A stretch of DNA of 64,000 bases from Marinococcus halotolerans DSM 16375 (GTDB lineage: Bacteria; Bacillota; Bacilli; Bacillales; Marinococcaceae), in contig NZ_ATVM01000015.1 in the NCBI RefSeq assembly GCF_000420725.1, forward strand, positions 1 through 64,000, written 5' to 3'. Of the stretch, positions 1-64,000 are shown one piece after another. A program made the position numbers and the translations under genes. The stretch's first letter is position 1. Each line of letters opens with the position of its first letter. Below the pieces are notes generated by a model. That model was not told the DNA's origin. It saw only the letters and a program-made list of their open reading frames with translations, and did not search any database.

Positions 1-166
1 TGGACGGGATAAGTGCTGAAAGCATCTAAGCATGAAGCCCCCCTTAAGATGACCTTTCCCCTCTACGGAGATAAGACCCCTTGGAGATGACGAGGTAGAT
101 AGGTCCGGCGTGGACGCATGGCGACATGTGCAGCGGACGGATACTAATCGGTCGAAGTCTTATCCA
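1..166 (+). rRNA. 23S rRNA, 3' end (partial)
   Basis: The first ~166 bases match the conserved 3' end of bacterial 23S rRNA, including the segment before the final helix (GGATACTAATCGGTCGA near 138-154). The 5' part lies outside the window. The end point is set by similarity to Bacillus 23S ends and is approximate. The open reading frames that cross it are chance readings of RNA. Confidence 0.93.
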
Positions 167-231
167 CGCACAGCACGATACGCGGCGGTGGCTGCGGTCT
201 CGGTATTTGGTTGTCAGGGCCCGACGGGCCG

Positions 232-350
<119 letters not shown>

Positions 351-352
351 CT

Positions 353-390
353 AAAGCCTTTTTCTCTTACTGGAGAGAAAGGCTTTTATT
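353..390 (+). terminator. rRNA operon terminator
   Basis: A long hairpin (AAAGCCTTTTTCTC pairing with GAGAGAAAGGCTTT) followed by T-rich sequence lies directly after 5S rRNA. Confidence 0.8.
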
Positions 391-415
391 ATATGAAATG
401 ATTTAATAATTGTGG

Positions 416-444
416 TTGACTATGGCTTTAACGCCCTTTACAAT
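416..444 (+). promoter_or_regulatory. Sigma-A promoter for tRNA-Thr
   Basis: TTGACT (416-421) and TACAAT (439-444) are separated by exactly 17 bases, about 60 bases upstream of the tRNA. This suggests the tRNA is transcribed separately from the rRNA operon. Confidence 0.7.
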
Positions 445-505
445 AGTACTTGTGTCCGAACAGGGCATTTGTAAGTTTACATAGCTGAGACATTTTATTT
501 TATCT

Positions 506-581
506 GCTTCCTTAGCTCAGCAGGTAGAGCGCATCCATGGTAAGGATGAGGTCACCGGTTCGAATCCGGTAGGAAGCTCCA
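506..581 (+). tRNA. tRNA-Thr (GGT)
   Basis: Full cloverleaf with acceptor stem GCTTCCT/AGGAAGC, a T-loop GGTTCGAATCC and an encoded CCA end. The seven-base anticodon loop ATGGTAA between CATCC and GGATG gives anticodon GGT, which reads ACC (Thr). Confidence 0.96.
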
Positions 582-597
582 TTAGTTAAATGACAAC

Positions 598-627
598 GCC
601 AGTCCGAAACGTCGGACTGGCTTTTTT
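598..627 (+). terminator. Terminator after tRNA-Thr
   Basis: GCCAGTCCG pairs with CGGACTGGC and is followed by seven T. Confidence 0.9.
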
Positions 628-710
628 TATCCAGGCCGCTTTCCACAGAACGCGAGCTGGAAAAACATACTCTTTATTTTAAAAAGTGGCGGAATAGGGT
701 AAACTATACT

Positions 711-728
711 CGTTCTGATAAAAGAACG
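711..728. promoter_or_regulatory. Inverted repeat next to a -10-like TATACT
   Basis: CGTTCT-GATAAA-AGAACG directly follows TATACT (705-710) and lies 32 bases before the start of the poly-gamma-glutamate hydrolase gene. The position, at the presumed start of transcription, suits a repressor site or a 5' mRNA hairpin. No convincing -35 element is seen. Confidence 0.35.
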
Positions 729-760
729 GTTACTGTTAAAGAAGCGGTGGTGAAGTTTAA

Positions 761-1420
761 ATGAGGAAAAAGAAGTACGCTGATTATGCTGAATTAAATG
801 CTGCAGAATTAGAAGGCCGTGATTATGAAATACGTGTACTTCAGGGCAGCCATACAGCCCTGGCGGCTCTGGCTCCGCACGGAGGTGCTATTGAAGCAGG
901 AACAAGTGAACTGGTCGAAGAGCTTCACTACAGCTGTCACTTTTCCACCTATGATTTTCGCGCCAAAAAACGTACTGGTAACAGAAGCCTGCATATCAGG
1001 TCTACATGCTTTGATGAACCAAGAGCCCTCTCTCTGGCTGCTGAAGCTTTATTTACAGTTACTCTCCATGGATACCGGGAGGATGAAGAAAAAACCTATA
1101 TAGGTGGACTGGATACGTCCACGGCAGACCTTATAGGTACAGAGCTGGCTGCTGCTGGTTTTAATGTGGATTTTGAACCTCCATCTGCCATAGAAGGAAA
1201 GTACCAGGGGAATATATGTAACAAAAATAAAAGAAAGCGGGGCGTACAGCTTGAGATCAGTTCAGCCCAGCGCCGTGCTTTTTTTGCTAATGAAGACCTG
1301 CGCAGTGCGAATAGAGGTAACCGTCTTTCTTCTTTTTATACGTATGCCAGAGCGGTTGGGAAAGCTATGATGCGGGCGGAAACCGCCATTCGTGTTAAAG
1401 AAATGCAGATGTCTGAATAA
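761..1420 (+). CDS. Poly-gamma-glutamate hydrolase family protein (PghP/YmaC type)
   Basis: Predicted zinc-dependent enzyme that cuts gamma-linked polyglutamate into short oligomers. The 219-residue protein shows the family blocks: PHGGAIEAGTSE (39-50), SLHIRSTCFDEP (76-87), TVTLHGY (99-105) and IGGLD (114-118). His40, Glu45 and His103 fall at the positions of the zinc ligands known for phage PghP. There is no signal peptide, so the product is cytoplasmic or released by lysis. In phages such enzymes remove host capsule; chromosomal copies also exist in Bacillus. No phage genes adjoin it here. ATG follows the weak ribosome-binding site GGTGGTGAAG. Confidence 0.85.
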   Translation: MRKKKYADYAELNAAELEGRDYEIRVLQGSHTALAALAPHGGAIEAGTSELVEELHYSCHFSTYDFRAKKRTGNRSLHIRSTCFDEPRALSLAAEALFTVTLHGYREDEEKTYIGGLDTSTADLIGTELAAAGFNVDFEPPSAIEGKYQGNICNKNKRKRGVQLEISSAQRRAFFANEDLRSANRGNRLSSFYTYARAVGKAMMRAETAIRVKEMQMSE

Positions 1421-1422
1421 AT

Positions 1423-1454
1423 AATAACCAGGCTTTTTTAAAAGCCTGGTTATT
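1423..1454. terminator. Bidirectional terminator
   Basis: AATAACCAGGCTTTT and its complement form a near-perfect hairpin with A and T tracts on both sides. It serves two convergent genes and overlaps the stop codon of the minus-strand one. Confidence 0.85.
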
Positions 1455-1752
1455 ACATAAAGAGCTGATAAAAAGCAATACCTGCATTTACAGCAAAAAG
1501 AAGACCGATAAGAAAGCCCCCGAGTAAAGATATGGTGTTAACCCGTATCCGCGGGTCACGAATAGTAAGAGTTGCGGCAAAGGCTAAGGTGAAAAGCGCT
1601 GAAAGATAAAACCCGAGTCGGAGTACTTCGTGGGCTCTGTCGCCCAGCTCCCAGGTCAATGCCTGATAGATCATTCCCATTCCGAATACAAGCATAACTG
1701 TAAAGAAAACTACGCCAGTGCGTCGCAGAACAGTCAGTGAAAGCACCTCCAT
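1453..1752 (-). CDS. Small integral membrane protein, unknown function
   Basis: I do not recognise this protein. It has up to 99 residues with three hydrophobic segments: about 12-32 (VVFFTVMLVFGMGMIYQA), 46-64 (LGFYLSALFTLAFAATLTI) and 75-96. The start is uncertain. The only good ribosome-binding site, GGAGGTG at 1744-1750, lies inside the reading frame when ATG at 1752 is used. Its natural partner would be the in-frame CTG at 1737, eight bases after GGAGG, which would give a protein starting at residue 6 (TVLRRTGVV after the initiator). The outer ATG is given as the boundary. It ends in a terminator shared with the convergent upstream gene. Confidence 0.6.
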   Translation of the reverse strand: MEVLSLTVLRRTGVVFFTVMLVFGMGMIYQALTWELGDRAHEVLRLGFYLSALFTLAFAATLTIRDPRIRVNTISLLGGFLIGLLFAVNAGIAFYQLFM

Positions 1753-1903
1753 ATTTATTAATTATATGTATTTAAGCGGGTTTTAAAGCAAACCAGGAGT
1801 CTCTGCGAGATTCCAAGTTGATATCGACTCTTTCCTGCCCCTTGTAATTATAACGCAGGGGGCTCTCCTTTATAATAAAATTGGAAAAAAAGAGGAGCTT
1901 TTA

Positions 1904-2446
1904 ATGTTTACATACCGTATCCGTGAAGATCTTTATTTAAAGCTGCTGGAGCCATCAGATGCCCGGGCCGTTTTTTCGTTGACAGACAACTCGCGTGATT
2001 ATTTAAGACAGTGGCTGCCATGGGTGGACCATACGAATGAAGAAGCGGACACAAGAGCGTTCATCCGGAGTGTGCGCCAGGGATGGGCGGATCAAAACCT
2101 TTTTTCTGCCGGTATCGTTTTTCAAGGAAGCATTGCCGGCGTAGCCGGCTTTAACCGTCTGGAACATCAAAACAACCTTGGGGAAATTGGTTACTGGCTT
2201 GGAGAGGAGTATCAGGGAAAAGGCATTATGACTGAAGCTACAGAAGCGTTTATTTCCTATGGCTTTGACCAGCTTGGCTTAAATAAAATCATTATTAAAG
2301 TGGCCACAGCTAACGAAAAAAGCCGTGCTGTACCGGAGAGGCTGGGATTTAAGCAGGAAGGCATACTGCGGCAGGAGCACTGGCTGCACGACCAATACGT
2401 GGATATTGCAGTATATAGTCTGCTGAATGCAGAGTGGAAAAATTAA
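1904..2446 (+). CDS. GNAT acetyltransferase, RimL/RimJ type
   Basis: Predicted acetyl-CoA-dependent N-acetyltransferase of the family that modifies ribosomal-protein N-termini or small molecules. In its 180 residues, IREDLYLKLLEPSDA near the start, the strand and turn GEIGYWLGEEYQGKGIMTEA (about 92-111, the acetyl-CoA binding loop) and the ERLGFKQEGILR block near 145 are typical of RimL, here closest in style to Bacillus YdaF. In most relatives the segment before the last block reads S..V.EKLGF; here it is SRAVPERLGF. AGAGGAG lies eight bases before ATG. It is a single gene. The substrate cannot be deduced. Confidence 0.85.
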   Translation: MFTYRIREDLYLKLLEPSDARAVFSLTDNSRDYLRQWLPWVDHTNEEADTRAFIRSVRQGWADQNLFSAGIVFQGSIAGVAGFNRLEHQNNLGEIGYWLGEEYQGKGIMTEATEAFISYGFDQLGLNKIIIKVATANEKSRAVPERLGFKQEGILRQEHWLHDQYVDIAVYSLLNAEWKN

Positions 2447-2523
2447 ATGGTCGCAACTGCGCAGCGAAGTATATTATAATAGTGCAATGTGTACAAATCC
2501 ATAATTAGATTGAGGGGTTATTT

Positions 2524-3180
2524 TTGGTGATTGTAGTAAGCGGAATGATTGGAATTGGCAAAACGAGTGTCGCGCAGATACTTGGGGACGGCTTGGATTC
2601 GAAAGTGTACTATGAGCATGTATCAGAAAACCCGATTCTTCCTTTATTTTACAAGGCAGATCAAAAAGAAATTAATGAAAAAAGGTACCCTTTTTTGCTT
2701 CAGCTCTATTTTCTCCGGACGAGGTTTCAATCGATCAAACAGGCTTACAAGGATGACGATGCTATTTTAGATCGGAGTATCTATGAAGACTGGTATTTCA
2801 CAAAAATTAATCGTGATCTTGGAAATATTAACGATATGGAGTTTTCCATTTATGAAGGCCTGCTTGAAGAAATGATGAAAGAAATTGAAGGCCTTCCTTA
2901 TAAAAAAGCACCGGATCTTAACGTTTATCTGCGTGGCTCCTTTGAAACAGTAATGGACCGGATTTTCGAACGCGGGCGGGATTTCGAACAGGATGAGGAG
3001 TTGGTGGAATACTACCGGAAGCTATGGGAAGGCTACGATGACTGGTTGGAAAATTACTATAGCGCAAGTGATACACTAATTGTAGATATGGACAAGACCG
3101 ATGTCGTTCATAATCCGCAGGATGCTGAAGAGTTGGTGGAACAGGTGAAGGGTCTCCTCCACGCGAAAAATAAAATATAG
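2524..3180 (+). CDS. Deoxynucleoside kinase
   Basis: Salvage enzyme that phosphorylates deoxynucleosides with ATP in the cytoplasm. The N-terminal P-loop GMIGIGKTS (7-15), the DRSIYED motif (near residue 82; the Asp-Arg-Ser contacts substrate) and an ERGRDFE lid segment (about 149-155) identify the dNK family (Dck/Dgk of Bacillus, 207-217 residues). Which deoxynucleoside is preferred cannot be read from sequence, and only one kinase is present here rather than the dgk-dck pair of Bacillus subtilis. Start: GAGGGG at 2512-2517 precedes a TTG (2524) and a GTG (2527); both fit, and the difference is one residue. Confidence 0.87.
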   Translation: MVIVVSGMIGIGKTSVAQILGDGLDSKVYYEHVSENPILPLFYKADQKEINEKRYPFLLQLYFLRTRFQSIKQAYKDDDAILDRSIYEDWYFTKINRDLGNINDMEFSIYEGLLEEMMKEIEGLPYKKAPDLNVYLRGSFETVMDRIFERGRDFEQDEELVEYYRKLWEGYDDWLENYYSASDTLIVDMDKTDVVHNPQDAEELVEQVKGLLHAKNKI

Positions 3181-3190
3181 ATAGAATAAA

Positions 3191-3224
3191 GCTCCCGGGA
3201 ATAAAGTCTCCGGGAGCTATTTCT
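3191..3224 (+). terminator. Terminator after deoxynucleoside kinase
   Basis: GCTCCCGG and CCGGGAGC pair around a short loop, followed by a T-rich tract. It lies 10 bases after the stop codon. Confidence 0.75.
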
Positions 3225-3522
3225 TATATAACTAGAAAATTATGAAGGGAAAGTATGGAAGAGGATAAATATTGAATATTATTGCATGACAAACATTGCA
3301 GGTATATTTCAAAAAATTGTAATAGTTTACAGTCTTCTAACAACATTGTGTAAGACCTTGTAGCGCTGAGAGCCGCTACGTATACTAAGCCGTAAGCAAA
3401 CATATCAAATAAAAAATCAGGAGGTGACAGCGTTAATTTATTAACAGGCAGAGTTTATACATATAGGAAACAAAGACGTACCCCAAAGGCAACACTGTTA
3501 ATAAACATAGCGTGTACTATTT
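3225..3522 (+). promoter_or_regulatory. Long A+T-rich leader region before the M23 gene
   Basis: This 298-base stretch holds no gene I can support. It contains several small inverted repeats: AATATTGAATATT, GTAGCG..CGCTAC at about 3359-3380, and GTTAATTTATTAAC at about 3433-3446. A strong ribosome-binding site, AGGAGGTGA, sits at 3419-3427, about 100 bases ahead of the next start codon, with no ATG, GTG or TTG at a suitable distance. No canonical promoter pair is obvious. Confidence 0.4.
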
Positions 3523-4275
3523 ATGAAAAAATTTGTAATGAGTTCGGCGGTAGCGGCAGCAATTTTATTCGCTCCCTCAGTAGCGGACGCTTCCATTGGG
3601 GATCAGAACCTTAAATCAGGAATGAAAGATTCAGATGTTTCGGAGCTGCAGCAGTGGTTGAATGATAAAGGCTACGAAGCAGGGCCTGTAGACGGTATTT
3701 TTGGACCGCTGACAAAGCAGGGTGTTGAAGCGTTTCAGGCAGCGCAAAGCATTTCCGTCGATGGCATTGCCGGACCACAAACATTTGGAGAGATGAATTT
3801 AGGTGATTCGGACGCTTCAGAAGGCAGCTCTGACTCGTCAGAGGATACAGCGGTAGCCGCGGAGTCTACATATAGCAGCTCCGGATTTGCGCTCCCGGCT
3901 TCCGGTCCCGTAACGTCTGAATACGGCCAGCGCGGAAGCGGCTCCCATAATGGAATCGATATTGGGTACGGCGGCAGTTCAAGCATTTCTGCTTCTGCTT
4001 CGGGAACAGTAACATATGCCGGCACTATGAATGGCTACGGCAATACAATTATTTTAGAGCATACTGTTAACGGGCAAACGTACAATACGCTGTACGCTCA
4101 TCTAAGGTCCATTAACGTATCAAACGGGGAAGCAGTATCTCAGGGGGAAACGATCGGTATCATGGGTAATACCGGACGGAGTTCAGGCAGACACCTGCAT
4201 TTTGAAGTGCATGAAGGCGCCTGGAACGGTGCAAAATCAAACGCCGTTAACCCGCGTTCCTACGTTTCTTTTTAA
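3523..4275 (+). CDS. Secreted M23 endopeptidase with peptidoglycan-binding domain
   Basis: Zinc metallo-endopeptidase (LytM/lysostaphin type) that cuts peptide bridges in the cell wall. The 250 residues contain a signal peptide (1-23, ending VADA), a PG_binding_1 repeat (about 28-92, with LQQWLNDKGYEAGPVDGIFG), an acidic Ser-rich linker (95-118) and the M23 domain (121-250). The zinc and catalytic residues are in place: His142 and Asp146 (HNGID), His193 (YAHL), His224 and His226 (HLHFE). ATG at 3523 has no ribosome-binding site in the 20 bases before it and no earlier in-frame start exists after the stop at 3508; see the leader entry. It is a single gene with its own terminator. Confidence 0.92.
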   Translation: MKKFVMSSAVAAAILFAPSVADASIGDQNLKSGMKDSDVSELQQWLNDKGYEAGPVDGIFGPLTKQGVEAFQAAQSISVDGIAGPQTFGEMNLGDSDASEGSSDSSEDTAVAAESTYSSSGFALPASGPVTSEYGQRGSGSHNGIDIGYGGSSSISASASGTVTYAGTMNGYGNTIILEHTVNGQTYNTLYAHLRSINVSNGEAVSQGETIGIMGNTGRSSGRHLHFEVHEGAWNGAKSNAVNPRSYVSF

Positions 4276-4285
4276 TTAACTTAAA

Positions 4286-4323
4286 AAACAGCGCAGCCTC
4301 TGCATAAGAAGCTGCGCTGTTTT
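4286..4323 (+). terminator. Terminator of M23 gene
   Basis: AAACAGCGCAGC pairs with GCTGCGCTGTTT and is followed by T. Confidence 0.85.
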
Positions 4324-4331
4324 GTTGATAT

Positions 4332-4361
4332 AAAAAGCCCCGGCTTAGCAGCCGGGACTTT
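4332..4361 (-). terminator. Terminator of SurA-type lipoprotein gene
   Basis: On the minus strand AAAGTCCCGGC pairs with GCCGGGGCTTT and ends in a T run, just after the stop at 4369. Confidence 0.8.
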
Positions 4362-4368
4362 AAATCCG

Positions 4369-5286
4369 TTATTCTTCAGAATTGCTGTTTTCTTCTGACT
4401 CAGAAGCTACATTGTTTTCGATCTCTGCGTCTTCACGCAGCTGATCAGTGTATTCCTGCTGCTGCTGCTGCTGTTTCTGTGATTTAAGCTGCTGTTCGAT
4501 CTGCGGGCGCAGGTCTTCAAGAGAACCGGCATCTTCGCCCTGGCCTTGAGTCATTTGATTGTACATCTCTTCTACTTCTTTATCAGTAACTTCAACATCT
4601 TCAAGTTCTTCATCCAGGAGCGCCTGTATCTGCAGGGAGGTTCGTGCTTCCTCGCGCAGTTCTTCTTCTGTGTACCCCTGTTCTTCAAGAGCCTGCTGGT
4701 ATTCTTCATCAGATTCAAACTGCTCTTTAAGAGAGCTTACCTGCTCATCTACATCTTCTTCCTTTACCTCATAATCTCCTGCTTTAGCTTCCTGTACTAA
4801 AAGCTCCTGGTTAATGAGGGATTCAGCTGTCTGTTCCTTTAAGTTTGATTGGAGTTCTTCGTTACTTTGGTCACCGGAAGCGGCAGCTTGAGGAGCATAT
4901 TGCTCATAGTTAGTAGTGAATATTGGTTCAAATTCCTCTTTGGTAATTTCTTCTCCATTCACGGTAGCGACAACATCAGGCACATCGCTTAAGTCCGGTT
5001 CAGGCAAATCCTGAGACTGCTGTTCACCGGAATCATTATTATTGCCGGAGCTTTGGTTATTACCAGAGTCCTCGTTATTACCCGAAGCTTGCTGATCAGA
5101 GGATCCTTCATTTGATTCTTCCTGCTGGTTGTTTTCATTGTTGTTATTGGAGTTTTCCTCTGACTGCTGCTCTTCGTTGCCATTATTATTGTCAGAGGAA
5201 TTCTCCCCGCCATCGCCATTGCTGCAGGCGCCAATAATTGCCACCGAAAGGGCGAGGCCTGTGCTCAGAATCCATTTTTTGCTCAC
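4369..5286 (-). CDS. SurA N-terminal domain lipoprotein (PrsA-like chaperone without PPIase domain)
   Basis: Membrane-anchored extracytoplasmic protein, probably a chaperone for exported proteins. The 305 residues begin with a lipoprotein signal (lipobox IIGAC, Cys21), then a low-complexity Asn/Ser/Glu/Gln spacer (about 22-105), then a SurA_N_3-type region starting VVATVNGEEITKEEFEP, which continues as charged helices to the C-terminus. The parvulin rotamase domain that PrsA carries after this region is absent. Start: GTG at 5286 follows AGGAG with 8-base spacing; an upstream in-frame ATG (5331) has no such site and would spoil the signal peptide. It has its own terminator. Confidence 0.82.
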   Translation of the reverse strand: MSKKWILSTGLALSVAIIGACSNGDGGENSSDNNNGNEEQQSEENSNNNNENNQQEESNEGSSDQQASGNNEDSGNNQSSGNNNDSGEQQSQDLPEPDLSDVPDVVATVNGEEITKEEFEPIFTTNYEQYAPQAAASGDQSNEELQSNLKEQTAESLINQELLVQEAKAGDYEVKEEDVDEQVSSLKEQFESDEEYQQALEEQGYTEEELREEARTSLQIQALLDEELEDVEVTDKEVEEMYNQMTQGQGEDAGSLEDLRPQIEQQLKSQKQQQQQQEYTDQLREDAEIENNVASESEENSNSEE

Positions 5287-5497
5287 TCTGATTTCTCCTC
5301 TCCATTGTATGCTCTCCGGGCATTGTAACACACGCCGTTACTCCTGTATGCTTTAATAGTCTATAAAAATGTATAATTATTATGAAAACTTGTAAAAGAA
5401 GAAAAAAGTATTGAAAGTTACGGGAGAATGTAGGGAAATCTCAAAATTTCCCGGGAAATGCCCATAATATTTCGGAAAGAAAAGGTGGGAGCTTAGT

Positions 5498-6409
5498 ATG
5501 GCTGCTTATATTATGCTTATTATGGTAGTGTTTTTTTATTCCGGAAATATTTTAGTAGGAAAGGCCATCAACGAGCTGCCTCCCTTTACGATAGCTTTTT
5601 TCAGGCTGTTAATTGCCTTTTTATGCATCATACCTTTGGGATGGAAAAGCGCCTGGAAGGCACGAAACGTATTTTGGAAGCACAGGCTGCCGCTTATTGT
5701 TTTAACAGTTACAGGGGTTACGTTTTTTAACACCTTCATTTATGGAGCGCTCCAATTTACTTCCTCCACCAATGTTTCTGTACTGGAAACAGTAATTCCA
5801 GCGGTAACCGTTTTATTGAGTACATACATTTTAAAAGAAAGACTGCGCTTTATTCAATGGATTGGTGTCGTGCTGTCAATTGTAGGGGCACTGTGGGTCG
5901 TAATGAATGGGAGATTGTTTGCTATAGCGGAAATGCACTGGAATGCCGGTGACGGTATTATGATAGGGGCGATAGCCTGCTGGTCCATTTATTCCATCGC
6001 TGTAAAACGTTATATGCATCTATTTCCCCCGTACGGTGTACTGCTCGTAATGACAGGGGCATCAATTATAATTTTAGTTCCTTTTATTACGGCGGAGTGG
6101 CTCTTTCTCGGAGTGCCTTCCTTCTCCTTAAGCGAGCAGCTGCCAAGCCTTGCTTATCTGGGGCTCTTTCCAGGGTTCATCGCTCTATTGTTTTATAACC
6201 GGGCGGTCGACCAGCTTGGAGCCTCCAAAGCTTCGGTTTTCCTGAATTTTCTGCCGGTAGTTACGATGGCGGGAGCTGTGCTCTGGCTCGGGGAAACGTT
6301 AACGCCAGCCAAGGTAATCGGGGCGCTGATTGTGATAGCTGGTGTGCTGCTTACCACTCAGGGGAGGCCAAAACGGTTTCCTGAAGGGCAAACGAAAAGA
6401 AGACCGTAA
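5498..6409 (+). CDS. DMT superfamily transporter (EamA type)
   Basis: Inner-membrane exporter or importer of unknown metabolite. The 303 residues hold ten hydrophobic helices arranged as two EamA repeats. The first runs from the N-terminus (NILVGKAINELPPFTIAFFRLLIAF is typical of helices 1-2), through SSTNVSVLETVIPAVTVLLS (helix 4) to helix 5 with the VIGALWVV pattern. The second repeat has SKASVFLNFLPVVTMAGAVLWLGE. The C-terminal tail is basic. AAAGGTGGGAG precedes ATG. It is a single gene; the substrate cannot be inferred. Confidence 0.88.
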   Translation: MAAYIMLIMVVFFYSGNILVGKAINELPPFTIAFFRLLIAFLCIIPLGWKSAWKARNVFWKHRLPLIVLTVTGVTFFNTFIYGALQFTSSTNVSVLETVIPAVTVLLSTYILKERLRFIQWIGVVLSIVGALWVVMNGRLFAIAEMHWNAGDGIMIGAIACWSIYSIAVKRYMHLFPPYGVLLVMTGASIIILVPFITAEWLFLGVPSFSLSEQLPSLAYLGLFPGFIALLFYNRAVDQLGASKASVFLNFLPVVTMAGAVLWLGETLTPAKVIGALIVIAGVLLTTQGRPKRFPEGQTKRRP

Positions 6410-6442
6410 AAAGCTGCTTCTCCCGAATAGGGAGAGGCAGCT
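6407..6442 (-). terminator. Terminator of PAT-type acetyltransferase gene
   Basis: On the minus strand AGCTGCCTCTCCC pairs with GGGAGAAGCAGCT, followed by TTTTT. It lies between convergent genes. Confidence 0.7.
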
Positions 6443-6443
6443 G

Positions 6444-6959
6444 TCATTGTTCCACGGGTGTCTCCGGGCCGGAGAGGGCGCGCTGGTAAAAGACAAGATC
6501 AAGCCATTGTTCAAACTTGTACCCGGCCTTTTTCACCGTGCCAACATACTCAAAATCCTCTGTTTCATGCAGGTAAATGCTACCCGGGTTGGAAGAATCT
6601 ATGCCGGCGATCATAGTGGCGAAGCCCTCCCGTTCCGCATGATCGATTACTGTGCGGAGAAGGGCACGGCCAACCCCGGCGCCACGGGCGCCAGGATGAA
6701 CATATACTGAATGCTCAATGGAGTATTTGAAAGCTGCCCAGGGGCGGAATGGACCGTAAGCAGCATATCCTTGAACCTTTCCATTTTGTTCATAAACAAA
6801 CACAGGAAGACCGTTTTGTTTTTTTGTCCGCAGCCATTCCAGCCGGTTTTCTTCTGAATAAGGATGGTAATCGTAGACAGCGGTGGTGTTTACGATTGCG
6901 TCATTATATATCTCGGTAATCGCGTGAATATCGGCTTCTTCAGCCTGACGGATGCTCAT
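6444..6959 (-). CDS. GNAT acetyltransferase, phosphinothricin acetyltransferase-like
   Basis: Acetyl-CoA-dependent N-acetyltransferase related to PAT/Bar and Bacillus YwnH-type enzymes (methionine sulfoximine or amino-acid analogue detoxification in characterised members). The 171 residues contain MSIRQAEEADIHAITEIYN, the acetyl-CoA motif VYVHPGARGAGVGRALL (about 89-105), and a family-like GIDSSNPGSIYLHETEDFEYVGT segment. The usual LHEKLGFE is LHETEDFE here, a mild departure. A C-terminal ~20-residue tail extends past the conserved domain. GAAAGGGGAATTTCC precedes ATG. The substrate is uncertain. Confidence 0.83.
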   Translation of the reverse strand: MSIRQAEEADIHAITEIYNDAIVNTTAVYDYHPYSEENRLEWLRTKKQNGLPVFVYEQNGKVQGYAAYGPFRPWAAFKYSIEHSVYVHPGARGAGVGRALLRTVIDHAEREGFATMIAGIDSSNPGSIYLHETEDFEYVGTVKKAGYKFEQWLDLVFYQRALSGPETPVEQ

Positions 6960-7103
6960 GGAAATTCCCCTTTCTCCGCTTAAAAATAATACATTTCCTC
7001 TCTTTTCGCAATCATTATGTATAAAGAAAGGAAGAGCAGGGAATATATTTAAAAGGCCATAAAGAGAATAGCCGAAGAAATTAAATAGGAGGGAGAGCAG
7101 GAC

Positions 7104-7337
7104 ATGACACTAAAAGTAGTTTTTGATTCCGGGATTGCCGGCAGTGACCGTATTCAGGTGAATGATGAAATTACGCTGACGTACACGTGCGAGCATTACG
7201 AGCCAATAGACGGCTCTCCTTATTTTAAAGTGGATTTTGAAACGAAGGATCCTTTTGAACCGGGGGAGGGAACTGTCTATTTTGATGGTACGAATTCCAG
7301 GGTGGATAAGTACGGTCATGTGTTTTATCTGTTATAA
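7104..7337 (+). CDS. Small acidic protein, unknown function
   Basis: I do not recognise this 77-residue protein. It is soluble and acidic, begins MTLKVVFDSGI, alternates short beta-prone stretches (EITLTYTC, SPYFKVDFETK, GTVYFDG) and has no signal peptide or membrane segment. GGAGGGAGAGCAGGAC before ATG is a strong ribosome-binding site, which supports a real gene. A DMT transporter follows 54 bases later with a possible weak hairpin in between, so the two may be co-transcribed. Confidence 0.65.
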   Translation: MTLKVVFDSGIAGSDRIQVNDEITLTYTCEHYEPIDGSPYFKVDFETKDPFEPGEGTVYFDGTNSRVDKYGHVFYLL

Positions 7338-7340
7338 AAG

Positions 7341-7362
7341 AAGCTGCCCTTGCGGCTTCTTA
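7341..7362 (+). terminator. Possible weak terminator
   Basis: AAGAAGC and GCTTCTT pair around a 10-base loop just after the stop of the small acidic protein; there is no T run, so read-through into the next gene is likely. Confidence 0.35.
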
Positions 7363-7391
7363 GTACATAAGAACAAGTAGGAGTGCGGGCC

Positions 7392-8252
7392 ATGTGGTTT
7401 ATTTTAGCGCTGTTAAGCGCCTTGGTATTTGGATTTTCTTCTTTTTTCATGAAAGTTAATTCTTTTTGGCAGCTGCCGTTAACACCATTTTTGACGGGGC
7501 TCTACACGAGTGGGAGCGTCGGTTTTCTGATTTATGCTTTAATGGAGGGCTCCTGGCATTTAAGCTTGGCGGTGCTTTTTGGTGGTGTGATGGTGGGGGC
7601 TGGTTCCACATTCGGAAACCTTTTGTACATGAAGGCCTTAAATGTTGGGCCGGCGAGTCTTTCCTCTCCGTTGGTAAATACAAACATTCTTCTGATTGTT
7701 CTGTTAGGCGTATTTATATACGGTGAGCAGATCGGAGCAGCTCAGTACGCGGGCATTGGTTTAATTATGGCAGCTATTGCAGTACTCCCGCTGGATCCGA
7801 AGGAGGACTTCTCGATAAAAAGCGGCGTATGGTACGGGTTTATTTTAACAGCTACATTATTTATGTTTTTCCGGAATGGAGGGCTGAAAATAACAGAAGA
7901 AGCCGGGCTTGAGAATACCCCGGTATTGTTCGCGGGCTATCTGTTTGGCATGTTTTATTCGTTATATGGGTGGAGCCGGGCAAAGAATCAGCAGGCCAGT
8001 GCCGCTGCTCGTATACATACGAAAAAAGCATTTAGATGGGGGCTGGTTACAGGAATTTTTTCATTTGGGGGAATGCAGTTATACGCTGCCGCTCTTCGGG
8101 AAGGACCGGCAAGTATTGTGTCTCCACTGTTTGCGGCCCACGCGCTTTTAGTAGCGGTGCTCTCGATGCTTTATCTGCAGGAACGCATTACAAGGTATCA
8201 GACGGTAATCCTTGCAGTAGTCCTTATAGGGATTGTTCTTCTGCGCCTGTAA
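7392..8252 (+). CDS. DMT superfamily transporter (EamA type)
   Basis: Membrane transporter of unknown metabolite. The 286 residues have about ten helices in two EamA repeats; ALNVGPASLSSPLVNTNILLIVLLG and REGPASIVSPLFAAHALLVAVLS are the matching helix 3-4 regions of the two halves, and each is followed by an acidic or YLQER loop. Both carry a GPAS motif, showing the internal duplication clearly. It is not close to the DMT protein at 5498. Start: ATG at 7392 sits 8 bases after TAGGAG; the GTG at 7383 overlaps that site and is less likely. Confidence 0.87.
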   Translation: MWFILALLSALVFGFSSFFMKVNSFWQLPLTPFLTGLYTSGSVGFLIYALMEGSWHLSLAVLFGGVMVGAGSTFGNLLYMKALNVGPASLSSPLVNTNILLIVLLGVFIYGEQIGAAQYAGIGLIMAAIAVLPLDPKEDFSIKSGVWYGFILTATLFMFFRNGGLKITEEAGLENTPVLFAGYLFGMFYSLYGWSRAKNQQASAAARIHTKKAFRWGLVTGIFSFGGMQLYAAALREGPASIVSPLFAAHALLVAVLSMLYLQERITRYQTVILAVVLIGIVLLRL

Positions 8253-8257
8253 TATAA

Positions 8258-8284
8258 AAATCCGCCAAAAAAAGCGGCGGATTT
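8258..8284. terminator. Bidirectional terminator
   Basis: AAATCCGCC and GGCGGATTT pair around an A-rich loop between the convergent DMT and oxidoreductase genes. Confidence 0.75.
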
Positions 8285-8289
8285 GGGTT

Positions 8290-8931
8290 TTATGCGCGTT
8301 CGCCCACAACAGCGAAGCGCTGGTTTTCATGAGACGCTGTTTCGATTTCATCGACAACTGCCACGGCGTAATCTGCATAGCTGATATAGCTTTCCTGATC
8401 GCTGTTAAGCGGCAGTACCTCCTGGGAGGTGGAATAGGAGCCGGTGCGTCTGCCCTCTACGTCAAAATTTACAGCTGGACTGATAAACGTCCACCGTATG
8501 TCCGTTGTCTGCTGAAGGTCCTGTAAATTCCGGTTCTGACCGTTAGCGGTGGGTTTTACTGCCTCGGGAAATTCCGGCGTTTCCACGACCCGGGTCGTTT
8601 TTCCCTCATCTGTAAACAAGCTGCCGGCGCCTCCCACAACAATGAGACGGGTAGCTGCAGCTTCCTGAATAATAGAAATAAGGTGCCGCCCGGCTTCTAC
8701 ATGTGCTTCTTCTTCCCCGAGACCGGCTCCAAACGCATTCACGACCACGTCAAAGTCCGATACGTCTGAAGCAGTTAACGAAAACAGGTCTTTTTCTTTT
8801 ACATTCATGCTGCTGTCAGGAAGCTTTGAAGCATCCCGGACAATGGCTGTCGTTTCTATGCCCCGGGCTTCTGCTTCTTTTAAAATATGGCTGCCGGCTT
8901 TTCCGGAAGCGCCGATAATGCCTGCTTTCAT
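8290..8931 (-). CDS. ywnB: NAD(P)-binding oxidoreductase, YwnB type
   Basis: Soluble Rossmann-fold protein of the NmrA/atypical short-chain family. The 213 residues open with the dinucleotide-binding motif GIIGASGKAG (4-13), followed by AIVRDASKL, a second-strand binding signature, then NAFGAG and IVVGGAGSLF, typical of YwnB/YwnC-like proteins. No catalytic YxxxK is evident, as in relatives. It lies 71 bases downstream of an Rrf2 regulator in the same direction, the ywnA-ywnB arrangement of Bacillus subtilis. A role in a redox or nitrosative stress response is inferred from the regulator family only. Confidence 0.8.
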   Translation of the reverse strand: MKAGIIGASGKAGSHILKEAEARGIETTAIVRDASKLPDSSMNVKEKDLFSLTASDVSDFDVVVNAFGAGLGEEEAHVEAGRHLISIIQEAAATRLIVVGGAGSLFTDEGKTTRVVETPEFPEAVKPTANGQNRNLQDLQQTTDIRWTFISPAVNFDVEGRRTGSYSTSQEVLPLNSDQESYISYADYAVAVVDEIETASHENQRFAVVGERA

Positions 8932-9002
8932 ACATCAATCACACCTTTTGTTTTTGGTTTTTACAGCTTCATATATGAGCGGAAAAAACCTCTCTTTATA
9001 TT

Positions 9003-9413
9003 TTATACAAAAAGATGAGACGTCACATCTGCCAGGCTCTGCTTCTGGAGCTCTGCTTCCATAGCATTCTGAGCCCGTTTAAATGATTCGTCCAGAGTAC
9101 TTTGAATATTTCGTCCGACAGGGCAGTCAGGGTTTGGGCTGCTGTGAGTGGAAAATAGCGGGTCGTCCTGCTGAACTGCCCGGTAAATCTCAAGAAGCGT
9201 AATATCTGCCGGAGCTTTCGTAATTAAAGCACCGGAGACGCCGGGCTTTGTCTGCAGCAGACCCGCCTGCTTTAACATACCTGAAATTCGGCGGATAACG
9301 ACGGGGTTTGTATTAACGCTTGCTGCCATATAACTGGAGCTGAGTCTTCGCTCCGGTTCACTTGCAAGCAGCGAAAGAATATGGACAGCGACAGAGAATC
9401 GTGTATTTATCAT
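9003..9413 (-). CDS. ywnA: Rrf2 family transcriptional regulator, YwnA type
   Basis: Winged-helix DNA-binding repressor of the Rrf2 family. The 136 residues start INTRFSVAVHILSLLA and show the helix-turn-helix region SSSYMAASVNTNPVVIRRISGMLKQAGLL (about 25-53) and the GVSGALI wing. The cluster of three Cys that binds Fe-S in IscR/NsrR is missing; a single Cys (in NPDCPVGR, about residue 97) remains, as in YwnA and other thiol-sensing members. Probably controls itself and the adjacent ywnB gene through the palindrome at 9428. ATG follows AGGTGGTGATC. Confidence 0.86.
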   Translation of the reverse strand: MINTRFSVAVHILSLLASEPERRLSSSYMAASVNTNPVVIRRISGMLKQAGLLQTKPGVSGALITKAPADITLLEIYRAVQQDDPLFSTHSSPNPDCPVGRNIQSTLDESFKRAQNAMEAELQKQSLADVTSHLFV

Positions 9414-9427
9414 TGCTGATCACCACC

Positions 9428-9446
9428 TGTAACTTTAATGGTTACA
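9428..9446. promoter_or_regulatory. Palindromic operator candidate of YwnA-type regulator
   Basis: TGTAAC-TTTAATG-GTTACA is a perfect 6-base inverted repeat, 15 bases upstream of the regulator start. It overlaps the region just ahead of its ribosome-binding site, downstream of a possible -10 (TATGAT on the minus strand). Autoregulation is inferred. Confidence 0.55.
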
Positions 9447-9613
9447 AAACGATCATAGAATAATAGTTTATAAAAGTTCAGTACCATTTCTTATTTCGGT
9501 TCCTTGACTTCCAAATTGAACGGTGTCGGCCAAGTGCTTTTAACTATACCCATTTTCATCGATAATAGAACTAGAAATTGAAATGGGCCGGATATCTTGA
9601 ACAGAAGCAGTGT

Positions 9614-10495
9614 TCAGTGCTCAGCGTTTTCCGGTTCGACGTGCACATGAACGTCATGTACACCGTGCTGCTCGATTAAAGCATATTCCACCTTTGTAGC
9701 TGTATTGTGTGCTTCCTGGATATCGATTGAAGGGTCCACCAGAATGGTAATATCGACCACGGTGTTGTTCCCGTAATTTCTTGCTTTAATATTCCGGACT
9801 TTCTGCACGTCATACAGTTTGGAAATTGTTTCCCGGTAATCTTCAATTTTATTTTCATCGAAGCCGTCGGTGAGCTGCAGCGCCGCGCCCCGGAAAACGT
9901 CCCAGCCGGTTTTAATAATTAATAAGCCTACAAGAGCAGCTGTCAGCGGATCAAGCCAATACAGCTGAAACTGAGCGCCAATAATGCCGATGACTGTACC
10001 GATACTCACCATGGCATCACTCCAATTATCCTTAGCTGCAGCCATGATGGATGGGCTGTTAATTTTTTTGGATAAATTTTTGTTGTAGGTGTAAACGCCG
10101 AACATACAGATGGCAGCAAAAGCGCCGACAAAGGCAGAAATTAATCCGGGCGGGTCGGTTGGCCCCGCGAGAATAGATTGCACCGCGCTCACAAATACCT
10201 GAAGACCGACAGCAAGCATAATAAAAGAAGTAAACAAAGAAGCAACCATTTCTGCCTTCCAATGGCCGTAAGGGTGATCGGCGTCCGGCGGCTTCTGGGA
10301 ATAGCGGAGGCCGAACAAAACAGCGATCGATGCGATTGTGTCTGTTAAGTTATTTAAACCGTCGGCACGAAGAGCGGCAGAATTAGCCAGCTGGCCGACG
10401 GTGAGCTTTAAGGCAGAGAGAAATAAATAAGCGAAGATGCTGATGATAGCTCCCCGCTCTCCGCGTTTTAAGTTACGAATACGTTCATCATTCAT
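9614..10495 (-). CDS. Cation diffusion facilitator transporter (MneS/YeaB-like)
   Basis: Membrane exporter of divalent cations by proton antiport. The 293 residues show six helices and a C-terminal cytoplasmic domain. ALRADGLNNLTD (helix 2) and DNWSDAMVSIG (helix 5) give the paired Asp sites that bind metal; the C-terminal domain includes DITILVDPSIDIQEAHNTA and ends HDVHVHVEPE. The N-terminal segment NLKRGERGAIISI and HPYGHWKAE resemble Bacillus MneS, a manganese exporter, so Mn2+ is the best guess. Start: ATG at 10495 has AAGGAG ten bases before it; an in-frame ATG at 10552 lies too far upstream. Confidence 0.87.
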   Translation of the reverse strand: MNDERIRNLKRGERGAIISIFAYLFLSALKLTVGQLANSAALRADGLNNLTDTIASIAVLFGLRYSQKPPDADHPYGHWKAEMVASLFTSFIMLAVGLQVFVSAVQSILAGPTDPPGLISAFVGAFAAICMFGVYTYNKNLSKKINSPSIMAAAKDNWSDAMVSIGTVIGIIGAQFQLYWLDPLTAALVGLLIIKTGWDVFRGAALQLTDGFDENKIEDYRETISKLYDVQKVRNIKARNYGNNTVVDITILVDPSIDIQEAHNTATKVEYALIEQHGVHDVHVHVEPENAEH

Positions 10496-10798
10496 ATGAC
10501 CGGGTCTCCTTGCGCAATTGATCGATCTATAGAGTAGCAGGAAAGCTGCCATTGAGTCTACAGCAACGTTTTTCTACAAAGGTATAAAAATAACTAAAGG
10601 GAAAAAAAGTTTCCTTGTAGCAAAAAACGTAATAATGTATAAAGTATAAGCTTTTTGTTCCCAATCGTCTGTAATATTTGTTATACTAAACCCATCAACC
10701 AGTTATATAACAATGAACCATTCGTTATGCTTGGGTGAACCAGGTGAAGAACCTATTAGCAGTAACGGGTGGCATCAGCTATCAAGGAGGCCAATAGA
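10496..10798. other. Intergenic region between divergent genes
   Basis: No gene I can support lies in these 303 bases. A -10-like TATACT occurs near 10683-10688 on the plus strand. A GTG-initiated 20-codon frame (10735-10797) ends just before the next start but lacks a ribosome-binding site. Confidence 0.4.
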
Positions 10799-11053
10799 AT
10801 GGTTGAAAGAAATGCAGACGTAGAAGAATTTTTAAATTCGCTCCCGGAACAGCAAAGCTCGATATTCCGCTACATGAGAGATGAATATGAGGCATTGGCA
10901 GAGCGGGGGGAGCGGTTTGACGAAGCTAAGAATGACGAACACGTAGAAATTCTGGCCAGTAAAAAATTCGACGTTTCTCCTTTAGAAGCTGGAAACATTT
11001 ATGCGACGGTAGAATCGCGTATTAACGCTTTTGAAGCCCTGCGTTCTTCGTAA
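10799..11053 (+). CDS. Small soluble protein, unknown function
   Basis: I do not recognise this 84-residue protein. It is hydrophilic, acidic and predicted helical (ERNADVEEFLNSLPEQQ, RYMRDEYEALAERGERFDEA), with no signal peptide, Cys or membrane segment. The composition suggests a small cytoplasmic protein, possibly oligomeric. Start: ATG at 10799 follows AAGGAGG with 8 bases between; the upstream in-frame GTG at 10769 would put this site inside the coding region. A strong terminator follows. Confidence 0.65.
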   Translation: MVERNADVEEFLNSLPEQQSSIFRYMRDEYEALAERGERFDEAKNDEHVEILASKKFDVSPLEAGNIYATVESRINAFEALRSS

Positions 11054-11081
11054 AAAACTCTAAACGACCAACGATGATAAA

Positions 11082-11108
11082 AAACCTGCTGAACCAGCAG
11101 GTTTTTTT
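11082..11108 (+). terminator. Terminator
   Basis: AACCTGCTG-AAC-CAGCAGGTT followed by seven T. Confidence 0.9.
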
Positions 11109-11250
11109 GTGTGGGGAAGCTCGAAAAGAGTGGTATAGTGTAAATAATCCTCAGTGCTGATACGCTTGCTGTTCAGAAATAGCTGTTAAGAAGAATGGTC
11201 TTTCTGATACAATGTATCCGTACCTTTCATTAGAGGCGGAGGAACAAGGC

Positions 11251-11823
11251 ATGAAAAAGATCTTTTACAGTCTGCTTTTTGTTATAGGGGCAGCTTTATT
11301 AATCAATGCATCGTTTTTTGCACTTCCGCAAAAAACCGTAGCATCCCTTTTAACACACCAGGACGAACCGAAAAACGCAGACGTTATCATTGCTCTAAGC
11401 GGCGATTTTGAACGTTTATATACGGTAGCTGATTTAATAGAAAAAGGCTATGCAGATAAAGTGATTTTAACCAATGGAGAAGATGGCAGCTTTAATGAAA
11501 ACCTGGCTGTGCGGGCAGGAATACCTGAAGAAGCGATTATTATGGAAAATCAGGCAGTCAGCACTCATGAAAATGCTGTATATTCAAAAGAGATTATGCA
11601 GGAGCGGGATTTTGACTCTGCTCTGGTGGTAACGAGTGATTACCATATGAAACGGACCAAAATTCAGTTTGATGATGTGATGTCAAATACAGGTATTACT
11701 CTGGATTATGTACCTCATGTGCATGCAAAAGAAGCATGGGGGCCTAAGCACGTACAGCTTTGGAAGGAATTTTATAAACTTACGGGTACAATAGGGATCG
11801 AATCATGGGACCGGATGTCATAA
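11251..11823 (+). CDS. YdcF/SanA family protein (DUF218)
   Basis: Membrane-anchored protein of the ElyC/SanA/YdcF family, linked in other bacteria to envelope integrity; the biochemical reaction is not settled. The 190 residues have an N-terminal signal anchor (about 2-20), then the DUF218 core: ADVIIALSGDFERLYTVADLIEKGY, where most members read IVVLGG, the VSTHENAVYSKEIM motif, and VVTSDYHMKRT, the conserved block with Ser, Asp and His. Start: ATG at 11251 lies 8 bases after GGAGGAA; the earlier in-frame ATG at 11212 has no such site. Confidence 0.82.
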   Translation: MKKIFYSLLFVIGAALLINASFFALPQKTVASLLTHQDEPKNADVIIALSGDFERLYTVADLIEKGYADKVILTNGEDGSFNENLAVRAGIPEEAIIMENQAVSTHENAVYSKEIMQERDFDSALVVTSDYHMKRTKIQFDDVMSNTGITLDYVPHVHAKEAWGPKHVQLWKEFYKLTGTIGIESWDRMS

Positions 11824-11853
11824 AAAACGAGCAGAGAAGCCTCTGCTCGTTTT
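11824..11853. terminator. Bidirectional terminator
   Basis: AAACGAGCAGAG-AAGC-CTCTGCTCGTTT with A and T tracts on either side, between convergent genes. Confidence 0.8.
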
Positions 11854-11861
11854 GCATTTAA

Positions 11862-13076
11862 TTAAGACCGGACAGAGCCGTGCGGGTCAATAACGAATTT
11901 CTTCGCGGCCCCTTTGTCAAAGTCCTGATAGCCTTTAGGTGCGTCGTCCAGTGAAATCAGTGTGGCGTTTACAGCTTTGGCAATCTGTGCTTTATCGCTT
12001 AGAATCAATTTTAGCAGATTGCGATGGTATTTCATAACCGGTGTTTGTCCGGTAACGAACGTGTGGGCCTTCGCCCAGCCTAAACCGATACGAATTTTCA
12101 GGGACCCCTGCTTGGCATCGCTGTCAGAAGCGCCAGGGTCCTCTGTAACATATAGCCCCGGAATACCCAGCTGCCCACCGGCTTCTGTAACCCTCATGAT
12201 CGAGTTCAGCACGGTGGCCGGAGCTTCTTTCGCGTCGGGGCCGTGGCCGGATGCTTCAAAGCCAACGGCGTCAACGGCGCAGTCTACTTCCGGTATACCG
12301 AGGATCTGCTCAATCTGCTCGCCAAGGCTGTCGTGCTTTGTTAAGTTAACAGTTTCGCAGCCGAAGCTTTCTGCCTGCTTCAATCGCTGTTCATTAAGGT
12401 CACCTACAATAACAACGGAGGCACCGAGAAGCTGGGCGGAGTGAGCGGCTGCAAGCCCTACAGGCCCTGCGCCGGCGACATATACAGTAGAACCGGGACG
12501 TACACCTGCAGAAGCGGCTCCGTGGAAGCCGGTTGGGAAGATATCTGAAAGCATCGTCAGGTCCATGATTTTTTCCATTGCCTGTTCTTTGTCAGGGAAG
12601 GCAAGCAGCTGAAAGTCTGCATAAGGAACCATAACATATTCAGACTGACCGCCTACCCAGCCGCCCATGTCTACATAACCATAAGCTCCTCCAGGGCGTT
12701 CAGGGTTTACATTTAAGCATATATGAGTTTTTTGTTCTTTACACAATTTACATCTGCCGCATGCGACGTTAAATGGTACAGAGACAAGATCGCCTTTTTT
12801 AATAAATTCTACGTCGCGTCCTACTTCCACTACTTCCCCTGTAATCTCATGTCCAAGAGCCAGTCCTTTAGGCGCAGTCGTTCTTCCGCGCACCATATGC
12901 TGATCGCTTCCGCAAATATTTGTCGTCACAATCTTAAGAATAACACCGTGTTCACACTTTCGTCCTGCGTTGGAAGGCGGGACTCCGGGGCCTTCGTGAA
13001 GTACTAAATCAGGATAGCCAATGTCTTGAATCTCAACGTTACCAGCACCTTGATAAACCACTGCTTTGTTGCTCAT
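11862..13076 (-). CDS. fdhA: Glutathione-independent formaldehyde dehydrogenase (zinc ADH family)
   Basis: NAD-dependent oxidation of formaldehyde to formate in the cytoplasm. The 404 residues match the medium-chain zinc alcohol dehydrogenase fold: ICGSDQHMVRGRT (catalytic zinc Cys), GHEITGEVVEVG (zinc His and Glu), the structural zinc loop CGRCKLCKEQKTHIC, and AGAGPVGLAAA (NAD binding). The long insertions and the C-terminal block are those of Pseudomonas-type formaldehyde dehydrogenase (about 398 residues). Start: ATG at 13076 follows GAGGAGG; longer in-frame starts reach into the divergent gene. Divergent to a HxlR regulator with a shared palindrome, which supports formaldehyde as the physiological substrate. 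Confidence 0.87.
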   Translation of the reverse strand: MSNKAVVYQGAGNVEIQDIGYPDLVLHEGPGVPPSNAGRKCEHGVILKIVTTNICGSDQHMVRGRTTAPKGLALGHEITGEVVEVGRDVEFIKKGDLVSVPFNVACGRCKLCKEQKTHICLNVNPERPGGAYGYVDMGGWVGGQSEYVMVPYADFQLLAFPDKEQAMEKIMDLTMLSDIFPTGFHGAASAGVRPGSTVYVAGAGPVGLAAAHSAQLLGASVVIVGDLNEQRLKQAESFGCETVNLTKHDSLGEQIEQILGIPEVDCAVDAVGFEASGHGPDAKEAPATVLNSIMRVTEAGGQLGIPGLYVTEDPGASDSDAKQGSLKIRIGLGWAKAHTFVTGQTPVMKYHRNLLKLILSDKAQIAKAVNATLISLDDAPKGYQDFDKGAAKKFVIDPHGSVRS

Positions 13077-13150
13077 CCTTTGATTCCTCCTCATAGTCGT
13101 GAAGTAGGAGCGCTTACGCCCTACTATCAGTGTATTTGATAAATTGACAG

Positions 13151-13172
13151 CAAGGAAGTACGCACTTTCTTG
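13151..13172. promoter_or_regulatory. HxlR operator candidate
   Basis: CAAGGAAGT-ACGC-ACTTTCTTG is an inverted repeat with 9-base arms and one mismatch. It is centred between the divergent formaldehyde dehydrogenase and HxlR genes and lies next to TTGACA (13144-13149). Confidence 0.6.
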
Positions 13173-13222
13173 TTTGTTGCTTTCTGCCATGATACTATGT
13201 ATAAAAAAGGGAGCGCTTTCAT

Positions 13223-13549
13223 ATGATGGATCCATTCCAGGCACATTGCGAGATGGAAGTGACGCTGGCTGTAATAAGTGGTAAATGGAAAGCAGATATT
13301 GTCCGGATACTCTCTGAGGGTACTCCCCGAAGATACGGCTTTTTTCAGAAAAACCTCCCTGAAGTTACCCCGAAAATATTGACGAACCAGCTGCGCGAGC
13401 TTGAAAATGCGGGCATTTTGACACGTGCCATTTATCCAGAGGTGCCGGTCCGGGTTGAGTACCAGCTTACGGAAGCCGGGACGGGTCTTCTCCCGATTTT
13501 AGAAGCGATGGAAAGATGGGCTCAAAGCTATACAAAAAAATTTCAGTAA
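13223..13549 (+). CDS. HxlR family transcriptional regulator
   Basis: Winged-helix regulator of 108 residues that shows the complete HxlR pattern: ISGKWKADIVRILSEG (about 18-33), the recognition helix region TPKILTNQLRELENAGIL, and VPVRVEYQLTEAG. Cys9, in the N-terminal arm HCEME, is at the position of the Cys through which Bacillus HxlR senses formaldehyde. Known HxlR activates the ribulose monophosphate formaldehyde genes; here the divergent neighbour is a formaldehyde dehydrogenase, so the same signal is inferred. ATG has AAGGGAG 9 bases upstream. Confidence 0.87.
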   Translation: MMDPFQAHCEMEVTLAVISGKWKADIVRILSEGTPRRYGFFQKNLPEVTPKILTNQLRELENAGILTRAIYPEVPVRVEYQLTEAGTGLLPILEAMERWAQSYTKKFQ

Positions 13550-13572
13550 AGTGGTTGTAAAATACAGCCTGG

Positions 13573-13631
13573 CATCCCCTTTTATGTATAGAAGCCGCAA
13601 TATACCGGCTGACTATATGAAAAAGGGGATG
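13573..13631 (+). promoter_or_regulatory. Long hairpin enclosing the ribosome-binding site of the amidase gene
   Basis: CATCCCCTTTT (13573-13583) pairs perfectly with AAAAGGGGATG (13621-13631). Inside, TATAG (13587-13591) pairs with CTATA (13613-13617), and AGCCG (13593-13597) with CGGCT (13606-13610), giving one extended stem. The 3' arm contains the GGGG of the ribosome-binding site of the ATG at 13637. Only four T follow, so it looks more like a translation-blocking or processing structure than a plain terminator. Confidence 0.65.
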
Positions 13632-13636
13632 TTTTA

Positions 13637-14563
13637 ATGTTTCAACAACTGCCTCAGCTCGTCGATGTACGGGGAAGCGTAAAAAGAAATGGTTCTTACC
13701 AGAAGCGGTCACTATCACAGATTACAGGCATCGCAAGACACCATTCAGCAACAACAAGCGGCGATGCTTTTTCCTTTGCCAATTATCATGTAGATTCTCT
13801 CGGCTGGCCGAGCGTTGGCTATCATTTTGTAATTACAAAAGAAGGAACGATTCAATGGGCCAATGGGATTGACCGGATTTCATACCATGTAGGAAACAAC
13901 AACACCCCATTAATAGGTGTCTGCCTGGTCGGAAGCAGTTCATTTACCGAGGCGCAGGAGCGATCGTTTTTTGATCTTCAGGCGGCCTTAAGAGGTACCA
14001 GTGGCGTAGAAGTTTCCATCAGTGGCGTAAAAGGGCACCGGGAGTATCCTGGCCACTCTTCAAACGCTTGCCCGGGCATCGATATGGATATTGTGAGAGA
14101 AGCGGTACGTGAAGGTCACCCGGTAGGAGAAGATTTAACCCCAACGCTTCGTCCAGGCGACAACGGCCCGGCAGTCGCCAGAATGCAACAGCTGCTGATT
14201 GATGCTGGGGAAAAGCTCCCGCTGTACGGCACAGACGGAGATTTTGGAGAGGAAACGGAAAACGCAGTCCGTTCCTTCCAGGAGTCACAAAATTTAACTG
14301 TAGACGGCATTGTTGGCCCGAACACCTGGGAAGCTCTTGAAGCCTCTGCAGTTAAAGGAAAGCTTGCGGTAGTATTGGCTGAAATATTGAATGTACGCTC
14401 CAGGCCTTCCTTTGACGCCGATGCGGTAGCGGGCACGGTCAGCCAGGGAGAAGCATTCACTATTATGGAAAAAGTGAAGGTGGACGGAAGCAGCACTGAA
14501 ATGTTTCGTTTAAAATCAGGTCTGTATATTACTGCTCATCCAAGCTATGTACAGGTAAAATAG
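13637..14563 (+). CDS. N-acetylmuramoyl-L-alanine amidase, endolysin-like
   Basis: Zinc amidase that separates the stem peptide from muramic acid in peptidoglycan. The 308 residues comprise an Amidase_2 domain (about 25-155; zinc ligands from His35/His36, His134 or His140, and Cys145 in NACPG), a PG_binding_1 repeat (about 165-235, LRPGDNGPAVARMQQLL and DGIVGPNTWEAL) and a C-terminal SH3-like domain (about 242-308, ILNVRSRPSFDADAV). There is no signal peptide, as in phage endolysins and some spore-mother-cell amidases. It is a single gene behind a stable hairpin that covers its ribosome-binding site. Confidence 0.87.
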   Translation: MFQQLPQLVDVRGSVKRNGSYQKRSLSQITGIARHHSATTSGDAFSFANYHVDSLGWPSVGYHFVITKEGTIQWANGIDRISYHVGNNNTPLIGVCLVGSSSFTEAQERSFFDLQAALRGTSGVEVSISGVKGHREYPGHSSNACPGIDMDIVREAVREGHPVGEDLTPTLRPGDNGPAVARMQQLLIDAGEKLPLYGTDGDFGEETENAVRSFQESQNLTVDGIVGPNTWEALEASAVKGKLAVVLAEILNVRSRPSFDADAVAGTVSQGEAFTIMEKVKVDGSSTEMFRLKSGLYITAHPSYVQVK

Positions 14564-14572
14564 GATGTTCAG

Positions 14573-14605
14573 AAGGTGGGTGCCATAGAGGCATCCACCT
14601 TTTTT
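14573..14605 (+). terminator. Terminator of amidase gene
   Basis: AAGGTGGGTGCC pairs with GGCATCCACCTT and is followed by T. It also overlaps the 5' end of a longer reading of the next gene, which argues for the later start at 14744. Confidence 0.85.
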
Positions 14606-14743
14606 GCTATTTTTTTCTTATTTATAATATTTATCCAAGTAAATGGTTTTTTTCTATATAATGAGCATTATGCGGTGTTAAAAACAGAATATTCCGATCT
14701 GCATTTAACACTGTTTACATATTTATTTGAAAGGAGCGCCGCC

Positions 14744-16171
14744 ATGCCATTAAGGAAAAAAATCGGGCTGCTGCTGGGCCCGGCTTTATTTGCGTTATTA
14801 TTTTTTCTTCCATCGCTTACCGGTCTTGAAAGCGAACCGAGAGCAGTACTTGCCGTTACGGTCTGGGTAGCTTCCTGGTGGATTACAGAAGCCATTCCCA
14901 TACCAGCTACGTCGCTGCTCCCGATCTTTCTATTGCCAATTACAGGAGGGGCGGATGAAGAAACAGCAACAATGGCGTATGCTGATCCCATTGTTTTCAT
15001 GTATATGGGTGGTTTTACCATTGCTCTTGCGATTGAAAAATGGAACTTACATAAACGAATTGCGATGACAATTATTTCGTTTGTCGGTACTGGGGGTCAG
15101 CGCATTGTGCTGGGCGTTATATTGGCAACTGCCCTATTGTCCATGTGGATTTCAAATGCTGCGACAGCATTAATGATGCTGCCAATTGCGCTGGCTTTAA
15201 TTAAAGAGGTGAAGGATAAAGATTTTTTTGATGAAGTATCCCTGAATCGTTTTGCTAAGGGGCTGCTGCTGTCAGTGGCTTATGCGGCCTCTATCGGCGG
15301 GCTGGCCACGTTAATAGGATCAGTGCCCAATGCTGCTTTTGCCGCCGTAGCTTCTTCCAATCTGGATCGTACGGTGACCTTTGCCGAGTGGTTTTTATTT
15401 GGTTTTCCTTTAACGGTTATTCTATTGACCGGTCTTTATTTTTATTTAACGAAAATTCAGTTCCGTGTGACAGCGCAAAAGGATATTTCAACGGATTTTG
15501 CGAGAAACCAGCTGAAAGAGCTGGGGCCGATGTCTTATGAAGAAAAATCGGTGCTGACCATCTTTACAATTGTCGGTTTTCTTTGGATTACAAGCGGCTT
15601 TATTCCGGAAGCCTACCGTCTTTCCGACACTTCCATATCCATTATTGGAGCTACATCGATGTTTTTGCTTCCTGCTAAACAGGAGAGGGGCGGGCTGATG
15701 GTATGGCAGGATATGAAAGAGCTCCCCTGGGGGCTGCTTCTGCTTTTCGGGGGCGGATTGTCTCTGGCGGCCGCGTTTGAATCTTCGAATTTAACAGGAT
15801 GGTTTGGCGAGCTGTTGGGGGGACTTGAAGTACTTCCTTTTGTCCTGATTTTAATAGTGCTTGCTGCGATTGTATTATTTATGACAGAAATCATGTCCAA
15901 TACGGCAGTGTCGAATATGCTGATGCCAATCAGCATTGGGCTTGCGCTTGGCATTGGAGTAGACCCTTACGCCATCATGGGCATCGTGGCTCTTACTGCC
16001 AGCTGCGCTTTCATGCTGCCCATATCCACCCCACCCAACGCCGCGGTGTTCAGTTCAGATTATTTAACCATCGATGATATGGTGAAAGCCGGGTTTTGGA
16101 TGAACATTGTTGCTATTTTCGTTATTGTGGCCTTTGTTTATTTCTGGCAGCCGGTTGTATTGAACTATTAA
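14744..16171 (+). CDS. DASS (SLC13) family sodium/anion symporter
   Basis: Sodium-coupled uptake of dicarboxylates or sulfate across the membrane. The 475 residues have about twelve helices in two repeats. Each repeat has the substrate-site motif: SNAATALMMLPIALAL in the first half and MSNTAVSNMLMPISIG in the second, followed by a proline-rich STPPNA loop characteristic of the family. WITEAIPIPATSLLP near the N-terminus is another family marker. Start: ATG at 14744 lies after AAAGGAG; an in-frame GTG at 14576 overlaps the previous terminator. A short membrane protein gene follows by 21 bases. Substrate is not deducible. Confidence 0.9.
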   Translation: MPLRKKIGLLLGPALFALLFFLPSLTGLESEPRAVLAVTVWVASWWITEAIPIPATSLLPIFLLPITGGADEETATMAYADPIVFMYMGGFTIALAIEKWNLHKRIAMTIISFVGTGGQRIVLGVILATALLSMWISNAATALMMLPIALALIKEVKDKDFFDEVSLNRFAKGLLLSVAYAASIGGLATLIGSVPNAAFAAVASSNLDRTVTFAEWFLFGFPLTVILLTGLYFYLTKIQFRVTAQKDISTDFARNQLKELGPMSYEEKSVLTIFTIVGFLWITSGFIPEAYRLSDTSISIIGATSMFLLPAKQERGGLMVWQDMKELPWGLLLLFGGGLSLAAAFESSNLTGWFGELLGGLEVLPFVLILIVLAAIVLFMTEIMSNTAVSNMLMPISIGLALGIGVDPYAIMGIVALTASCAFMLPISTPPNAAVFSSDYLTIDDMVKAGFWMNIVAIFVIVAFVYFWQPVVLNY

Positions 16172-16192
16172 GCGATTGGGAAGGGTTATTCT

Positions 16193-16582
16193 ATGTACAC
16201 GCAGGATCAGAGTATTTTAGAAGTACTGTTTCCATTTGCGCTGATATTGATTGTTTGGTTCATATTCGATGGACTGTTACGGCAGAAAACCAGGCTGCCC
16301 TACAAAAATAAACCGAAGCGCAGGAGAAGTAAATCAGTAATTATAGTAGAAAAATCTTTAGAATGGACAGGGTCGGCGTGTGTGCTATTTTTGACCATTG
16401 GATCCGGGAATTTTCTGATGGGGCATTTGATTTTTTTCGGGCTGCCTTTAGCTTTAGTTCAACTAATTCAAGCAATTGAGCAGCGGGAAAATATACCAGA
16501 AACGAAAGCCCATTGGCATTCATTTTTAGGAGCAGTGTTTGCCACCGCAATGGTGTGCCGGGCGCTTGTTTCATTCCATTAG
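16193..16582 (+). CDS. Small membrane protein, unknown function
   Basis: I do not recognise this 129-residue protein. Hydrophobic segments lie at about 9-27 (ILEVLFPFALILIVWFIFDG), 59-78 and 80-94, and near 108-125; a very basic loop (KNKPKRRRSKS) separates the first from the rest, placing it in the cytoplasm. It follows the DASS transporter gene by 21 bases in the same direction and is probably co-transcribed. GAAGGG before ATG is a modest ribosome-binding site. A functional link to the transporter is only suggested by position. Confidence 0.6.
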   Translation: MYTQDQSILEVLFPFALILIVWFIFDGLLRQKTRLPYKNKPKRRRSKSVIIVEKSLEWTGSACVLFLTIGSGNFLMGHLIFFGLPLALVQLIQAIEQRENIPETKAHWHSFLGAVFATAMVCRALVSFH

Positions 16583-16614
16583 AATCTAAAAGGCAATACG
16601 TCTCTACATTGAAA

Positions 16615-16647
16615 AACCGCCTCCTGCAAACAAGCAGGGAGGCGGTT
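16615..16647. terminator. Bidirectional terminator
   Basis: AACCGCCTCCTG pairs with CAGGGAGGCGGTT; flanked by A- and T-rich sequence between convergent genes. Confidence 0.75.
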
Positions 16648-16665
16648 AATTAAAAGATGAGGGAA

Positions 16666-17556
16666 TTAATCGATTGATTTTGCACCGATGTAGTGCTCTT
16701 CCCAGTAGTCACTGGTGGTATCGGCTGTTTCCACACCGCTTGAGCCGGAATGGATCATTTGGTCGTCTCCAATGTATATGCCGCTGTGCGAAGCGCCTTC
16801 TGTGTCATACGTACCTTCATAAAAGACAACGTCGCCCACGTTTGGCTCTTCTACGAATTCACCGTTGTTCTGCCAGATGCCTTCATGGGTTCTTGAAACG
16901 TCTGTACCGTTGTCTTCAAACACGTAGTTGATAAAACCACTGCTGTCCAGACCGCTTGCGGTAGTTCCGCCCCATTCATAAGGAGTGCCCAGTACGCTTT
17001 CTGCGGAATCGACAAGTCCGGAATCAGATGTATTGGCTGATGTGCTTTCAGCGTTCGGCTCCGAAGATTCTTCAGATGAGGCAGAAGCAACTTCTTCGCT
17101 TTCATCATTATCTTCGCTGTTCTCGCTGCTGCTTTCTTCTGTTTCGCTTCCGGCCTCGGAGGAGCCGTCTGTTTCATCTAATGCTCCCATTGTCTCAGGG
17201 CCTGCGATGCCATCTATGCTTAAATTGTTTTCCGTTTGAAACGCTTCTACAGCCTGTACAGTTTCATCATCGTAAGTACCATCAGCTTCGGAGTTATAGT
17301 AATCAAGGTCGCTTAAAGTCGACTGAAGAGATTCTACACTGCTGCCGGTATCGCCGAGATAAAGCAGACTGTCATCCGCAGATTCAGTTTCGTTTTCTGT
17401 ATCGGAAGAGTCGCTTTGGCTGGAGCTGCTGCTTTCGTCAGCATCAGGATCAGCGAATGCATCGGCGTTTCCGCTTAAAGCAGGTGTTAATGCTAAAGCC
17501 GTAACAACGGCTGAGGATAATATATATTTAGGTGCTTGTCTGTTGGATTTAAACAT
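16666..17556 (-). CDS. Secreted NlpC/P60-like protein with Cys-to-Ser active site
   Basis: Exported wall-associated protein of 296 residues. In order: signal peptide (about 1-33), acidic Ser-rich linker, PG_binding_1 repeat (about 66-128: LGDTGSSVESLQSTLSDLDYY, DGIAGPETMGAL), a second acidic linker (about 130-180), and an NlpC/P60 domain (about 183-296). The nucleophile motif, normally D-C-S-G-F, reads D-S-S-G-F: codon AGC (16942-16944) places Ser205 where the catalytic Cys belongs. His257 and His269 of the catalytic set remain. It may be a dead enzyme with a wall-binding or regulatory role. ATG follows AAGGAGG. Confidence 0.85.
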   Translation of the reverse strand: MFKSNRQAPKYILSSAVVTALALTPALSGNADAFADPDADESSSSSQSDSSDTENETESADDSLLYLGDTGSSVESLQSTLSDLDYYNSEADGTYDDETVQAVEAFQTENNLSIDGIAGPETMGALDETDGSSEAGSETEESSSENSEDNDESEEVASASSEESSEPNAESTSANTSDSGLVDSAESVLGTPYEWGGTTASGLDSSGFINYVFEDNGTDVSRTHEGIWQNNGEFVEEPNVGDVVFYEGTYDTEGASHSGIYIGDDQMIHSGSSGVETADTTSDYWEEHYIGAKSID

Positions 17557-17650
17557 TCAGGTTCCTCCTTGTGATGTAGATCAATTTATCGAACCGTGAG
17601 TAAGTGTAACAAACAAAACGATTCGGGAGGTTTCAGCCAGATTACGTTTT

Positions 17651-17662
17651 AATAACGTTATT
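17651..17662. promoter_or_regulatory. 12-base palindrome between divergent genes
   Basis: AATAACGTTATT is fully palindromic and lies between the NlpC/P60-like gene and the Nramp-like gene. It does not match the MntR or Fur consensus. Role unknown. Confidence 0.3.
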
Positions 17663-17816
17663 TATGAAAATAGGACATAATTAATGATTACTTCTTCTCT
17701 AATGTAAGATGAACGGCGGGAGGAAGGAAAAGAGCCAATCTCAACAGCTGTAATATTTTTAATAAAATGAATATTAAGATTATTTATAAAGCTATTATTT
17801 CAAAGGAGGTCAAATA

Positions 17817-19049
17817 ATGGAGAGAACAGAAAAGAGGCCGCTGAGGGAAAGAGTAAAGGTGCTTGGGCCGGGAGTAATTGTAGCAGCATCGTTTATAGGC
17901 CCAGGGACAGTAACGACGGCCACAGGTGCAGGAGCCTCTTTTGGTTTTGCCCTGCTCTGGGCAGTGGTTTTTTCAATTATTACAACCATCATACTTCAGG
18001 AGATGTGCTCGCGGCTGGGGATTATTACAGGAAAAGGGCTGGGAGCGGCAATAAGAGACCAGTTCACAAACCCGCTGCTGAAATACGGATCCATGTGGCT
18101 GATGATTATCGCTATTGTATTTGGCTGTGCTGCCTACATCGCAGGGGACTTACTCGGTACTTCTTTAGGATTAACGACCTTGACGGGCGTTTCTGAAAAT
18201 ACGATTGGTCCTGTCGTAGGCATTATTATTTTATTGATCGGTCTTAGTGGAAGCTACAAGCTCATTGAACGGGTCATGATAGTACTAATTGCGGTCATGA
18301 GTATAACGTTTGTGACCACCATGGTCACGGCACAGCCTGATCCTGGAGATCTGTTTCGGGGTGCCTTTGTTCCATCGATTCCGCCGGGAGCTATTATTAC
18401 CGTGATTGCAATTGTTGGTACCACGGTTGTTCCTTATAATCTGTTTCTTCATTCCGAAAATGTAAAAGAACGCTGGGGTGAACCTAGGCATTTAAAAGAA
18501 GCACGTCTGGACGTGTTTTTGTCAATTGGTTTGGGCGGCTTAATTACAGCAGCGATTTTAATTACGTCCGGGGCTACGATCCGCGGTCTGGAAGTGGAGT
18601 CTGTGGCAGATCTTGCTTTGCAGCTTGAACCGCTGCTTGGCAGCTGGGCTACCGCTTTTATCAGTATCGGCTTATTTGCCGCCGGGTTTTCTTCCGCACT
18701 TGCATCACCGCTTGGGGCTGCAGTTACCGTCAGCAGCGTATTAAAGTGGGAGCGCGGCATGAAAAATATCCGCTTCAAACTGGTGTTTTTGTCTGTGATG
18801 GCTATTGGAATTATTTCCTCCGGACTTGGATTCGAGCCACTCGATGTTTTACTTTTTGCTCAGGCATTAAACGGTCTCATCCTGCCCTTTGTCTCAATTA
18901 TGCTCCTGGTTATTATGAATAACAAAAACCGCCTTGGCCATTACGTAAACCACTGGAAGATGAATCTGGCAGGTGGAATTATTGTTTTAGTCTGCATATT
19001 TCTCGGCGTTTACAGTATTGTAGATGCGGTTATGAGCTTTACTTCATAA
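17817..19049 (+). CDS. Nramp family transporter with atypical metal site
   Basis: Membrane protein of 410 residues with about eleven helices of the Nramp/SLC11 fold. The two metal-binding motifs of classical Mn/Fe carriers are altered. Helix 1, normally D-P-G-N, is GPGT (28-31). Helix 6, normally M-P-H-N, is VPYN (205-208). Loss of the Asp and Met ligands is known from Nramp-related magnesium transporters and from other outlying branches, so Mg2+ or another substrate is possible; classical Mn2+ uptake is unlikely. AAAGGAGGTCAA precedes ATG. It stands alone. Confidence 0.87.
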   Translation: MERTEKRPLRERVKVLGPGVIVAASFIGPGTVTTATGAGASFGFALLWAVVFSIITTIILQEMCSRLGIITGKGLGAAIRDQFTNPLLKYGSMWLMIIAIVFGCAAYIAGDLLGTSLGLTTLTGVSENTIGPVVGIIILLIGLSGSYKLIERVMIVLIAVMSITFVTTMVTAQPDPGDLFRGAFVPSIPPGAIITVIAIVGTTVVPYNLFLHSENVKERWGEPRHLKEARLDVFLSIGLGGLITAAILITSGATIRGLEVESVADLALQLEPLLGSWATAFISIGLFAAGFSSALASPLGAAVTVSSVLKWERGMKNIRFKLVFLSVMAIGIISSGLGFEPLDVLLFAQALNGLILPFVSIMLLVIMNNKNRLGHYVNHWKMNLAGGIIVLVCIFLGVYSIVDAVMSFTS

Positions 19050-19202
19050 ACTGCCTGTTTTTCTTGTAGGGAAATAAAAAAGTCAAAGCATAGGAGTGAC
19101 GAGAACGGGAATAGATAGTACTAATCGATACGGCGCTCTGGTCTAAAGGCGAACACCGAAAGTGCAGCAGAAAACGGGTGGTGGTGAAAGGAGGGGCGTT
19201 TC

Positions 19203-21626
19203 GTGAATCATCATGATTATGAAAAAAGGCTTGCTCTGCATGAGCTGTCCCCAGCAGAGCTTCGTTTGGAATTTAATGCTGAAACCTTCTCATTTGAAAC
19301 GACAGAGGACATGAATGATTTTCCGTATGAAATGATCGGACAGGAGCGGGCCGAGCGGGCCATGGAGTTTGGCCTTTCAGTAAGCCAGGCGGGGTATAAT
19401 TTATTTGTGGTCGGTCCAACGGGAACGGGGAGAATGACGTATACCCAGCACAGCGTGGAAAACCTGGCCCGGAAACAGAAGCAGCCGGATGATTGGTGCT
19501 ACGTGCATAATTTTGATAATCCGGACCGCCCGGAAGTGCTTTCATTTCAGGCCGGAGAAGGGCAGCGTTTCAGGCGCGAGGTCGAACAGCTTCTGGTAAA
19601 CATCGAGCGTGAACTAAAGACAGCGTTCTCAAGCGACAACCACGAAAGACAGAAGCGGGAAATGTTTGAGCGACTGCGTACGGAGATGGACGAGCTATGG
19701 AAAGAAACCGACCGGTTTGCCGTTCAGCATCATTTTAAACTCGAACGTATGCAGAACGGCATTAATAAAATTCCCCTTCAACGCGGTCAGCCAATGAACC
19801 GGGAGACGTATCAGCATCTGCTTGAAGCAGAAAAGGAACAGCTGAGGGCAAACGAAAAACTCGTGGAGGAAAAAGTGCAGGAAGCTCTCCGGCGTATCGC
19901 CAAAATGGAGGAAACCTTCCGCAAAGATGTGCAGATATTTATGGCAGACACAGCCTCGGCCGCAGTACAAAAGCTATTTGAGCCGCTCCGCAGCCAGTAT
20001 GGGCATTTACCGAAGGCTACGGCTTATTTAACCGCATACGAGCGGGACGTTGTAGAGCATTTTTACTTTTTCGCCGAAGGCCAGGGTGAGGAAGGTTCAG
20101 CAGGGGCGCTTGAAGGGATGAAGGAAAAACAGTATCAGCGGTATGTGGTGAATCTGCTCGTTAATAACAAGCATTTAGACGGGGCCCCGGTAATTTACGA
20201 ATCCAATCCGACGTATCACAATCTGTTTGGCAAGGTGGAATACCAGGGGCAGATTGGCAGCCTGGTAACGAATTTTACTTTCATTAAACCAGGAGCGGTG
20301 CATCTGGCGAACGGCGGCTATTTGATTCTTCAGGCTGCAGATTTACTGCAGCACCCAGGTGCATGGCCAGGGTTAAAACGGATGCTTCAGACTGGGCACG
20401 TGCATATCGAAAACTCCTATGAAGAGCGGGGGCTGCTGCCAACCAGTGCACTTAAACCGGAACCCATTCCCTTTCGGACAAAGGTTATCATTATTGGCTC
20501 TTATTACGTTTATGACCTGCTGTCGAGACTTGATGAAGAGTTTGATAAGCTGTTCAAGGTCAAAGTAGAGTTCGATACCGTCATGACCAAAAGCGATGAA
20601 AACAGCTGGAAAATGGCCGGATTCGTGAAAAATTACGTTCAGGAAGAAGGCCTGCTGCCGTTTCACCGGGAGGCTGTGGCCAGAGTGATTGACTACAGCT
20701 CCCGGTTGATAGATGAACAGGGAAAAATGACCACCAGGTTTCAAGATATTACAAAGCTGCTCGTAGAATCCAGCCACTACGCGCTGCAGGAGGGAAACGC
20801 TTACGTCAAAGCAGAGCACATCTTCCGGGCGCTTGAGGAGAAATACAGGCGTTCAAGCCATATTCCCGAACAGTACCGGGAGAAAATTCACGATGAAACA
20901 ATCATGATTCAAACGGAAGGCTACAGGGTCGGACAGATTAACGGCTTGGCTGTGATGGGAACAAGAGATTCCATGTTTGGCATTCCAACGAAAATTACGG
21001 CTCAGACGTATGTCGGGAAAAGCGGGTTGATGAACATTGAGCGAGAAACGTCTCTCAGCGGCCAGATTCATCATAAGGGCATGATGATTTTGACCGGCTT
21101 TCTTTCCGGCCAGTTTGCTAAAAACCGTCCTATTCCTTTATCGGCGAGCATCACTTTTGAGCAGACCTACAGTCTGATCGACGGCGACAGCGCCTCAAGC
21201 ACAGAGCTGTACGTGCTGCTTTCCTCTTTGGCAGAAGTGCCTATTTACCAGGGCATAGCAGTAACCGGATCGGTCAATCAGTGGGGAGAGATCCAGCCGA
21301 TTGGAGGTGTAAATGAAAAGATCGAGGGATTCTTTCACATTTGCCGGGAAAAAGGGCTGACCGGCAGACAGGGGGTAATTATCCCGAAGCAGAATGCCCG
21401 TAATTTAATGCTCGCTCGAGAGGTTGTGGAAGCGGCGGAAGCAGGCAGCTTCCATGTATGGGCAGTCGGCCATATTTCGGAAGGTATGGAAATCCTGACA
21501 GGTGAACGGGCGGGAGCCGTACGCCGCGAGGACGGTACGTATCCGGAGGGTTCGGTATTTGCACGCACAGAAGCCCGTTTTAACCGCATGTATGAAATGG
21601 AAATCCGACAGCAGGGCATGGAATAA
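19203..21626 (+). CDS. ATP-dependent protease of the LonC/AAA_32 type
   Basis: Cytoplasmic Lon-like protease of 807 residues. An AAA_32-type N-terminal region carries a P-loop variant GPTGTGR (71-77) in which the usual Lys is Arg77. A helical insert (about 140-290) follows, then the remaining ATPase part with sensor-like FRTKVIIIGSYYVYDLL, and the Lon protease domain (about 580-790). The catalytic dyad is visible as Ser663 (DGDSAS) and Lys706 (NEKIEGF). The altered P-loop suggests weak or no ATP hydrolysis, as reported for LonC proteins. Start GTG follows AAAGGAGGGG. It is a single gene. Substrates are unknown. Confidence 0.86.
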   Translation: MNHHDYEKRLALHELSPAELRLEFNAETFSFETTEDMNDFPYEMIGQERAERAMEFGLSVSQAGYNLFVVGPTGTGRMTYTQHSVENLARKQKQPDDWCYVHNFDNPDRPEVLSFQAGEGQRFRREVEQLLVNIERELKTAFSSDNHERQKREMFERLRTEMDELWKETDRFAVQHHFKLERMQNGINKIPLQRGQPMNRETYQHLLEAEKEQLRANEKLVEEKVQEALRRIAKMEETFRKDVQIFMADTASAAVQKLFEPLRSQYGHLPKATAYLTAYERDVVEHFYFFAEGQGEEGSAGALEGMKEKQYQRYVVNLLVNNKHLDGAPVIYESNPTYHNLFGKVEYQGQIGSLVTNFTFIKPGAVHLANGGYLILQAADLLQHPGAWPGLKRMLQTGHVHIENSYEERGLLPTSALKPEPIPFRTKVIIIGSYYVYDLLSRLDEEFDKLFKVKVEFDTVMTKSDENSWKMAGFVKNYVQEEGLLPFHREAVARVIDYSSRLIDEQGKMTTRFQDITKLLVESSHYALQEGNAYVKAEHIFRALEEKYRRSSHIPEQYREKIHDETIMIQTEGYRVGQINGLAVMGTRDSMFGIPTKITAQTYVGKSGLMNIERETSLSGQIHHKGMMILTGFLSGQFAKNRPIPLSASITFEQTYSLIDGDSASSTELYVLLSSLAEVPIYQGIAVTGSVNQWGEIQPIGGVNEKIEGFFHICREKGLTGRQGVIIPKQNARNLMLAREVVEAAEAGSFHVWAVGHISEGMEILTGERAGAVRREDGTYPEGSVFARTEARFNRMYEMEIRQQGME

Positions 21627-21632
21627 TAAGTA

Positions 21633-21667
21633 AAAAGCACAGCCAGTCAACGTGGGCTGTGCTTTTT
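21633..21667 (+). terminator. Terminator of LonC-type gene
   Basis: AAAAGCACAGCC pairs with GGCTGTGCTTTT and ends in T. Confidence 0.88.
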
Positions 21668-21688
21668 ATAAAATTGAGAAGATTGTTC

Positions 21689-21717
21689 TTGACTTTTTAT
21701 GTATGCGATTTCATAAT
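21689..21717 (+). promoter_or_regulatory. Promoter of the LacI-type regulator
   Basis: TTGACT (21689-21694) and CATAAT (21712-21717) with a 17-base spacer, followed by the operator palindrome at 21732. Confidence 0.65.
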
Positions 21718-21731
21718 AAAACCAAGTTACC

Positions 21732-21747
21732 GTGAATACGTATTCAC
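21732..21747. promoter_or_regulatory. Operator of LacI-type regulator (site 1)
   Basis: GTGAATACGTATTCAC is a perfect 16-base palindrome with a central CG, the form typical of LacI-family operators. It lies downstream of the regulator promoter, suited to autorepression. A second copy is at 22799. Confidence 0.8.
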
Positions 21748-21760
21748 CAGGAGTTAAAAA

Positions 21761-22774
21761 ATGATCTCTTCCAAAGAAGTTGCCAGAGAAGCAGGAGTAT
21801 CCCAGTCGACAGTGTCCAGGGTGCTGAATAATTCAAACAGGGTAAGCAAGGAAAACGTAGCAAAAGTCACAGAAGCGATGAGAAAGTTAAACTACAGACC
21901 CAACGCTATAGCGAGGTCTTTAGTCAGTAAGCGTTCCAAAACCATAGCGCTTATATCAGGACCGTTGCATAACCCCTTTTTTGTGGAAACTACGTCATCT
22001 ATTGTGAACTACGCCAAAGAAAAGGGGTACAACACAAACGTTTTTTTTGAAAACAATGGAGACAATATGGCTGTATATGAAACGGTTCTCTCCATGCAGG
22101 TGGACGGTATTATTTTATCTTCGGTCTTCATGGATGATCCTATCCTACAGGAATTACAGACGTCTCAAATACCTTATGTAATGTTTAACCGTAAGCATAA
22201 CGAAGGTGGGAATTTTGTTGAGTTAAATAATTATCAGGCTGGGAAAATGGCTGCGGACCATTTGTATCAGCTCGGGCACAAGCATATCGGCTTTATTGGA
22301 GGGCCGATGTATACATCCACTTTTTACGGCCGGTATTTAGGGTTTACGGAAGGAATAGCGGAACAAACCATGGAAACTGGTAAAGTTTTTTTAAACGAAA
22401 CGGACACTAGTGAAGAAGCAATAGCAGATGCCATTTTTAAAATGATGGGACGCAAAGAACGTCCTACAGCAGTGTTTGCTGCCACGGATGCTATAGCTAT
22501 TACTGCCATGGATACACTCATGGAGCTCGGCTACCGGGTCCCTGAAGATATTAGTATTTGCGGGGTGGACAATGTACGAATGGCCCGGCATCATGCGTTT
22601 GAATTAACCACTATCGGCGCCCAGTCCAACAAAAACTTAGGCAGGCTTGGAATTGAACACCTTATTAATTCCATTGAAGCCGGGAAAGAAAATATGTCCC
22701 CGATCCAGGTTACCCTGGAACCTGCGCTGTATCAAAGAAAAACGACGGGACCTTTTAAACCAGGCTCAGTATAA
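21761..22774 (+). CDS. LacI family transcriptional repressor
   Basis: DNA-binding repressor of 337 residues. The N-terminal LacI helix-turn-helix (SSKEVAREAGVSQSTVSRVLNN, 3-24) and hinge helix (YRPNAIARSLVSKRS, about 45-60) are standard, followed by a periplasmic-binding-protein-like ligand domain (SKTIALISGPLHNPF..., HIGFIGGP, AVFAATDAIAITAM, ISICGVDN). Two near-identical palindromes flank the gene, and the one downstream precedes an aldehyde dehydrogenase operon, so it probably represses both. The ligand is unknown: members often bind sugars, but none of the downstream enzymes is a sugar hydrolase or kinase. Confidence 0.9.
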   Translation: MISSKEVAREAGVSQSTVSRVLNNSNRVSKENVAKVTEAMRKLNYRPNAIARSLVSKRSKTIALISGPLHNPFFVETTSSIVNYAKEKGYNTNVFFENNGDNMAVYETVLSMQVDGIILSSVFMDDPILQELQTSQIPYVMFNRKHNEGGNFVELNNYQAGKMAADHLYQLGHKHIGFIGGPMYTSTFYGRYLGFTEGIAEQTMETGKVFLNETDTSEEAIADAIFKMMGRKERPTAVFAATDAIAITAMDTLMELGYRVPEDISICGVDNVRMARHHAFELTTIGAQSNKNLGRLGIEHLINSIEAGKENMSPIQVTLEPALYQRKTTGPFKPGSV

Positions 22775-22781
22775 ACTGAGC
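22764..22781 (+). terminator. Weak hairpin at end of LacI gene
   Basis: GCTCAGT-ATAA-ACTGAGC spans the stop codon; there is no T run, so it may attenuate rather than end transcription. Confidence 0.35.
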
Positions 22782-22798
22782 GGTTTAATTCCGCTTTC

Positions 22799-22814
22799 GA
22801 GAATACGTATTCAC
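22799..22814. promoter_or_regulatory. Operator of LacI-type regulator (site 2)
   Basis: GAGAATACGTATTCAC differs from site 1 at one position and keeps the 12-base core GAATACGTATTC. It lies 24 bases before the aldehyde dehydrogenase start codon. Confidence 0.78.
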
Positions 22815-22837
22815 AAATATTGTTAGGAGGATGAAGG

Positions 22838-24265
22838 ATGAAAAAGGGTTTGTTTTTATCAGGAGAGGAGAAGGCGGCTGCAAATTACTATTCAGTTTTT
22901 AATCCCCATACGGAAGGTTTGATTGGAGAAGCAGCTGACGGCACCCCGTCCGAGATGAGTGAAGCAATCGAAAAAGCAGATGAAGCCTACAAAAAAATGA
23001 AAACGTTAACATCAAACGAAAAAGCTGGGATTTTATCCCGAGCTGCAACGATTCTGCGGGATAGGAAGGAGGAAGCTGCGCGAATTATCTCTCAGGAAGC
23101 CTGTAAGCCGGTAACTGCTGCCCGCACAGAAGTCCAGCGGACCGTGCAGACTCTGCAATTTTCAGGCGAAGAAACCAAGAGAATGAACGGGGAATACTTA
23201 CAATTAGACGCTGCTGAAGGCGGCGAAGGGCGGGATGCTTATACACTTCATGAATCAATCGGAGTGGTTGGAGCAATTACTCCTTTTAATTTTCCATTAA
23301 ATCTTGTTACTCATAAGGTCGGCCCGGCAATAGCGGCAGGAAATACTATCGTGGTTAAACCTGCGGAGCAAACTCCTTTTTCAAGCCTGCTCCTGGCAGA
23401 GATATTAAGTGAAGCAGGTCTTCACCCGGGGGCAATAGCCATAGTTCCTGGAGATGGAAAAACGCTGGGAGAGGTAATGCTTAAGGATGAACGGATTAAA
23501 AAAATATCTTTTACCGGCAGCCCCGAAGTAGGAAAGCTGCTCAAAGCAGAAGCCGGCCTGAAAAAAATGACTCTTGAATTAGGAAGCAACTCGCCGATGT
23601 ATGTGGATCAATCATGTCGCGGGGAAGTGAGTGAAGTGGCTGAGAAATCAGTTAAAGGAGCGTTCGCTTATAACGGCCAGGTTTGTTTAAGTACACAGCG
23701 CATTTATGTGCATGAAGAAATTTTTGATGATTTTATCCAAGAGTGCTCAGAAAAAACTGCCCGGCTTCAATTCGGAGACCCTTTGGAAGAAAGTACGGAG
23801 GTTTCGAGCCTGATTAATAAAAAATCACAGCAGCGCCTGTATGAATGGATTAAAGAAGCAAAAGCAGAGGGAGCAGAGGTTCTGGCAGGAGGAGAAAAAG
23901 TTGGTAATGGTCTAGAGCCAACGATTTTATCCAATGTTTCTTCTACATCCTCTATATCCTGCAAAGAAGCTTTTGGGCCGGTGGTGATCATCAACAAAGT
24001 AAAAAGCTCTGAAGAAGCTCTGGAACAAATGAATAACAGCCGGTTCGGCCTGAATGCGGGAGTGTTTACAAATGATCTGAAACAGGCTGTTGATATGGCA
24101 CATCGCATAGAAGCCGGGCAGGTTCTCATTAACGATGTCCCTACTCTCCGTTTCGACCATATGCCTTACGGGGGAGTGAAGGATTCCGGCTATGGAAGGG
24201 AAGGGGTAAAATATGCTATCGAAGAAATGACGGAATTAAAAATGATAAGTATAAAATACCGTTAA
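22838..24265 (+). CDS. Aldehyde dehydrogenase family protein
   Basis: NAD(P)-dependent oxidation of an aldehyde to an acid. The 475 residues contain ITPFNFPLN (substrate channel), the cofactor motif FTGSPEVGK, the general base Glu in LELGSNSP and the catalytic Cys in NGQVCLSTQR. The overall pattern resembles the group of succinate-semialdehyde, lactaldehyde and phosphonoacetaldehyde dehydrogenases rather than betaine aldehyde enzymes. It is first in an operon with an iron-type alcohol dehydrogenase, which could supply its aldehyde, and a sodium symporter. A LacI operator lies directly upstream. TTAGGAGGATGA precedes ATG. Confidence 0.88.
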   Translation: MKKGLFLSGEEKAAANYYSVFNPHTEGLIGEAADGTPSEMSEAIEKADEAYKKMKTLTSNEKAGILSRAATILRDRKEEAARIISQEACKPVTAARTEVQRTVQTLQFSGEETKRMNGEYLQLDAAEGGEGRDAYTLHESIGVVGAITPFNFPLNLVTHKVGPAIAAGNTIVVKPAEQTPFSSLLLAEILSEAGLHPGAIAIVPGDGKTLGEVMLKDERIKKISFTGSPEVGKLLKAEAGLKKMTLELGSNSPMYVDQSCRGEVSEVAEKSVKGAFAYNGQVCLSTQRIYVHEEIFDDFIQECSEKTARLQFGDPLEESTEVSSLINKKSQQRLYEWIKEAKAEGAEVLAGGEKVGNGLEPTILSNVSSTSSISCKEAFGPVVIINKVKSSEEALEQMNNSRFGLNAGVFTNDLKQAVDMAHRIEAGQVLINDVPTLRFDHMPYGGVKDSGYGREGVKYAIEEMTELKMISIKYR

Positions 24266-24277
24266 GGAGAGAGTAGT

Positions 24278-24760
24278 ATGCAAATACAGACAATGAGGGG
24301 AAAGAAAAAAGAGTATTTGTTTACTTGTTATTATCCTAAGTACGCAGCCGAATGGATCGTAACGTTTCAGACACTATTTGGCGAACGAACAGAAAAAATT
24401 ATTACCGCTGGAGACGGGATAACAAATCAGCAGGGAATCATAGATGGTCTGCCGGTCTGTGAAACTATCGAAGTACAGAACGAAGCGATTATTCCTTATG
24501 AAATCGAGAAGCAGGAATTTCAGGAGCAGGGAAAAGAGACATTAAGAAAATACTTTTTATATCAACGCCGTTCCTGGAAGGTTCCTGTGGTAAAACGGGA
24601 GAAGACGTATGTTTTTTATGCTCCTTATCAAATTGAAAATGCAAAAAAACTTAACAGCAATAAAGTGAAGGTCATGTTATATGAAGTGAGTTCAGAATCT
24701 TACGATAAATTAGAAAAATTTCCTATTATCCATCAATTTTATCAAGAAAGGGGAGAATAG
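24278..24760 (+). CDS. Unknown protein within the LacI operon
   Basis: I do not recognise this 160-residue soluble protein. It is rich in Lys, Glu and aromatic residues (KKEYLFTCYYPKYAAEW, KYFLYQRRSWKVPV), has two Cys (about residues 17 and 67) and no membrane segment or known nucleotide motif. It begins 12 bases after the aldehyde dehydrogenase gene (AAGGAGAGAG before ATG) and ends one base before a 32-codon gene, so it is firmly within the operon. A role in the substrate's metabolism or in the transport step is inferred from position only. Confidence 0.65.
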   Translation: MQIQTMRGKKKEYLFTCYYPKYAAEWIVTFQTLFGERTEKIITAGDGITNQQGIIDGLPVCETIEVQNEAIIPYEIEKQEFQEQGKETLRKYFLYQRRSWKVPVVKREKTYVFYAPYQIENAKKLNSNKVKVMLYEVSSESYDKLEKFPIIHQFYQERGE

Positions 24761-24761
24761 A

Positions 24762-24860
24762 ATGAACTTCCTAATAATTATGGCTGTTTGTATAGTTGGC
24801 ACCTGGGCTGGAATGGCACTGACACTTTGGAAAACAAATATTCTAAAGGAAAAAGAATAG
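24762..24860 (+). CDS. 32-residue membrane peptide ahead of a sodium symporter
   Basis: A short gene of 33 codons, encoding a peptide that begins MNFLIIMAVCIVGTWAGMAL and ends KTNILKEKE. It has one hydrophobic helix (about residues 3-23) followed by a basic and charged tail. AAGGGGAGAAT precedes its ATG, and the stop is 9 bases before the start of the Na+:solute symporter gene, which has its own GGGGG site. Very small proteins encoded next to symporters of this family occur elsewhere and may act as accessory subunits; here that is inferred from position and shape. Confidence 0.7.
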   Translation: MNFLIIMAVCIVGTWAGMALTLWKTNILKEKE

Positions 24861-24869
24861 GGGGATTCT

Positions 24870-26393
24870 ATGAATACACAAATTGTAACCTATTCCTGGA
24901 TTTTTATGGGCTTATTTATACTAATGATGCTTTATTTCGGCTGGGTCGGGATGAAAAGAACGAAAACGTCAGAGGATTTTGCTACCGCAAGGTCAAGCTA
25001 CAGCCCCCTGGTAATCGCCTTAGTAATTGCAGCAGGTATATCCAGTGGCTCCACATTTATGGGCATGCCGGGGCTTGCTTACAGTATCGGGACCCCGAGT
25101 CTCTGGTATCCGCTTCTTTACCCTATAGCTACTGTTATTGGTATGCTTTTTGTAGCTAAGGTTATAAAGAAATATGGCGATGAATTCGGTACAAGAACGA
25201 TTCCGGAATTTATAGGCGAAAGATACAAAAGTGATTTCCTGCGCATTGCATTAACGATTATTTCCATTTTGCTTATCTTTTACGTCGTTTCTCAATTTGT
25301 TGCTGCTGCAACAATGTTTCAAACTATGATGGGCGTTGATTACGGAGTTGGTTTAATTATCACAGCAGCAGTACTTGCTGTGTATGTCTTTATGGGAGGA
25401 TCGCACTCAGATATTATTACCGATGCTGTACAGGGACTTTTAATGCTGATAGTAGCCATTACAGTATTTGTTTGCTTTATGACGAGCGTTGGCGTCAATG
25501 GTGGCTTTACCGATATGCTGAACACAGTGAGTAATGAAAATCCTCAGGGCGGCTTTAATCAATTGTTTCTTCCCGGTGATAATACGTACGGAGCTTTTTG
25601 GCTTGTAGCCTTACTATTTGTAGCTCACTTACCTTTTTCCGTGCAGCCGCACCTTGGTAACAAATTTATGGCTGTAAAAGGCAGTAAAGATATTAGAAAG
25701 CTGATTATGTATTGTACTATTTTTGCTACAATCCTGCCTTTAATGGCGTTGGGCGGAATGCTTGGAGTGGCCGTAGTCGGTGCAGACGCAGGTATTAGTC
25801 CTGACCAGATAATTCCAGTCCTTTTCAGTGAAATATTCCCGCCAGTAATTGCAGCATTTCTGGCAATAGCTGTGCTGTCTGCTGTAATGTCGACTTCAGA
25901 CGGCCTGATAGTATCACTGACCCAGCTGCTCGCTAACGATCTGTATCGCAAAACAATTGTACCCAGAATTAATATTTCAAAAGCAAAAGCGGAACGAAAT
26001 GAATTAATCATCAGTCGTTACAGTACGTTTTTAGTGATAATTGCAGCAATATTTTTCGCCTGGTCCCCGCCGGAATTCCTAGCGGTTTTCATGTGGATTG
26101 GCATTGGAGGCATCATGGCGGCTACTGCAGGCCCTATCGTAGTTGGTGGTATATGGGACCGCGCAAACAAAACAGCGGCTATTTCCTCTTTAATAGCAGC
26201 AACAGTTGTTTATTGGTTCGTGTATCTGCCAATCGGCCTTAATTTTTCGAATCCATTTGGAGCCGCCGGTATTGGAGTCATTGTCGGTATGTTAACAATG
26301 TATATTGTAACCATAGCTACTACCGAATCTCCAAAGGAGAGCGGCTTAGATATAAAGCAGAAACCAAATGCAAGGAGTGGAAAAAATGTATAA
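24870..26393 (+). CDS. Sodium:solute symporter (SSS family)
   Basis: Membrane transporter that couples substrate uptake to sodium. The 507 residues have about thirteen helices. GISSGSTFMGMPGLAYSIGTPSLWY, in the first helices, and VLSAVMSTSDGLIVSLTQLLANDLY, the typical helix 8 Na+-site signature of the family, are clear. The sequence resembles the pantothenate, proline and carboxylate branch, but the substrate cannot be assigned. A 32-residue membrane peptide precedes it and an alcohol dehydrogenase gene overlaps its end by 8 bases, so its substrate is most likely an alcohol or hydroxy acid oxidised by the neighbouring enzymes. Confidence 0.9.
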   Translation: MNTQIVTYSWIFMGLFILMMLYFGWVGMKRTKTSEDFATARSSYSPLVIALVIAAGISSGSTFMGMPGLAYSIGTPSLWYPLLYPIATVIGMLFVAKVIKKYGDEFGTRTIPEFIGERYKSDFLRIALTIISILLIFYVVSQFVAAATMFQTMMGVDYGVGLIITAAVLAVYVFMGGSHSDIITDAVQGLLMLIVAITVFVCFMTSVGVNGGFTDMLNTVSNENPQGGFNQLFLPGDNTYGAFWLVALLFVAHLPFSVQPHLGNKFMAVKGSKDIRKLIMYCTIFATILPLMALGGMLGVAVVGADAGISPDQIIPVLFSEIFPPVIAAFLAIAVLSAVMSTSDGLIVSLTQLLANDLYRKTIVPRINISKAKAERNELIISRYSTFLVIIAAIFFAWSPPEFLAVFMWIGIGGIMAATAGPIVVGGIWDRANKTAAISSLIAATVVYWFVYLPIGLNFSNPFGAAGIGVIVGMLTMYIVTIATTESPKESGLDIKQKPNARSGKNV

Positions 26394-27564
26394 ATCGTTT
26401 GTTTCCCCAATCAGAATTGTTTCAGGTGAAGGAGCAGTAAATGAAATACCAGCTTTACTGAAGTCCTATCAGGCAGAGCGGGTGATGGTATTTGCTGACC
26501 CCGGGGTGGTGGATGCCGGCATTGTTTCCCCTCTAGAAGACCAGTTAAAAGAGGCCGGAGTAATATACGAAATATATTCCGATCTAAAGCCGGAACCGCC
26601 TGTAGAAATTGGTAAGAATGCCCTGGAGGCATTAAAATCATTTGATGCAGATTTTGTTATCGGAATTGGAGGAGGAAGCTCCCTTGATATCGCAAAGGCA
26701 GTTTCTGTATTGCACGGAAACGAAGGGTCCATTGAGAATTATTTAAACCTTTCAGGAGATAAATCTCTTGCAAATAGAGGTCTGCCAAAGCTTTTAATAC
26801 CAACAACCGCCGGTACGGGGGCAGAAGTTACAGATATAAGTGTATTTTCGCTCGAAGGCACCAAAGACGTTATCACCCATGAATTTTTATTGGCAGATGC
26901 TGCCGTGGTGGATCCGGATTTAACTATGACGGTACCGCCTAAGGTTACTGCTGCTACGGGAGTGGATGCTCTTACTCATGCAGTAGAAGCATATATTTCT
27001 GTTAACAGCACTCCGCTGACCGATGCGCTCGCTTTGGACGCAATGGAAAGAATAGCAAAAAATATTCGTACAGCTGTATGGAATGGAAGCGATAAAGAAG
27101 CACGTGCACAAATGAGCTGGGGAAGCATGACTGCAGGGCTTAGTTTCTATAACGCAGGTGTTGCCGGCGTGCATGCTTTAGCCTATCCATTAGGCGGGCT
27201 ATTTAAGATATCTCATGGCGAATCCAATGCTGTACTTCTGCCTTACATTTTTGATTACATCTGGCCTTCCTGCATGAAAAAGATGGGCACAATAGCAGAG
27301 CGTATAGGGGCAAATACTGAAGGGTTATCAGCCAGGGAAGCTGCGATCGCAGGAGTGCGGGAGTTAAAAAACATTGTTGAGGATGTAGGTATTCCTTCTA
27401 CATTGGGGCAGTTCGGAATTAAAGAAAGCGATCTCGTGAAATTGGCTGAAAGCGGCGAAAAGCAGACAAGGCTTTTAGCAAGAAGTCCGAAGCCATATTC
27501 TTATCAGGATATTTTAGAAAGGTATGAAGCGGCTTATGCAGGCACTTTAGAAATTAATAAGTAA
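26386..27564 (+). CDS. Iron-containing alcohol dehydrogenase
   Basis: NAD(P)-dependent group III alcohol dehydrogenase of 392 residues. GIGGGSSLDIAKAVSV binds the cofactor, PTTAGTGAEVTDISVF is the family signature, and metal ligands lie in DALTHAVEAYIS, GVAGVHALAYPLG and KISHGESNAVLLPY. It likely oxidises a primary or secondary alcohol to the aldehyde used by the dehydrogenase at the head of the operon. Start: ATG at 26386 follows AAGGAGTGG and overlaps the end of the symporter gene by 8 bases; the longer reading from 26368 would place that site inside the coding region. Confidence 0.9.
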   Translation: MYKSFVSPIRIVSGEGAVNEIPALLKSYQAERVMVFADPGVVDAGIVSPLEDQLKEAGVIYEIYSDLKPEPPVEIGKNALEALKSFDADFVIGIGGGSSLDIAKAVSVLHGNEGSIENYLNLSGDKSLANRGLPKLLIPTTAGTGAEVTDISVFSLEGTKDVITHEFLLADAAVVDPDLTMTVPPKVTAATGVDALTHAVEAYISVNSTPLTDALALDAMERIAKNIRTAVWNGSDKEARAQMSWGSMTAGLSFYNAGVAGVHALAYPLGGLFKISHGESNAVLLPYIFDYIWPSCMKKMGTIAERIGANTEGLSAREAAIAGVRELKNIVEDVGIPSTLGQFGIKESDLVKLAESGEKQTRLLARSPKPYSYQDILERYEAAYAGTLEINK

Positions 27565-27565
27565 A

Positions 27566-27607
27566 TAAAAAAGGCCCTGTTCTTATAAAAGAACGGGCCT
27601 CTATTTT
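27566..27607. terminator. Bidirectional terminator
   Basis: AGGCCCTGTTCTT-ATAA-AAGAACGGGCCT with A and T tracts on its two sides. It ends the LacI operon and the convergent siderophore-binding gene. Confidence 0.9.
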
Positions 27608-28544
27608 ATTCACCGGTGATTTTTTCGACTGAATCGTTGAGCTGGTATTCACGGCCAAGCAGCGTGAAATCGCTCCATTTTGTATTGTTTACGTAGTAAA
27701 ACTGATCATTTTGTACGGCTTCGGTATCAGCAAGCAGATCGTCGAGAAGCTCCTGGGACTGTTCTGTTGGCTCTCCCTGGTCGGTGAGAACGAACAGATA
27801 ATCTGCCCCTTCCACGTAATCAGGCACTGTTTCAAGAGAAATGGCCTGGGTTTCCGTATTTTCTTCGACGCCTTCAGTTGGCTCTAATCCGGCGCCTTCA
27901 TAGAGGCCGGCAAAGACGGATTGGTCATGCACGTATACTTCCTTACCAATGAATTGGACAACGGCTGCTGTTGCGTCTTCCGGCACGTCATTGTCTGCAA
28001 GTGTCTGTCTGGCTTCCTCCGCCTGTTGTTCATATTCAGTCAGCCATTCTTCGCTCGCGTCTTCTTTATTTAATGCATCAGCGGTATTTTGAAGCTGTTC
28101 TTCCGGTGTATCATCAAAAGAAGTCATATAAACCGGGGCAATTTGTTCGAGCTGCTCGAGAGAGTCCGACTGATAATCCGATAAAAGAATCATGTCCGGG
28201 TCAAGCTCATTGATCTGCTCCACGTTTGGCGTATCGCCGCCAACGCTTTCGACTCCTTCGAGCTGATCGCCGTACGTATCGAGATAATAGTCAGAAGTGC
28301 CTATCGGCTGCTCATCAAGAATCAGCATGTCTGCCACATTCTGCAGGGCTACTACATTCTCAGGGTTTTCCGGAATCTCTACCTCGCGTCCAGTGGGATC
28401 AGTGACAGTTCTCATTTCAGCCTCTGCATTTTCGCCGCCATCTTCACCCTCCCCGGAATCCCCGGATGAATAATTGCCGCAGGCGGCAAGCACAAATAAA
28501 AGAGCGAATCCAACTGCAAATAAAGAAAGCCATTTTTTAACCAT
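27606..28544 (-). CDS. Iron-siderophore ABC transporter binding lipoprotein
   Basis: Extracytoplasmic, lipid-anchored protein that captures a ferric siderophore or related chelate for an ABC importer. The 312 residues show a lipoprotein signal (lipobox LAAC, Cys22), an acidic spacer, and the Peripla_BP_2 fold starting TVTDPTGREVEIPENPENVVAL, then VEQINELDPDMILLSDYQ, typical of FhuD/YclQ-like proteins. No permease or ATPase gene is next to it, so it must share components encoded elsewhere. A Fur-like palindrome sits upstream at 28563. It has a strong acidic bias. Which siderophore is bound cannot be told. Confidence 0.85.
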   Translation of the reverse strand: MVKKWLSLFAVGFALLFVLAACGNYSSGDSGEGEDGGENAEAEMRTVTDPTGREVEIPENPENVVALQNVADMLILDEQPIGTSDYYLDTYGDQLEGVESVGGDTPNVEQINELDPDMILLSDYQSDSLEQLEQIAPVYMTSFDDTPEEQLQNTADALNKEDASEEWLTEYEQQAEEARQTLADNDVPEDATAAVVQFIGKEVYVHDQSVFAGLYEGAGLEPTEGVEENTETQAISLETVPDYVEGADYLFVLTDQGEPTEQSQELLDDLLADTEAVQNDQFYYVNNTKWSDFTLLGREYQLNDSVEKITGE

Positions 28545-28562
28545 GTATGTATATCCTCCTAG

Positions 28563-28579
28563 ATGATAATAATAATCAT
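28563..28579. promoter_or_regulatory. Fur-box-like palindrome
   Basis: ATGATAATAATAATCAT has perfect 5-base arms and fits the Bacillus Fur pattern TGATAAT-N-ATTATCA with one mismatch. It lies 19 bases upstream of the siderophore-binding gene start on the minus strand. Confidence 0.65.
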
Positions 28580-28774
28580 TTGCACGACTATTATATGGTA
28601 TCCATTTTATAATTACAATGTAAACCTTTGGAACTAAGCAAAAAATGTTGTTCGTATATTTTTTTATAAAAGTAGAAGGGATGTGCTTTTGTTTGTTTAA
28701 CGTTACACTGAAGGTACTTTGCTTTTACGCTTGTAAAATATGTGATGGAGATTTTGCGTACAGGAGGAAATTTT

Positions 28775-29950
28775 ATGCGATTTGAACCGTCTGAACAAAT
28801 CGGACGATTGCCGAAACAGTTTTTTGCTTCGCTTTCAAGAAAAGTCCAGACACTGAAAGAAGAAGGCAGGGATTTAATCAACCTGGGGCAGGGGAATCCC
28901 GATCAGCCGACTCCGGCCCCTATTGTTGAAAAAATGAGGAGTGCTGCTGAAAATCCGGAATATCATAAATATTCCCCGTTTCGCGGCTATGAATTTTTGA
29001 AGCAGTCGGCGGCGGATTTTTATCAGCGGGAATACGGTGTGACGCTGGATCCAAAAACGGAAGTGGCGGTTTTATTCGGTGCAAAAACAGGACTTGTGGA
29101 GATCAGCCAGTGTCTTCTTAATCCGGGGGATACTGCGTTACTGCCGGACCCGGGTTATCCTGATTATCTTTCGGGAACAGCTCTTGCCAATGCAGAAACG
29201 GCTTTTATGCCGCTTAAAAAAGAAAATGGTTTTCGTCCGGATTTTCGGCAGATTGAAGCAGATGTGCTGAACCGGGCAAAAATGATGTTTTTAAATTACC
29301 CTAACAATCCGACTGCCGGCACTGCTACAGCGGAATTTTTTGAAGAAACGGTCCGGACCGCTGTCCAGCACCACATTTGTGTCGTTCACGATTTTGCCTA
29401 TGGGTCGCTCGGCTATGACGGCGAAAAGCCCCCCAGCTTTCTTCAGACCCCGGGGGCAAAGGAAGTGGGTGTGGAAATGTACACCCTTTCGAAAACGTTT
29501 AATATGGCCGGATGGCGTGCGGCTGTGGCGGTGGGGAATGCTTCAGTTATAGAAATGATTAATACAATCCAGGACCATCTGTATGTAAGTTTGTTTGGGG
29601 CAGTTCAGGAGACCGCAGCATATGCGTTTGACCACGGGACAGAAATGGCTGAAGATATACTGAATGTTTATGAAAGCAGAAGGAATGTATTTATTCAGGC
29701 TCTTCACGATCACGGTGTAGCGGTGCAGGCGCCCCGGGGCTCCTTTTTTGTATGGATGGAAGTCCCTCAGGGCTGCACCTCCGCTTCATTCACCGAAGAG
29801 CTGCTCGAAGAAGCAGGCGTAGTAGTCGCCCCGGGCCACGGCTTTGGCAGCATGGGAGAAGGGTACGTCCGCATTGGCCTGCTCGAAGACGAAAAGCGAT
29901 TAAAAGAAGCGGCTGAACGGATCGCGGGCGTAGCCGCAGCGGTGAAATAA
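28775..29950 (+). CDS. mtnE: PLP-dependent aminotransferase, methionine salvage (MtnE) type
   Basis: Pyridoxal-phosphate aminotransferase of 391 residues, class I/II. Close resemblance to Bacillus MtnE, which transaminates ketomethylthiobutyrate to methionine: LPKQFFASL (near 15), INLGQGNPDQPTP, HKYSPFRGYEFLK, PDPGYPDYLSG, FLNYPNNPT and the PLP-lysine motif TLSKTFNMAGWR. No other methionine-salvage gene is nearby, so a broader amino-acid role is possible. Start: ATG at 28775 follows AGGAGGAAATT with ideal spacing; an upstream in-frame start at 28742 has none. It is transcribed alone, divergent to the siderophore-binding gene. Confidence 0.85.
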   Translation: MRFEPSEQIGRLPKQFFASLSRKVQTLKEEGRDLINLGQGNPDQPTPAPIVEKMRSAAENPEYHKYSPFRGYEFLKQSAADFYQREYGVTLDPKTEVAVLFGAKTGLVEISQCLLNPGDTALLPDPGYPDYLSGTALANAETAFMPLKKENGFRPDFRQIEADVLNRAKMMFLNYPNNPTAGTATAEFFEETVRTAVQHHICVVHDFAYGSLGYDGEKPPSFLQTPGAKEVGVEMYTLSKTFNMAGWRAAVAVGNASVIEMINTIQDHLYVSLFGAVQETAAYAFDHGTEMAEDILNVYESRRNVFIQALHDHGVAVQAPRGSFFVWMEVPQGCTSASFTEELLEEAGVVVAPGHGFGSMGEGYVRIGLLEDEKRLKEAAERIAGVAAAVK

Positions 29951-29972
29951 TGAAATTGTTTAGCTTTTTGTT

Positions 29973-30419
29973 TCATCCATATTTTTGCTGATGGTCTTTT
30001 TTCCATGATAAATAGGTCTCGTCCTCCCGGGCTTTGATCCATTTTTCCTCAAAAATCCGGGCGGATTCGGCTTTTTCTTCATTGATCTGACGCTCGTTCA
30101 CATTACCATCTTTGTCGTATTTTTTGCCTCCTTTATAATTGGCGTACCGGCGGGAGCGTGTGTAGCCCATCTGAAGAAACTTTCTTGCCATATCCATTCC
30201 AACGAAGTCCTTTTGCTTTTTATACTCCAAAAATAATTCATAAATCTGCCCGGAAGACTCTCTGGCAATGTCCGGGGTCTTAAACCTCCAGTACGGAAGA
30301 ATTTCACTTTTGTACGGCTCTACCATTAAAACGCCCTGTTCTCCGCGTCCTACACGGTATTTCTCGGGTTTTTCACGAAAATTAATACGGTTAAAATCCT
30401 CTTCATAATTAAAGCTCAT
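29973..30419 (-). CDS. DUF4385 domain protein
   Basis: Soluble protein of 148 residues of unknown function, matching the DUF4385 pattern: FNYEEDFNRINFREKPEKYRVGRGEQG at the N-terminus, VEPYKSEILPYWRFKTPDIA (about 32-51), and DFVGMDMARKFLQMGYTRSRRYANYKGGKKYD in the middle; the C-terminus is charged. Related proteins occur in bacteria and phages without an assigned activity. Start: ATG at 30419 follows AAGGAGAG; longer in-frame starts extend into the opposite promoter region. It is convergent with the aminotransferase gene. Confidence 0.8.
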   Translation of the reverse strand: MSFNYEEDFNRINFREKPEKYRVGRGEQGVLMVEPYKSEILPYWRFKTPDIARESSGQIYELFLEYKKQKDFVGMDMARKFLQMGYTRSRRYANYKGGKKYDKDGNVNERQINEEKAESARIFEEKWIKAREDETYLSWKKDHQQKYG

Positions 30420-30599
30420 ATGTTTTCTCTCCTTTTTTGCCTTTATTTTCTTTCCCCGAAAATGAGGTGATTTATGTGTGAAACTGCAGGCTTGTTCAGG
30501 ATTTACTTTTCCTGAAAAGGGGAATAAACAGTATGCACGGAAGAAAGAAGGATTATTAAACATACACATCGAATCCTTGTGTTAGATGGAGGTTTTAGA

Positions 30600-31082
30600 A
30601 TGGAATATATTGAAAATGTACGCAGCCAGCTCCTGGAAGAAGTTGAACCGGTTCCGGAGGCAGACTGGAACATAAAGACAGACGCTACTGACTGGAGTGT
30701 CGCGCAGGTAGTCGAGCACCTCCGGTTGTTTGAAGCCTTTGTCGGGAGAAGTATGAAAAATGCCCTGGAAACAGAACCTACCACAAGGGCGGAAGAAAAG
30801 CCGATTCAAATGATGAAGTACCGGCGCCGGCCGGCAGAAGCACCGCAGGAGCTCCAGCCGGAGGACATGGAATTTGGTAAGAAGAGCCTGCTTGAAGAAC
30901 TAAAGGAAACAAGAGACTATATCCGTCACCTGGAGGAAAAACATACCAGTGAGGAACTAGCAGCACGTTCGATTTCGCATCCCAATTTTGGGCCTATGCC
31001 TCTTCATCAGTGGCTGGAAATGATCGGTCTCCACGAAGAGCGTCATATCGCTCAAATCCAAGATATAAAAGCAAAATTATAG
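30600..31082 (+). CDS. DinB family protein
   Basis: Four-helix-bundle protein of 160 residues, DinB/YfiT superfamily, whose members bind a divalent metal through three His and include thiol transferases with bacillithiol. The His residues fit: WSVAQVVEHLRLFE (about His45), then HQW and HEERHIAQI (about 139-155). Start: ATG at 30600 follows GGAGGTTTTAGA. It ends 18 bases before dhaK in the same direction and may be its operon leader gene. Its substrate is unknown. Confidence 0.83.
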   Translation: MEYIENVRSQLLEEVEPVPEADWNIKTDATDWSVAQVVEHLRLFEAFVGRSMKNALETEPTTRAEEKPIQMMKYRRRPAEAPQELQPEDMEFGKKSLLEELKETRDYIRHLEEKHTSEELAARSISHPNFGPMPLHQWLEMIGLHEERHIAQIQDIKAKL

Positions 31083-31100
31083 ACTGAGGGAGGAAAAGAA

Positions 31101-32069
31101 ATGAAGAAGCTCATTAATGGTGTGGATCAGATTGTTTCTGAAATGGTGGAGGGACTGGTGGCCGCTCATCCGGATAAGCTCCGCTTGATTGAAAACACAA
31201 ATGTCATCGTGCGGGCAGATGCCCCGGTGCAGGGCAAAGTAGCGCTGATCAGCGGCGGTGGCAGCGGGCACGAACCTGCCCACGCCGGATATGTCGGTGA
31301 AGGGCTCCTCGATGCGGCAGTAAGCGGGGAAGTATTCACCTCGCCGACACCCGACCAGGTGCTTGAAGCCATTAAAGCTGTCGACAGCGGTTCCGGAGTT
31401 CTGTTGATTGTAAAAAACTACAGCGGGGATGTCATGAATTTCGATATGGCCGCTGATCTTGCAGAAGCAGAAGATATTACAGTGAAGCAGGTCGTTATAC
31501 GGGACGATGTGGCAATTTCCAACCCGGATGACCGCCGCGGTGTAGCTGGAACGACGCTTGTGCATATGATTGCCGGTGCAGCAGCGGCTGAGGGAAAAAG
31601 CCTGGACGAGGTGGAAGCAATTGCCCAGGGAGTAGCTGATAATGTCCGCTCGATGGGAGTTTCCCTTTCACCGTGTACTGTGCCAGCCTCCGGCAAACCA
31701 GGATTCACCCTTGACGAGAACGAGATGGAAATCGGGACCGGCATTCACGGCGAACAGGGCGTGGAGCGGCGCGAACTGATGCAGGCAGACGCCGTTACGG
31801 AAGAACTGGTTCAGCACGTGCTCGATGATATGCACCTAAATGACGGGACCGACGTAGCTTTAATGATCAACGGACAGGGAGCGACGCCTTTAATGGAGCT
31901 GTATATTGTGGCAAGAAAGGCCATTCAGCTGTTGAAGGACCGCGGTATTCACGTAAAGAAAACCTTTGTAGGAGAATATATGACCTCACTTGAAATGACA
32001 GGGTGCTCGGTAACGATTTTAAATTTGGATGAGGAACGTAAACGGTTGCTACTATCCGGCAGGGAGTGA
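31101..32069 (+). CDS. dhaK: PTS-dependent dihydroxyacetone kinase, subunit DhaK
   Basis: Substrate-binding subunit of the kinase that turns dihydroxyacetone into its phosphate. The 322 residues contain SGGGSGHEPAHAGYVGEGLLDAA (51-73), the loop that surrounds the substrate, and GTGIHGEQG, in which His216 forms the covalent hemiaminal with dihydroxyacetone. KNYSGDVMNFDMAA is also typical. Acts with DhaL and DhaM, encoded directly downstream, in the cytoplasm; phosphate comes from the PTS rather than ATP. GAGGGAGGAAAAG precedes ATG. No DhaR or DhaS regulator is next to it. Confidence 0.95.
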   Translation: MKKLINGVDQIVSEMVEGLVAAHPDKLRLIENTNVIVRADAPVQGKVALISGGGSGHEPAHAGYVGEGLLDAAVSGEVFTSPTPDQVLEAIKAVDSGSGVLLIVKNYSGDVMNFDMAADLAEAEDITVKQVVIRDDVAISNPDDRRGVAGTTLVHMIAGAAAAEGKSLDEVEAIAQGVADNVRSMGVSLSPCTVPASGKPGFTLDENEMEIGTGIHGEQGVERRELMQADAVTEELVQHVLDDMHLNDGTDVALMINGQGATPLMELYIVARKAIQLLKDRGIHVKKTFVGEYMTSLEMTGCSVTILNLDEERKRLLLSGRE

Positions 32070-32076
32070 AACTTTC

Positions 32077-32697
32077 ATGGAACTAAGCGCAGCAGTAATG
32101 AAGCAGTGGGCACTACGAATTAATGAAAAAATGCAGGAGCATAAGGACAAGCTGTCCGAGCTTGACCAGGCCATTGGAGACGGAGACCACGGGCATAATA
32201 TGGCCCGGGGCTTTCGGGAAGTAGCCAATAAAGTGGAAGACGCTTCCTACGATGATATTGGCGCGATGTATAAAGACGTAGCTTCAACATTGATTTCAAA
32301 GGTGGGCGGAGCTTCGGGACCGCTGTACGGAACGGCATTTCTTAAAGCATCCAATGCATGGAAGGGAAGAGACATGCTCGACAGTGAAGCGTTCACTGAA
32401 GGCATCGAGGCAGCTGTCGGCGGTATCGAAACGAGAGGGAAGGCTTCCCTTGGGGACAAGACGATGCTCGACGTATGGATTCCTGTGCGCGATGAAATGA
32501 AAGAGCACGGCGCAGACGCAGAGAAGGCTGCCAAAACAGCTGAAAAAGAAGCAGAAGCCACCATCGATAAAGTCGCTAAAAAAGGAAGGGCTTCCTATTT
32601 AGGCGAGCGTTCAAAGGGTCATATGGACCCCGGAGCCTTTTCATCGCAGCTCGTTTTTGAAGCATTGGCAGAAGTGTACAAAGAGGAGGCCTCTTAA
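32077..32697 (+). CDS. dhaL: PTS-dependent dihydroxyacetone kinase, subunit DhaL
   Basis: Nucleotide-bearing subunit: it keeps a bound ADP that is rephosphorylated by DhaM and passes the phosphate to the substrate held by DhaK. In 206 residues the Mg-ADP site DQAIGDGDHGHNMARG is plain (Asp30, Asp35, Asp37), followed by KVGGASGPLYGT (ADP loop) and LGDKTMLD. Start: ATG at 32077 after GGGAGTGAA; earlier in-frame codons overlap the end of dhaK. It overlaps dhaM by one base (stop TAA and start ATG share the A), indicating translational coupling. Confidence 0.95.
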   Translation: MELSAAVMKQWALRINEKMQEHKDKLSELDQAIGDGDHGHNMARGFREVANKVEDASYDDIGAMYKDVASTLISKVGGASGPLYGTAFLKASNAWKGRDMLDSEAFTEGIEAAVGGIETRGKASLGDKTMLDVWIPVRDEMKEHGADAEKAAKTAEKEAEATIDKVAKKGRASYLGERSKGHMDPGAFSSQLVFEALAEVYKEEAS

Positions 32698-33098
32698 TGG
32701 CTAAAGTCAGCATTATCGTTATTTCCCACAGCAAAGAGCTCGCTGACGGCATCGTGGATCTTGTATCTCAGACGAAGCAGGAGGACGTTGCCATTGCCGC
32801 AGCCGGCGGGACCGAAGAAGGAGAAATTGGCACGAGCGTTGACCGGATTACCGGGGCTGTAGAATCGGTGACGACGGAAGAAGGCGTACTGCTTCTGTTT
32901 GACATCGGCAGTGCATTAATGAATGCGGAAATGGCTCTTGAAATGCTTCCGGAGCTTGAAGGCCGTATTACAATAGCTGACGCCCCGCTTGTGGAAGGAG
33001 CGTATATCGCTGCGGTTGAAGCCGGCATGGGAAAAACGCTCGAAGAAGTAAAAAAAGCAGCAGAATCGGCGAAGGAATGGAAAAAAATCGAGGATTAA
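32697..33098 (+). CDS. dhaM: PTS-dependent dihydroxyacetone kinase, subunit DhaM
   Basis: Phosphocarrier subunit with a mannose-type EIIA fold, 133 residues, the short form found in Firmicutes (no HPr or EI domains fused). His11, in VISHSKELADGI, is the expected phosphorylation site, charged by HPr. GTEEGEIGTSVDRI and LLFDIGSALMNAEMAL are conserved parts of the family. It completes the dhaKLM operon and is followed by a terminator. Confidence 0.94.
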   Translation: MAKVSIIVISHSKELADGIVDLVSQTKQEDVAIAAAGGTEEGEIGTSVDRITGAVESVTTEEGVLLLFDIGSALMNAEMALEMLPELEGRITIADAPLVEGAYIAAVEAGMGKTLEEVKKAAESAKEWKKIED

Positions 33099-33103
33099 TA
33101 AAT

Positions 33104-33138
33104 AAACCCTGCAGCCGTATGTTCGGCTGCAGGGTTTT
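33104..33138 (+). terminator. Terminator of dhaKLM
   Basis: AACCCTGCAGCCG pairs with CGGCTGCAGGGTT and is followed by T. Confidence 0.88.
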
Positions 33139-33196
33139 CGCTGATATACAGTTCTGCACAAAAAGCTGAAATGACCGGGTCCCTTAGTGTTCCAGC

Positions 33197-34468
33197 TTAT
33201 GAGCTGGTTTTTGGTTTTGCATTTTTATAATAGGAATCCTGAGATGATTTTTCTTTTTCGGCAGAAGGTGTTTTCGACGCTCGCGCGAGCAGCACGTAGC
33301 TGAGCACTGCTGCAGCGTCTGCTCCAAAAATCACTATTCCCATCGGCACCGCTGTATGCTCTCCGGCAATGCCGACCAGCGGGGCTGAAGCCGCACCGAA
33401 TAAAAATGGAAGCAGCCCGATTAAAGCAGCAGCGCTGCCGGCACGGTGGCCCTGTTCTTCCATCGCCAGAGAGAACGAAGCCGTATTTACAAGCCCAAGG
33501 CTTGAAACGACGAAAAACATCGGAATGACGATAGCAGCAAGCGGGGCCTGGATCAAGGTCATGGTTAACAGGACGGAGCTTGAAACAAGGGTCAGCCCGA
33601 GCCCAAAAGTGAGTAATTTTCGTTCCGGCACAATACCGGCTAGCCGGCCGGTTGTCTGGGAGCCGATAATAATACCAATCCCGTTAAGTGCGAATAAAAA
33701 GCCGAAAGTTTGCGGTGAAGCTCCGTAAATGCCTTGATACACAAATGGTGTGCCGGAAACGTAAGCAAAAATACCGGCCATTTTTAACCCCTGGGCGAGA
33801 GCGAAGCCCATAAACGAACGGTCCTTCAATAAGCTGCCAAAGGTACGTACTGTTTCTTTTATATCGCTGTCTGAACGGTTTGTTTCCGGGAGGGTTTCCG
33901 GAAGCAGGGATAAAACAATAATAAAGATAATGATTCCTATCGCACTTAGTACGGCAAAGACGCCGTTCCATGTCGTGAAGTTAAGAATGGCTCCGCCAAG
34001 CACTGGAGCAAGTATCGGTGCAAGGCCGTTTACGAGCATTAACAGGGAAAAGAACTTTGTCAGTTCTTTTCCGGAATACATGTCCCGGACAATTGCCCGG
34101 GAAATAACGATGCCGGCCGAAGCTGAAAATCCCTGCAGGAAACGGCAGGCAATCAGAATCCAGATGGTTGGGGCAAATATACATAAAATAGAAGCTGCTA
34201 TATAAATAAATAAGAAAATAGATAAAGGTCCTTTTCTTCCGTTTACATCACTCATAGGACCTACGATTAATTGGCCAAAGGCGAGGCCGAGCAGGCAGGC
34301 TGTTAAACTGAGCTGTACAAGCGATGCGCTCGTATCAAGGTCCTGTGCTATAGAAGGAAAACTGGGTAAATACATGTCAATAGTTAAAGCGCCAAATGCA
34401 GCCAGTGAGCCCAGCAGAATAGCCAGGCCGATCCGTTTTTTAGACGATACCGCCTGTGTGGAACTCAT
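33197..34468 (-). CDS. Bcr/CflA family multidrug efflux MFS transporter
   Basis: Proton-driven drug exporter with twelve helices, 423 residues. The N-terminal TIDMYLPSFPSIAQDLDTS (about 29-47) is the DHA1 Bcr/CflA mark; LGLAFGQLIVGPMSDVNGRKGPL gives MFS motif A in loop 2-3, and RFLQGFSASAGIVISRAIVRDMY the helix-4/5 motif. The C-terminus is a charged cytoplasmic tail. It is a single gene. The drugs exported cannot be deduced. Confidence 0.9.
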   Translation of the reverse strand: MSSTQAVSSKKRIGLAILLGSLAAFGALTIDMYLPSFPSIAQDLDTSASLVQLSLTACLLGLAFGQLIVGPMSDVNGRKGPLSIFLFIYIAASILCIFAPTIWILIACRFLQGFSASAGIVISRAIVRDMYSGKELTKFFSLLMLVNGLAPILAPVLGGAILNFTTWNGVFAVLSAIGIIIFIIVLSLLPETLPETNRSDSDIKETVRTFGSLLKDRSFMGFALAQGLKMAGIFAYVSGTPFVYQGIYGASPQTFGFLFALNGIGIIIGSQTTGRLAGIVPERKLLTFGLGLTLVSSSVLLTMTLIQAPLAAIVIPMFFVVSSLGLVNTASFSLAMEEQGHRAGSAAALIGLLPFLFGAASAPLVGIAGEHTAVPMGIVIFGADAAAVLSYVLLARASKTPSAEKEKSSQDSYYKNAKPKTSS

Positions 34469-34574
34469 GATAAAATCTACTCCCTTGTTATAAAATATGT
34501 ATTACGGGACACATCTGTTTTTTGCACACAAGAGAGAATTTTATCACAGAGCATATAAAAAGAAAAGCCCGTTT

Positions 34575-34883
34575 TTAAGACGGACTTTTCCTGGTTTTTG
34601 CTTCCATTGCAGCAAACAGCAGATGCCAGCACTCTGCAGCAAGAGCGAAAAAGAGAATAATAAGCGCTCCGGCCCATTCCTGAAAAAAAGCGACAGCAAT
34701 AATTGCGTACCAAGAGCATCGGAGCAAATGCTGAAGCGGGGGCATCCATAAAAAGCACAGGGGCCGAAGGAGAAGAAAAAAGGCAAAGCTGAACAGGAAA
34801 AATACATATTCCTGGGTCAATTCTACGGCGAATACAGCACTTAATCCCTCATTTACTAAGGAAAAAAAGGAAAGATTCATCAC
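34575..34883 (-). CDS. Small membrane protein, paralogue of the one at 35899
   Basis: Unknown 102-residue protein with about three hydrophobic segments. From about residue 30 to 95 it aligns with the product of the gene at 35899: here FFLLLRPLCFLWMP, there LYLLLRPIFFLWKP, then a shared WYA, QE and AA(A/V)E pattern. Start GTG at 34883 has GAGGAG, overlapping the stop of the oxidoreductase gene, 9 bases upstream; the next codon, ATG, is also possible. It is the last gene of a three-gene minus-strand set. No function can be assigned. Confidence 0.65.
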   Translation of the reverse strand: MMNLSFFSLVNEGLSAVFAVELTQEYVFFLFSFAFFLLLRPLCFLWMPPLQHLLRCSWYAIIAVAFFQEWAGALIILFFALAAECWHLLFAAMEAKTRKSPS

Positions 34884-34889
34884 CTTCCG

Positions 34890-35867
34890 CTACTCCTCGG
34901 TATCTGCAGGAAAGTAGACGCCGATCTGGGCACGTATTTCATCAAGCACCTGCAGCACTTGAATAGAGCGTTCGATAGGAATGTGCCGCACGTCTTCCCC
35001 GCTGCAAAGCTGAATAAAGGCCTGTATTTCGTGAGCCATGGAATCTTCCTGGTTGTTTTCCCAAAGAACAGTCGTTTCACCTTTTTTTGTAAGGGTCACC
35101 CGGTGCATATGGTTAATATGATCGATGGTGATCGTTCCGTCTTCCCCCTGCAGCTCCACCGGCTGGGTGGAAGCAGAAATTTTTGAATAGCTGACGACAG
35201 CCTGGGCTTCCGGATAGCCGAGTAGCGCAGCGGCCTGGCCATCGGCCCCGGTTTCAAGCAGATAGCCATGCGCTTGTACCGTGTGCGGCATGCCGAGAAG
35301 TTCAAGGGCGGGATGGAGACAGTAAATGCCAATGTCCATCGATGCCCCGTTGGAAAGCTCCGGCTTAAAGGCATTGAGCACGGTCCCTTCGCGGTAGGCA
35401 TCGTAGCGACTCGAATACTGGCAGTAGGAAATCGATGCCCGGCGGAGTTTTCCGATTTCGTCAAGGTGGTTCGAAACAGTCTCCCAGGCCGGGAAGTACA
35501 TATTTTTGATCGCTTCCATAATGGTGACACCGTATTCTGAAGCAGCGGCAAGAAGCCGCTTTGCTTCTTCTGCATTAGAACACATCGGCTTTTCACAAAT
35601 GATGTGCTTGCCGTGCTGAATCCCGGCCATAGCTATGGAAAAGTGATGCCTCGTAGGGCTTGCAATATACAGTGCTTCAACATTTGTATCCCGGCAAAGC
35701 TGTTCTAAATCATCGTAGGCCGAAGCCGCGTCGTACTGATCCGCGAGTGTTTGGGCACGCTCAATATTCCGGGAATAAACAGCCTGCAGCTGAAAGTCAT
35801 CAAGCGAACTGCCGGCCTGAATGAAGGCTTCGGTGATCCAGTTTGTTCCCACAGTGGCAAAATTCAT
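34890..35867 (-). CDS. Gfo/Idh/MocA family oxidoreductase
   Basis: NAD(P)-dependent sugar or polyol dehydrogenase-like enzyme, 325 residues. The N-terminal Rossmann part starts MNFATVGTNWITEAFI (a slightly degenerate GxGxxG) and includes ALYIASPTRHHF; the catalytic Lys is in HIICEKPM (about 88-95). The C-terminal alpha/beta domain contains NGASMDIGIYCLHPALELLG, the usual active-site helix of this family. It is flanked on both sides, in the same direction, by genes for two related small membrane proteins. Substrate is unknown. Confidence 0.87.
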   Translation of the reverse strand: MNFATVGTNWITEAFIQAGSSLDDFQLQAVYSRNIERAQTLADQYDAASAYDDLEQLCRDTNVEALYIASPTRHHFSIAMAGIQHGKHIICEKPMCSNAEEAKRLLAAASEYGVTIMEAIKNMYFPAWETVSNHLDEIGKLRRASISYCQYSSRYDAYREGTVLNAFKPELSNGASMDIGIYCLHPALELLGMPHTVQAHGYLLETGADGQAAALLGYPEAQAVVSYSKISASTQPVELQGEDGTITIDHINHMHRVTLTKKGETTVLWENNQEDSMAHEIQAFIQLCSGEDVRHIPIERSIQVLQVLDEIRAQIGVYFPADTEE

Positions 35868-35898
35868 TATGTAAAACCTCCTTAAATATCAGCTGCTC

Positions 35899-36261
35899 CT
35901 AAGAGCTTCCTTTTCTTTTCCGGCTCGTCCGTGTTTTCGCTTCCGCCTTTGGGATGGAAGCCCGCCGTTTTCGCTCCTCAAAGAAGAGAAAAAACTGATC
36001 GTATGCCTCCACAGCAGCTGCAAAGCCAAGAATGAAGAAAATGGATCCGGCCTCCTGCAGCAGAACATAACCGAGGGCCGCGTACCACAGCATTTTTAGC
36101 AGCCGGGCAGCAGCCGGTTTCCATAAAAAGAAGATGGGACGCAGTAAAAGATACAGTAAAATAGCCAGCACAAATACAGCGATATTTTCTCCGAAGGTTC
36201 CCGGCACCCGGGAAATAATCTGATCGATGATTTGTCCGAATTCTGCTAAACGTTCTTCCAT
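35899..36261 (-). CDS. Small membrane protein, paralogue of the one at 34575
   Basis: Unknown 120-residue protein. Two or three hydrophobic stretches (about 27-47, LYLLLRPIFFLWKP core, and 58-85) are followed by a basic C-terminal tail (EERKRRASIPKAEAKTRTSRKRKG). Its central region is related to the product of the gene at 34575, so the oxidoreductase gene lies between two copies of one family. Start: ATG at 36261 follows AAGGAG with 9-base spacing; the longer reading from 36330 lacks a site. Confidence 0.65.
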   Translation of the reverse strand: MEERLAEFGQIIDQIISRVPGTFGENIAVFVLAILLYLLLRPIFFLWKPAAARLLKMLWYAALGYVLLQEAGSIFFILGFAAAVEAYDQFFLFFEERKRRASIPKAEAKTRTSRKRKGSS

Positions 36262-36364
36262 TAGCTGCAGCTCCTTTGAGTGATGTAGATACAAATATTC
36301 ATAATTGTATCGTAGCGGTTTTAGACTCAAATGAACAGCCTTGAATCAAAAAAGTACAAATGAT

Positions 36365-36397
36365 AAAAGCTCCCTTCCTGAAAAAGAAGAGAGCGTG
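36365..36397 (-). terminator. Terminator of M42 peptidase gene
   Basis: On the minus strand GCTCTCTTC pairs with GAAGGGAGC (one G-T pair) and TTTTA follows, 25 bases after the stop. Confidence 0.6.
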
Positions 36398-36421
36398 AAG
36401 TACAAGATATATAAAAGTAGA

Positions 36422-37480
36422 TTACGGACGAACAGGCCGCAAATCTTCATTTTCCTGCAGAGAACCAATGTATTCGACCAACAGTTCGATAACATTTTCG
36501 ATATCGTCCATGCTGGCTGTCTCTACGGGAGCGTGCATGTACCGTAGTGGAAGAGAAACGTTGACGCTTGGAACGCCGTTTCCGGCGAGCCGCAGCCGGT
36601 CGGCATCAGTGCCGGTCACCCTCGGGGTGAGCTCGTACTGTACGGAGAGGCCGGCCTTTTTAGCCGCCTGCTCCAGTCCTTTATTGGCTGTCGGGTGGAT
36701 CGGAGCTCCCTTGGCGAGGACGGGACCGCCGCCGAGCGTCACTTCTGTTTCCTGATTTGGATTGGACCCGGGATAATCATATGCAAACGTAACGTCCAGG
36801 GCAATTGCTAAATCCGGACGGAGACCTGCACCGGCAAAATGAGCCCCGCCCATATTTGTTTCTTCGTTAACCGTGCTCACGCCGTAGACCCCCACTGCCG
36901 GACGTTTGTCCTGCAGCCGGCGAAGCACTTCTGCAGTAATAAAGGCCCCTGTCCGGTTGTCGAGCCCGCGTCCGCTAAAACGGTCGTTTAGGAGCTTTTC
37001 GGGAGTGCGGTCGTAAACTCCGGCATCACCGACGGAAAGGTACTTTTCCATTTCTTCTTTGTTTTTAGCCCCAAAATCTATGTACAAATCAGAAAAAGCG
37101 AAGTCTTTTTTACTGCCGCCCTTGTGTTCTGCATTAACGCCCGTTACGCCGGTGATAGGGCCCTTCCTGCCCTGAAATGTCACTTTCATCCCCAGGGCGG
37201 GCGCCTGGCTGATGCCGCCGAGCTTTTCCACTCGCACGAAGCCGCTGCTGTCGATAGATTTTACAAGAAAACCGATTTCGTCGCAGTGGCCGGCTAAAAG
37301 GACGTGAAACGAGGCCTCCGGGTTGATGACACCCCAGGCATTGCCTATCGTATCTGTTTGAACTTCATCCGCATACGAAGAGACGTACTGAAGCCACTTG
37401 CGCTGAATAGCCATTTCGTGTCCGGAGGGAGAGGGTGTTTGGAGTAGATCGTATAAAAACTGTTCAGATGATTCTTTCAT
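36422..37480 (-). CDS. M42 family metallopeptidase (glutamyl/tetrahedral aminopeptidase type)
   Basis: Cytoplasmic dimetal aminopeptidase of 352 residues that trims peptides; relatives form large tetrahedral assemblies. The metal and catalytic residues appear in order: LLAGHCDEIGF (His and Asp), GRGLDNRTGAF (bridging Asp), STVNEETNMGGAHFA (Glu pair), ALDVTFAYDYPG (Asp), and the final His in LRYMHAPVET. LLQTPSPSGHE at the N-terminus is also a family mark. Start: ATG at 37480 after AAGGAGG; the upstream ATG at 37504 overlaps that site. Confidence 0.9.
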   Translation of the reverse strand: MKESSEQFLYDLLQTPSPSGHEMAIQRKWLQYVSSYADEVQTDTIGNAWGVINPEASFHVLLAGHCDEIGFLVKSIDSSGFVRVEKLGGISQAPALGMKVTFQGRKGPITGVTGVNAEHKGGSKKDFAFSDLYIDFGAKNKEEMEKYLSVGDAGVYDRTPEKLLNDRFSGRGLDNRTGAFITAEVLRRLQDKRPAVGVYGVSTVNEETNMGGAHFAGAGLRPDLAIALDVTFAYDYPGSNPNQETEVTLGGGPVLAKGAPIHPTANKGLEQAAKKAGLSVQYELTPRVTGTDADRLRLAGNGVPSVNVSLPLRYMHAPVETASMDDIENVIELLVEYIGSLQENEDLRPVRP

Positions 37481-37565
37481 GAGTTTTCCTCCTTGGAAGT
37501 ACAATTTATTACAGCATCCCGTTTTTTCTCTTTGCCGTCAACTCTTGTTTCTGAAGCAGCCGGGA

Positions 37566-38798
37566 CTACTTGTAGTGGCCCCCGATTTTTTCTGCCCGCA
37601 CAAGAGCCTGCCCGCCGGGAAGGAGCGATGAGGCCTGGAGTACAGCTGCCGGGCCGTACCGGTCTTTAAGGGCGTCGATCGTTTTGTTTAAATCTTCGCG
37701 GTGCTCTTTTTCGGAAAACAAATCCAGCTGTACAAATTGATCGCTTTCAAGCTGCTGCAGGCTGACACTCAGTCCCCGGACTGGATAGTATGTCCAATGT
37801 TTACGAAACAGGGAGGCAGCGGCCCTGTAGATAGCTTTGCCGTCGTTAACCGGTTCAGCCTGGGCCGCTTGTCGGTGAAAATGAAGAGAATTCCCGTTGT
37901 CATGACCCTCGGCTCCTACGGTAACTGTCCAGCCGCTGCAGCCTTCCCTCCTGGTGCGGCGTCCAACCTCTTCACTCAGCTCGCGAAGCACGACGCTGAT
38001 ATCATCCCAGCTCGAGTAATCACGTGGAAGGGTCATATGGTGGCCGACAGCCTTTCGGTGCGTGTGAGTGCCGGGAGTGACAGGGGAAGGGTCAATGCCG
38101 TGCGCTGTCTGCCAGAGAAGCTCTCCGTTCAGCCCAAAACGGTGCCGAAGCTCTTCCACAGGATAGGCAGCGAGGTGGCCGGCTTTTCGAATCCCCATCT
38201 GGCGCAGGTGTTTTTCCATCCGGCGCCCGACCCCGAACAGATGATTCACCGGGAGAGGCCAAAGTGTTGAAGCCAGCTGTTCCTGCTTCAGGGTGAAAAT
38301 CCCATTAGAGGATTTTTTGGCAAAATGGTCACAGGCCATTTTGGCTAGCACCTTGGTCGCTCCGATGCCGGTGCGGGGATAGACGCCAAACGCCCGGAGG
38401 AGGTGACGGTTGATGAATAAAGCCGCCTGTTCGGGTGTAGAAGCTGTATGCTTGTATGTATGCGTCATGTCCGCAAAAAGCTCGTCCACGCTGTACGGTT
38501 CTATTTTATCTGTGTAAGCTTCAAGCGCCGTCGCAATTTGCACAGAAATTTTTAAATACAGCTCCATGCGCGGAGGGATAATCACGAGCCCTGGGCACTT
38601 TTGCTGCGCTTCTCTGATGGTTTCGGCTGTTTTCACTCCTTCACGTTTAGCAACAGGACAGGCAGCCAGGATCACACCGCTCCGGATGGACGGGTCTCCG
38701 GCTACGGCTGTCGGTTTATGCTGCAGGCCGGAATAATACAGTTTTTCAACATTGGCATAAAACGACTGCATGTCGATAAGAAAAATAATCCGCTCCAC
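37566..38798 (-). CDS. Y-family DNA polymerase (translesion)
   Basis: Damage-tolerant polymerase of 410 residues. Catalytic acidic residues lie in FLIDMQSFYANVE (Asp9) and IEPYSVDELFAD (Asp-Glu). The thumb helix-hairpin-helix region PVNHLFGVGRRMEKHLRQMGI and a little-finger domain follow. QLDLF near 372-376 matches the beta-clamp-binding pattern. The length suits Pol IV, Bacillus PolY2/YqjW and UvrX; the exact branch is unclear. Start GTG has AAGGAGG nine bases upstream. A LexA box at 38867 indicates SOS induction. Confidence 0.88.
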   Translation of the reverse strand: MERIIFLIDMQSFYANVEKLYYSGLQHKPTAVAGDPSIRSGVILAACPVAKREGVKTAETIREAQQKCPGLVIIPPRMELYLKISVQIATALEAYTDKIEPYSVDELFADMTHTYKHTASTPEQAALFINRHLLRAFGVYPRTGIGATKVLAKMACDHFAKKSSNGIFTLKQEQLASTLWPLPVNHLFGVGRRMEKHLRQMGIRKAGHLAAYPVEELRHRFGLNGELLWQTAHGIDPSPVTPGTHTHRKAVGHHMTLPRDYSSWDDISVVLRELSEEVGRRTRREGCSGWTVTVGAEGHDNGNSLHFHRQAAQAEPVNDGKAIYRAAASLFRKHWTYYPVRGLSVSLQQLESDQFVQLDLFSEKEHREDLNKTIDALKDRYGPAAVLQASSLLPGGQALVRAEKIGGHYK

Positions 38799-38866
38799 GG
38801 CCCATCCTCCTTCGGTAAAACAGTTGCTTCTTTCTATAGAGTATACCTCAAAATAAATATTTTAAA

Positions 38867-38880
38867 CGAACAAATGTTCT
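38867..38880. promoter_or_regulatory. LexA (SOS) box
   Basis: CGAACAAATGTTCT fits the Bacillus LexA consensus CGAAC-N4-GTTCG with only the last base different. It lies 68 bases upstream of the Y-family polymerase start. Confidence 0.85.
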
Positions 38881-38890
38881 TATTTTGGGT

Positions 38891-38925
38891 AAAAAACTGA
38901 GCCCTGGTCCAGGGCCCGGCTTTTG
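38891..38925 (-). terminator. Terminator of MarR gene
   Basis: On the minus strand GCCCTGG-ACC-AGGGC is followed by TCAGTTTTTT. It ends within the SOS promoter region of the next gene. Confidence 0.7.
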
Positions 38926-38927
38926 CA

Positions 38928-39386
38928 TTAGGAAGAAGGGAGACCCCTTTTTTGTACGAGGGTGTTATTGAAACGCTCAAGCAGCTGGGCAAATTGATCG
39001 CGCTCTTCCTTGTCCCAGTCGGCCAGCAGGCTGGCGTACATATGAATCCGTTCCTGCTTCAGCGTATTAATCGCCTCGATTCCTTCGTTTGTAATAAAAA
39101 TCTGGTTGACCCGTTTATCGTGATGATCCGGCCGGCGGGATACAAGGCCTTTTTTCTCCAGGGAGTGGATCTGGCGGCTGAGTGTTGAGATATCGAGGAG
39201 AAAATGATCAGCGAGTTCACGTGCAGAACGGGGGCTCTGCTGGTGCAGCACCTGAAGGATTAAATAAGCGGAACGATCCAGGCTGTTTGCCTGGCTGTCA
39301 AGCGTACGTTTAAAATCCGCCCGTCGCATTAACGTGACCACGCCAGTTTCAATTAGTTCGAGCATTTCCTTATCATGTTCGTTCAT
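38928..39386 (-). CDS. MarR family transcriptional regulator
   Basis: Winged-helix repressor of 152 residues, typical MarR length. The recognition region SARELADHFLLDISTLSRQIHSLEKKGLVSRRPDHHDKRVNQIFIT (about 53-98) includes the DKR wing signature; long dimerisation helices are at both ends. No Cys for redox sensing is present. GGAGGGGCCCCG precedes ATG. The target is not clear: the neighbouring gene downstream is the polymerase, which has its own LexA box, so MarR more likely controls itself or a distant locus. Confidence 0.87.
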   Translation of the reverse strand: MNEHDKEMLELIETGVVTLMRRADFKRTLDSQANSLDRSAYLILQVLHQQSPRSARELADHFLLDISTLSRQIHSLEKKGLVSRRPDHHDKRVNQIFITNEGIEAINTLKQERIHMYASLLADWDKEERDQFAQLLERFNNTLVQKRGLPSS

Positions 39387-39500
39387 CGGGGCCCCTCCAA
39401 TTCCAATCGGTCTTTTTCTCTATTGTAATATAGATCAGGATCGAAAAAAGAGATAAGCGTAAAACGATATATATAAAACGAAAATAACATACGTTCTTTC

Positions 39501-39668
39501 CTAGTCGGCTCGCTGCATAGCCCTTCTTTCAGCGTATTCGAGGCATTTTTCGCAGACAAATACTTTTTCATTCTGTTTTGTAAAGTATGGGCGCATATAG
39601 GACGTTTTTGATCTGCAGTAGTAGCAGTGCTTTGAGAAAGAGAGGCTTCTTATCCATTGCTTCAGCAA
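39501..39668 (-). CDS. 55-residue protein with two CxxC motifs (zinc-finger-like)
   Basis: A short minus-strand gene of 55 codons. After an N-terminal basic part (LKQWIRSLSF) it has CYYC (15-18) and CEKC (39-42), spaced like a zinc ribbon, and ends EYAERRAMQRAD. The start is TTG at 39668, eight bases after AAAGGAGG (39677-39684); a second in-frame TTG three bases upstream is less well spaced. I do not recognise the family. The strong ribosome-binding site and paired Cys argue that it is real. It is unrelated to the plus-strand reading in the same place. Confidence 0.68.
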   Translation of the reverse strand: MLKQWIRSLSFSKHCYYCRSKTSYMRPYFTKQNEKVFVCEKCLEYAERRAMQRAD

Positions 39669-39820
39669 CAAAAATTCCTCCTTTTGTATTGGAATGTATT
39701 TTTACGATAAGAGAAAGAAAAGGCGAATGCGAACGATTTGCTTATAAAAACAAAAAGCTTCTGCCCAGGCTTTATATGGATTTATATAATTACTCAATAA
39801 AATAATACTTCAATTCATGA

Positions 39821-39834
39821 ATGAAAACTTTCAT
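39821..39834. promoter_or_regulatory. Palindrome before MBL hydrolase gene
   Basis: ATGAAAACTTTCAT is a perfect inverted repeat (6-base arms, AC centre), about 50 bases before the likely start. Possible operator. Confidence 0.35.
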
Positions 39835-39881
39835 TTTCGGGAAAGAAACTGTAAATGAAGACTAAGAAGAAGGTGATCAGT

Positions 39882-40697
39882 GTGGCAAAAAGATTAGATC
39901 GTGAACAATGGAGCGTATTTCAAAGCGAGCTCTATCAGACAAATACGACTGTCGTAGTGACAGATGATTTAATATTAATCACAGATCCTACATGGCTTCC
40001 GGCGGAGATTGAAGAAATACGGAATTTTGTCGAGGAACGAAAAAAGAACCAGCCGGTATATCTGCTGCTGACCCATTCAGATTTCGACCACGTTATCGGA
40101 GCCGGTGCTTTTCCGGAAGCAACTATTATTGCTTCCCGTGGATTTAATGCGAGATCAGACAAAGAAGAGATTGTGCAGAAAATGAAAGAATTTGACGATG
40201 CCTACTATATTCACCGCAGCTATGAACCCCTCTATCCGAAACCAGATATTATTGTTGATTCGGATGAGCAGGTGCTTGAAGAAGGGGAAACCAAAATTAC
40301 ATTCTATCTGGCGCCGGGCCATACCGTAGACGGTCTGGCAGCAGTTGTAGAGCCGCTCGGCCTTTGCATCGCCGGAGACTATTTAAGCAATGTAGAGATT
40401 CCAATTATTGAATATCACAGCGAATCCTATCAGTTTACGTTAAAGAAGCTGGACGAGCTCTGGAAGGACAGCAAATACAGCACTGTGGTCCCGGGACACG
40501 GCCTCGTTGCTTCGAAGCCGGAGGAAATAGAAAAGCGTCTCCGGGATTCAGAATGGTATATTGAAAATACGAAAAAATCATTGGAAGACCCATACGTGGA
40601 GAGCGCCATTTTTGCTTTTATTGACCGTCATAAATTTGAAGCACCGTTAAAGCAGGTACACGCGGATAATAAAGAACAATTAAAATCGGAAAGATAG
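39882..40697 (+). CDS. MBL-fold metallo-hydrolase
   Basis: Soluble metallo-beta-lactamase-fold hydrolase of 271 residues. NTTVVVTDDLILITDPTWLP begins the fold. The metal motif reads THSDFDHVIG where most of the superfamily has T-H-x-H-x-D-H, so the second His is Asp. The remaining ligands are in APGHTVDG (His), IAGDYLSN (Asp) and VVPGHG (His). Start: GTG at 39882 has AGGTGAT just upstream, a perfect match to the 16S 3' end. An in-frame ATG at 39855 has only GGGAAAG and would add nine residues. The reaction is unknown. Confidence 0.84.
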   Translation: MAKRLDREQWSVFQSELYQTNTTVVVTDDLILITDPTWLPAEIEEIRNFVEERKKNQPVYLLLTHSDFDHVIGAGAFPEATIIASRGFNARSDKEEIVQKMKEFDDAYYIHRSYEPLYPKPDIIVDSDEQVLEEGETKITFYLAPGHTVDGLAAVVEPLGLCIAGDYLSNVEIPIIEYHSESYQFTLKKLDELWKDSKYSTVVPGHGLVASKPEEIEKRLRDSEWYIENTKKSLEDPYVESAIFAFIDRHKFEAPLKQVHADNKEQLKSER

Positions 40698-40700
40698 AGA

Positions 40701-40735
40701 AAACTGGCTGCTCCGTGAAGGGGCAGCCAGTTTTT
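40701..40735. terminator. Terminator between MBL gene and motB
   Basis: AACTGGCTGC pairs with GCAGCCAGTT and is followed by T on the plus strand. Confidence 0.85.
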
Positions 40736-40748
40736 GGTTGGGTAGTTC

Positions 40749-41507
40749 TTATTCAGAGGAGTCGTTTTGATTACGTGGAAGAATCAATACCTCCACGCGC
40801 CTGTTCTGGGCACGGCCCTCTTCGGTATCATTAGAAGCAACCGGCTCAAACTCGCCGAACCCCTTGGCACTGAAGTCTCTTGGGTCGAGGTCAGGATTTT
40901 CGAGCACAATTTCCATAAAATGCACTGCCCGCATGACGCTGAGTTCCCAGTTTGTGCTGAAGTCTGCATTTGCGATAGGGGTGTCATCCGTATGGCCACT
41001 GATAATAATGTTGCGCGGAGGGTTTAGTACCAGCAGCTCGGACATATCCTCGGCCGTTTCAAGAGCTTCTTTGCGTATTTCTGCTTCACCAACATTAAAT
41101 AAAATATTGTCTTTAATAGAGAGGAGCAGCCCATCATCAGAGAGTCGGGTCGTAAACTGGCCTTCAAGCCCCCGTTCATCAATAAAGCCTTCCACTCTTT
41201 CCTGAAGCTCGGCAAGTTCGTTTTGGTCCTCTGCCTCTTCGATCGCTGTTGGAGGGCTTTCATCAATATTGTCTTCGGCATTCAGCTCTTCGACAGAGCT
41301 TCCGGATTCATTAATACCGCTTCCGCCTGTGAAAACAGAGTTAAAGGAATCGGAGATCTGGTCAAATTTTCGGGCGTCCACTTCACTTGATGCAAATAAC
41401 ACAATAAACAGCGCAAGCAGCAGTGTCAGGAGGTCTGCGTAGGGAAGAAGCCACGCTTCACTGACGTGTTCTTCCTCTTCCTTTTTCCGCTTCCGCCGCC
41501 TAGCCAT
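40749..41507 (-). CDS. motB: Flagellar motor stator protein MotB
   Basis: Peptidoglycan-anchored half of the flagellar stator. The 252 residues comprise a basic N-terminus, one transmembrane helix (about 24-41) with the ion-binding Asp25 in LLPYADLLTLLLALF, a plug and linker region (about 45-115), and an OmpA-type domain (ISGHTDDTPIANADF, FGEFEPVASNDTEEGRAQNRRVEV) that grips the wall. It is close to Bacillus MotB, including the SFNSVFTGG stretch, rather than to MotS. It overlaps motA by 8 bases. Whether H+ or Na+ drives it cannot be decided from this alone. Confidence 0.93.
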   Translation of the reverse strand: MARRRKRKKEEEEHVSEAWLLPYADLLTLLLALFIVLFASSEVDARKFDQISDSFNSVFTGGSGINESGSSVEELNAEDNIDESPPTAIEEAEDQNELAELQERVEGFIDERGLEGQFTTRLSDDGLLLSIKDNILFNVGEAEIRKEALETAEDMSELLVLNPPRNIIISGHTDDTPIANADFSTNWELSVMRAVHFMEIVLENPDLDPRDFSAKGFGEFEPVASNDTEEGRAQNRRVEVLILPRNQNDSSE

Positions 41508-42312
41508 TTTCGGTACCTTCCTTCCATTCGGTTTCCTGGGCTGCTTCCATAATCTTTTCGCGATCCTTCGCCGGCACGTACATTAGAAGCTTTTGTTCAA
41601 TCGTTTTTGGCGGCTGTCCCTCCTGCACCGATAATACCCCTTCAATCATGACGCTGCGGACATGGATTTCGTGCTTGGATTTGCGCTTAAGTTTATTGGC
41701 AAAAGGGTGCCAGAGCACATAGCCGGTGAAAATACCGAGAAGGGTGGCAACGAAGGCAGCACTGATCGCTTCTCCGAGTTTATCGATATCAGACATGTCG
41801 GCAAGCGCCGCAATGAGACCGACTACAGCACCGAGCACGCCGAGTGTGGGAGCGTAGGTTCCTGCCTGGGTAAAAATAGAAACGCCTGTTTGATGACGGG
41901 ATTCAATGGCTTCCAGCTCTTCGCTCATAATGTCACGGATAAAATCTGAATTCTGCCCGTCCACCGCCATCGTCATGCCATTACGGAGAAAGGGGTCCTG
42001 AATGTCTTGAACATCCCCTTCGAGAGCCAGAAGACCTTCCTTTCTTGCTGTCTGCGCCCAGCTGGAGAACATGGGAACAAGCTGCGCGACGCTCCATTCG
42101 TTTTGGTTTTTAAATAAAACACCGAAAAGCTTCGGCACGTTTTTTAATTCGTTACCAGGGAAAGCAATCACTACGGTGGCGATTGTGCCTCCAAAAATAA
42201 TCAATAAAGCGGCCGGGTTCAGCAAAGAAATGAGCTCCATCCCTTTAATGGCGATACCGCTCATGATAGCTGCGAAAGCTATAATAATACCGATGATTGA
42301 TGCCTTATCCAT
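41500..42312 (-). CDS. motA: Flagellar motor stator protein MotA
   Basis: Four-helix membrane half of the stator, 270 residues. Helices near 5-22, 33-50 (LLIIFGGTIATVVIAFP), 148-170 (YAPTLGVLGAVVGLIAAL, with the Pro that couples ion flow) and 182-202 are visible; the cytoplasmic loop between helices 2 and 3 contains the charged residues (TARKEGLLALE) that touch the rotor. Start: ATG at 42312 follows AAAGGG; TTG at 42321 is too close to that site. A sigma-D-like -10 lies upstream at 42348. Confidence 0.93.
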   Translation of the reverse strand: MDKASIIGIIIAFAAIMSGIAIKGMELISLLNPAALLIIFGGTIATVVIAFPGNELKNVPKLFGVLFKNQNEWSVAQLVPMFSSWAQTARKEGLLALEGDVQDIQDPFLRNGMTMAVDGQNSDFIRDIMSEELEAIESRHQTGVSIFTQAGTYAPTLGVLGAVVGLIAALADMSDIDKLGEAISAAFVATLLGIFTGYVLWHPFANKLKRKSKHEIHVRSVMIEGVLSVQEGQPPKTIEQKLLMYVPAKDREKIMEAAQETEWKEGTENG

Positions 42313-42347
42313 ACGTATCAATCCCTTTATGTTTGATTCTACTGTTT

Positions 42348-42355
42348 ATATCGGT
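42348..42355 (-). promoter_or_regulatory. Possible sigma-D -10 element for motAB
   Basis: On the minus strand ACCGATAT matches seven of eight bases of the sigma-D -10 consensus GCCGATAT, about 36 bases before the motA start codon. The -35 (TTTA at the expected distance) is poor. Confidence 0.4.
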
Positions 42356-42481
42356 GCTTGAGATGCTAACATAAAGACGGATGGAAAAATTCATGAGGAA
42401 GTAAGGAATAATTAACTAGACAAGCAGACTTGTAAATACTAAACATATGAATAACCGCCTTGATGGCAGGAAAGGATGCCC

Positions 42482-43342
42482 ATGATGAAAAAATGGATGA
42501 TGGTTGCAGGAATGTCGGGGCTCCTGGTCAGCTCCGGCTGTGCCAATAACGGGGGCGAAGAGAACGGAACTGATGAAGCTGAAGAAACCTCTTCGGGTGC
42601 TTCTAAGGAAAACAACGAAGATAGTCAGGAAGCAACAAAGAACAATGCAGAAGAGAATACAGAGGAAGCAGAAAATGACGGACAGTCAGATGCAGGAGAG
42701 GATGCACCAGAGACCGAAGAAAACGGGGATTTAAAGAACCCCGCGGCTGTAGATGCTTTAATTAACCGGGAGTATCATCTGCCGTCAGACTATGAACCGG
42801 AAAACCTGGTAATTCCGGATGTGGCTTTTCCATTTGAAGGAGAGCCTCAGAAAAAGTATATGAGAGAGGAGCCGGCAGTGCAGCTTGAGAACATGTTCGC
42901 GAAGGCTGAAGAGGAGGAGATTGAGCTTTCGGCTGTGTCGGGATACCGTTCGTATGACCGTCAGGAAAGTATATTTGCCGCTAACGCGGAAAAAGACGGG
43001 GAAGAAGAGGCGAATAAATATAGTGCAAGGGCCGGGGAGAGTGAGCATCAAAGTGGCCTGGCGATGGACGTGAGTGCTGCATCCGTCGGCTATTCGTTAA
43101 CGACAGATCTCGGTGACACAAAAGAGGGAGAATGGCTTGAAGAAAATGCGCATGAATACGGCTTTGTAATCCGCTATCCTAAGGATAAAACGGAGATTAC
43201 CGGCTATCAGTATGAGCCCTGGCACGTACGGTATGTAGGGGAAGATTTAGCGGGAACGCTTCACGAAAACGACTGGGTGATGGAACAATATTACGGGGAA
43301 GAGTTCGAAAAAGATTCATCAAACAGCGAAGAAGACAAATAA
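42482..43342 (+). CDS. VanY/DacB-type D,D- or L,D-carboxypeptidase lipoprotein
   Basis: Lipid-anchored zinc peptidase that trims cell-wall stem peptides. The 286 residues show a lipoprotein signal (SSGC lipobox), a highly acidic spacer of about 65 residues, and the VanY domain starting NPAAVDALINREYHLP. The zinc site is SEHQSGLAMDVS (His and Asp) and EPWHVRYVG (catalytic Glu and His); VSGYRSYDRQ is the preceding conserved strand. Start: ATG at 42482, six bases after AAAGG; neighbouring ATG codons at 42476 and 42485 change only the first residues. It has its own terminator. Confidence 0.9.
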   Translation: MMKKWMMVAGMSGLLVSSGCANNGGEENGTDEAEETSSGASKENNEDSQEATKNNAEENTEEAENDGQSDAGEDAPETEENGDLKNPAAVDALINREYHLPSDYEPENLVIPDVAFPFEGEPQKKYMREEPAVQLENMFAKAEEEEIELSAVSGYRSYDRQESIFAANAEKDGEEEANKYSARAGESEHQSGLAMDVSAASVGYSLTTDLGDTKEGEWLEENAHEYGFVIRYPKDKTEITGYQYEPWHVRYVGEDLAGTLHENDWVMEQYYGEEFEKDSSNSEEDK

Positions 43343-43373
43343 AGCCTGGGGGCTTCCCCAGGCTTTATTTTTT
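43341..43373. terminator. Terminator between VanY gene and prpB
   Basis: AAAGCCTGGGG-GCTT-CCCCAGGCTTT followed by T-rich sequence on the plus strand. Confidence 0.85.
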
Positions 43374-44289
43374 AATTTTCATCGATTGTCGGCAGCTCAG
43401 TTTTTGCGATCTTTTCATCTAAAGCTTCGTAATCGTAATACGAAATCGTGCGGTACAGCTCTTCGCGCGTCTGCATATCCTCAAGCATATCCTTTTGGGT
43501 GCCTTTATCATGAATTTCCTGAAAAACTCGTTCAACGGCTTTGGCTGCGGCCCGCAGGGAAGTAACCGGATAGATAATCATATTAAATCCCCATGATTCG
43601 AACTGGTCCGCATGATAATAAGGGGTGCGGCCAAACTCGGTCATGTTAGCGAGCAGCGGCGTGCTGGAGAGACTCTCTCCGGCCCGTCGGAAATCCTCCT
43701 CTGCGGAGAGAGCTTCCGGGAAGATGCCGTCTGCGCCGGCTTCCTGGTACAGGGCGGCCCGTTCCATAGCTGCATCCATACCTTCCACGCCCTTGGCGTC
43801 TGTGCGGGCAATAACGGCGAGCGTCGGAGCAACTTCTTTGATGACTTTGATTTTCTGCACCATTTCTTCGGCGGAAACTAATTTTTTTCCGTTTAAATGG
43901 CCGCATTTTTTCGGAAGTTCCTGGTCTTCAATCTGTACGGCGGCCACCCCGGCTTCGGTCATTTCCCGAGCGGTGCGTGCTACGTCGAGTACTCCCCCAA
44001 AACCGGTATCAATGTCAACTAGCAGAGGGAGCTTTGCTGCTCGCACAATATCCCGGGCCCGTTCAGCGACTTCATGGGAATGAATGATGCCAAGGTCCGG
44101 CAGTCCCCGGCTCGCTGTATAGGCAGCGCCGGATAGATATAAAATATCAAAGCCGGTGTTTCTGGCGATCAGTGCAGACATGCTGTCATGAACGCCGGGA
44201 ATTTTTACCGCCGGCTTCTGCTTAATACGGTCACGAAATAATTGGGCGAGTTCCTTTTGGGAAACAGGTTCTTCGGTTAACCAACTCAA
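43372..44289 (-). CDS. prpB: 2-methylisocitrate lyase
   Basis: Last enzyme of the methylcitrate cycle: splits 2-methylisocitrate into pyruvate and succinate. The 305 residues belong to the isocitrate lyase/PEP mutase fold; DIDTGFGG (Mg-binding Asp) and KKCGHLNGKKLV, with the catalytic Cys of the KKCGH motif, identify the lyase. IARTDAKGVEGMDAAMERA follows. Start TTG at 44289 has AAAGGAGG upstream with good spacing; no better start is present. It is third in the order prpC, prpD, prpB and ends the operon. Confidence 0.94.
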   Translation of the reverse strand: MSWLTEEPVSQKELAQLFRDRIKQKPAVKIPGVHDSMSALIARNTGFDILYLSGAAYTASRGLPDLGIIHSHEVAERARDIVRAAKLPLLVDIDTGFGGVLDVARTAREMTEAGVAAVQIEDQELPKKCGHLNGKKLVSAEEMVQKIKVIKEVAPTLAVIARTDAKGVEGMDAAMERAALYQEAGADGIFPEALSAEEDFRRAGESLSSTPLLANMTEFGRTPYYHADQFESWGFNMIIYPVTSLRAAAKAVERVFQEIHDKGTQKDMLEDMQTREELYRTISYYDYEALDEKIAKTELPTIDEN

Positions 44290-44303
44290 TGTAGTTCCTC
44301 CTT

Positions 44304-45731
44304 TTAGTAAACCCAGTCTGACATAAAATGATGAACAGGAGTTTCTGTCAGCCGGTCATAATCGAGCATTTGTTCCAGAAGCAGGGCGGCCTGTTTCGGC
44401 GGATAGTGGGCATTTAGATTCTGCCGGCATTTTTCGATAATCTGCGGCTTGGCTTCTTCCCGGCGGCGCTGGTGGCCGAGCGGGTATTCCACTTCTACTG
44501 GGTCTGTGCTTGTACCGTCCATAAAGTGTACCTGCACCTGGTTGGGAATGGAACGCTTGGATGGATCCAGATAATCCCCGGTGTACTGTTTGTTTTCTTT
44601 AACGATCATTTTGTTCCGGAGCTGGTCAATCACAGGATTTGCGGCAGCGGAATCTTCATAGTGATCAGCGTCAAGCCGGCCGAAGATCAAACCGACGGCT
44701 GTCATATACTGCAGGCAGTGATCACGGTCTGCAGGGTTTTGCAGCGGGCCGGTTTTATCGATAATACGGATGGCAGCTTCATGAGTGACAATATCGATGC
44801 GCTCAATATCCTGCAGCCGTTCTTTTACCTCCCCGTGCAATTCAATCGCGGCTTCCACAGCAGTTTGGGCATGGAATTCAGCCGGGAAGGAGACTTTGAA
44901 CAGGACGTGTTCCATCACATAAGCATCCATTTTCGGCACAGAAAGCTCCTCGCCGTTCATCATTACATCCTGAAAGCCCCAGCCTTTAGCAGAAAGAGCG
45001 GTAGCATACCCCATCTCCCCCTTCACAGCCATTAAGGCGAGACGGACACCACGGCTGGTGGCGTCACCGGCGGCCCATGATTTACGGGAGCCGGCGTTAG
45101 GATAATGGCGGTAGGTGCGGAGACTGGAATTATCCACCCAGGCGTTGGAAAGCGCGTTGATCATTTCCTGCTTACTGCCGCCGAGCATGTGGGTAACCAC
45201 CGCCGTGGTAGCTATTTTAACGAGAAGTACGTGGTCGAGCCCGACCCGGTTAAAGCTGTGGTTTAAAGCGATGGACCCCTGAATTTCATGGGCTTTTACC
45301 ATGGCGGTTAAAACGTCGTGCATCGTGAGGGGATTTTTGCCTTCTGCCACGCGCTTTCGGCTTAAATAGTCGGCGGTGGCAAGAATGCCCCCGAGGTTAT
45401 CGGAAGGGTGGCCCCATTCTTTGGCAAGCCATGTATCGTTATAATCGAGCCAGCGGATCGCGCAGCCGATATTAAAAGCAGCATGCACCGGGTCGAGTTC
45501 AAACTGGGTGCCTGGCATGCGTGCGCCGTTCGGGACGATAGTGCCCGGCACAATAGGTCCGAGATGCTTGGTGCACTCCGGGTATCTTAACGCCAGGATT
45601 CCTGCCCCTAACGTATCCATTAATACATAGCGGGCGGTATCATACGCCTCACTGCTTGAAATATCCTGGTCATATACATAGTCGGCGATGTCGGTCAGTA
45701 AAGCATCCGTCTGCTGCATTGTCTGGTTCAT
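44304..45731 (-). CDS. prpD: 2-methylcitrate dehydratase
   Basis: Dehydrates 2-methylcitrate to 2-methyl-cis-aconitate. The 475 residues match the MmgE/PrpD family along their length: [30 protein letters not shown] (about 90-120) and [27 protein letters not shown] are diagnostic. Start: ATG at 45731 has GGAGGAA 8 bases upstream; the ATG two codons earlier is too close to that site. Between prpC and prpB, with 14-base gaps. Confidence 0.94.
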
Positions 45732-45745
45732 TTTCATTTCCTCCT

Positions 45746-46864
45746 TTAGGTTAACGTGATGCCCCGTGGGCCGGTGTAGTTGACTCTCGGGCGGAACAAG
45801 CGGTTATTGCTGTGCTGCTCGATCACATGAGCTCCGAGTCCGGCGGCCCGTGATGCAAAAAAGATAGGCGTATACAGATCGATCGGGATGCCGAGCAGAT
45901 AATACACCGGCGCTGCGTAGTAGTCGAGGTTCGGATGCAGTCCTTTTTCTTCTGCAATCAGCTCTTCACCGCGTACGCACATATCATACAGGTCCATACG
46001 ATCCTGTTTTTCAGCGAGTCGGTGCAGCGATTTTTTCATCAGCTGGGCACGCGGGTCCATTTTTTTCATATACACCCGGTGGCCAAATCCCATGATGCGT
46101 TCTTTGTTAGCCAGCTTTTCCCGGAAAAGACGCTCCACTCCGTCCGGGGTGCCGGCTTCAAGCAGCAGATGCATAACGGCTTCGTTGGCGCCACCGTGCA
46201 GCGGTCCTTTCAGAGAAGCCACTGCGCCCGTAAAGGCACCATACATATCGGCCTGGGTGGAGGCAATCACCCGGGCTGCGAATGTTGAGTTTGGCATTTC
46301 ATGCTCAATATAAGCCACAAGCGACTGGTCAAACACGTCGGTTTCCAATGCTGTTGGCGTTCTCCCGGTGAGCATGTGAAGCATGTTGGCACTAAAAGAC
46401 ATGGAAGGGTCTGGAGGTATCAGCGCTTCCTGCTGCTGTGTACGATAACTGCCGGCCATAATGGCAGGGATAGCACCTAGCAGTTTTTCCGCTTTTTTTT
46501 GATTGGCTTCTAGAGAATGATCATGCATGTGCTCCTCTGAGCCGGCGAGCATGGAAATACCGGTACGCAGCATATCCATGGCGCTCATCGAAGCAGGAAA
46601 CAATGAAAAGGACGAAGTGAGGGCTTCCGGCAGCTCGAGCTGTTGATAAAGGCGGTCCTGAAACGATTCCTTCTCTACTGTTTTTGGAAGAGAGCCGTAG
46701 AGAAGCAAATGAGCAACATCCAAAAAATGACGATTTTCCGCTAGTTCAATAAGGTCGTAGCCGCGTATAACAATTTGTTCCTGCTCGACATCAAGATAGG
46801 AAATTGATGTCTCGGCAGCAATAACCCCTTCAAGGCCGGGGCTGTACTCGTTTTCTGCAGACAT
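45746..46864 (-). CDS. prpC: 2-methylcitrate synthase/citrate synthase
   Basis: Condenses propionyl-CoA (or acetyl-CoA) with oxaloacetate. The 372 residues show the citrate synthase fold: [15 protein letters not shown] at the N-terminus, [15 protein letters not shown] (catalytic His), [17 protein letters not shown] (second His and Arg) and the Asp near [16 protein letters not shown]. The operon context (prpD and prpB) selects methylcitrate over citrate synthase. First gene of the operon; a GntR site and a cre-like site lie upstream. AAAGGAGGCACC precedes ATG. Confidence 0.93.
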
Positions 46865-46883
46865 AGTGGTGCCTCCTTTATTT

Positions 46884-46897
46884 TTAAAGCGTTTTCA
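46884..46897. promoter_or_regulatory. CcpA cre-like site
   Basis: On the minus strand TGAAAACGCTTTAA matches the cre consensus TGWAANCGNTNWCA except for one base. It lies between the prpC promoter and start codon, a position suited to a roadblock-type carbon catabolite repression. Confidence 0.6.
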
Positions 46898-46930
46898 AAA
46901 ACGGTTAAAAATATAAGTTGCTTCTTTGTA

Positions 46931-46946
46931 TAATTGTATACAATTA
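46931..46946. promoter_or_regulatory. GntR operator candidate for prpCDB
   Basis: TAATTGTATACAATTA is a perfect 16-base palindrome and contains TTGT-AT-ACAA, close to FadR-subfamily operators. It overlaps the -10 of the prpC promoter. Confidence 0.75.
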
Positions 46947-46961
46947 TTTGGAAAAAGGCAA
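46933..46961 (-). promoter_or_regulatory. Promoter of prpCDB
   Basis: On the minus strand TTGCCT (46956-46961) and TACAAT (46933-46938) are separated by 17 bases. It lies in the gap after the GntR gene. Confidence 0.65.
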
Positions 46962-46980
46962 AACCCTTTTCGCCAAACTC

Positions 46981-47637
46981 CTAGGAAGAAGAAATATGAA
47001 ATTCAAGCGTTTCTTTCGTAGAAGAGAGACTTCTGCGAATATGGGCACGCATGTAATACTCAGCCGCCGGGCCGTCTTTTTGTTCGATAGCGCCGAGTAT
47101 TTTTTCGTGTTCAGATACTGGAGTGTCGATTGTATATTCTGGGTGGCGGTAGCCACTGAGTCGCCGGTATCTTTCGAGGCGACTGTTCAGCTGGTTTAAA
47201 AACTGGACCGCGGTGGGCGAAGCGTGTTCATACAATAAATGATGGAAGCGGCTGCCGTAGGTAATGGAAGTAAATCGTTCATCTGCCTCAGCCATATGCA
47301 GAAGCGCCTCTTTCATAGCTGCTACAGATTCAGTGGAGGCCCGCATGGCAGCTTCTTTAGCCACAAGCCCTTCGAGCGCTTCCCGGACGGCAAAAATATC
47401 GACGGCTTCTTCAATACTGAGCGCCTGGACTTCCATACGGCCATTCGCTTTTTTTACAATTAATCCTTCGAGCTCGAGACGGTAGAGAGCCTGACGGAGC
47501 GGCGTACGGCTTACTGCGATTTCTTCAGTTAACTGTTCCTCGCGAAGCGCCTGCCCCGGGGAATAATGAAATTCAATGATGTTTTGCTTTAAAGCTTCAT
47601 AGGCTAAATCGCTTACGGATACACGGCGTCTCTGCAC
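46981..47637 (-). CDS. GntR family regulator (FadR/FCD subfamily)
   Basis: Transcription factor of 218 residues. A GntR winged helix (LAYEALKQNIIEFHYSPGQALREEQLTEEIAVSRTPLRQAL, about 12-52) is followed by an all-helical FCD ligand domain with His residues (FHHLLYEHASP; GAIEQKDGPAAEYYMRAHI) placed to bind a metal and organic acid. It lies directly upstream of prpCDB in the same direction, and a palindrome overlaps the prpC promoter, so it most likely controls propionate breakdown, with methylcitrate or a related acid as signal. Its own start is preceded by GAAAGGAGCGAC. Confidence 0.88.
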   Translation of the reverse strand: MQRRRVSVSDLAYEALKQNIIEFHYSPGQALREEQLTEEIAVSRTPLRQALYRLELEGLIVKKANGRMEVQALSIEEAVDIFAVREALEGLVAKEAAMRASTESVAAMKEALLHMAEADERFTSITYGSRFHHLLYEHASPTAVQFLNQLNSRLERYRRLSGYRHPEYTIDTPVSEHEKILGAIEQKDGPAAEYYMRAHIRRSLSSTKETLEFHISSS

Positions 47638-47664
47638 AGGCAGTCGCTCCTTTCAGTTTGATTT

Positions 47665-47673
47665 TATCTATTA
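47665..47673 (-). promoter_or_regulatory. Extended -10 promoter of GntR gene
   Basis: On the minus strand TGCTATAAT (TGn-TATAAT) lies about 28 bases before the GntR start codon and abuts the T run of the preceding terminator; no -35 is seen. Confidence 0.5.
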
Positions 47674-47677
47674 TAGC

Positions 47678-47710
47678 AAAAAAGAGACCGGCGCCGGGCC
47701 GGACTCTTTA
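47678..47710 (-). terminator. Terminator of MFS gene at 47723
   Basis: On the minus strand AAAGAGTCCGGC pairs with GCCGGTCTCTTT (one mismatch) and six T follow. Confidence 0.8.
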
Positions 47711-47722
47711 TTCGGGGTTCTT

Positions 47723-49099
47723 CTACGACCGGGGTTCGACCCGGAAGGCACGGAAGGTGTACGTAAACATGGCAAGGGCAAATAAGGAAATCAGGGTCAA
47801 AGCGAGGTAAACGTTGGAATAAATGGCGCTGCTGCCTCCGGAAGCAAACGGGTTCAACGAAGTGGTCACGCCCTGAATTCCGAGCACAGCTCCAAAGATG
47901 GCACTGCTGAAAGCTCCGGCCATGAAGTTCATCAGGTTGAACATACCGATGCCGACGCCTGTTTCATTGTCTTCAAGAACAGAAGACAAAATGTTGGCGG
48001 TCGAGCTCTGAATGAGTGGGAATCCTATATAAGCAATAATCAGGACAACAGAAACAGCGACCGCGGAAACGCCGGCAAATCCGGAAAGCAGCATGGTTCC
48101 AAAAGCAATGAAAACCAGGGCGGCGATAACGACTACCTTTGGTCCGTGGCGGTCCGCAAGGTCGCCCCCGGTGCGTCCGAGAAAGCCGGCAAGGATTGCT
48201 CCCGGAAAGATAACAAGGCCGATCTGCGTAGTGGAAAGTTCATACAGCTCTCTGGTCATCAGCGGAATGATAAACAAAAGGCCGAACATGCTGCAGACGC
48301 CGAGAAAACTCGTCAAAATAGTAACCGTATAGTATTTGTTTCTCAAAAGGGACGGGCGTATAAATGGATCGTCCGCTTTTGCCGTCCGGACAGCGAAAAC
48401 AGCCATGAAAACGATAAATAGAAGAAGAAAGCTCCATTGAAGAGTAGTAACAAACAATAAAATTCCGGCTATTGCCACCCCGAAAAGAGCAGCACCTAAA
48501 TAATCGATAAACCCGGAACGTTTTTCTTCATCCGGCAGCCATTTTCTAAGAAAAGGGAGAGCTAAAAGCGATAGAATAGAAAATAAGAACAAATAACGCC
48601 AGCTGAGCCACCCCCCGAGCAGCCCGCCAACAATTGGCCCGACGCCCGAAGCAAAGGCTACTGTGGAGGAAATCAGGCCAAATACCCGGCCTTTATCCTC
48701 CGGGAAAAAGCGGGCAGGTATCACAAACCCGAGTGCGGGAATGGTTGCTCCGCCTGCCGCCTGAAGCACCCGGGCGACGAGAAGCATGGCAAAGCTTTGA
48801 GAAAAAAGGCCGAGCGTGGCCCCGGCGGCAAAAAGAATGATGCCAAAGGTGAGCAGAGCTTTAATGGAATAAAAGTCTGCTAGTTTTCCGTACATCAGGG
48901 CCCCGATAGCGTAGACCATAATGTACGAGGTAAGTACCCAGCTGACCTGGGAGGAAGAGATGCCGAAGTACGACTGGATATCCGGAATGGCCACGTTAAA
49001 CATGGTGCCGTTCATAACCGCAATGGTTAAAATCAGAGCCACCAGAAAAATAAGCTTCTTTTTCTGGGCCGGGCCAACATGTAAGGATTCATTCGTCAT
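47723..49099 (-). CDS. MFS drug transporter (DHA2-like)
   Basis: Proton-driven exporter of 458 residues with about fourteen helices, resembling TetA(L)/LmrB-like DHA2 pumps. N-terminal region: NGTMFNVAIPDIQSYFGISSSQVSWVLTSYIMVYAIGALMYGKLADFYS contains the DHA2 helix-1 pattern and motif A; GVGPIVGGLLGGWLSWRYLF is motif C, the antiporter signature. It is a single gene with an inverted repeat in its upstream region and no linked regulator. Substrates are unknown. Confidence 0.88.
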   Translation of the reverse strand: MTNESLHVGPAQKKKLIFLVALILTIAVMNGTMFNVAIPDIQSYFGISSSQVSWVLTSYIMVYAIGALMYGKLADFYSIKALLTFGIILFAAGATLGLFSQSFAMLLVARVLQAAGGATIPALGFVIPARFFPEDKGRVFGLISSTVAFASGVGPIVGGLLGGWLSWRYLFLFSILSLLALPFLRKWLPDEEKRSGFIDYLGAALFGVAIAGILLFVTTLQWSFLLLFIVFMAVFAVRTAKADDPFIRPSLLRNKYYTVTILTSFLGVCSMFGLLFIIPLMTRELYELSTTQIGLVIFPGAILAGFLGRTGGDLADRHGPKVVVIAALVFIAFGTMLLSGFAGVSAVAVSVVLIIAYIGFPLIQSSTANILSSVLEDNETGVGIGMFNLMNFMAGAFSSAIFGAVLGIQGVTTSLNPFASGGSSAIYSNVYLALTLISLFALAMFTYTFRAFRVEPRS

Positions 49100-49420
49100 A
49101 AAAATTCACGCTTTCTATTGTTAGTTTCAGGGAATTTGGTTTTGTATGGAACTATCATATACTAACTGAAACAAAACCCGGAGACAAATATAATGAACGA
49201 AGCTGCACCGGTGCCTCGTTGAATCACAAAGTCGTCATTCTCGTCTTTAAGATTATGTGATAATATAAAGTGGTGGATTTGTGTATACGAAAAATCATTG
49301 AGAAGTGTGTCTCAGCTGACTTTTTACTGTATTATAAAGACTTATTACATAGGGTACGGCTATAAATGACAGGTCTGCCTCATGCAGACTATAGAAAAAT
49401 TAGAATAGGAGAGTCTCACT
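49100..49420. other. Intergenic region between divergent MFS and hydrolase genes
   Basis: No gene is supported in these 321 bases. They hold an inverted repeat GTTTCAG (49124-49130) and CTGAAAC (49166-49172) in the upstream region of the MFS gene. A hairpin-capable AACGA..GCACCGGTGC..TCGTT lies near 49197-49221, and a -10-like TATTATAAA near 49330. Confidence 0.45.
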
Positions 49421-50203
49421 GTGTATATAGATATAGATGGGGTTAACGTGAACTACCATGTGTCCGGCGAAGGGGAAGATGTCGTCTTATTACATGGATG
49501 GGGCGCAAACATTCAAGCATTTGCCCCCGTGCATCAATCGCTTGAAAAAAACTTCCGGGTCTGGTCGATTGATTTTCCGGGCTTTGGTCAAAGCGGGGAG
49601 CCGCCTGAATCCTGGACGGTCGGTGACTACACCGAAATGTTGAAAAAATGGCTGCAGAAAACTGGCATAGAAAACCCGATTCTTATCGGACACTCCTTCG
49701 GAGGCCGGGTTTCGATCAAGTACGCAGCAGACAACCCGGTGAAAAAAATTATTCTGGTGGACAGCGCGGGCGTAAAGCCAAAACGAAAGCTGAAATATTA
49801 CGTGAAAGTATATACGTACAAAACCTTTAAAAAGCTGCTGAAGCTGCCTGGATTAAAAAGCCGGGAGCAGGAAATTCTCGATAAAGTTAAAGGCCGGGTG
49901 GGGTCGGCGGATTATCAAAATGTTTCCGGTGTGATGCAGCAGACGATGGTGAAGGTGGTCAATGAAGACCTCCAGCACCATTTTGAGCATGTTACGCCTC
50001 CAGTGCTGCTCGTATGGGGAGAAAATGATGAGGCTACTCCTGTATCAGACGCCAGGATCATGGAACAGAAAATGCCAAATGCGGGTCTTGTGGTATTGCG
50101 CGGGGCCGGCCATTATTCGTACATTGACAATTTAAATGAGTTTTTAATCATTATTGACCACTTTTTAAGAAACGAAGAGCAGGAGGCCGCACAGCATGAT
50201 TAA
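49421..50203 (+). CDS. Alpha/beta hydrolase
   Basis: Serine hydrolase of 260 residues. The nucleophile elbow GHSFGG (Ser about 92), oxyanion loop VLLHGWGAN (22-30), the acid in LVWGENDEATP and the base in GAGHYSY make the triad. The lid region is rich in Lys and Tyr. It is the first of three genes joined by 8-base and 21-base contacts; the partners are a MurF-like ligase and a D-Ala-D-Ala ligase-like protein, so its substrate may be a cell-wall-derived ester or amide. Start GTG follows AGGAG. Activity is otherwise unassigned. Confidence 0.88.
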   Translation: MYIDIDGVNVNYHVSGEGEDVVLLHGWGANIQAFAPVHQSLEKNFRVWSIDFPGFGQSGEPPESWTVGDYTEMLKKWLQKTGIENPILIGHSFGGRVSIKYAADNPVKKIILVDSAGVKPKRKLKYYVKVYTYKTFKKLLKLPGLKSREQEILDKVKGRVGSADYQNVSGVMQQTMVKVVNEDLQHHFEHVTPPVLLVWGENDEATPVSDARIMEQKMPNAGLVVLRGAGHYSYIDNLNEFLIIIDHFLRNEEQEAAQHD

Positions 50204-51788
50204 CACTATATTAGCAATTTTATACCTGGCGGCTTGGGCATTTTACACTGTGCGCTTTACGAAACGAAGCACACATATGCTCCAGCAGAATTCCTACAAG
50301 AACGAGCGCTTCTGGGGATGGATTAAAAGCCATGCTTCAAGGGCATTTCCGATCCGGAACACGATCGGGCTTGTAGCTGTTGTGCCGTTTCTGTTCGGAG
50401 CAGAAGCACTGGGACTGATTATTGGCTTTCTTTACTTTCTATTTATGGCTCTGACTATGCCGAAGCTGAAGGAAAAGAAGGCGCTGGTAGTCACGGCACG
50501 GGTGAAACGGCTGTTTATCACGATCGGTATTCTCTTCGCGCTGTTTACTGCAGCAGGTCTTTTGCTCGGTAACACGGCTTTATTTTATACGTATGGATGG
50601 CTCGTGTTTTTAACAGTCATCGCGACGATCCTTACGTATTTTATTACGATGGGCGCAAACTATATTAACTATCCAATGGAACGAAAAATCAGCCAGCATT
50701 ACGTCAATGATGCAGAGCGAATTATCAAATCGATGCCGGACCTTGAAGTAATAGGCATCACGGGAAGCTACGGAAAGACAAGCACAAAGCATATGCTTGA
50801 AACAGTGCTTTCCTCTGAATTTAATACGCTGATGACGCCGGAAAGCTACAATACACCGATGGGTGTGACGAAAACGATCCGGACGATGCTAAAGCCGTAC
50901 CACGAAATCTTTATTGCTGAGATGGGTGCGAAAAGGCCGGGAGACATCGAAGAAATCTGTGACATTGTGCACCAGCGGTACGGCGTTTTAACTGCGGTAG
51001 GCGAGCAGCATCTCGAAACATTCAAAACGCTCGATAATATTAAAAAAACCAAATTTGAAATTGTCGAAACGCTTCCACAGGAAGGTACTGCTTTTGTGAA
51101 CAAAGACGATGAAAACATTATGAGCTACGAGCAGCAGAATCAGTGCCGGACAATTTACTACGGCATCGATGCCGAAGATCTGCATTACCGGGCTAAAAAT
51201 ATTGGATACTCTTCCAAAGGGACGACATTTACCGTGGTAAAATATGACGGGACCACTGCAGAGATTCAGACCAAGCTGCTCGGCCGCCATAATATTTATA
51301 ATATTTTAGCAGCCGTGGCTATTGGTTCTGAGAAGGGCATTTCGTTTGAAAAAATAGCGAGAGCGCTGCGGAAGGCTCAGCCGGTGGAACACCGTCTGGA
51401 GCTGAAAAAAACGAACGGTAACATTACGATTGTTGATGACAGCTTTAATTCCAATCCGGTTGGCTCTAAGATGGCCATGGAAGTATTAAGTCATATGCCG
51501 GAATACAAAATTGCCATAACCCCGGGGATGATTGAGCTTGGGGAAAAAGAATATGAATTAAATAAAGCGCTCGGTACTTACATGGCAGATGCGTGTGATT
51601 TCATTATTTTGGTCGGGAAGAAACAGACGGTGCCGCTTCAGGACGGATTAAAAGAAAAAAATTATCCAGAAGAGCAGCTGTACGTTGCCTCCGATCTTCA
51701 GGACGCCCTGGCAAAAATGAACGAAATCGCGACCCAGCCATCCGTGGTACTGCTTGAAAATGACCTTCCGGATTCATTCAACGAGTAA
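50196..51788 (+). CDS. Membrane-anchored MurF-like Mur ligase
   Basis: ATP-dependent amide ligase of 530 residues with an unusual N-terminus: about four to five transmembrane helices (about 3-20, 55-90, 105-125, 128-153) replace the usual UDP-binding domain. The Mur ligase core then starts with VIGITGSYGKTSTK (P-loop, 185-198), AEMGAKRPGDIEEIC, GRHNIYNILAA and the C-terminal HRLELKKTNGNITIVDDSFNSNPVG, all as in MurF. It overlaps the hydrolase gene by 8 bases. Likely joins a D-amino acid or dipeptide to a membrane-linked acceptor; this is an inference. Confidence 0.87.
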   Translation: MINTILAILYLAAWAFYTVRFTKRSTHMLQQNSYKNERFWGWIKSHASRAFPIRNTIGLVAVVPFLFGAEALGLIIGFLYFLFMALTMPKLKEKKALVVTARVKRLFITIGILFALFTAAGLLLGNTALFYTYGWLVFLTVIATILTYFITMGANYINYPMERKISQHYVNDAERIIKSMPDLEVIGITGSYGKTSTKHMLETVLSSEFNTLMTPESYNTPMGVTKTIRTMLKPYHEIFIAEMGAKRPGDIEEICDIVHQRYGVLTAVGEQHLETFKTLDNIKKTKFEIVETLPQEGTAFVNKDDENIMSYEQQNQCRTIYYGIDAEDLHYRAKNIGYSSKGTTFTVVKYDGTTAEIQTKLLGRHNIYNILAAVAIGSEKGISFEKIARALRKAQPVEHRLELKKTNGNITIVDDSFNSNPVGSKMAMEVLSHMPEYKIAITPGMIELGEKEYELNKALGTYMADACDFIILVGKKQTVPLQDGLKEKNYPEEQLYVASDLQDALAKMNEIATQPSVVLLENDLPDSFNE

Positions 51789-51809
51789 AGACATAGGGAG
51801 TGGAATAAT

Positions 51810-53018
51810 ATGAAAACGAGAATAGGAGTATTTTTCGGGGGCATATCTGTCGAACACGAGGTTTCTGTCATTTCAGCTGTACAGGCTATGGAATCCATGG
51901 ATGAAGACCGGTACGAAATTGTCCCGATTTATATCAGTAAAGAACGCAAATGGTACACCGGTGATATTTTAAGGGACATTGAAGCCTACAAAGACATGTC
52001 GAAATTATTGAACGAAGCTCAGCAGGTGCTGATCACATACGGTGAGGAAGACAATGTAGTGCTTCAGAAAAAGCCTGCACCTAAATTCGGCAAAAAAGAA
52101 GTGGCAGCCATTGATGTTGCTTTTCCAATTGTTCACGGAACGTTCGGCGAAGACGGCGCGCTTCAGGGGCTGTTTGAGCTTTACGGTCTGCCTTATGTCG
52201 GCTGCGATGTAGCCTCTTCGGCCGTGGGTATGGACAAGGTGATGATGAAACAGATTTTGAGAGACTCCCGTCTGCCGGTACTAAATGATGTATGGTTCTA
52301 CAGCAACCACTGGGCAGAGGATACTGAAAGTGTTATTGCCATGATTGAAGAAAGTGTTCCGTATCCGGTAATTGTAAAGCCGGCTAACCTTGGCTCAAGC
52401 GTCGGTATCGGCACGGCAAAAAACCGGCAGGAATTGGAGCAGGCGGTTGAGGAAGCCACTGAATTCGCAGGAAAAATTCTAGTGGAAAAAATGCTCGAAG
52501 GTATGACAGAGGTGAACTGCTCTGTTGTAGGTGACTACGAAGATGTGGAAGCGTCGGTAATCGAAAAGGTACTCAAAACAGATGAAATATTGAGCTATAA
52601 GGACAAATACCAGGGCGGCAAAAACGGAAGTTCTTCCAAGGGGATGGAAGCGACAGACCGGGAGATTCCGGCGCCCATCACTGAAGAAAAAGCAGGTGAA
52701 GTACGGGAGCTTGCCAAGGACACGTTCCAAATTCTTGGATGCAGTGGTGTCTCCCGAATTGATTTCCTGATTGAGGACAGTACCGAAACAGTATTTGTGA
52801 ATGAAATCAATACGATCCCGGGCTCGCTTTCCTTCTATCTCTGGGATCCGGCTGGAAAAAGCTACAGCGAATTGATTCACCAGCTGATTCAATTGGCGTT
52901 AAAGCGGAAACGGGAAAGAGAAAGACTGACGTTTTCGATCGATTCCAACCTGTTTTCTCTTCAAAGCGGCCAGGGCAGCAAAGGCGGCACAAAAACAGGA
53001 ACATCATCCAATCGGTAA
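51810..53018 (+). CDS. D-alanine-D-alanine ligase family protein
   Basis: ATP-grasp ligase of 402 residues that forms a D-amino acid dipeptide. FFGGISVEHEVSVIS (N-terminal signature), GTFGEDGALQGLFELYGLPYVG, PVIVKPANLGSSVGIG and FVNEINTIPGSLSFYLW are standard. The omega loop contains SYKDKY, with the Lys-Tyr pair of D-Ala-D-Ala-forming enzymes, but is longer than usual (GGKNGSSSKGMEATDRE), a feature of one Ddl subgroup. A 40-residue basic and Gly/Ser-rich C-terminal tail is added. It follows the membrane MurF-like gene by 21 bases, and could supply its dipeptide. Confidence 0.9.
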   Translation: MKTRIGVFFGGISVEHEVSVISAVQAMESMDEDRYEIVPIYISKERKWYTGDILRDIEAYKDMSKLLNEAQQVLITYGEEDNVVLQKKPAPKFGKKEVAAIDVAFPIVHGTFGEDGALQGLFELYGLPYVGCDVASSAVGMDKVMMKQILRDSRLPVLNDVWFYSNHWAEDTESVIAMIEESVPYPVIVKPANLGSSVGIGTAKNRQELEQAVEEATEFAGKILVEKMLEGMTEVNCSVVGDYEDVEASVIEKVLKTDEILSYKDKYQGGKNGSSSKGMEATDREIPAPITEEKAGEVRELAKDTFQILGCSGVSRIDFLIEDSTETVFVNEINTIPGSLSFYLWDPAGKSYSELIHQLIQLALKRKRERERLTFSIDSNLFSLQSGQGSKGGTKTGTSSNR

Positions 53019-53027
53019 TAATTGTTC

Positions 53028-53057
53028 AGCCGGCCTGATAGAAGGGCCGGCTTTTTA
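53028..53057 (+). terminator. Terminator of hydrolase-MurF-Ddl operon
   Basis: AGCCGGCC pairs with GGCCGGCT, followed by TTTTTAT. Confidence 0.85.
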
Positions 53058-53113
53058 TATGCCGACAGAATAAAACGGGAAAATATCAAACTTTTTTGAA
53101 TATAGTAATTTGG

Positions 53114-53142
53114 TTGCAAGAGAGAAAAAAATGCTTTAAAAT
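53114..53142 (+). promoter_or_regulatory. Promoter of the tRNA cluster
   Basis: TTGCAA (53114-53119) and TAAAAT (53137-53142), spaced by 17 bases, 43 bases before the first tRNA. Confidence 0.65.
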
Positions 53143-53184
53143 ACTTTACTGTAGCAATGAAAGAAAAGCTTCATGCAGTTTATG

Positions 53185-53258
53185 GCCCGTTGGTCAAGTG
53201 GTTAAGACACCGCCCTTTCACGGCGGTAACACGGGTTCGAATCCCGTACGGGTCACCA
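53185..53258 (+). tRNA. tRNA-Glu (TTC)
   Basis: Cloverleaf with acceptor GGCCCGT/ACGGGTC, anticodon loop CTTTCAC giving TTC, T-arm CGGGTTCGAATCCCG, and encoded CCA. First of seven tRNAs. Confidence 0.95.
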
Positions 53259-53305
53259 TACATAAAGCTGTTTTTGCCGGGAGGCATATATCAGGTTTTC
53301 CACAC

Positions 53306-53381
<76 letters not shown>

Positions 53382-53386
53382 TATGT

Positions 53387-53471
53387 GGAGGGGTAGCGAA
53401 GTTGGCCAAACGCGGCGGACTGTAAATCCGCTCCTTCGGGTTCGGCGGTTCGAATCCGTCCCCCTCCACCA
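53387..53471 (+). tRNA. tRNA-Tyr (GTA)
   Basis: Class II tRNA with a long variable arm; acceptor GGAGGGG/CCCCTCC, anticodon loop CTGTAAA giving GTA, and encoded CCA. Confidence 0.95.
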
Positions 53472-53478
53472 TTTATAC

Positions 53479-53554
53479 GAGCCATTAGCTCAGTTGGTAG
53501 AGCATCTGACTTTTAATCAGAGGGTCGGAGGTTCGAATCCTCCATGGCTCACCA
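53479..53554 (+). tRNA. tRNA-Lys (TTT)
   Basis: Acceptor GAGCCAT/ATGGCTC, anticodon loop CTTTTAA giving TTT, and encoded CCA. Confidence 0.95.
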
Positions 53555-53577
53555 TTGTAATTTTCATGCTTTGAACT

Positions 53578-53652
53578 GCGGAAGTAGTTCAGTGGTAGAA
53601 CACCACCTTGCCAAGGTGGGGGTCGCGGGTTCGAATCCCGTCTTCCGCTCCA
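53578..53652 (+). tRNA. tRNA-Gly (GCC)
   Basis: Acceptor GCGGAAG/CTTCCGC, anticodon loop TTGCCAA between CCACC and GGTGG giving GCC, and encoded CCA. Confidence 0.95.
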
Positions 53653-53713
53653 TTATTTGACGAGCAGGGTAAGCAGTGATAGTATGAATAATATTGATTT
53701 GTATATAGATTGT

Positions 53714-53787
53714 GCGGGTGTAGTTTAGTGGTAAAACCTCAGCCTTCCAAGCTGATGTCGTGGGTTCGATTCCCATCACCCGCTCCA
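53714..53787 (+). tRNA. tRNA-Gly (TCC)
   Basis: Acceptor GCGGGTG/CACCCGC, anticodon loop CTTCCAA giving TCC, and encoded CCA. Two different tRNA-Gly lie next to each other. Confidence 0.95.
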
Positions 53788-53812
53788 TTTTTGTTATATC
53801 AAATATGCTCAG

Positions 53813-53888
53813 GGGGCCTTAGCTCAGCTGGGAGAGCGCCTGCCTTGCACGCAGGAGGTCAGCGGTTCGATCCCGCTAGGCTCCACCA
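53813..53888 (+). tRNA. tRNA-Ala (TGC)
   Basis: Acceptor GGGGCCT/AGGCTCC, anticodon loop CTTGCAC giving TGC, and encoded CCA. Last of the cluster. Confidence 0.95.
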
Positions 53889-53902
53889 AACAACACGAAC
53901 GT

Positions 53903-53928
53903 ATTCAGCCTGATGGGCTGATTTTTTT
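53903..53928 (+). terminator. Terminator of the tRNA cluster
   Basis: ATTCAGCC-TGAT-GGGCTGAT followed by seven T. Confidence 0.85.
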
Positions 53929-54001
53929 ATGTCCATTTTAAGAATTTAAATCTCCCAGGGGTGAATGTCTTGAAGAATCATGGTAGAATACGCGGACATA
54001 G

Positions 54002-54040
54002 AAAAACTCTTATGCATTTAGGAAGAGTGCATAAGAGTTC
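54002..54040 (-). terminator. Terminator of the Spo0E-like gene
   Basis: On the minus strand AACTCTTATGCA pairs perfectly with TGCATAAGAGTT and is followed by TTT. The stem covers the last codons of the gene. Confidence 0.85.
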
Positions 54041-54197
54041 TACGGGATATAAGCTCATATTTATTTAAAAGAACATCGAGTTCCTTACTTAAAGCCAGGA
54101 CATCATCCGAAATCAGGGAAGCCGTATGATCGGAAGTCAGTTGATGGAGTCTGTCTCTTGTTTGTTCTATCTCCTGCCGTAAATATTGTTGAGACAA
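54018..54197 (-). CDS. Spo0E-like sporulation regulatory protein
   Basis: Small cytoplasmic phosphatase of the Spo0E family, which removes phosphate from Spo0A and so delays sporulation. The 59 residues form a helical hairpin: QEIEQTRDRLHQLTSDHTAS, then DDVLALSKELDVLLNKYE, where LSKELD matches the S-Q-x-L-D core of the family with Lys for Gln. Start: TTG at 54197 follows AGGAGGTGA; an upstream in-frame ATG (54242) would place that site in the coding region. It suggests a spore-forming ancestry. Confidence 0.8.
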   Translation of the reverse strand: MSQQYLRQEIEQTRDRLHQLTSDHTASLISDDVLALSKELDVLLNKYELISRRTLMHSS

Positions 54198-54419
54198 ACG
54201 TTCTTCACCTCCTATTTTATTCGTGTTTACATTATTACCCATTTTACCTCATTTTCAAAGGTATTTATGCCATATTTTCCAAAATGTGACTATGGTTCTA
54301 GAGGGTGCATAAATAGTAATATGGATAAAGATAGGGGAGCGAAATCATGTTACAATTGGCTGAATTGAAAAAATTACCATAATAAAGATGGGTTAAGCAG
54401 CCGAATGCTGTTAAATAAA

Positions 54420-54445
54420 TGAAACGGATAGACCCATTGAACGTA
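54420..54445 (+). promoter_or_regulatory. Sigma-W autoregulatory promoter
   Basis: TGAAAC (54420-54425), 16 bases, then CGTA (54442-54445): the exact consensus of Bacillus sigma-W promoters, just ahead of the sigW gene. Confidence 0.9.
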
Positions 54446-54475
54446 TGTATAGTCCCACGAGGTGGAGGTCGCCAA

Positions 54476-55042
54476 ATGGATGCAACAGTGAAACGGCTAG
54501 TGAAAGAAGTGAAAAAAGACGGGGATCAGGACGCTTTCCGGGAACTGGTTGATTTGTATAAAGACAAGGTATATCAAATCGCCTACCGGATGGTGGGCAA
54601 TGCCTATGAAGCTCAGGATATGGCTCAGGAAGCTTTTTTAAGAGCATATGCCAATATTGAAAGCTATGATGAAAATAGAAAATTCTCCACCTGGCTTTTC
54701 CGTATTACTACAAATCTTTGCATTGACCGTCTTCGTAAGAAAAAACCGGATTATTCCCTGGACGCAGAAATACCCGGAGCGGAGGGCCTTGATGGATATT
54801 CGCAGCTTTCTTCGCCAGACAAGCTGCCGGATGAACAAGTCGTGACGATGGAAATGCAGGAATGGGTGCAGGAAGGAATATTGAAGCTTCCCCCGAAATA
54901 CCGGACAGCTATCGTCCTTCGCTACATTGAAGATCTTTCGATTCAGGAAATCAGTGACATACTGGAGCTTCCCGAAAATACGGTGAAAACGCATGTGCAC
55001 AGGGGGCGCGAAGCTTTAAGAAAACATTTGGGGAACACGTGA
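54476..55042 (+). CDS. sigW: RNA polymerase ECF sigma factor SigW
   Basis: Alternative sigma factor for the envelope stress and antimicrobial peptide response. The 188 residues equal the Bacillus length. Region 2 reads ELVDLYKDKVYQIAYRMVGNAYEAQDMAQEAFLRAYANIESYD and FSTWLFRITTNLCIDRLRKKKPD; region 4 reads LPPKYRTAIVLRYIEDLSIQEISDILELPENTVKTHVHRGREALRK. Start: ATG at 54476 after GGAGG; the in-frame ATG at 54419 overlaps the sigma-W promoter itself. Followed by its anti-sigma factor. Confidence 0.96.
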   Translation: MDATVKRLVKEVKKDGDQDAFRELVDLYKDKVYQIAYRMVGNAYEAQDMAQEAFLRAYANIESYDENRKFSTWLFRITTNLCIDRLRKKKPDYSLDAEIPGAEGLDGYSQLSSPDKLPDEQVVTMEMQEWVQEGILKLPPKYRTAIVLRYIEDLSIQEISDILELPENTVKTHVHRGREALRKHLGNT

Positions 55043-55059
55043 ATGAGGGGGGTGGGACC

Positions 55060-55698
55060 ATGGCTTTAAACGAGCGGGAGGAAGAGTACATCCAGCGCTA
55101 CATTGACGGTGATATGGATGAAAGTGAAAAAGAAAAGTTCCATACGTACATCAAAGAAAATCCGGAATGTGCGCACCGTCTCCAGGAGTTGAAGCGGACA
55201 GTGACAATAGTGCAGGGAACTTCGCACGTTTGGGCTCCAGAAACGTTTACCGACAGCATCATGAAAGAACTGCCTAAGAAAAGAAAACGGAAAGCCTGGA
55301 AATCATGGTCCAGGCAGCATCCAGTGCTGGTTGCAGTTTCCATGTTTATTGTGCTGATGGCTTCAAGCGTGCTGTTTGCCTGGAATGATCAGTCGGGGGC
55401 TGAGATGACGGTTACTGGCGACCGGGAGAATGTAAATATTGATTACGATAACAAGGCAGTAATCATACCGGAGGATGAAACGGTTCAGGGGGATTTAACC
55501 GTTCGAAACGGAGAAGTTGATGTACACGGAAACGTAAATGGGGACCTTACGGTGATTAACGGGGAACCCTACATGGCTTCGGCCGGGAGTGTTTCCGGCA
55601 ATATCGAGGAAGTGGACCAGGTGCTTGAATGGATCTGGTACCATACGAAACGGATAAGTCAGGAAGCCTGGCATATGGATGATGACGAAGCGGCATAA
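55060..55698 (+). CDS. rsiW: Anti-sigma-W factor RsiW
   Basis: Membrane-anchored inhibitor of SigW, released by regulated proteolysis. The 212 residues consist of an N-terminal cytoplasmic domain (1-80), one transmembrane helix (about 90-107, VLVAVSMFIVLMASSVLFAW) and an extracellular domain whose EDETVQGDLTVRNGEVDVHGNVNGDLTVINGEPYMASAGSVSG stretch matches Bacillus RsiW. The zinc anti-sigma motif H-x3-C-x2-C is degenerate: His and one Cys (NPEC) remain, the other Cys is missing. ATG follows GAGGGGGGTG. Confidence 0.92.
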   Translation: MALNEREEEYIQRYIDGDMDESEKEKFHTYIKENPECAHRLQELKRTVTIVQGTSHVWAPETFTDSIMKELPKKRKRKAWKSWSRQHPVLVAVSMFIVLMASSVLFAWNDQSGAEMTVTGDRENVNIDYDNKAVIIPEDETVQGDLTVRNGEVDVHGNVNGDLTVINGEPYMASAGSVSGNIEEVDQVLEWIWYHTKRISQEAWHMDDDEAA

Positions 55699-55711
55699 TA
55701 CTGGCGTTCAT

Positions 55712-55750
55712 AAACAGCAGCAGGCTTTCAGCAGAGCGTGCTGCTGTTTG
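55712..55750 (+). terminator. Hairpin after rsiW
   Basis: AAACAGCAGCA pairs with TGCTGCTGTTT around a 16-base loop; few T follow, so termination may be partial. Confidence 0.6.
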
Positions 55751-55828
55751 TATATTATTCTAGCGGCAAACTGTATAATAAAATTTGCCGGAAATCCGAA
55801 TAAAGCACGCAGAGAATAGAAGTGATTG

Positions 55829-55837
55829 TGATATAAT
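55829..55837 (+). promoter_or_regulatory. Extended -10 promoter of cdaA
   Basis: TGATATAAT (TGn-TATAAT) lies 47 bases before the cdaA start; the -35 region is poor, as is common for extended -10 promoters. Confidence 0.55.
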
Positions 55838-55884
55838 ATAACCGTTACTTTGCTTACGGGATAGAACCAATTGGAGGAAGTGCC

Positions 55885-56703
55885 ATGTTTGCTGGACAAG
55901 ATTTCGATTTACTTAACATCATACGAATTGTCGTAGACATATCGCTGGTGGCGTATGTCATTTACAAAGCGATCACGATTATCCGGGGCACTCGGGCCGT
56001 CCAGCTGGTAAAAGGCATTGCCGTTATTTTAGCTGTTTGGTTTATAAGCAGTTTTTTTGGTCTGCGGACGCTTCAATGGATTATGGGAAACTCGGTTACA
56101 TATGGACTGCTTGCAATTATTATTATCTTTCAGCCGGAACTCCGGCGTGCCCTTGAACAGCTCGGCAGGGGAAGGCTCTTTGGAAGAGCTTCTTATGTGG
56201 AAGAAGATGAAACGTTAAAAACCATTGATGCCATTATGAAATCAACAAAGTATATGGCGAAGAGGCGCATCGGGGCGCTGATTTCCATCGAACGTGAAAC
56301 AGGAATGAATGATTACATTGAAACCGGCATTTCTATGGATGCAAACATTACATCAGAACTTCTGATTAACACCTTTATTCCGAACACTCCGCTTCACGAC
56401 GGAGCGGTAGTGATGAGAGAAAACAAAATAGCTGCCGCTGCCTGCTATCTTCCTCTATCAGAAAACCCTTTTATTTCAAAGGAGCTGGGCACAAGGCACC
56501 GCGCTGCTCTTGGAGTGAGTGAAGTAACGGACGCACTCACACTGGCTGTCTCAGAGGAAACCGGCAGTATTTCGATTACCAAAAACGGAGATCTTCACCG
56601 TGATGTTGATGAGGAAACCCTCCGTAAAATGCTTGAAAAGGATTTGATGGCAGAAAACAATTCATCCAGTATTTGGCAGTGGGGAGGGAAAAAGGATGGA
56701 TAG
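55885..56703 (+). CDS. cdaA: Diadenylate cyclase CdaA
   Basis: Membrane-bound enzyme that makes cyclic di-AMP from two ATP. The 272 residues have three N-terminal helices (about 12-30, 40-56, 70-82) and a DAC domain with the catalytic motifs DGA (172-174) and RHR (204-206). In Bacillus it is the main vegetative cyclase and forms a complex with CdaR and GlmM, encoded next. c-di-AMP controls potassium and osmolyte uptake, important for a salt-adapted cell. ATG follows GGAGGAAG; cdaR overlaps its end by 8 bases. Confidence 0.96.
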   Translation: MFAGQDFDLLNIIRIVVDISLVAYVIYKAITIIRGTRAVQLVKGIAVILAVWFISSFFGLRTLQWIMGNSVTYGLLAIIIIFQPELRRALEQLGRGRLFGRASYVEEDETLKTIDAIMKSTKYMAKRRIGALISIERETGMNDYIETGISMDANITSELLINTFIPNTPLHDGAVVMRENKIAAAACYLPLSENPFISKELGTRHRAALGVSEVTDALTLAVSEETGSISITKNGDLHRDVDEETLRKMLEKDLMAENNSSSIWQWGGKKDG

Positions 56704-58252
56704 ACTTTTTGCAAACAAGTGGTTTGTCCGCTTTATCTCTCTTGCTTTTGCCGTTATGCTTTACTTAATTGTGAATATGGACCCTACAGTAAATAACGCC
56801 GGCGTCGTGCCGGACGGTGAGGATCAGACATATACAATCGAAGATGTGAACATTACACCGGAATACAATGAAGAAGAGTATGCGATTACAAATATGACCG
56901 AAAACGCAGATGTAACGCTGGCCGGCTCGCAGACGGCTATTATGCTGTTCCGCCTGTCCCGGTCGGACAGCTACGAATTATATTTAGACATGCAAAATCT
57001 GGGCGCCGGAACCCATAACGTTCAGGTAAGCCACCGTGACTTCCCTACAGACCTGGAAGTAACTCCGTCACCGGAGTACGCGACGGTGACGCTTGAAGAA
57101 AAGCAGGAAACGACCTTTCCGCTTGAAACACAGATTTTGAATGAAGATCAGAATGAAGAGTTTTCTTTTGGGAACCCGACCGTCAGCCCTGAGGAAGTGA
57201 CGGTGAGCGGGGCCGGCACTATTATTGAACAAATTGACCGGGTCGTGGCCCAAGTGGATGTATCTGAAGCAGATGGAGACATCAATGGAAACTTTCCGAT
57301 AGTGGCGCTCGATACGGAGGGCAATGAGCTGGATGTAAATACAGAACCGCAGGAAGCATCAGTGGAGTTGTCTGCTGATGCTCCTTCAAAAGAAGTGCCG
57401 GTGAACGTAGAGCGCACGGGCAGCTTGAGTGCAGATGCAGCAATTAGTGAAGTCACAGCTTCCGAGGAAGCAGTAACTATTTACGGCAGCGAAGAAGCAG
57501 TGCGGAATACAGAAAGCATTAATGCGGCTCTCGACTTGAATGAAATTAGTGAAAGCGGCACGTATGAACTGGATGTACAGCTTCCGGACGGCATCCAACG
57601 GACAAACCCTGAAAATTTAAGCGCCTCTGTGACGATAGAGGGGGAAGAACAGGCTACACTTGAAAACGTCCCTATTTCTATCGTGAATTTACCTTCAGGG
57701 GCATCGACCAGCTGGGTGAATCCTCCATCAGGCCAAATGGATGTACAACTATATGGAGAGGCTGGTTCGCTTGAAGGTGTCAGGGCCGAAGACATTACAT
57801 TGGAGGCTCTTTGGAGCGGCAGCGGCTCCTCCAGTGAAGAATCCTACATTCTTCCCGTAGAAGCGGGCGGCCCGGAAGGGGTGCAGATTTCTCCAGCCAG
57901 AGAGAATGTGGAAGTAACTCTTCAGCAGGAAGGAAGCGGAGAGGAAACGGAAGAAGAACCAGAGCCGGAAAATGAAACGCCACAAGAGCAGCAAAATGAA
58001 ACGCCGGAAGAGCCTGAAGAGTCTGGTCAAAATGACGGGGAGGGTGATCCTCCCGGTCAGGATGACGGGGCAGAAGGCGGAGAAAATGGCAGCGGGTCCA
58101 ACGAACAGGATAATGATACAGAAACAGAGCCGGAAACAGAAACCGGAGACAATGAAGAAGGCGGAACCGAAGATACAGAAGAAACTCCTGCAGAGAATGA
58201 AGAAGAAGTTCCTGCAGAAGAGAATACTGAGACGAACGGGGAACAGCAGTAA
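56696..58252 (+). CDS. cdaR: CdaR, YbbR-domain regulator of CdaA
   Basis: Extracytoplasmic regulator anchored by one N-terminal helix (about 10-26). The 518 residues contain several YbbR repeats (about 30-410; repeated VP(I/V)NVERTG-like starts such as EVPVNVERTGSLS and ENVPISIVNLP), then a C-terminal tail of roughly 95 residues made almost only of Glu, Asn, Gly, Thr, Pro and Gln. The tail is highly acidic and probably disordered outside the membrane. In Bacillus CdaR lowers CdaA activity. Overlap with cdaA supports tight coupling. Confidence 0.93.
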   Translation: MDRLFANKWFVRFISLAFAVMLYLIVNMDPTVNNAGVVPDGEDQTYTIEDVNITPEYNEEEYAITNMTENADVTLAGSQTAIMLFRLSRSDSYELYLDMQNLGAGTHNVQVSHRDFPTDLEVTPSPEYATVTLEEKQETTFPLETQILNEDQNEEFSFGNPTVSPEEVTVSGAGTIIEQIDRVVAQVDVSEADGDINGNFPIVALDTEGNELDVNTEPQEASVELSADAPSKEVPVNVERTGSLSADAAISEVTASEEAVTIYGSEEAVRNTESINAALDLNEISESGTYELDVQLPDGIQRTNPENLSASVTIEGEEQATLENVPISIVNLPSGASTSWVNPPSGQMDVQLYGEAGSLEGVRAEDITLEALWSGSGSSSEESYILPVEAGGPEGVQISPARENVEVTLQQEGSGEETEEEPEPENETPQEQQNETPEEPEESGQNDGEGDPPGQDDGAEGGENGSGSNEQDNDTETEPETETGDNEEGGTEDTEETPAENEEEVPAEENTETNGEQQ

Positions 58253-58295
58253 ACACCATCAGGGAATTGTGTAAGAATAAAGGAGAGATTTAACC

Positions 58296-59642
58296 ATGGG
58301 GAAATACTTTGGTACAGATGGAGTCAGGGGCGTTGCCAATACGGAGCTGACGCCGGAATTTGCTTTCCGGCTCGGACGTGCGGGCGGTTATTTGTTAACG
58401 AAAGATCATGAACAACCCAAAGTATTAATAGGTAAAGACACCCGGATCAGCGGGGAAATGCTTGAAGGAGCGATGGTCGCCGGGCTTCTTTCCATCGGGG
58501 TGGAAGTGATGCGTCTTGGAACCATTACCACGCCGGGAGTGGCATATTTAACGAAGGCAGTCAGCGCTCAGGCGGGAATTATGATTTCCGCTTCGCATAA
58601 CCCGGTGGCAGATAACGGTATCAAGTTTTTCGGAGCCGATGGCTTCAAGCTGAACGACGACCAGGAAGCGGAAATCGAGCGCCACCTCGAAGGAGACGAC
58701 CAGATGCCACGTCCGGTGGGGGGACAGCTTGGAAGCGTTAATGATTATTTTGAAGGCCGTCAGAAATATCTCCAGTTTTTGAAGAATACAGTCAGTGAGG
58801 ACTTCTCGAGCCTGCATATAGCTCTTGACTGCGCGAATGGGGCCGCCTCTTCCTTAGCTCCGCATTTAATGGCAGATCTTGAGGCTGATATTTCTACTAT
58901 TGGGAACAACCCGGACGGAATTAATATTAACGAGGGAGTCGGCTCCACACATCCGGAAGCCCTGGCTGCTTTCGTCGTTGAAAAAGGAGCGGACCTCGGT
59001 CTTGCCTTTGACGGCGATGCGGACCGGCTGATTGCTGTAGATGAGAACGGAAACATTGTTGATGGCGACCAGATTATGTATATCTGCGGCAAGCACCTGA
59101 AGCAGGAGCTGATGCTGAACAAAAACACGGTAGTAACGACGATTATGAGCAATATCGGCCTTCATAAAGCCCTGCAGGAGATTGATGTGGAAACGGTGCA
59201 GACAAAAGTGGGCGACCGTCACGTCATGGAAGAAATGCGGGCAAATGGATACAGCCTGGGCGGAGAGCAATCCGGGCACCTGATTTTCCTTGATTTGACC
59301 ACCACAGGGGATGGAATGCTAAGCGCACTGCAGCTTGTGGATATGGTGAAAAAATCAGGCAAAAAATTATCGGAGCTTGCTGCTGAAATGCCGAGATTTC
59401 CTCAAAAGCTGGTCAACGTCCGCGTAACGGATAAATACGAGGTGGAAAATAATCCAAAGGTTAAAGAAGTAATAGACCGGATTGAAGCGGAAACCGGTGA
59501 CAAAGGGAGAATCCTTGTGCGCCCTTCCGGCACTGAGCCGCTCGTCCGGGTGATGGCGGAGGCTGAAACAGAAGAGCTGTGCAACAATTACGTAAAAGAA
59601 ATTGCTGATGTAGTTCAGGCAGAGATGGGCCTCGATAAATAA
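58296..59642 (+). CDS. glmM: Phosphoglucosamine mutase GlmM
   Basis: Converts glucosamine-6-phosphate into glucosamine-1-phosphate for peptidoglycan precursors. The 448 residues show the four phosphohexomutase motifs: Ser100, the phosphoserine, in MISASHNP; the Mg loop DGDADR; the sugar loop GGEQSGHL; and the phosphate loop [11 protein letters not shown]. In Bacillus it also binds and inhibits CdaA, whose gene lies upstream in the same operon. AAAGGAGAG precedes ATG; a terminator follows. Confidence 0.97.
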
Positions 59643-59651
59643 TTATGACGT

Positions 59652-59677
59652 GCCGGGGGGCCATCCCCCGGCTTTTT
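59652..59677 (+). terminator. Terminator after glmM
   Basis: GCCGGGGG-GCCAT-CCCCCGGC followed by TTTTT. Confidence 0.88.
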
Positions 59678-59811
59678 AAGTTTAAAATAAATTATTTCCG
59701 GCAACATAAATACGTGGCGTAACTTTTTCACGCAGATTGCGACTAATATTAAGCGTTTCTTAAAAATAGGAAATATACATATTTGCATGAAAAAATTTCA
59801 CAATTTCACAA

Positions 59812-59840
59812 TTGATTACAGCAAGCAGATAGCGTATTAT
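59812..59840 (+). promoter_or_regulatory. Promoter of glmS
   Basis: TTGATT (59812-59817) and TATTAT (59835-59840) with a 17-base spacer, upstream of the glmS ribozyme. Confidence 0.6.
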
Positions 59841-59888
59841 TATGTATAAATCTAGTGAAGAAAGGAGCAGGAGTAAAGTTTCATTATT

Positions 59889-60055
59889 GAAAGCGCTTGG
59901 ACTGTTTTGGAACGAAAAACAGAACAGTTGACGAGGTGGAGGTTTATCGAGTAATCGGCGGATGCCTCCCGGCTGCATGTCTCAGCTGAAAGTGCTGGCT
60001 TAAATCATGAAGGCGACTTCGTGGCTAAAGGCCAGGACACAGGCATGAAACTAGT
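59889..60055 (+). ncRNA. glmS ribozyme-riboswitch
   Basis: The leader of glmS carries the conserved core of the glucosamine-6-phosphate-activated self-cleaving ribozyme: AAGCGCTTGGACTG (cleavage expected before the G at 59893), AACAGTTGACGAGGTGGAGG and TTATCGA, then ATCGGCGGATGCCTCCCGGC, followed by a variable P4 arm. High glucosamine-6-phosphate triggers cleavage and loss of the glmS mRNA. The 3' limit is approximate. Confidence 0.93.
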
Positions 60056-60117
60056 AAATGAAATCGCGAAAGAGCACCCGCGAAAACAACATCAATAAAA
60101 AATTAAACGAGACGAGT

Positions 60118-60157
60118 GGGGCATCAGTAAATGTCCCGCGACATATGCTTATGCCCC
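60118..60157 (+). promoter_or_regulatory. Hairpin between glmS ribozyme and start codon
   Basis: GGGGCAT and ATGCCCC pair with an inner ATGT/ACAT, a compact stem about 26 bases before the glmS start. It has no T run. It may protect or space the ribosome-binding site AGGAGGG. Confidence 0.4.
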
Positions 60158-60182
60158 GCCGGTTATAGGAGGGTATCCACGT

Positions 60183-61985
60183 ATGTGTGGAATTGTAGGA
60201 TATATTGGAAACGAGCAGGCGTCGGACATTTTGTTAAAGGGGCTTCATAAGCTCGAATATCGGGGTTATGACTCTGCGGGTATAGCGGTAGTAGATAATG
60301 ACGGCGTTAGTGTATACAAGGAAAAAGGACGCATTGCCGCTCTCGAAGAAACGGTAAACGGCCAGGCTTCCGGAACCATCGGGATCGGCCATACGCGCTG
60401 GGCGACACACGGGGCACCGAGCCGGGACAATGCGCATCCGCATCAAAGCATCAGCGGCCGCTTTACGCTTGTACACAACGGTGTCATTGAGAACTATCAA
60501 CAGCTCCAGCAGCATTACCTTGACAGAGTGTCTCTTCGCAGCCAGACTGATACGGAAATTATCGTGCAGCTTGTAGAGAAGTTCAACCAGGAAGGGCTTA
60601 AAACAGAAGCTGCCTTCCGGCGTACTCTGGCTCTTCTAAAAGGATCCTACGCTTTGGCATTAATCGACAACGATGATGAAGAAACCATCTATGTCGGAAA
60701 AAATAAGAGCCCGCTCCTCGTTGGTTTAGGAGAAGGGAAAAACGTTATTGCTTCGGATGCAATGGCAATGCTTCACACAACAAAGCAGTTTATTGAAATT
60801 ATGGATGAAGAAGTCGTTATCGTGACACGCGATTCTGTGCAGGTAAAAGATCTGGAAGGCACCGTTCAGACCCGCGAGCCTTTTGTGACAGACATTGACG
60901 AGTCTGACACCGAAAAGGGCACTTATGATCACTTTATGCTCAAGGAAATTGATGAACAGCCATTTGTTATTCGTAACATTATCCAGAAGTATCAGGACGA
61001 AGACGGCGACATTAAGCTTGAAGAAGATATTCGTGCGGCGATTAATTATTCTGACCGCATTTATATTCTCGCAGCCGGCACAAGCTATCATGCCGGACTC
61101 GTAGGTAAAGAAATGATCGAAAAGGTCGGACAGAAGCCGGTGGAAGTACACATCGCGAGCGAGTTTTTGTATAACCAGCCGCTTCTTTCCGAAAAGCCGT
61201 TATTTATCTTTATTTCCCAAAGCGGGGAAACCGCGGACAGTCGCGGGGTGCTCGTCAATGTGAAAAAACAGGGTCATCCTTCGATCACGATTACGAATGT
61301 ACCCGGCTCCACGCTATCCCGTGAGGCTGATTTTACGCTGCATACGTACGCCGGTCCTGAGATTGCAGTTGCTTCAACGAAAGCATACACTGCTCAGATG
61401 GCGGTAATGTCGATTCTTGCTATGGACATTGCCCGGGCCCGCGGCATTGAATCTGATTTTAATGCTATTCAGCAGTTGGGGCTCGCGGCTAACGCCATGG
61501 AGACGCTTTGTGACCAAAAAGATGTTATGGAAGGCATTGCAAAAGAATATTTGAGTGAAACGCGCAACTGCTTCTTTATCGGACGTGCACTTGACTATCA
61601 TGTGGTGCTTGAAGGCGCATTAAAGCTGAAAGAAATTTCATATATTCAGGCTGAAGGGTTTGCCGGAGGCGAGCTGAAGCACGGTACAATTGCTTTGATT
61701 GAAGAAGGCACACCGGTCATTGCTGTAACGACACAGAACCACGTGAATTTAAATACACGCGGCAATCTGCAGGAAGTAGTGGCCCGCGGTGCGAAATCGT
61801 GCGTGATTGCTTCAGAAACAAATCACCAGGAAGGCGATAATATCGTGCTTCCGGATATGCATGAAGTGATGACTCCAATCGTTTCGGTCATTCCACTGCA
61901 GCTTATCTCTTACTACGCAGCAATGCACCGCGGCTGCGATGTGGATAAGCCACGAAACCTGGCTAAAAGTGTAACTGTCGAATAG
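60183..61985 (+). CDS. glmS: Glutamine-fructose-6-phosphate aminotransferase GlmS
   Basis: First step of amino-sugar synthesis: glutamine plus fructose-6-phosphate gives glucosamine-6-phosphate. The 600 residues start MCGIVGYIG, with Cys2 as the amidase nucleophile, include HTRWATHG and the GSYALALI block of the class II glutaminase domain, and then two SIS domains ([42 protein letters not shown] at the end). Expression is controlled by the upstream ribozyme. AGGAGGG lies 9 bases before ATG. Confidence 0.97.
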
Positions 61986-62017
61986 TTAAAGATTTGCCAC
62001 GGCTGCAAATATACACT

Positions 62018-62053
62018 AAGGGTCCATTGGAAAAAATCCAATGGACCCTTTTT
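62018..62053 (+). terminator. Terminator of glmS
   Basis: AAGGGTCCATTGGA pairs with TCCAATGGACCCTT, followed by T. Confidence 0.92.
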
Positions 62054-62171
62054 ATAAATGAATGTTGAATAAAATATAGAGAAGAAATGGAAATAAAATC
62101 CTAAATTAACTTAGATTGAAGCAGCTATAATTTATAGGAAATTTTAATGATATTGGGTATAATAAAAGGAA

Positions 62172-62422
62172 GAGATTGCACGCAATCGCTGGAGTTGGAG
62201 CAATATACGAAAACGGGTAACTTACATGTTAAACCGGGACTCCCCTGAGAATGTAACAGATGCATCTGATATCCTGGCGTAAGTATAGGTTTACCAGCGT
62301 GAAGACTCAGCCTTTTTCCAGAAAAATAACAGCAGAGTACATATCCAGCCGAGAGAGCCGGAATTTCTTTGCGGGCATTACAATAGTTTTTTATCAAGTA
62401 CATCAAAGTGAGGGTGAAGCGG
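62172..62422 (+). ncRNA. Structured leader of the cation exchanger gene (candidate cis-regulatory RNA)
   Basis: About 250 bases follow a TATAAT (62157-62162 region). Pairings seen: GATTGCACGCAATC (hairpin near 62174), CGCTGG (62187-62192) with CCAGCG (62294-62299) closing a junction, GGAGTT (62191-62196) with GACTCC (62238-62243) as an alternative, CGGGTAAC..GTTAAACCGG as an inner hairpin, and CAGATGCATCTG (62257-62268). It does not match any riboswitch I can recall. No reading frame with a ribosome-binding site is present. Confidence 0.5.
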
Positions 62423-63379
62423 TTGTCGTATCTGTTGTTATTCATTGGTTTTGCGCTTTTGATTAAAGGAGCCGACTTTTTTGTGGACGGCGCCTCGAAC
62501 ATTGCCGGTAATTTAAAGGTTTCCCCACTTTTAATCGGGCTGACGATTGTGGCCTTTGGCACAAGCTCGCCGGAAGCGACGGTGAGTGTTATTGCTGCTT
62601 TGGACGGCAACGCTGGCGTTGCCCTTGGTAACGTAATTGGAAGTAATATTTTCAACATTACGCTGGTGATTGGCGTTACTGCTTTAATCGCCCCGCTTGC
62701 TGTCGAAAATGAAACAGTAAGAAAAGAGATTCCATTTACGCTGCTCGCAGGGGTGGCACTTCTTATTCTAATGAGTGACACGGCTCTTCAGGCACTTAGT
62801 GAAAATGTAATCACACGCAGTGATGGCTTTGTGTTCCTGTTGTTTTTTACCGTGTTTTTATATTATATATTTGAAGTGGCCAGAAGAAACCGGGCTGCCC
62901 AGGCCAGTGACCAAATGAGCGCTCCAGCTGCTCCGTGGACAAAAAATATACTGCTGACGGTCGGCGGTCTTGCGGCCATCATTTTCGGCGGGGACCTGGT
63001 GGTCGACGGCGCGACTGAAATTGCGCTTGCTTTTGGGATGAGTGAAACGCTGGTTGGGCTAACTATCGTTGCCATTGGAACATCTTTGCCCGAGCTGATT
63101 ACATCTATTACAGCGGCGATTAAAAAAGAAACAGACATAGCGATCGGCAATATTGTCGGAAGCAATATTTTTAACATTTTCTTTGTACTCGGTGCCGCTT
63201 CCGTCATCTCTCCACTTGCAGTAGAAAGCAAAATTTTTATGGACATTTCGCTTATGATTATTCTGACCGTGCTGCTGCTCGTTTTTTCGAGAACCAATTT
63301 CAGAATCGGCCGCCGGGAAGGCGGCGTTCTTGCAGCCGCATATATTATTTACCTGATTTATATTATTATCCGGAACTAA
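62423..63379 (+). CDS. Calcium/sodium antiporter (CaCA family)
   Basis: Membrane exchanger of 318 residues with ten helices in two inverted repeats. The two alpha motifs are clear: GTSSPEATVSVIAALDGNAGVALGNVIGSNIFN in the first half and GTSLPELITSITAAIKKETDIAIGNIVGSNIFN in the second, each with the acidic residue (Glu) that binds cation. Related to E. coli YrbG. Start: TTG at 62423, preceded by AGGGTGA; an in-frame GTG at 62408 is part of that site. A long structured leader precedes it. Ion preference (Ca2+, Na+, K+) cannot be settled from sequence. Confidence 0.9.
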   Translation: MSYLLLFIGFALLIKGADFFVDGASNIAGNLKVSPLLIGLTIVAFGTSSPEATVSVIAALDGNAGVALGNVIGSNIFNITLVIGVTALIAPLAVENETVRKEIPFTLLAGVALLILMSDTALQALSENVITRSDGFVFLLFFTVFLYYIFEVARRNRAAQASDQMSAPAAPWTKNILLTVGGLAAIIFGGDLVVDGATEIALAFGMSETLVGLTIVAIGTSLPELITSITAAIKKETDIAIGNIVGSNIFNIFFVLGAASVISPLAVESKIFMDISLMIILTVLLLVFSRTNFRIGRREGGVLAAAYIIYLIYIIIRN

Positions 63380-63391
63380 ATAGAAAGATTG

Positions 63392-63420
63392 AACTGTCTG
63401 GAAACTCCGGGCAGTTTTTT
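63392..63420 (+). terminator. Terminator of exchanger gene
   Basis: AACTGTCTGG pairs with CCGGGCAGTT (one mismatch) and is followed by T. Confidence 0.85.
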
Positions 63421-63523
63421 TATGCCATTTTCAGGTGCATCCGGTTACAAATGTTTACTATTTCCTGTTAGCAGGTAACTAAAAGAAGTATTACCTTAAC
63501 AATGAAAAGGGGCACTGATATAA

Positions 63524-64000
63524 ATGGATATTAATAAACAGCAGCAGGACGGCCAGCCAAAGCAGACCCAGCCCGAGCAGCCAGGTATTGAATCAGAAAT
63601 GAAGCCGCTGCCGATCCAGCCGCTCGATTACAAAGGGAGCGGAAAGCTTACCGACCGGGTGGCATTAATTACCGGCGGTGACAGTGGTATCGGCCGCGCG
63701 GTGGCGATTGCCTACGCCAAGGAGGGCGCCCATGTAGTTATCAATTATCTGGAGGAAGAGCAAAGCGACGCTGATGAAACGAAAAAACTGATTGAAAACG
63801 AAGGCGTACAGGCCCTTCTTCTGCCCGGCGATGTTTCGGAGGAAGAAACGTGCAAATCGTTGATTGAAAAGACGGTGAGTGAATTCGGCAAACTTGATAT
63901 TCTGGTAAATAACTCTGCGATTCAATTTCCGACGAGCGATTTGCAGGACATTTCGTTAGAACAGTGGGATAAAACATTCAAAACCAATTTATATTCAGTC
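63524..64000 (+). CDS. SDR family oxidoreductase (partial, runs off the window)
   Basis: Short-chain dehydrogenase; 159 residues are visible. A Gln/Pro-rich N-terminal extension (about 1-40, PLPIQPLDYKGSGKL) precedes the Rossmann motif TGGDSGIGR, then LPGDVSEEE and LVNNSAI (NNAG variant). This layout matches Bacillus YdaD/YhxC-like general-stress dehydrogenases. The catalytic Tyr-x-x-x-Lys would lie beyond the end. AAAAGGGG lies 10 bases before ATG. A possible sigma-B-like GTTTAC-N15-GGTAAC near 63452-63478 is weak. Confidence 0.87.
   Translation, partial: MDINKQQQDGQPKQTQPEQPGIESEMKPLPIQPLDYKGSGKLTDRVALITGGDSGIGRAVAIAYAKEGAHVVINYLEEEQSDADETKKLIENEGVQALLLPGDVSEEETCKSLIEKTVSEFGKLDILVNNSAIQFPTSDLQDISLEQWDKTFKTNLYSV

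Follow-up and report, generated by a model that had tools for sequence, protein, structure and literature searches.

Symporters of the sodium:solute symporter (SSF) family have mostly been studied as single polypeptides, and a few of them have a small membrane partner. Short membrane proteins encoded beside an SSF symporter are YjcH, which accompanies ActP, and YhdT, which accompanies PanF. A term search of the main text of a 2021 review of SSF symporters (PMC7918813) found neither accessory nor subunit nor small membrane protein. Among dehydrogenases of the HisD fold, HpsN carries the motif GRY[A/S]H, in which His126 binds the sulfonate, and histidinol dehydrogenase (HisD) carries the motif GSAPL (PMC11382572). 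Published sulfolactaldehyde dehydrogenases are described as GabD-like, and the same source describes the arginine pair of succinic semialdehyde dehydrogenase (SSADH) (PMC10599462). A moss aldehyde dehydrogenase (ALDH), ALDH21, is named as a succinic semialdehyde dehydrogenase in a review (PMC7823795).

Here we analyse a stretch of 64,000 nucleotides (the window) from contig 15 of the 3.14-Mb genome of Marinococcus halotolerans. The window contains a catabolic operon that appears to share a repressor with a HisD-like gene on another contig. We propose, with a probability of roughly 0.55, that these genes form a LacI-repressor regulon for the uptake and first oxidation of a small hydroxy acid, and that the HisD-like dehydrogenase belongs to it.

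Organisation of the operon

The genes and candidate control sites are as follows:

21689–21717, forward strand: promoter-like TTGACT-N17-CATAAT 5' of lacI, 10 of 12 matches
21733–21746, no strand: predicted LacI operator O1, TGAATACGTATTCA, just 3' of the lacI -10 element, conserved in relatives
21761–22774, forward strand: lacI, LacI/GalR-family repressor of 337 residues, PF00356 and PF13377 above cut-off
22800–22813, no strand: predicted LacI operator O2, AGAATACGTATTCA, 5' of aldH
22838–24265, forward strand: aldH, aldehyde dehydrogenase, Pfam Aldedh above cut-off
24278–24760, forward strand: unk160, 160 residues, from an uncatalogued family, probably with an internal duplication, that accompanies SSF symporters
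24762–24860, forward strand: pep32, 32 residues, probable single-span membrane peptide beside the SSF gene, best 19-residue hydropathy 2.2
24870–26393, forward strand: SSF sodium:solute symporter of 507 residues, PF00474 at 167 bits, cut-off 22.8
26386–27564, forward strand: Fe-ADH, iron-type alcohol dehydrogenase, Pfam Fe-ADH above cut-off
27576–27597, forward strand: terminator-like hairpin 3' of the Fe-ADH gene
G000:C1:236815-238095, another contig: HisD-like gene with an exact predicted operator 5' of its start

The genes are tightly packed, with gaps of 12 bases between aldH and unk160, 1 base between unk160 and pep32 and 9 bases between pep32 and the SSF gene, which in turn overlaps the Fe-ADH gene. 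The longest open reading frame of Fe-ADH begins at 26368, and the ATG at 26386, which follows AAGGAG, provides the better ribosome site and start. The region contains eight promoter-like sites against a shuffle mean of 12.4, which is no enrichment, and eleven terminator-like sites against a mean of 5.9.

The full six-gene order was found in two records of the same genus (L003 and L025), and the part from aldH to the SSF gene in a third (L005). Gene order in the Marinococcus record L003 is identical, and its unk160 protein is 96% identical. Within the genus, unk160 is carried by G012, G014 and G015, and G013 is without it. Parts of the operon recur in other genera, and therefore the arrangement is not due to chance. 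Judged from its layout and conservation, the predicted unit lacI-aldH-unk160-pep32-SSF-Fe-ADH is a real operon. A preliminary description of this DNA had placed the same genes behind lacI with gaps of 1–12 bases or overlaps, which open reading frames and Pfam matches confirm, and had proposed a search for the conserved gene set and the neighbours of unk160, which returned the order kept in the genus, the parts in other genera and the symporter association given below. Its proposal of sodium-driven uptake coupled to a dehydrogenase pair agrees with the predicted protein families.

Operators and the extent of the regulon

The candidate operators O1 and O2 are palindromes with a central CG, and two matches with at most two mismatches occurred in none of 100 shuffled sequences. 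Exact copies of their core, GAATACGTATTC, number three across the 3.14 Mb of the genome. Two precede lacI and aldH, and the third is 19 bp 5' of the start codon of the distant HisD-like gene. About 0.24 sites are expected from the base composition of the window, and the reversed control has none. Both the HTH and the periplasmic-binding-like ligand domain of the repressor are matched (PF00356, PF13377). The LacI control that the preliminary description had put forward thus gains two putative operators at the operon and three exact sites in the genome. The interval given there begins one base before O2, and the operators are not mentioned in it.

A count over 24 genomes gave 32 exact sites, 25 of them at the starts of lacI, aldH or HisD-like genes and seven elsewhere, against five sites of the reversed control. 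All three sites are so placed in each of G000 (the genome of the window), G012, G014 and G015, both sites in each of G004, G017, G008 and G022, two of three in each of G002 and G011, and the single site of G007; none of the five sites found together in G016, G027, G003 and G005 is so placed. Synteny locates the lacI site counted for G014; the second G022 site is assigned through a partial gene, and one of the G002 sites through a broken HisD-like gene. Thirty of the exact sites are in the 15 genomes that have a HisD-like gene and two in the nine that do not. The case that the operon and the distant HisD-like gene form a regulon with one putative operator is strong.

Four loci (L070, L071, L080 and L102) contain a related LacI protein (51–53% identical) that adjoins a HisD-like gene, and the symporter operon and a close unk160 are absent. 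Two exact sites are located 5' of the HisD-like gene in L080 and L102, and one-mismatch sites in L070 and L071. The target that this LacI repressor retains throughout therefore seems to be the HisD-like gene.

The HisD-like dehydrogenase

The HisD-like gene is present in 19 of the 29 genomes searched, including all ten with the unk160-pep32-SSF cluster, a co-occurrence with a chance probability of 0.005 if relatedness is ignored. It adjoins the operon in L017 and L018, and also, in pieces, in L022; in G015 it is split over two frames. In the genome of the window, it is followed by an SDR gene with its own one-mismatch operator, TGAATACGTATACA, and the same is seen in G014 and G012. The two dehydrogenases of the preliminary description are indeed in the operon, but its account of the oxidising enzymes was incomplete, since the HisD-like protein is a predicted third enzyme encoded on another contig, beside an SDR gene with a one-mismatch site.

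The protein passes the histidinol dehydrogenase model TIGR00069 (480 bits, cut-off 244), and the same genome encodes a further HisD homologue, with 40% identity to the L017 query. Alignment to HpsN showed that the catalytic residues Glu318, His319, Asp352 and Lys353 are all kept, the last two within the sequence GDKVIGTNH. The motif of the protein is GGRYPM, with methionine in place of the sulfonate-binding His126 of HpsN. GGRYPM is found in 33 of the 38 HisD-like proteins scanned, and the other five, from L077 (one of its two), L097, L098, L099 and L100, have leucine or isoleucine for the methionine.

A search across the order found HisD-like proteins at E ≤1e-100 in 40 of 397 genomes. The neighbours were clustered for 37 loci, 33 from this search together with L028, L017, L018 and L019. 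They include a second type of LacI in 22 loci, GntP-like permeases in 15, SDR proteins in 15, 3-hydroxyacyl-CoA-dehydrogenase-like proteins in 11, Fe-ADH in 10 and a sigma-54 regulator in 8. The permeases, named from sequence, matched no NCBIfam model at the 1e-60 threshold. Aldehyde dehydrogenases of one cluster are present in six of the 37 loci, and the single one scored is a CoA-acylating methylmalonate-semialdehyde dehydrogenase (627 bits, cut-off 448.5). Literature searches found no paper joining dihydroxybutyrate and histidinol dehydrogenase, and the sole match for a LacI-family regulon with histidinol dehydrogenase concerns histidine regulation.

Candidate substrates

The substrates may be 4-hydroxybutyrate, giving succinate, and 3,4-dihydroxybutyrate, giving malate, a guess that we offer tentatively. 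The combination of Fe-ADH and SSADH in a relative suggests 4-hydroxybutyrate. L019 and L020 have no aldH; instead, the gene of an aldehyde dehydrogenase that is 36% identical is oriented divergently to lacI, and operator-like sites are located both at the end near lacI and in the interval that separates the two genes. The copy from L019 passes the SSADH cut-off (668 against 646 bits). The second substrate is suggested, on chemical grounds only, by the way in which the substrates of HpsN and HisD chelate zinc, through a secondary hydroxyl or amino group and an acid or ring group; 3,4-dihydroxybutyrate would be one such analogue with a carboxylate. The window ALDH itself does not reach the SSADH cut-off (358 bits against 646, TIGR01780) and, judged by spacing, has histidine and alanine where SSADH has the arginine pair. 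The nearest solved structures are three bacterial aldehyde dehydrogenases without a named substrate, followed by moss ALDH21 as the fourth.

Fe-ADH and ALDH might instead oxidise an unrelated alcohol (choline-like, propanediol or similar), the HisD-like gene being co-regulated for another reason. The top models of Fe-ADH are choline dehydrogenase GbsB (NF053866, 297 bits, cut-off 550) and lactaldehyde reductase (297/523), followed by models for sulfoacetaldehyde (294/700) and 4-hydroxybutyrate (238/500), and the ALDH matches lactaldehyde dehydrogenase best (482/650), ahead of sulfoacetaldehyde dehydrogenase (365/700), SSADH and betaine aldehyde dehydrogenase (TIGR01804, 337/669). The choline, sulfoacetaldehyde and lactaldehyde readings of these enzymes were set aside since every score is under its curated cut-off, including both cut-offs for GbsAB choline oxidation. 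The SSADH and 4-hydroxybutyrate models are also under theirs, and therefore the cut-offs do not choose among the substrate readings; the scores of these two models are moreover lower than those for lactaldehyde and sulfoacetaldehyde and, for Fe-ADH, choline, which speaks against 4-hydroxybutyrate. The replacement of aldH by another aldehyde dehydrogenase in two relatives, one copy of which fits the SSADH model, argues against an unrelated alcohol, which we regard as unlikely. Isethionate, named as a candidate in the preliminary description, has no specific support because the sulfoacetaldehyde models are far below cut-off.

It is rather improbable that the HisD-like enzyme oxidises tetronates (threonate or erythronate) to tartrate within a regulon for sugar-acid breakdown. 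A protein near the HisD-like gene in L019 passes the tartrate-dehydrogenase model (633 bits, cut-off 501), and in L094 the HisD-like gene adjoins tetronate-type genes, which we take from their sequences to be a DUF1537 kinase and a class II aldolase. Epimerase-like (154/300) and hydroxyacid-dehydrogenase-like genes are located 3' of the HisD-like gene in L155. However, such neighbours occur in single loci, inspection by eye of the 18 kb that surround the HisD-like gene of the window's genome showed none, and tetronate oxidation would leave the pair of Fe-ADH and ALDH without a role.

Conversion of 2,3-dihydroxypropanesulfonate (DHPS) to sulfolactate is less probable still. The HisD-like protein would act as HpsN on one enantiomer, Fe-ADH and a GabD-like ALDH on the other, and the SDR protein as HpsO, and the HisD-like and SDR pair is also compatible with DHPS. 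The protein is closer to HpsN structures (395 bits) than to any histidinol dehydrogenase (281 bits for the protein of the window's genome, 289 for that of L017), and it keeps Lys353 and the Arg-Tyr of the HpsN motif. The published sulfolactaldehyde dehydrogenases are GabD-like (PMC10599462), and SlaB of B. megaterium shares the histidine of the window ALDH. No paper was found that joins SSADH and sulfolactaldehyde. Xsc exceeds its cut-off in seven of 37 genomes, four of nine with the operon and three of 28 others (p 0.045); PF04295 is present in 22 of 37 genomes, with some frames of the size of SuyB; and in L155, from a genome with the operon, the best model for the gene 3' of the HisD-like gene is L-sulfolactate dehydrogenase, below cut-off (296/500), with ureidoglycolate next (260/356). 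Against this stand the absence of the sulfonate-binding histidine from all 38 HisD-like proteins scanned and the genome of the window, in which, as in that of G014 from the same genus, PF04295 (SuyB) gave no hit and no Xsc reaches its cut-off. In the four genomes that have both the operon and such an Xsc, the Xsc gene is next to aminotransferase and alanine-dehydrogenase-like genes, presumably a taurine arrangement; scoring covered the aminotransferases from two loci and one alanine dehydrogenase, and the rest were judged by eye.

A symporter with two proposed small partners

The unk160 protein matches no Pfam or NCBIfam model, as the preliminary description had anticipated in assigning it to no recognised family, and no enzyme family was found for it. 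Pfam scans of unk160 and nine relatives gave no acceptable match that would point to STAC; PepSY (PF03413) did not match unk160 either, and among the nine relatives it was hit just by L144 (17.1 bits, cut-off 24). An AlphaFold model of unk160 built with two sequences had a mean pLDDT of 44.6, too poor to use, and a profile search of the PDB with the 10-row alignment gave a single chance-level match to a ribosomal protein (E 0.033). The N- and C-terminal halves of the family, compared over 24 of its 30 aligned rows, match each other with an hhalign score of 30.1 and a probability of 74, and none of 30 column-shuffled controls exceeded 13.3; the protein is therefore probably an internal duplication, with a YxPY...TG-like unit.

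A 10-row profile of unk160 gave 26 hits in 24 of 397 genomes, five of the hits being from genomes that had supplied profile rows. An SSF gene is in the same short locus for 24 of the 26 hits, with a gap of about 0.6 kb in L144, and the two hits without a symporter (L137 and L140) are from one genus. One set of these symporters is 51–100% identical to the window SSF protein, and the others about 24–29%. Peptides like pep32, of 30–34 residues with one span, were found in all 15 close-clade loci examined; the sole Pfam match of pep32 is YesK (14.6 bits, cut-off 25.2). On gene neighbourhood, the association of unk160 and pep32 with the SSF symporter is strong, and they follow SSF genes rather than the enzyme pair, a point on which the preliminary description is corrected. 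That unk160 is instead a pathway enzyme or substrate-processing protein, a question separate from that of the substrate, is improbable: aldehyde dehydrogenase genes also occur beside several unk160-symporter pairs (L128, L129, L132 and L138), but unk160 has no enzyme family hit, stays with the symporter where aldH is absent (L019 and L020) or reduced to a 40-residue tail 5' of unk160 (L021), and is also found beside the SSF proteins of low identity.

Proposed mechanism

From the regulon and its protein families we infer the action of the repressor and the direction of flux. Without inducer, the repressor would occupy the GAATACGTATTC palindromes at three places: just 3' of the -10 element of lacI, 5' of aldH and 5' of the HisD-like gene. 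With inducer, the sodium symporter, together with the membrane peptide pep32 and the soluble partner unk160, may import the small hydroxy acid. Fe-ADH would convert a terminal alcohol to the aldehyde, which ALDH would oxidise to the acid, and the HisD-like enzyme may oxidise a vicinal-diol acid by four electrons, giving a dicarboxylic acid.

We speculate, tentatively, that unk160 represents a new family of soluble proteins with a duplicated domain that act as partners of sodium/solute symporters, that it forms a three-part symporter with the peptide, and that the HisD-like enzyme of the regulon is of a third HisD-fold specificity class, which converts a 3,4-dihydroxy acid to a dicarboxylic acid. 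If true, such transporters would be expressed and assayed in a different way, given a conserved soluble partner and a peptide with one span. The presence in the order of a HisD-like class with its own motif implies that proteins matching the histidinol dehydrogenase model may be catabolic enzymes for small diol acids.

Comparison with known systems

The HisD-like protein resembles HpsN, the DHPS 3-dehydrogenase (PMC11382572), in its fold family, its Glu-His and Asp-Lys residues and the GRY start of its motif, but differs in the residue at position 126, and its genome is without a SuyB domain or an above-cut-off Xsc, two markers of a sulfolyase route. It resembles HisD in passing TIGR00069, whereas its motif is GRYPM, not GSAPL, its gene is tied to a putative catabolic LacI operator, and a second HisD homologue is encoded in the genome. 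The window ALDH scores 345 bits against moss ALDH21, and Arg121 and Arg457 of ALDH21, a pair that we presume to be functional, correspond in the alignment to Arg101 and Arg438 of the window ALDH if an 18-residue tag is assumed; however, the window ALDH is bacterial, and three bacterial aldehyde dehydrogenases score 3 to 9 bits higher. Like unk160, STAC is a soluble element associated with SSF/SLC5 symporters, but according to the review it mostly links symporter and sensor-kinase domains (PMC7918813), whereas unk160 is an uncatalogued protein with a duplicated unit. In comparison with YjcH and YhdT, the pep32-like peptides have only 30–34 residues and one span, and they are accompanied by a soluble third protein.

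Operator sites and regulon genes in relatives

Seven exact operator sites lie at a distance from the known regulon genes, and they are either further targets or chance occurrences.

Outlying exact operator sites (genome, contig and position)
G016:C23:84079
G027:C1:485714 and 485792 (two sites)
G003:C40:216315
G005:C21:3238
G011:C5:282089
G002:C1:2743492

At locus L022 in genome G002, the gene for the 160-residue protein, the SSF symporter gene, and the adjoining histidinol-dehydrogenase-like (HisD-like) gene are each in pieces, and, from its sequence, this operon looks decayed. The same genome carries a second, intact HisD-like gene at another place, away from L022. The HisD-like gene of genome G015 (G015:C3:471073-472340) is split over two overlapping frames; the cause is a frameshift or else a fault in the assembly.

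The sole exceptions seen to the adjacency of the 160-residue protein and a symporter are the relatives at loci L137 and L140. These two adjoin genes that, inspected by eye, encode helix-turn-helix regulators, and they adjoin no symporters.

Neighbouring genes

Genes near regulon members in M. halotolerans:

L028 (HisD-like locus, contig 1):7461-8225, SDR gene, next after the HisD-like gene
L028:9738-11660, 640-residue protein, upstream of the HisD-like gene
Window 19203-21626, archaeal-LonB-type protease with AAA_32 and LonB LID domains, upstream of lacI

ATG, GTG, and TTG are absent from the expected start of the SDR gene and of its counterparts at loci L103 and L154. Three genomes within the genus have an ATC after a good ribosome-binding site of the SDR gene, and this ATC is possibly a rare start codon. 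The gene for the 640-residue protein is divergent from an AraC-like gene, and its product, judged by eye, is possibly a beta-helix.
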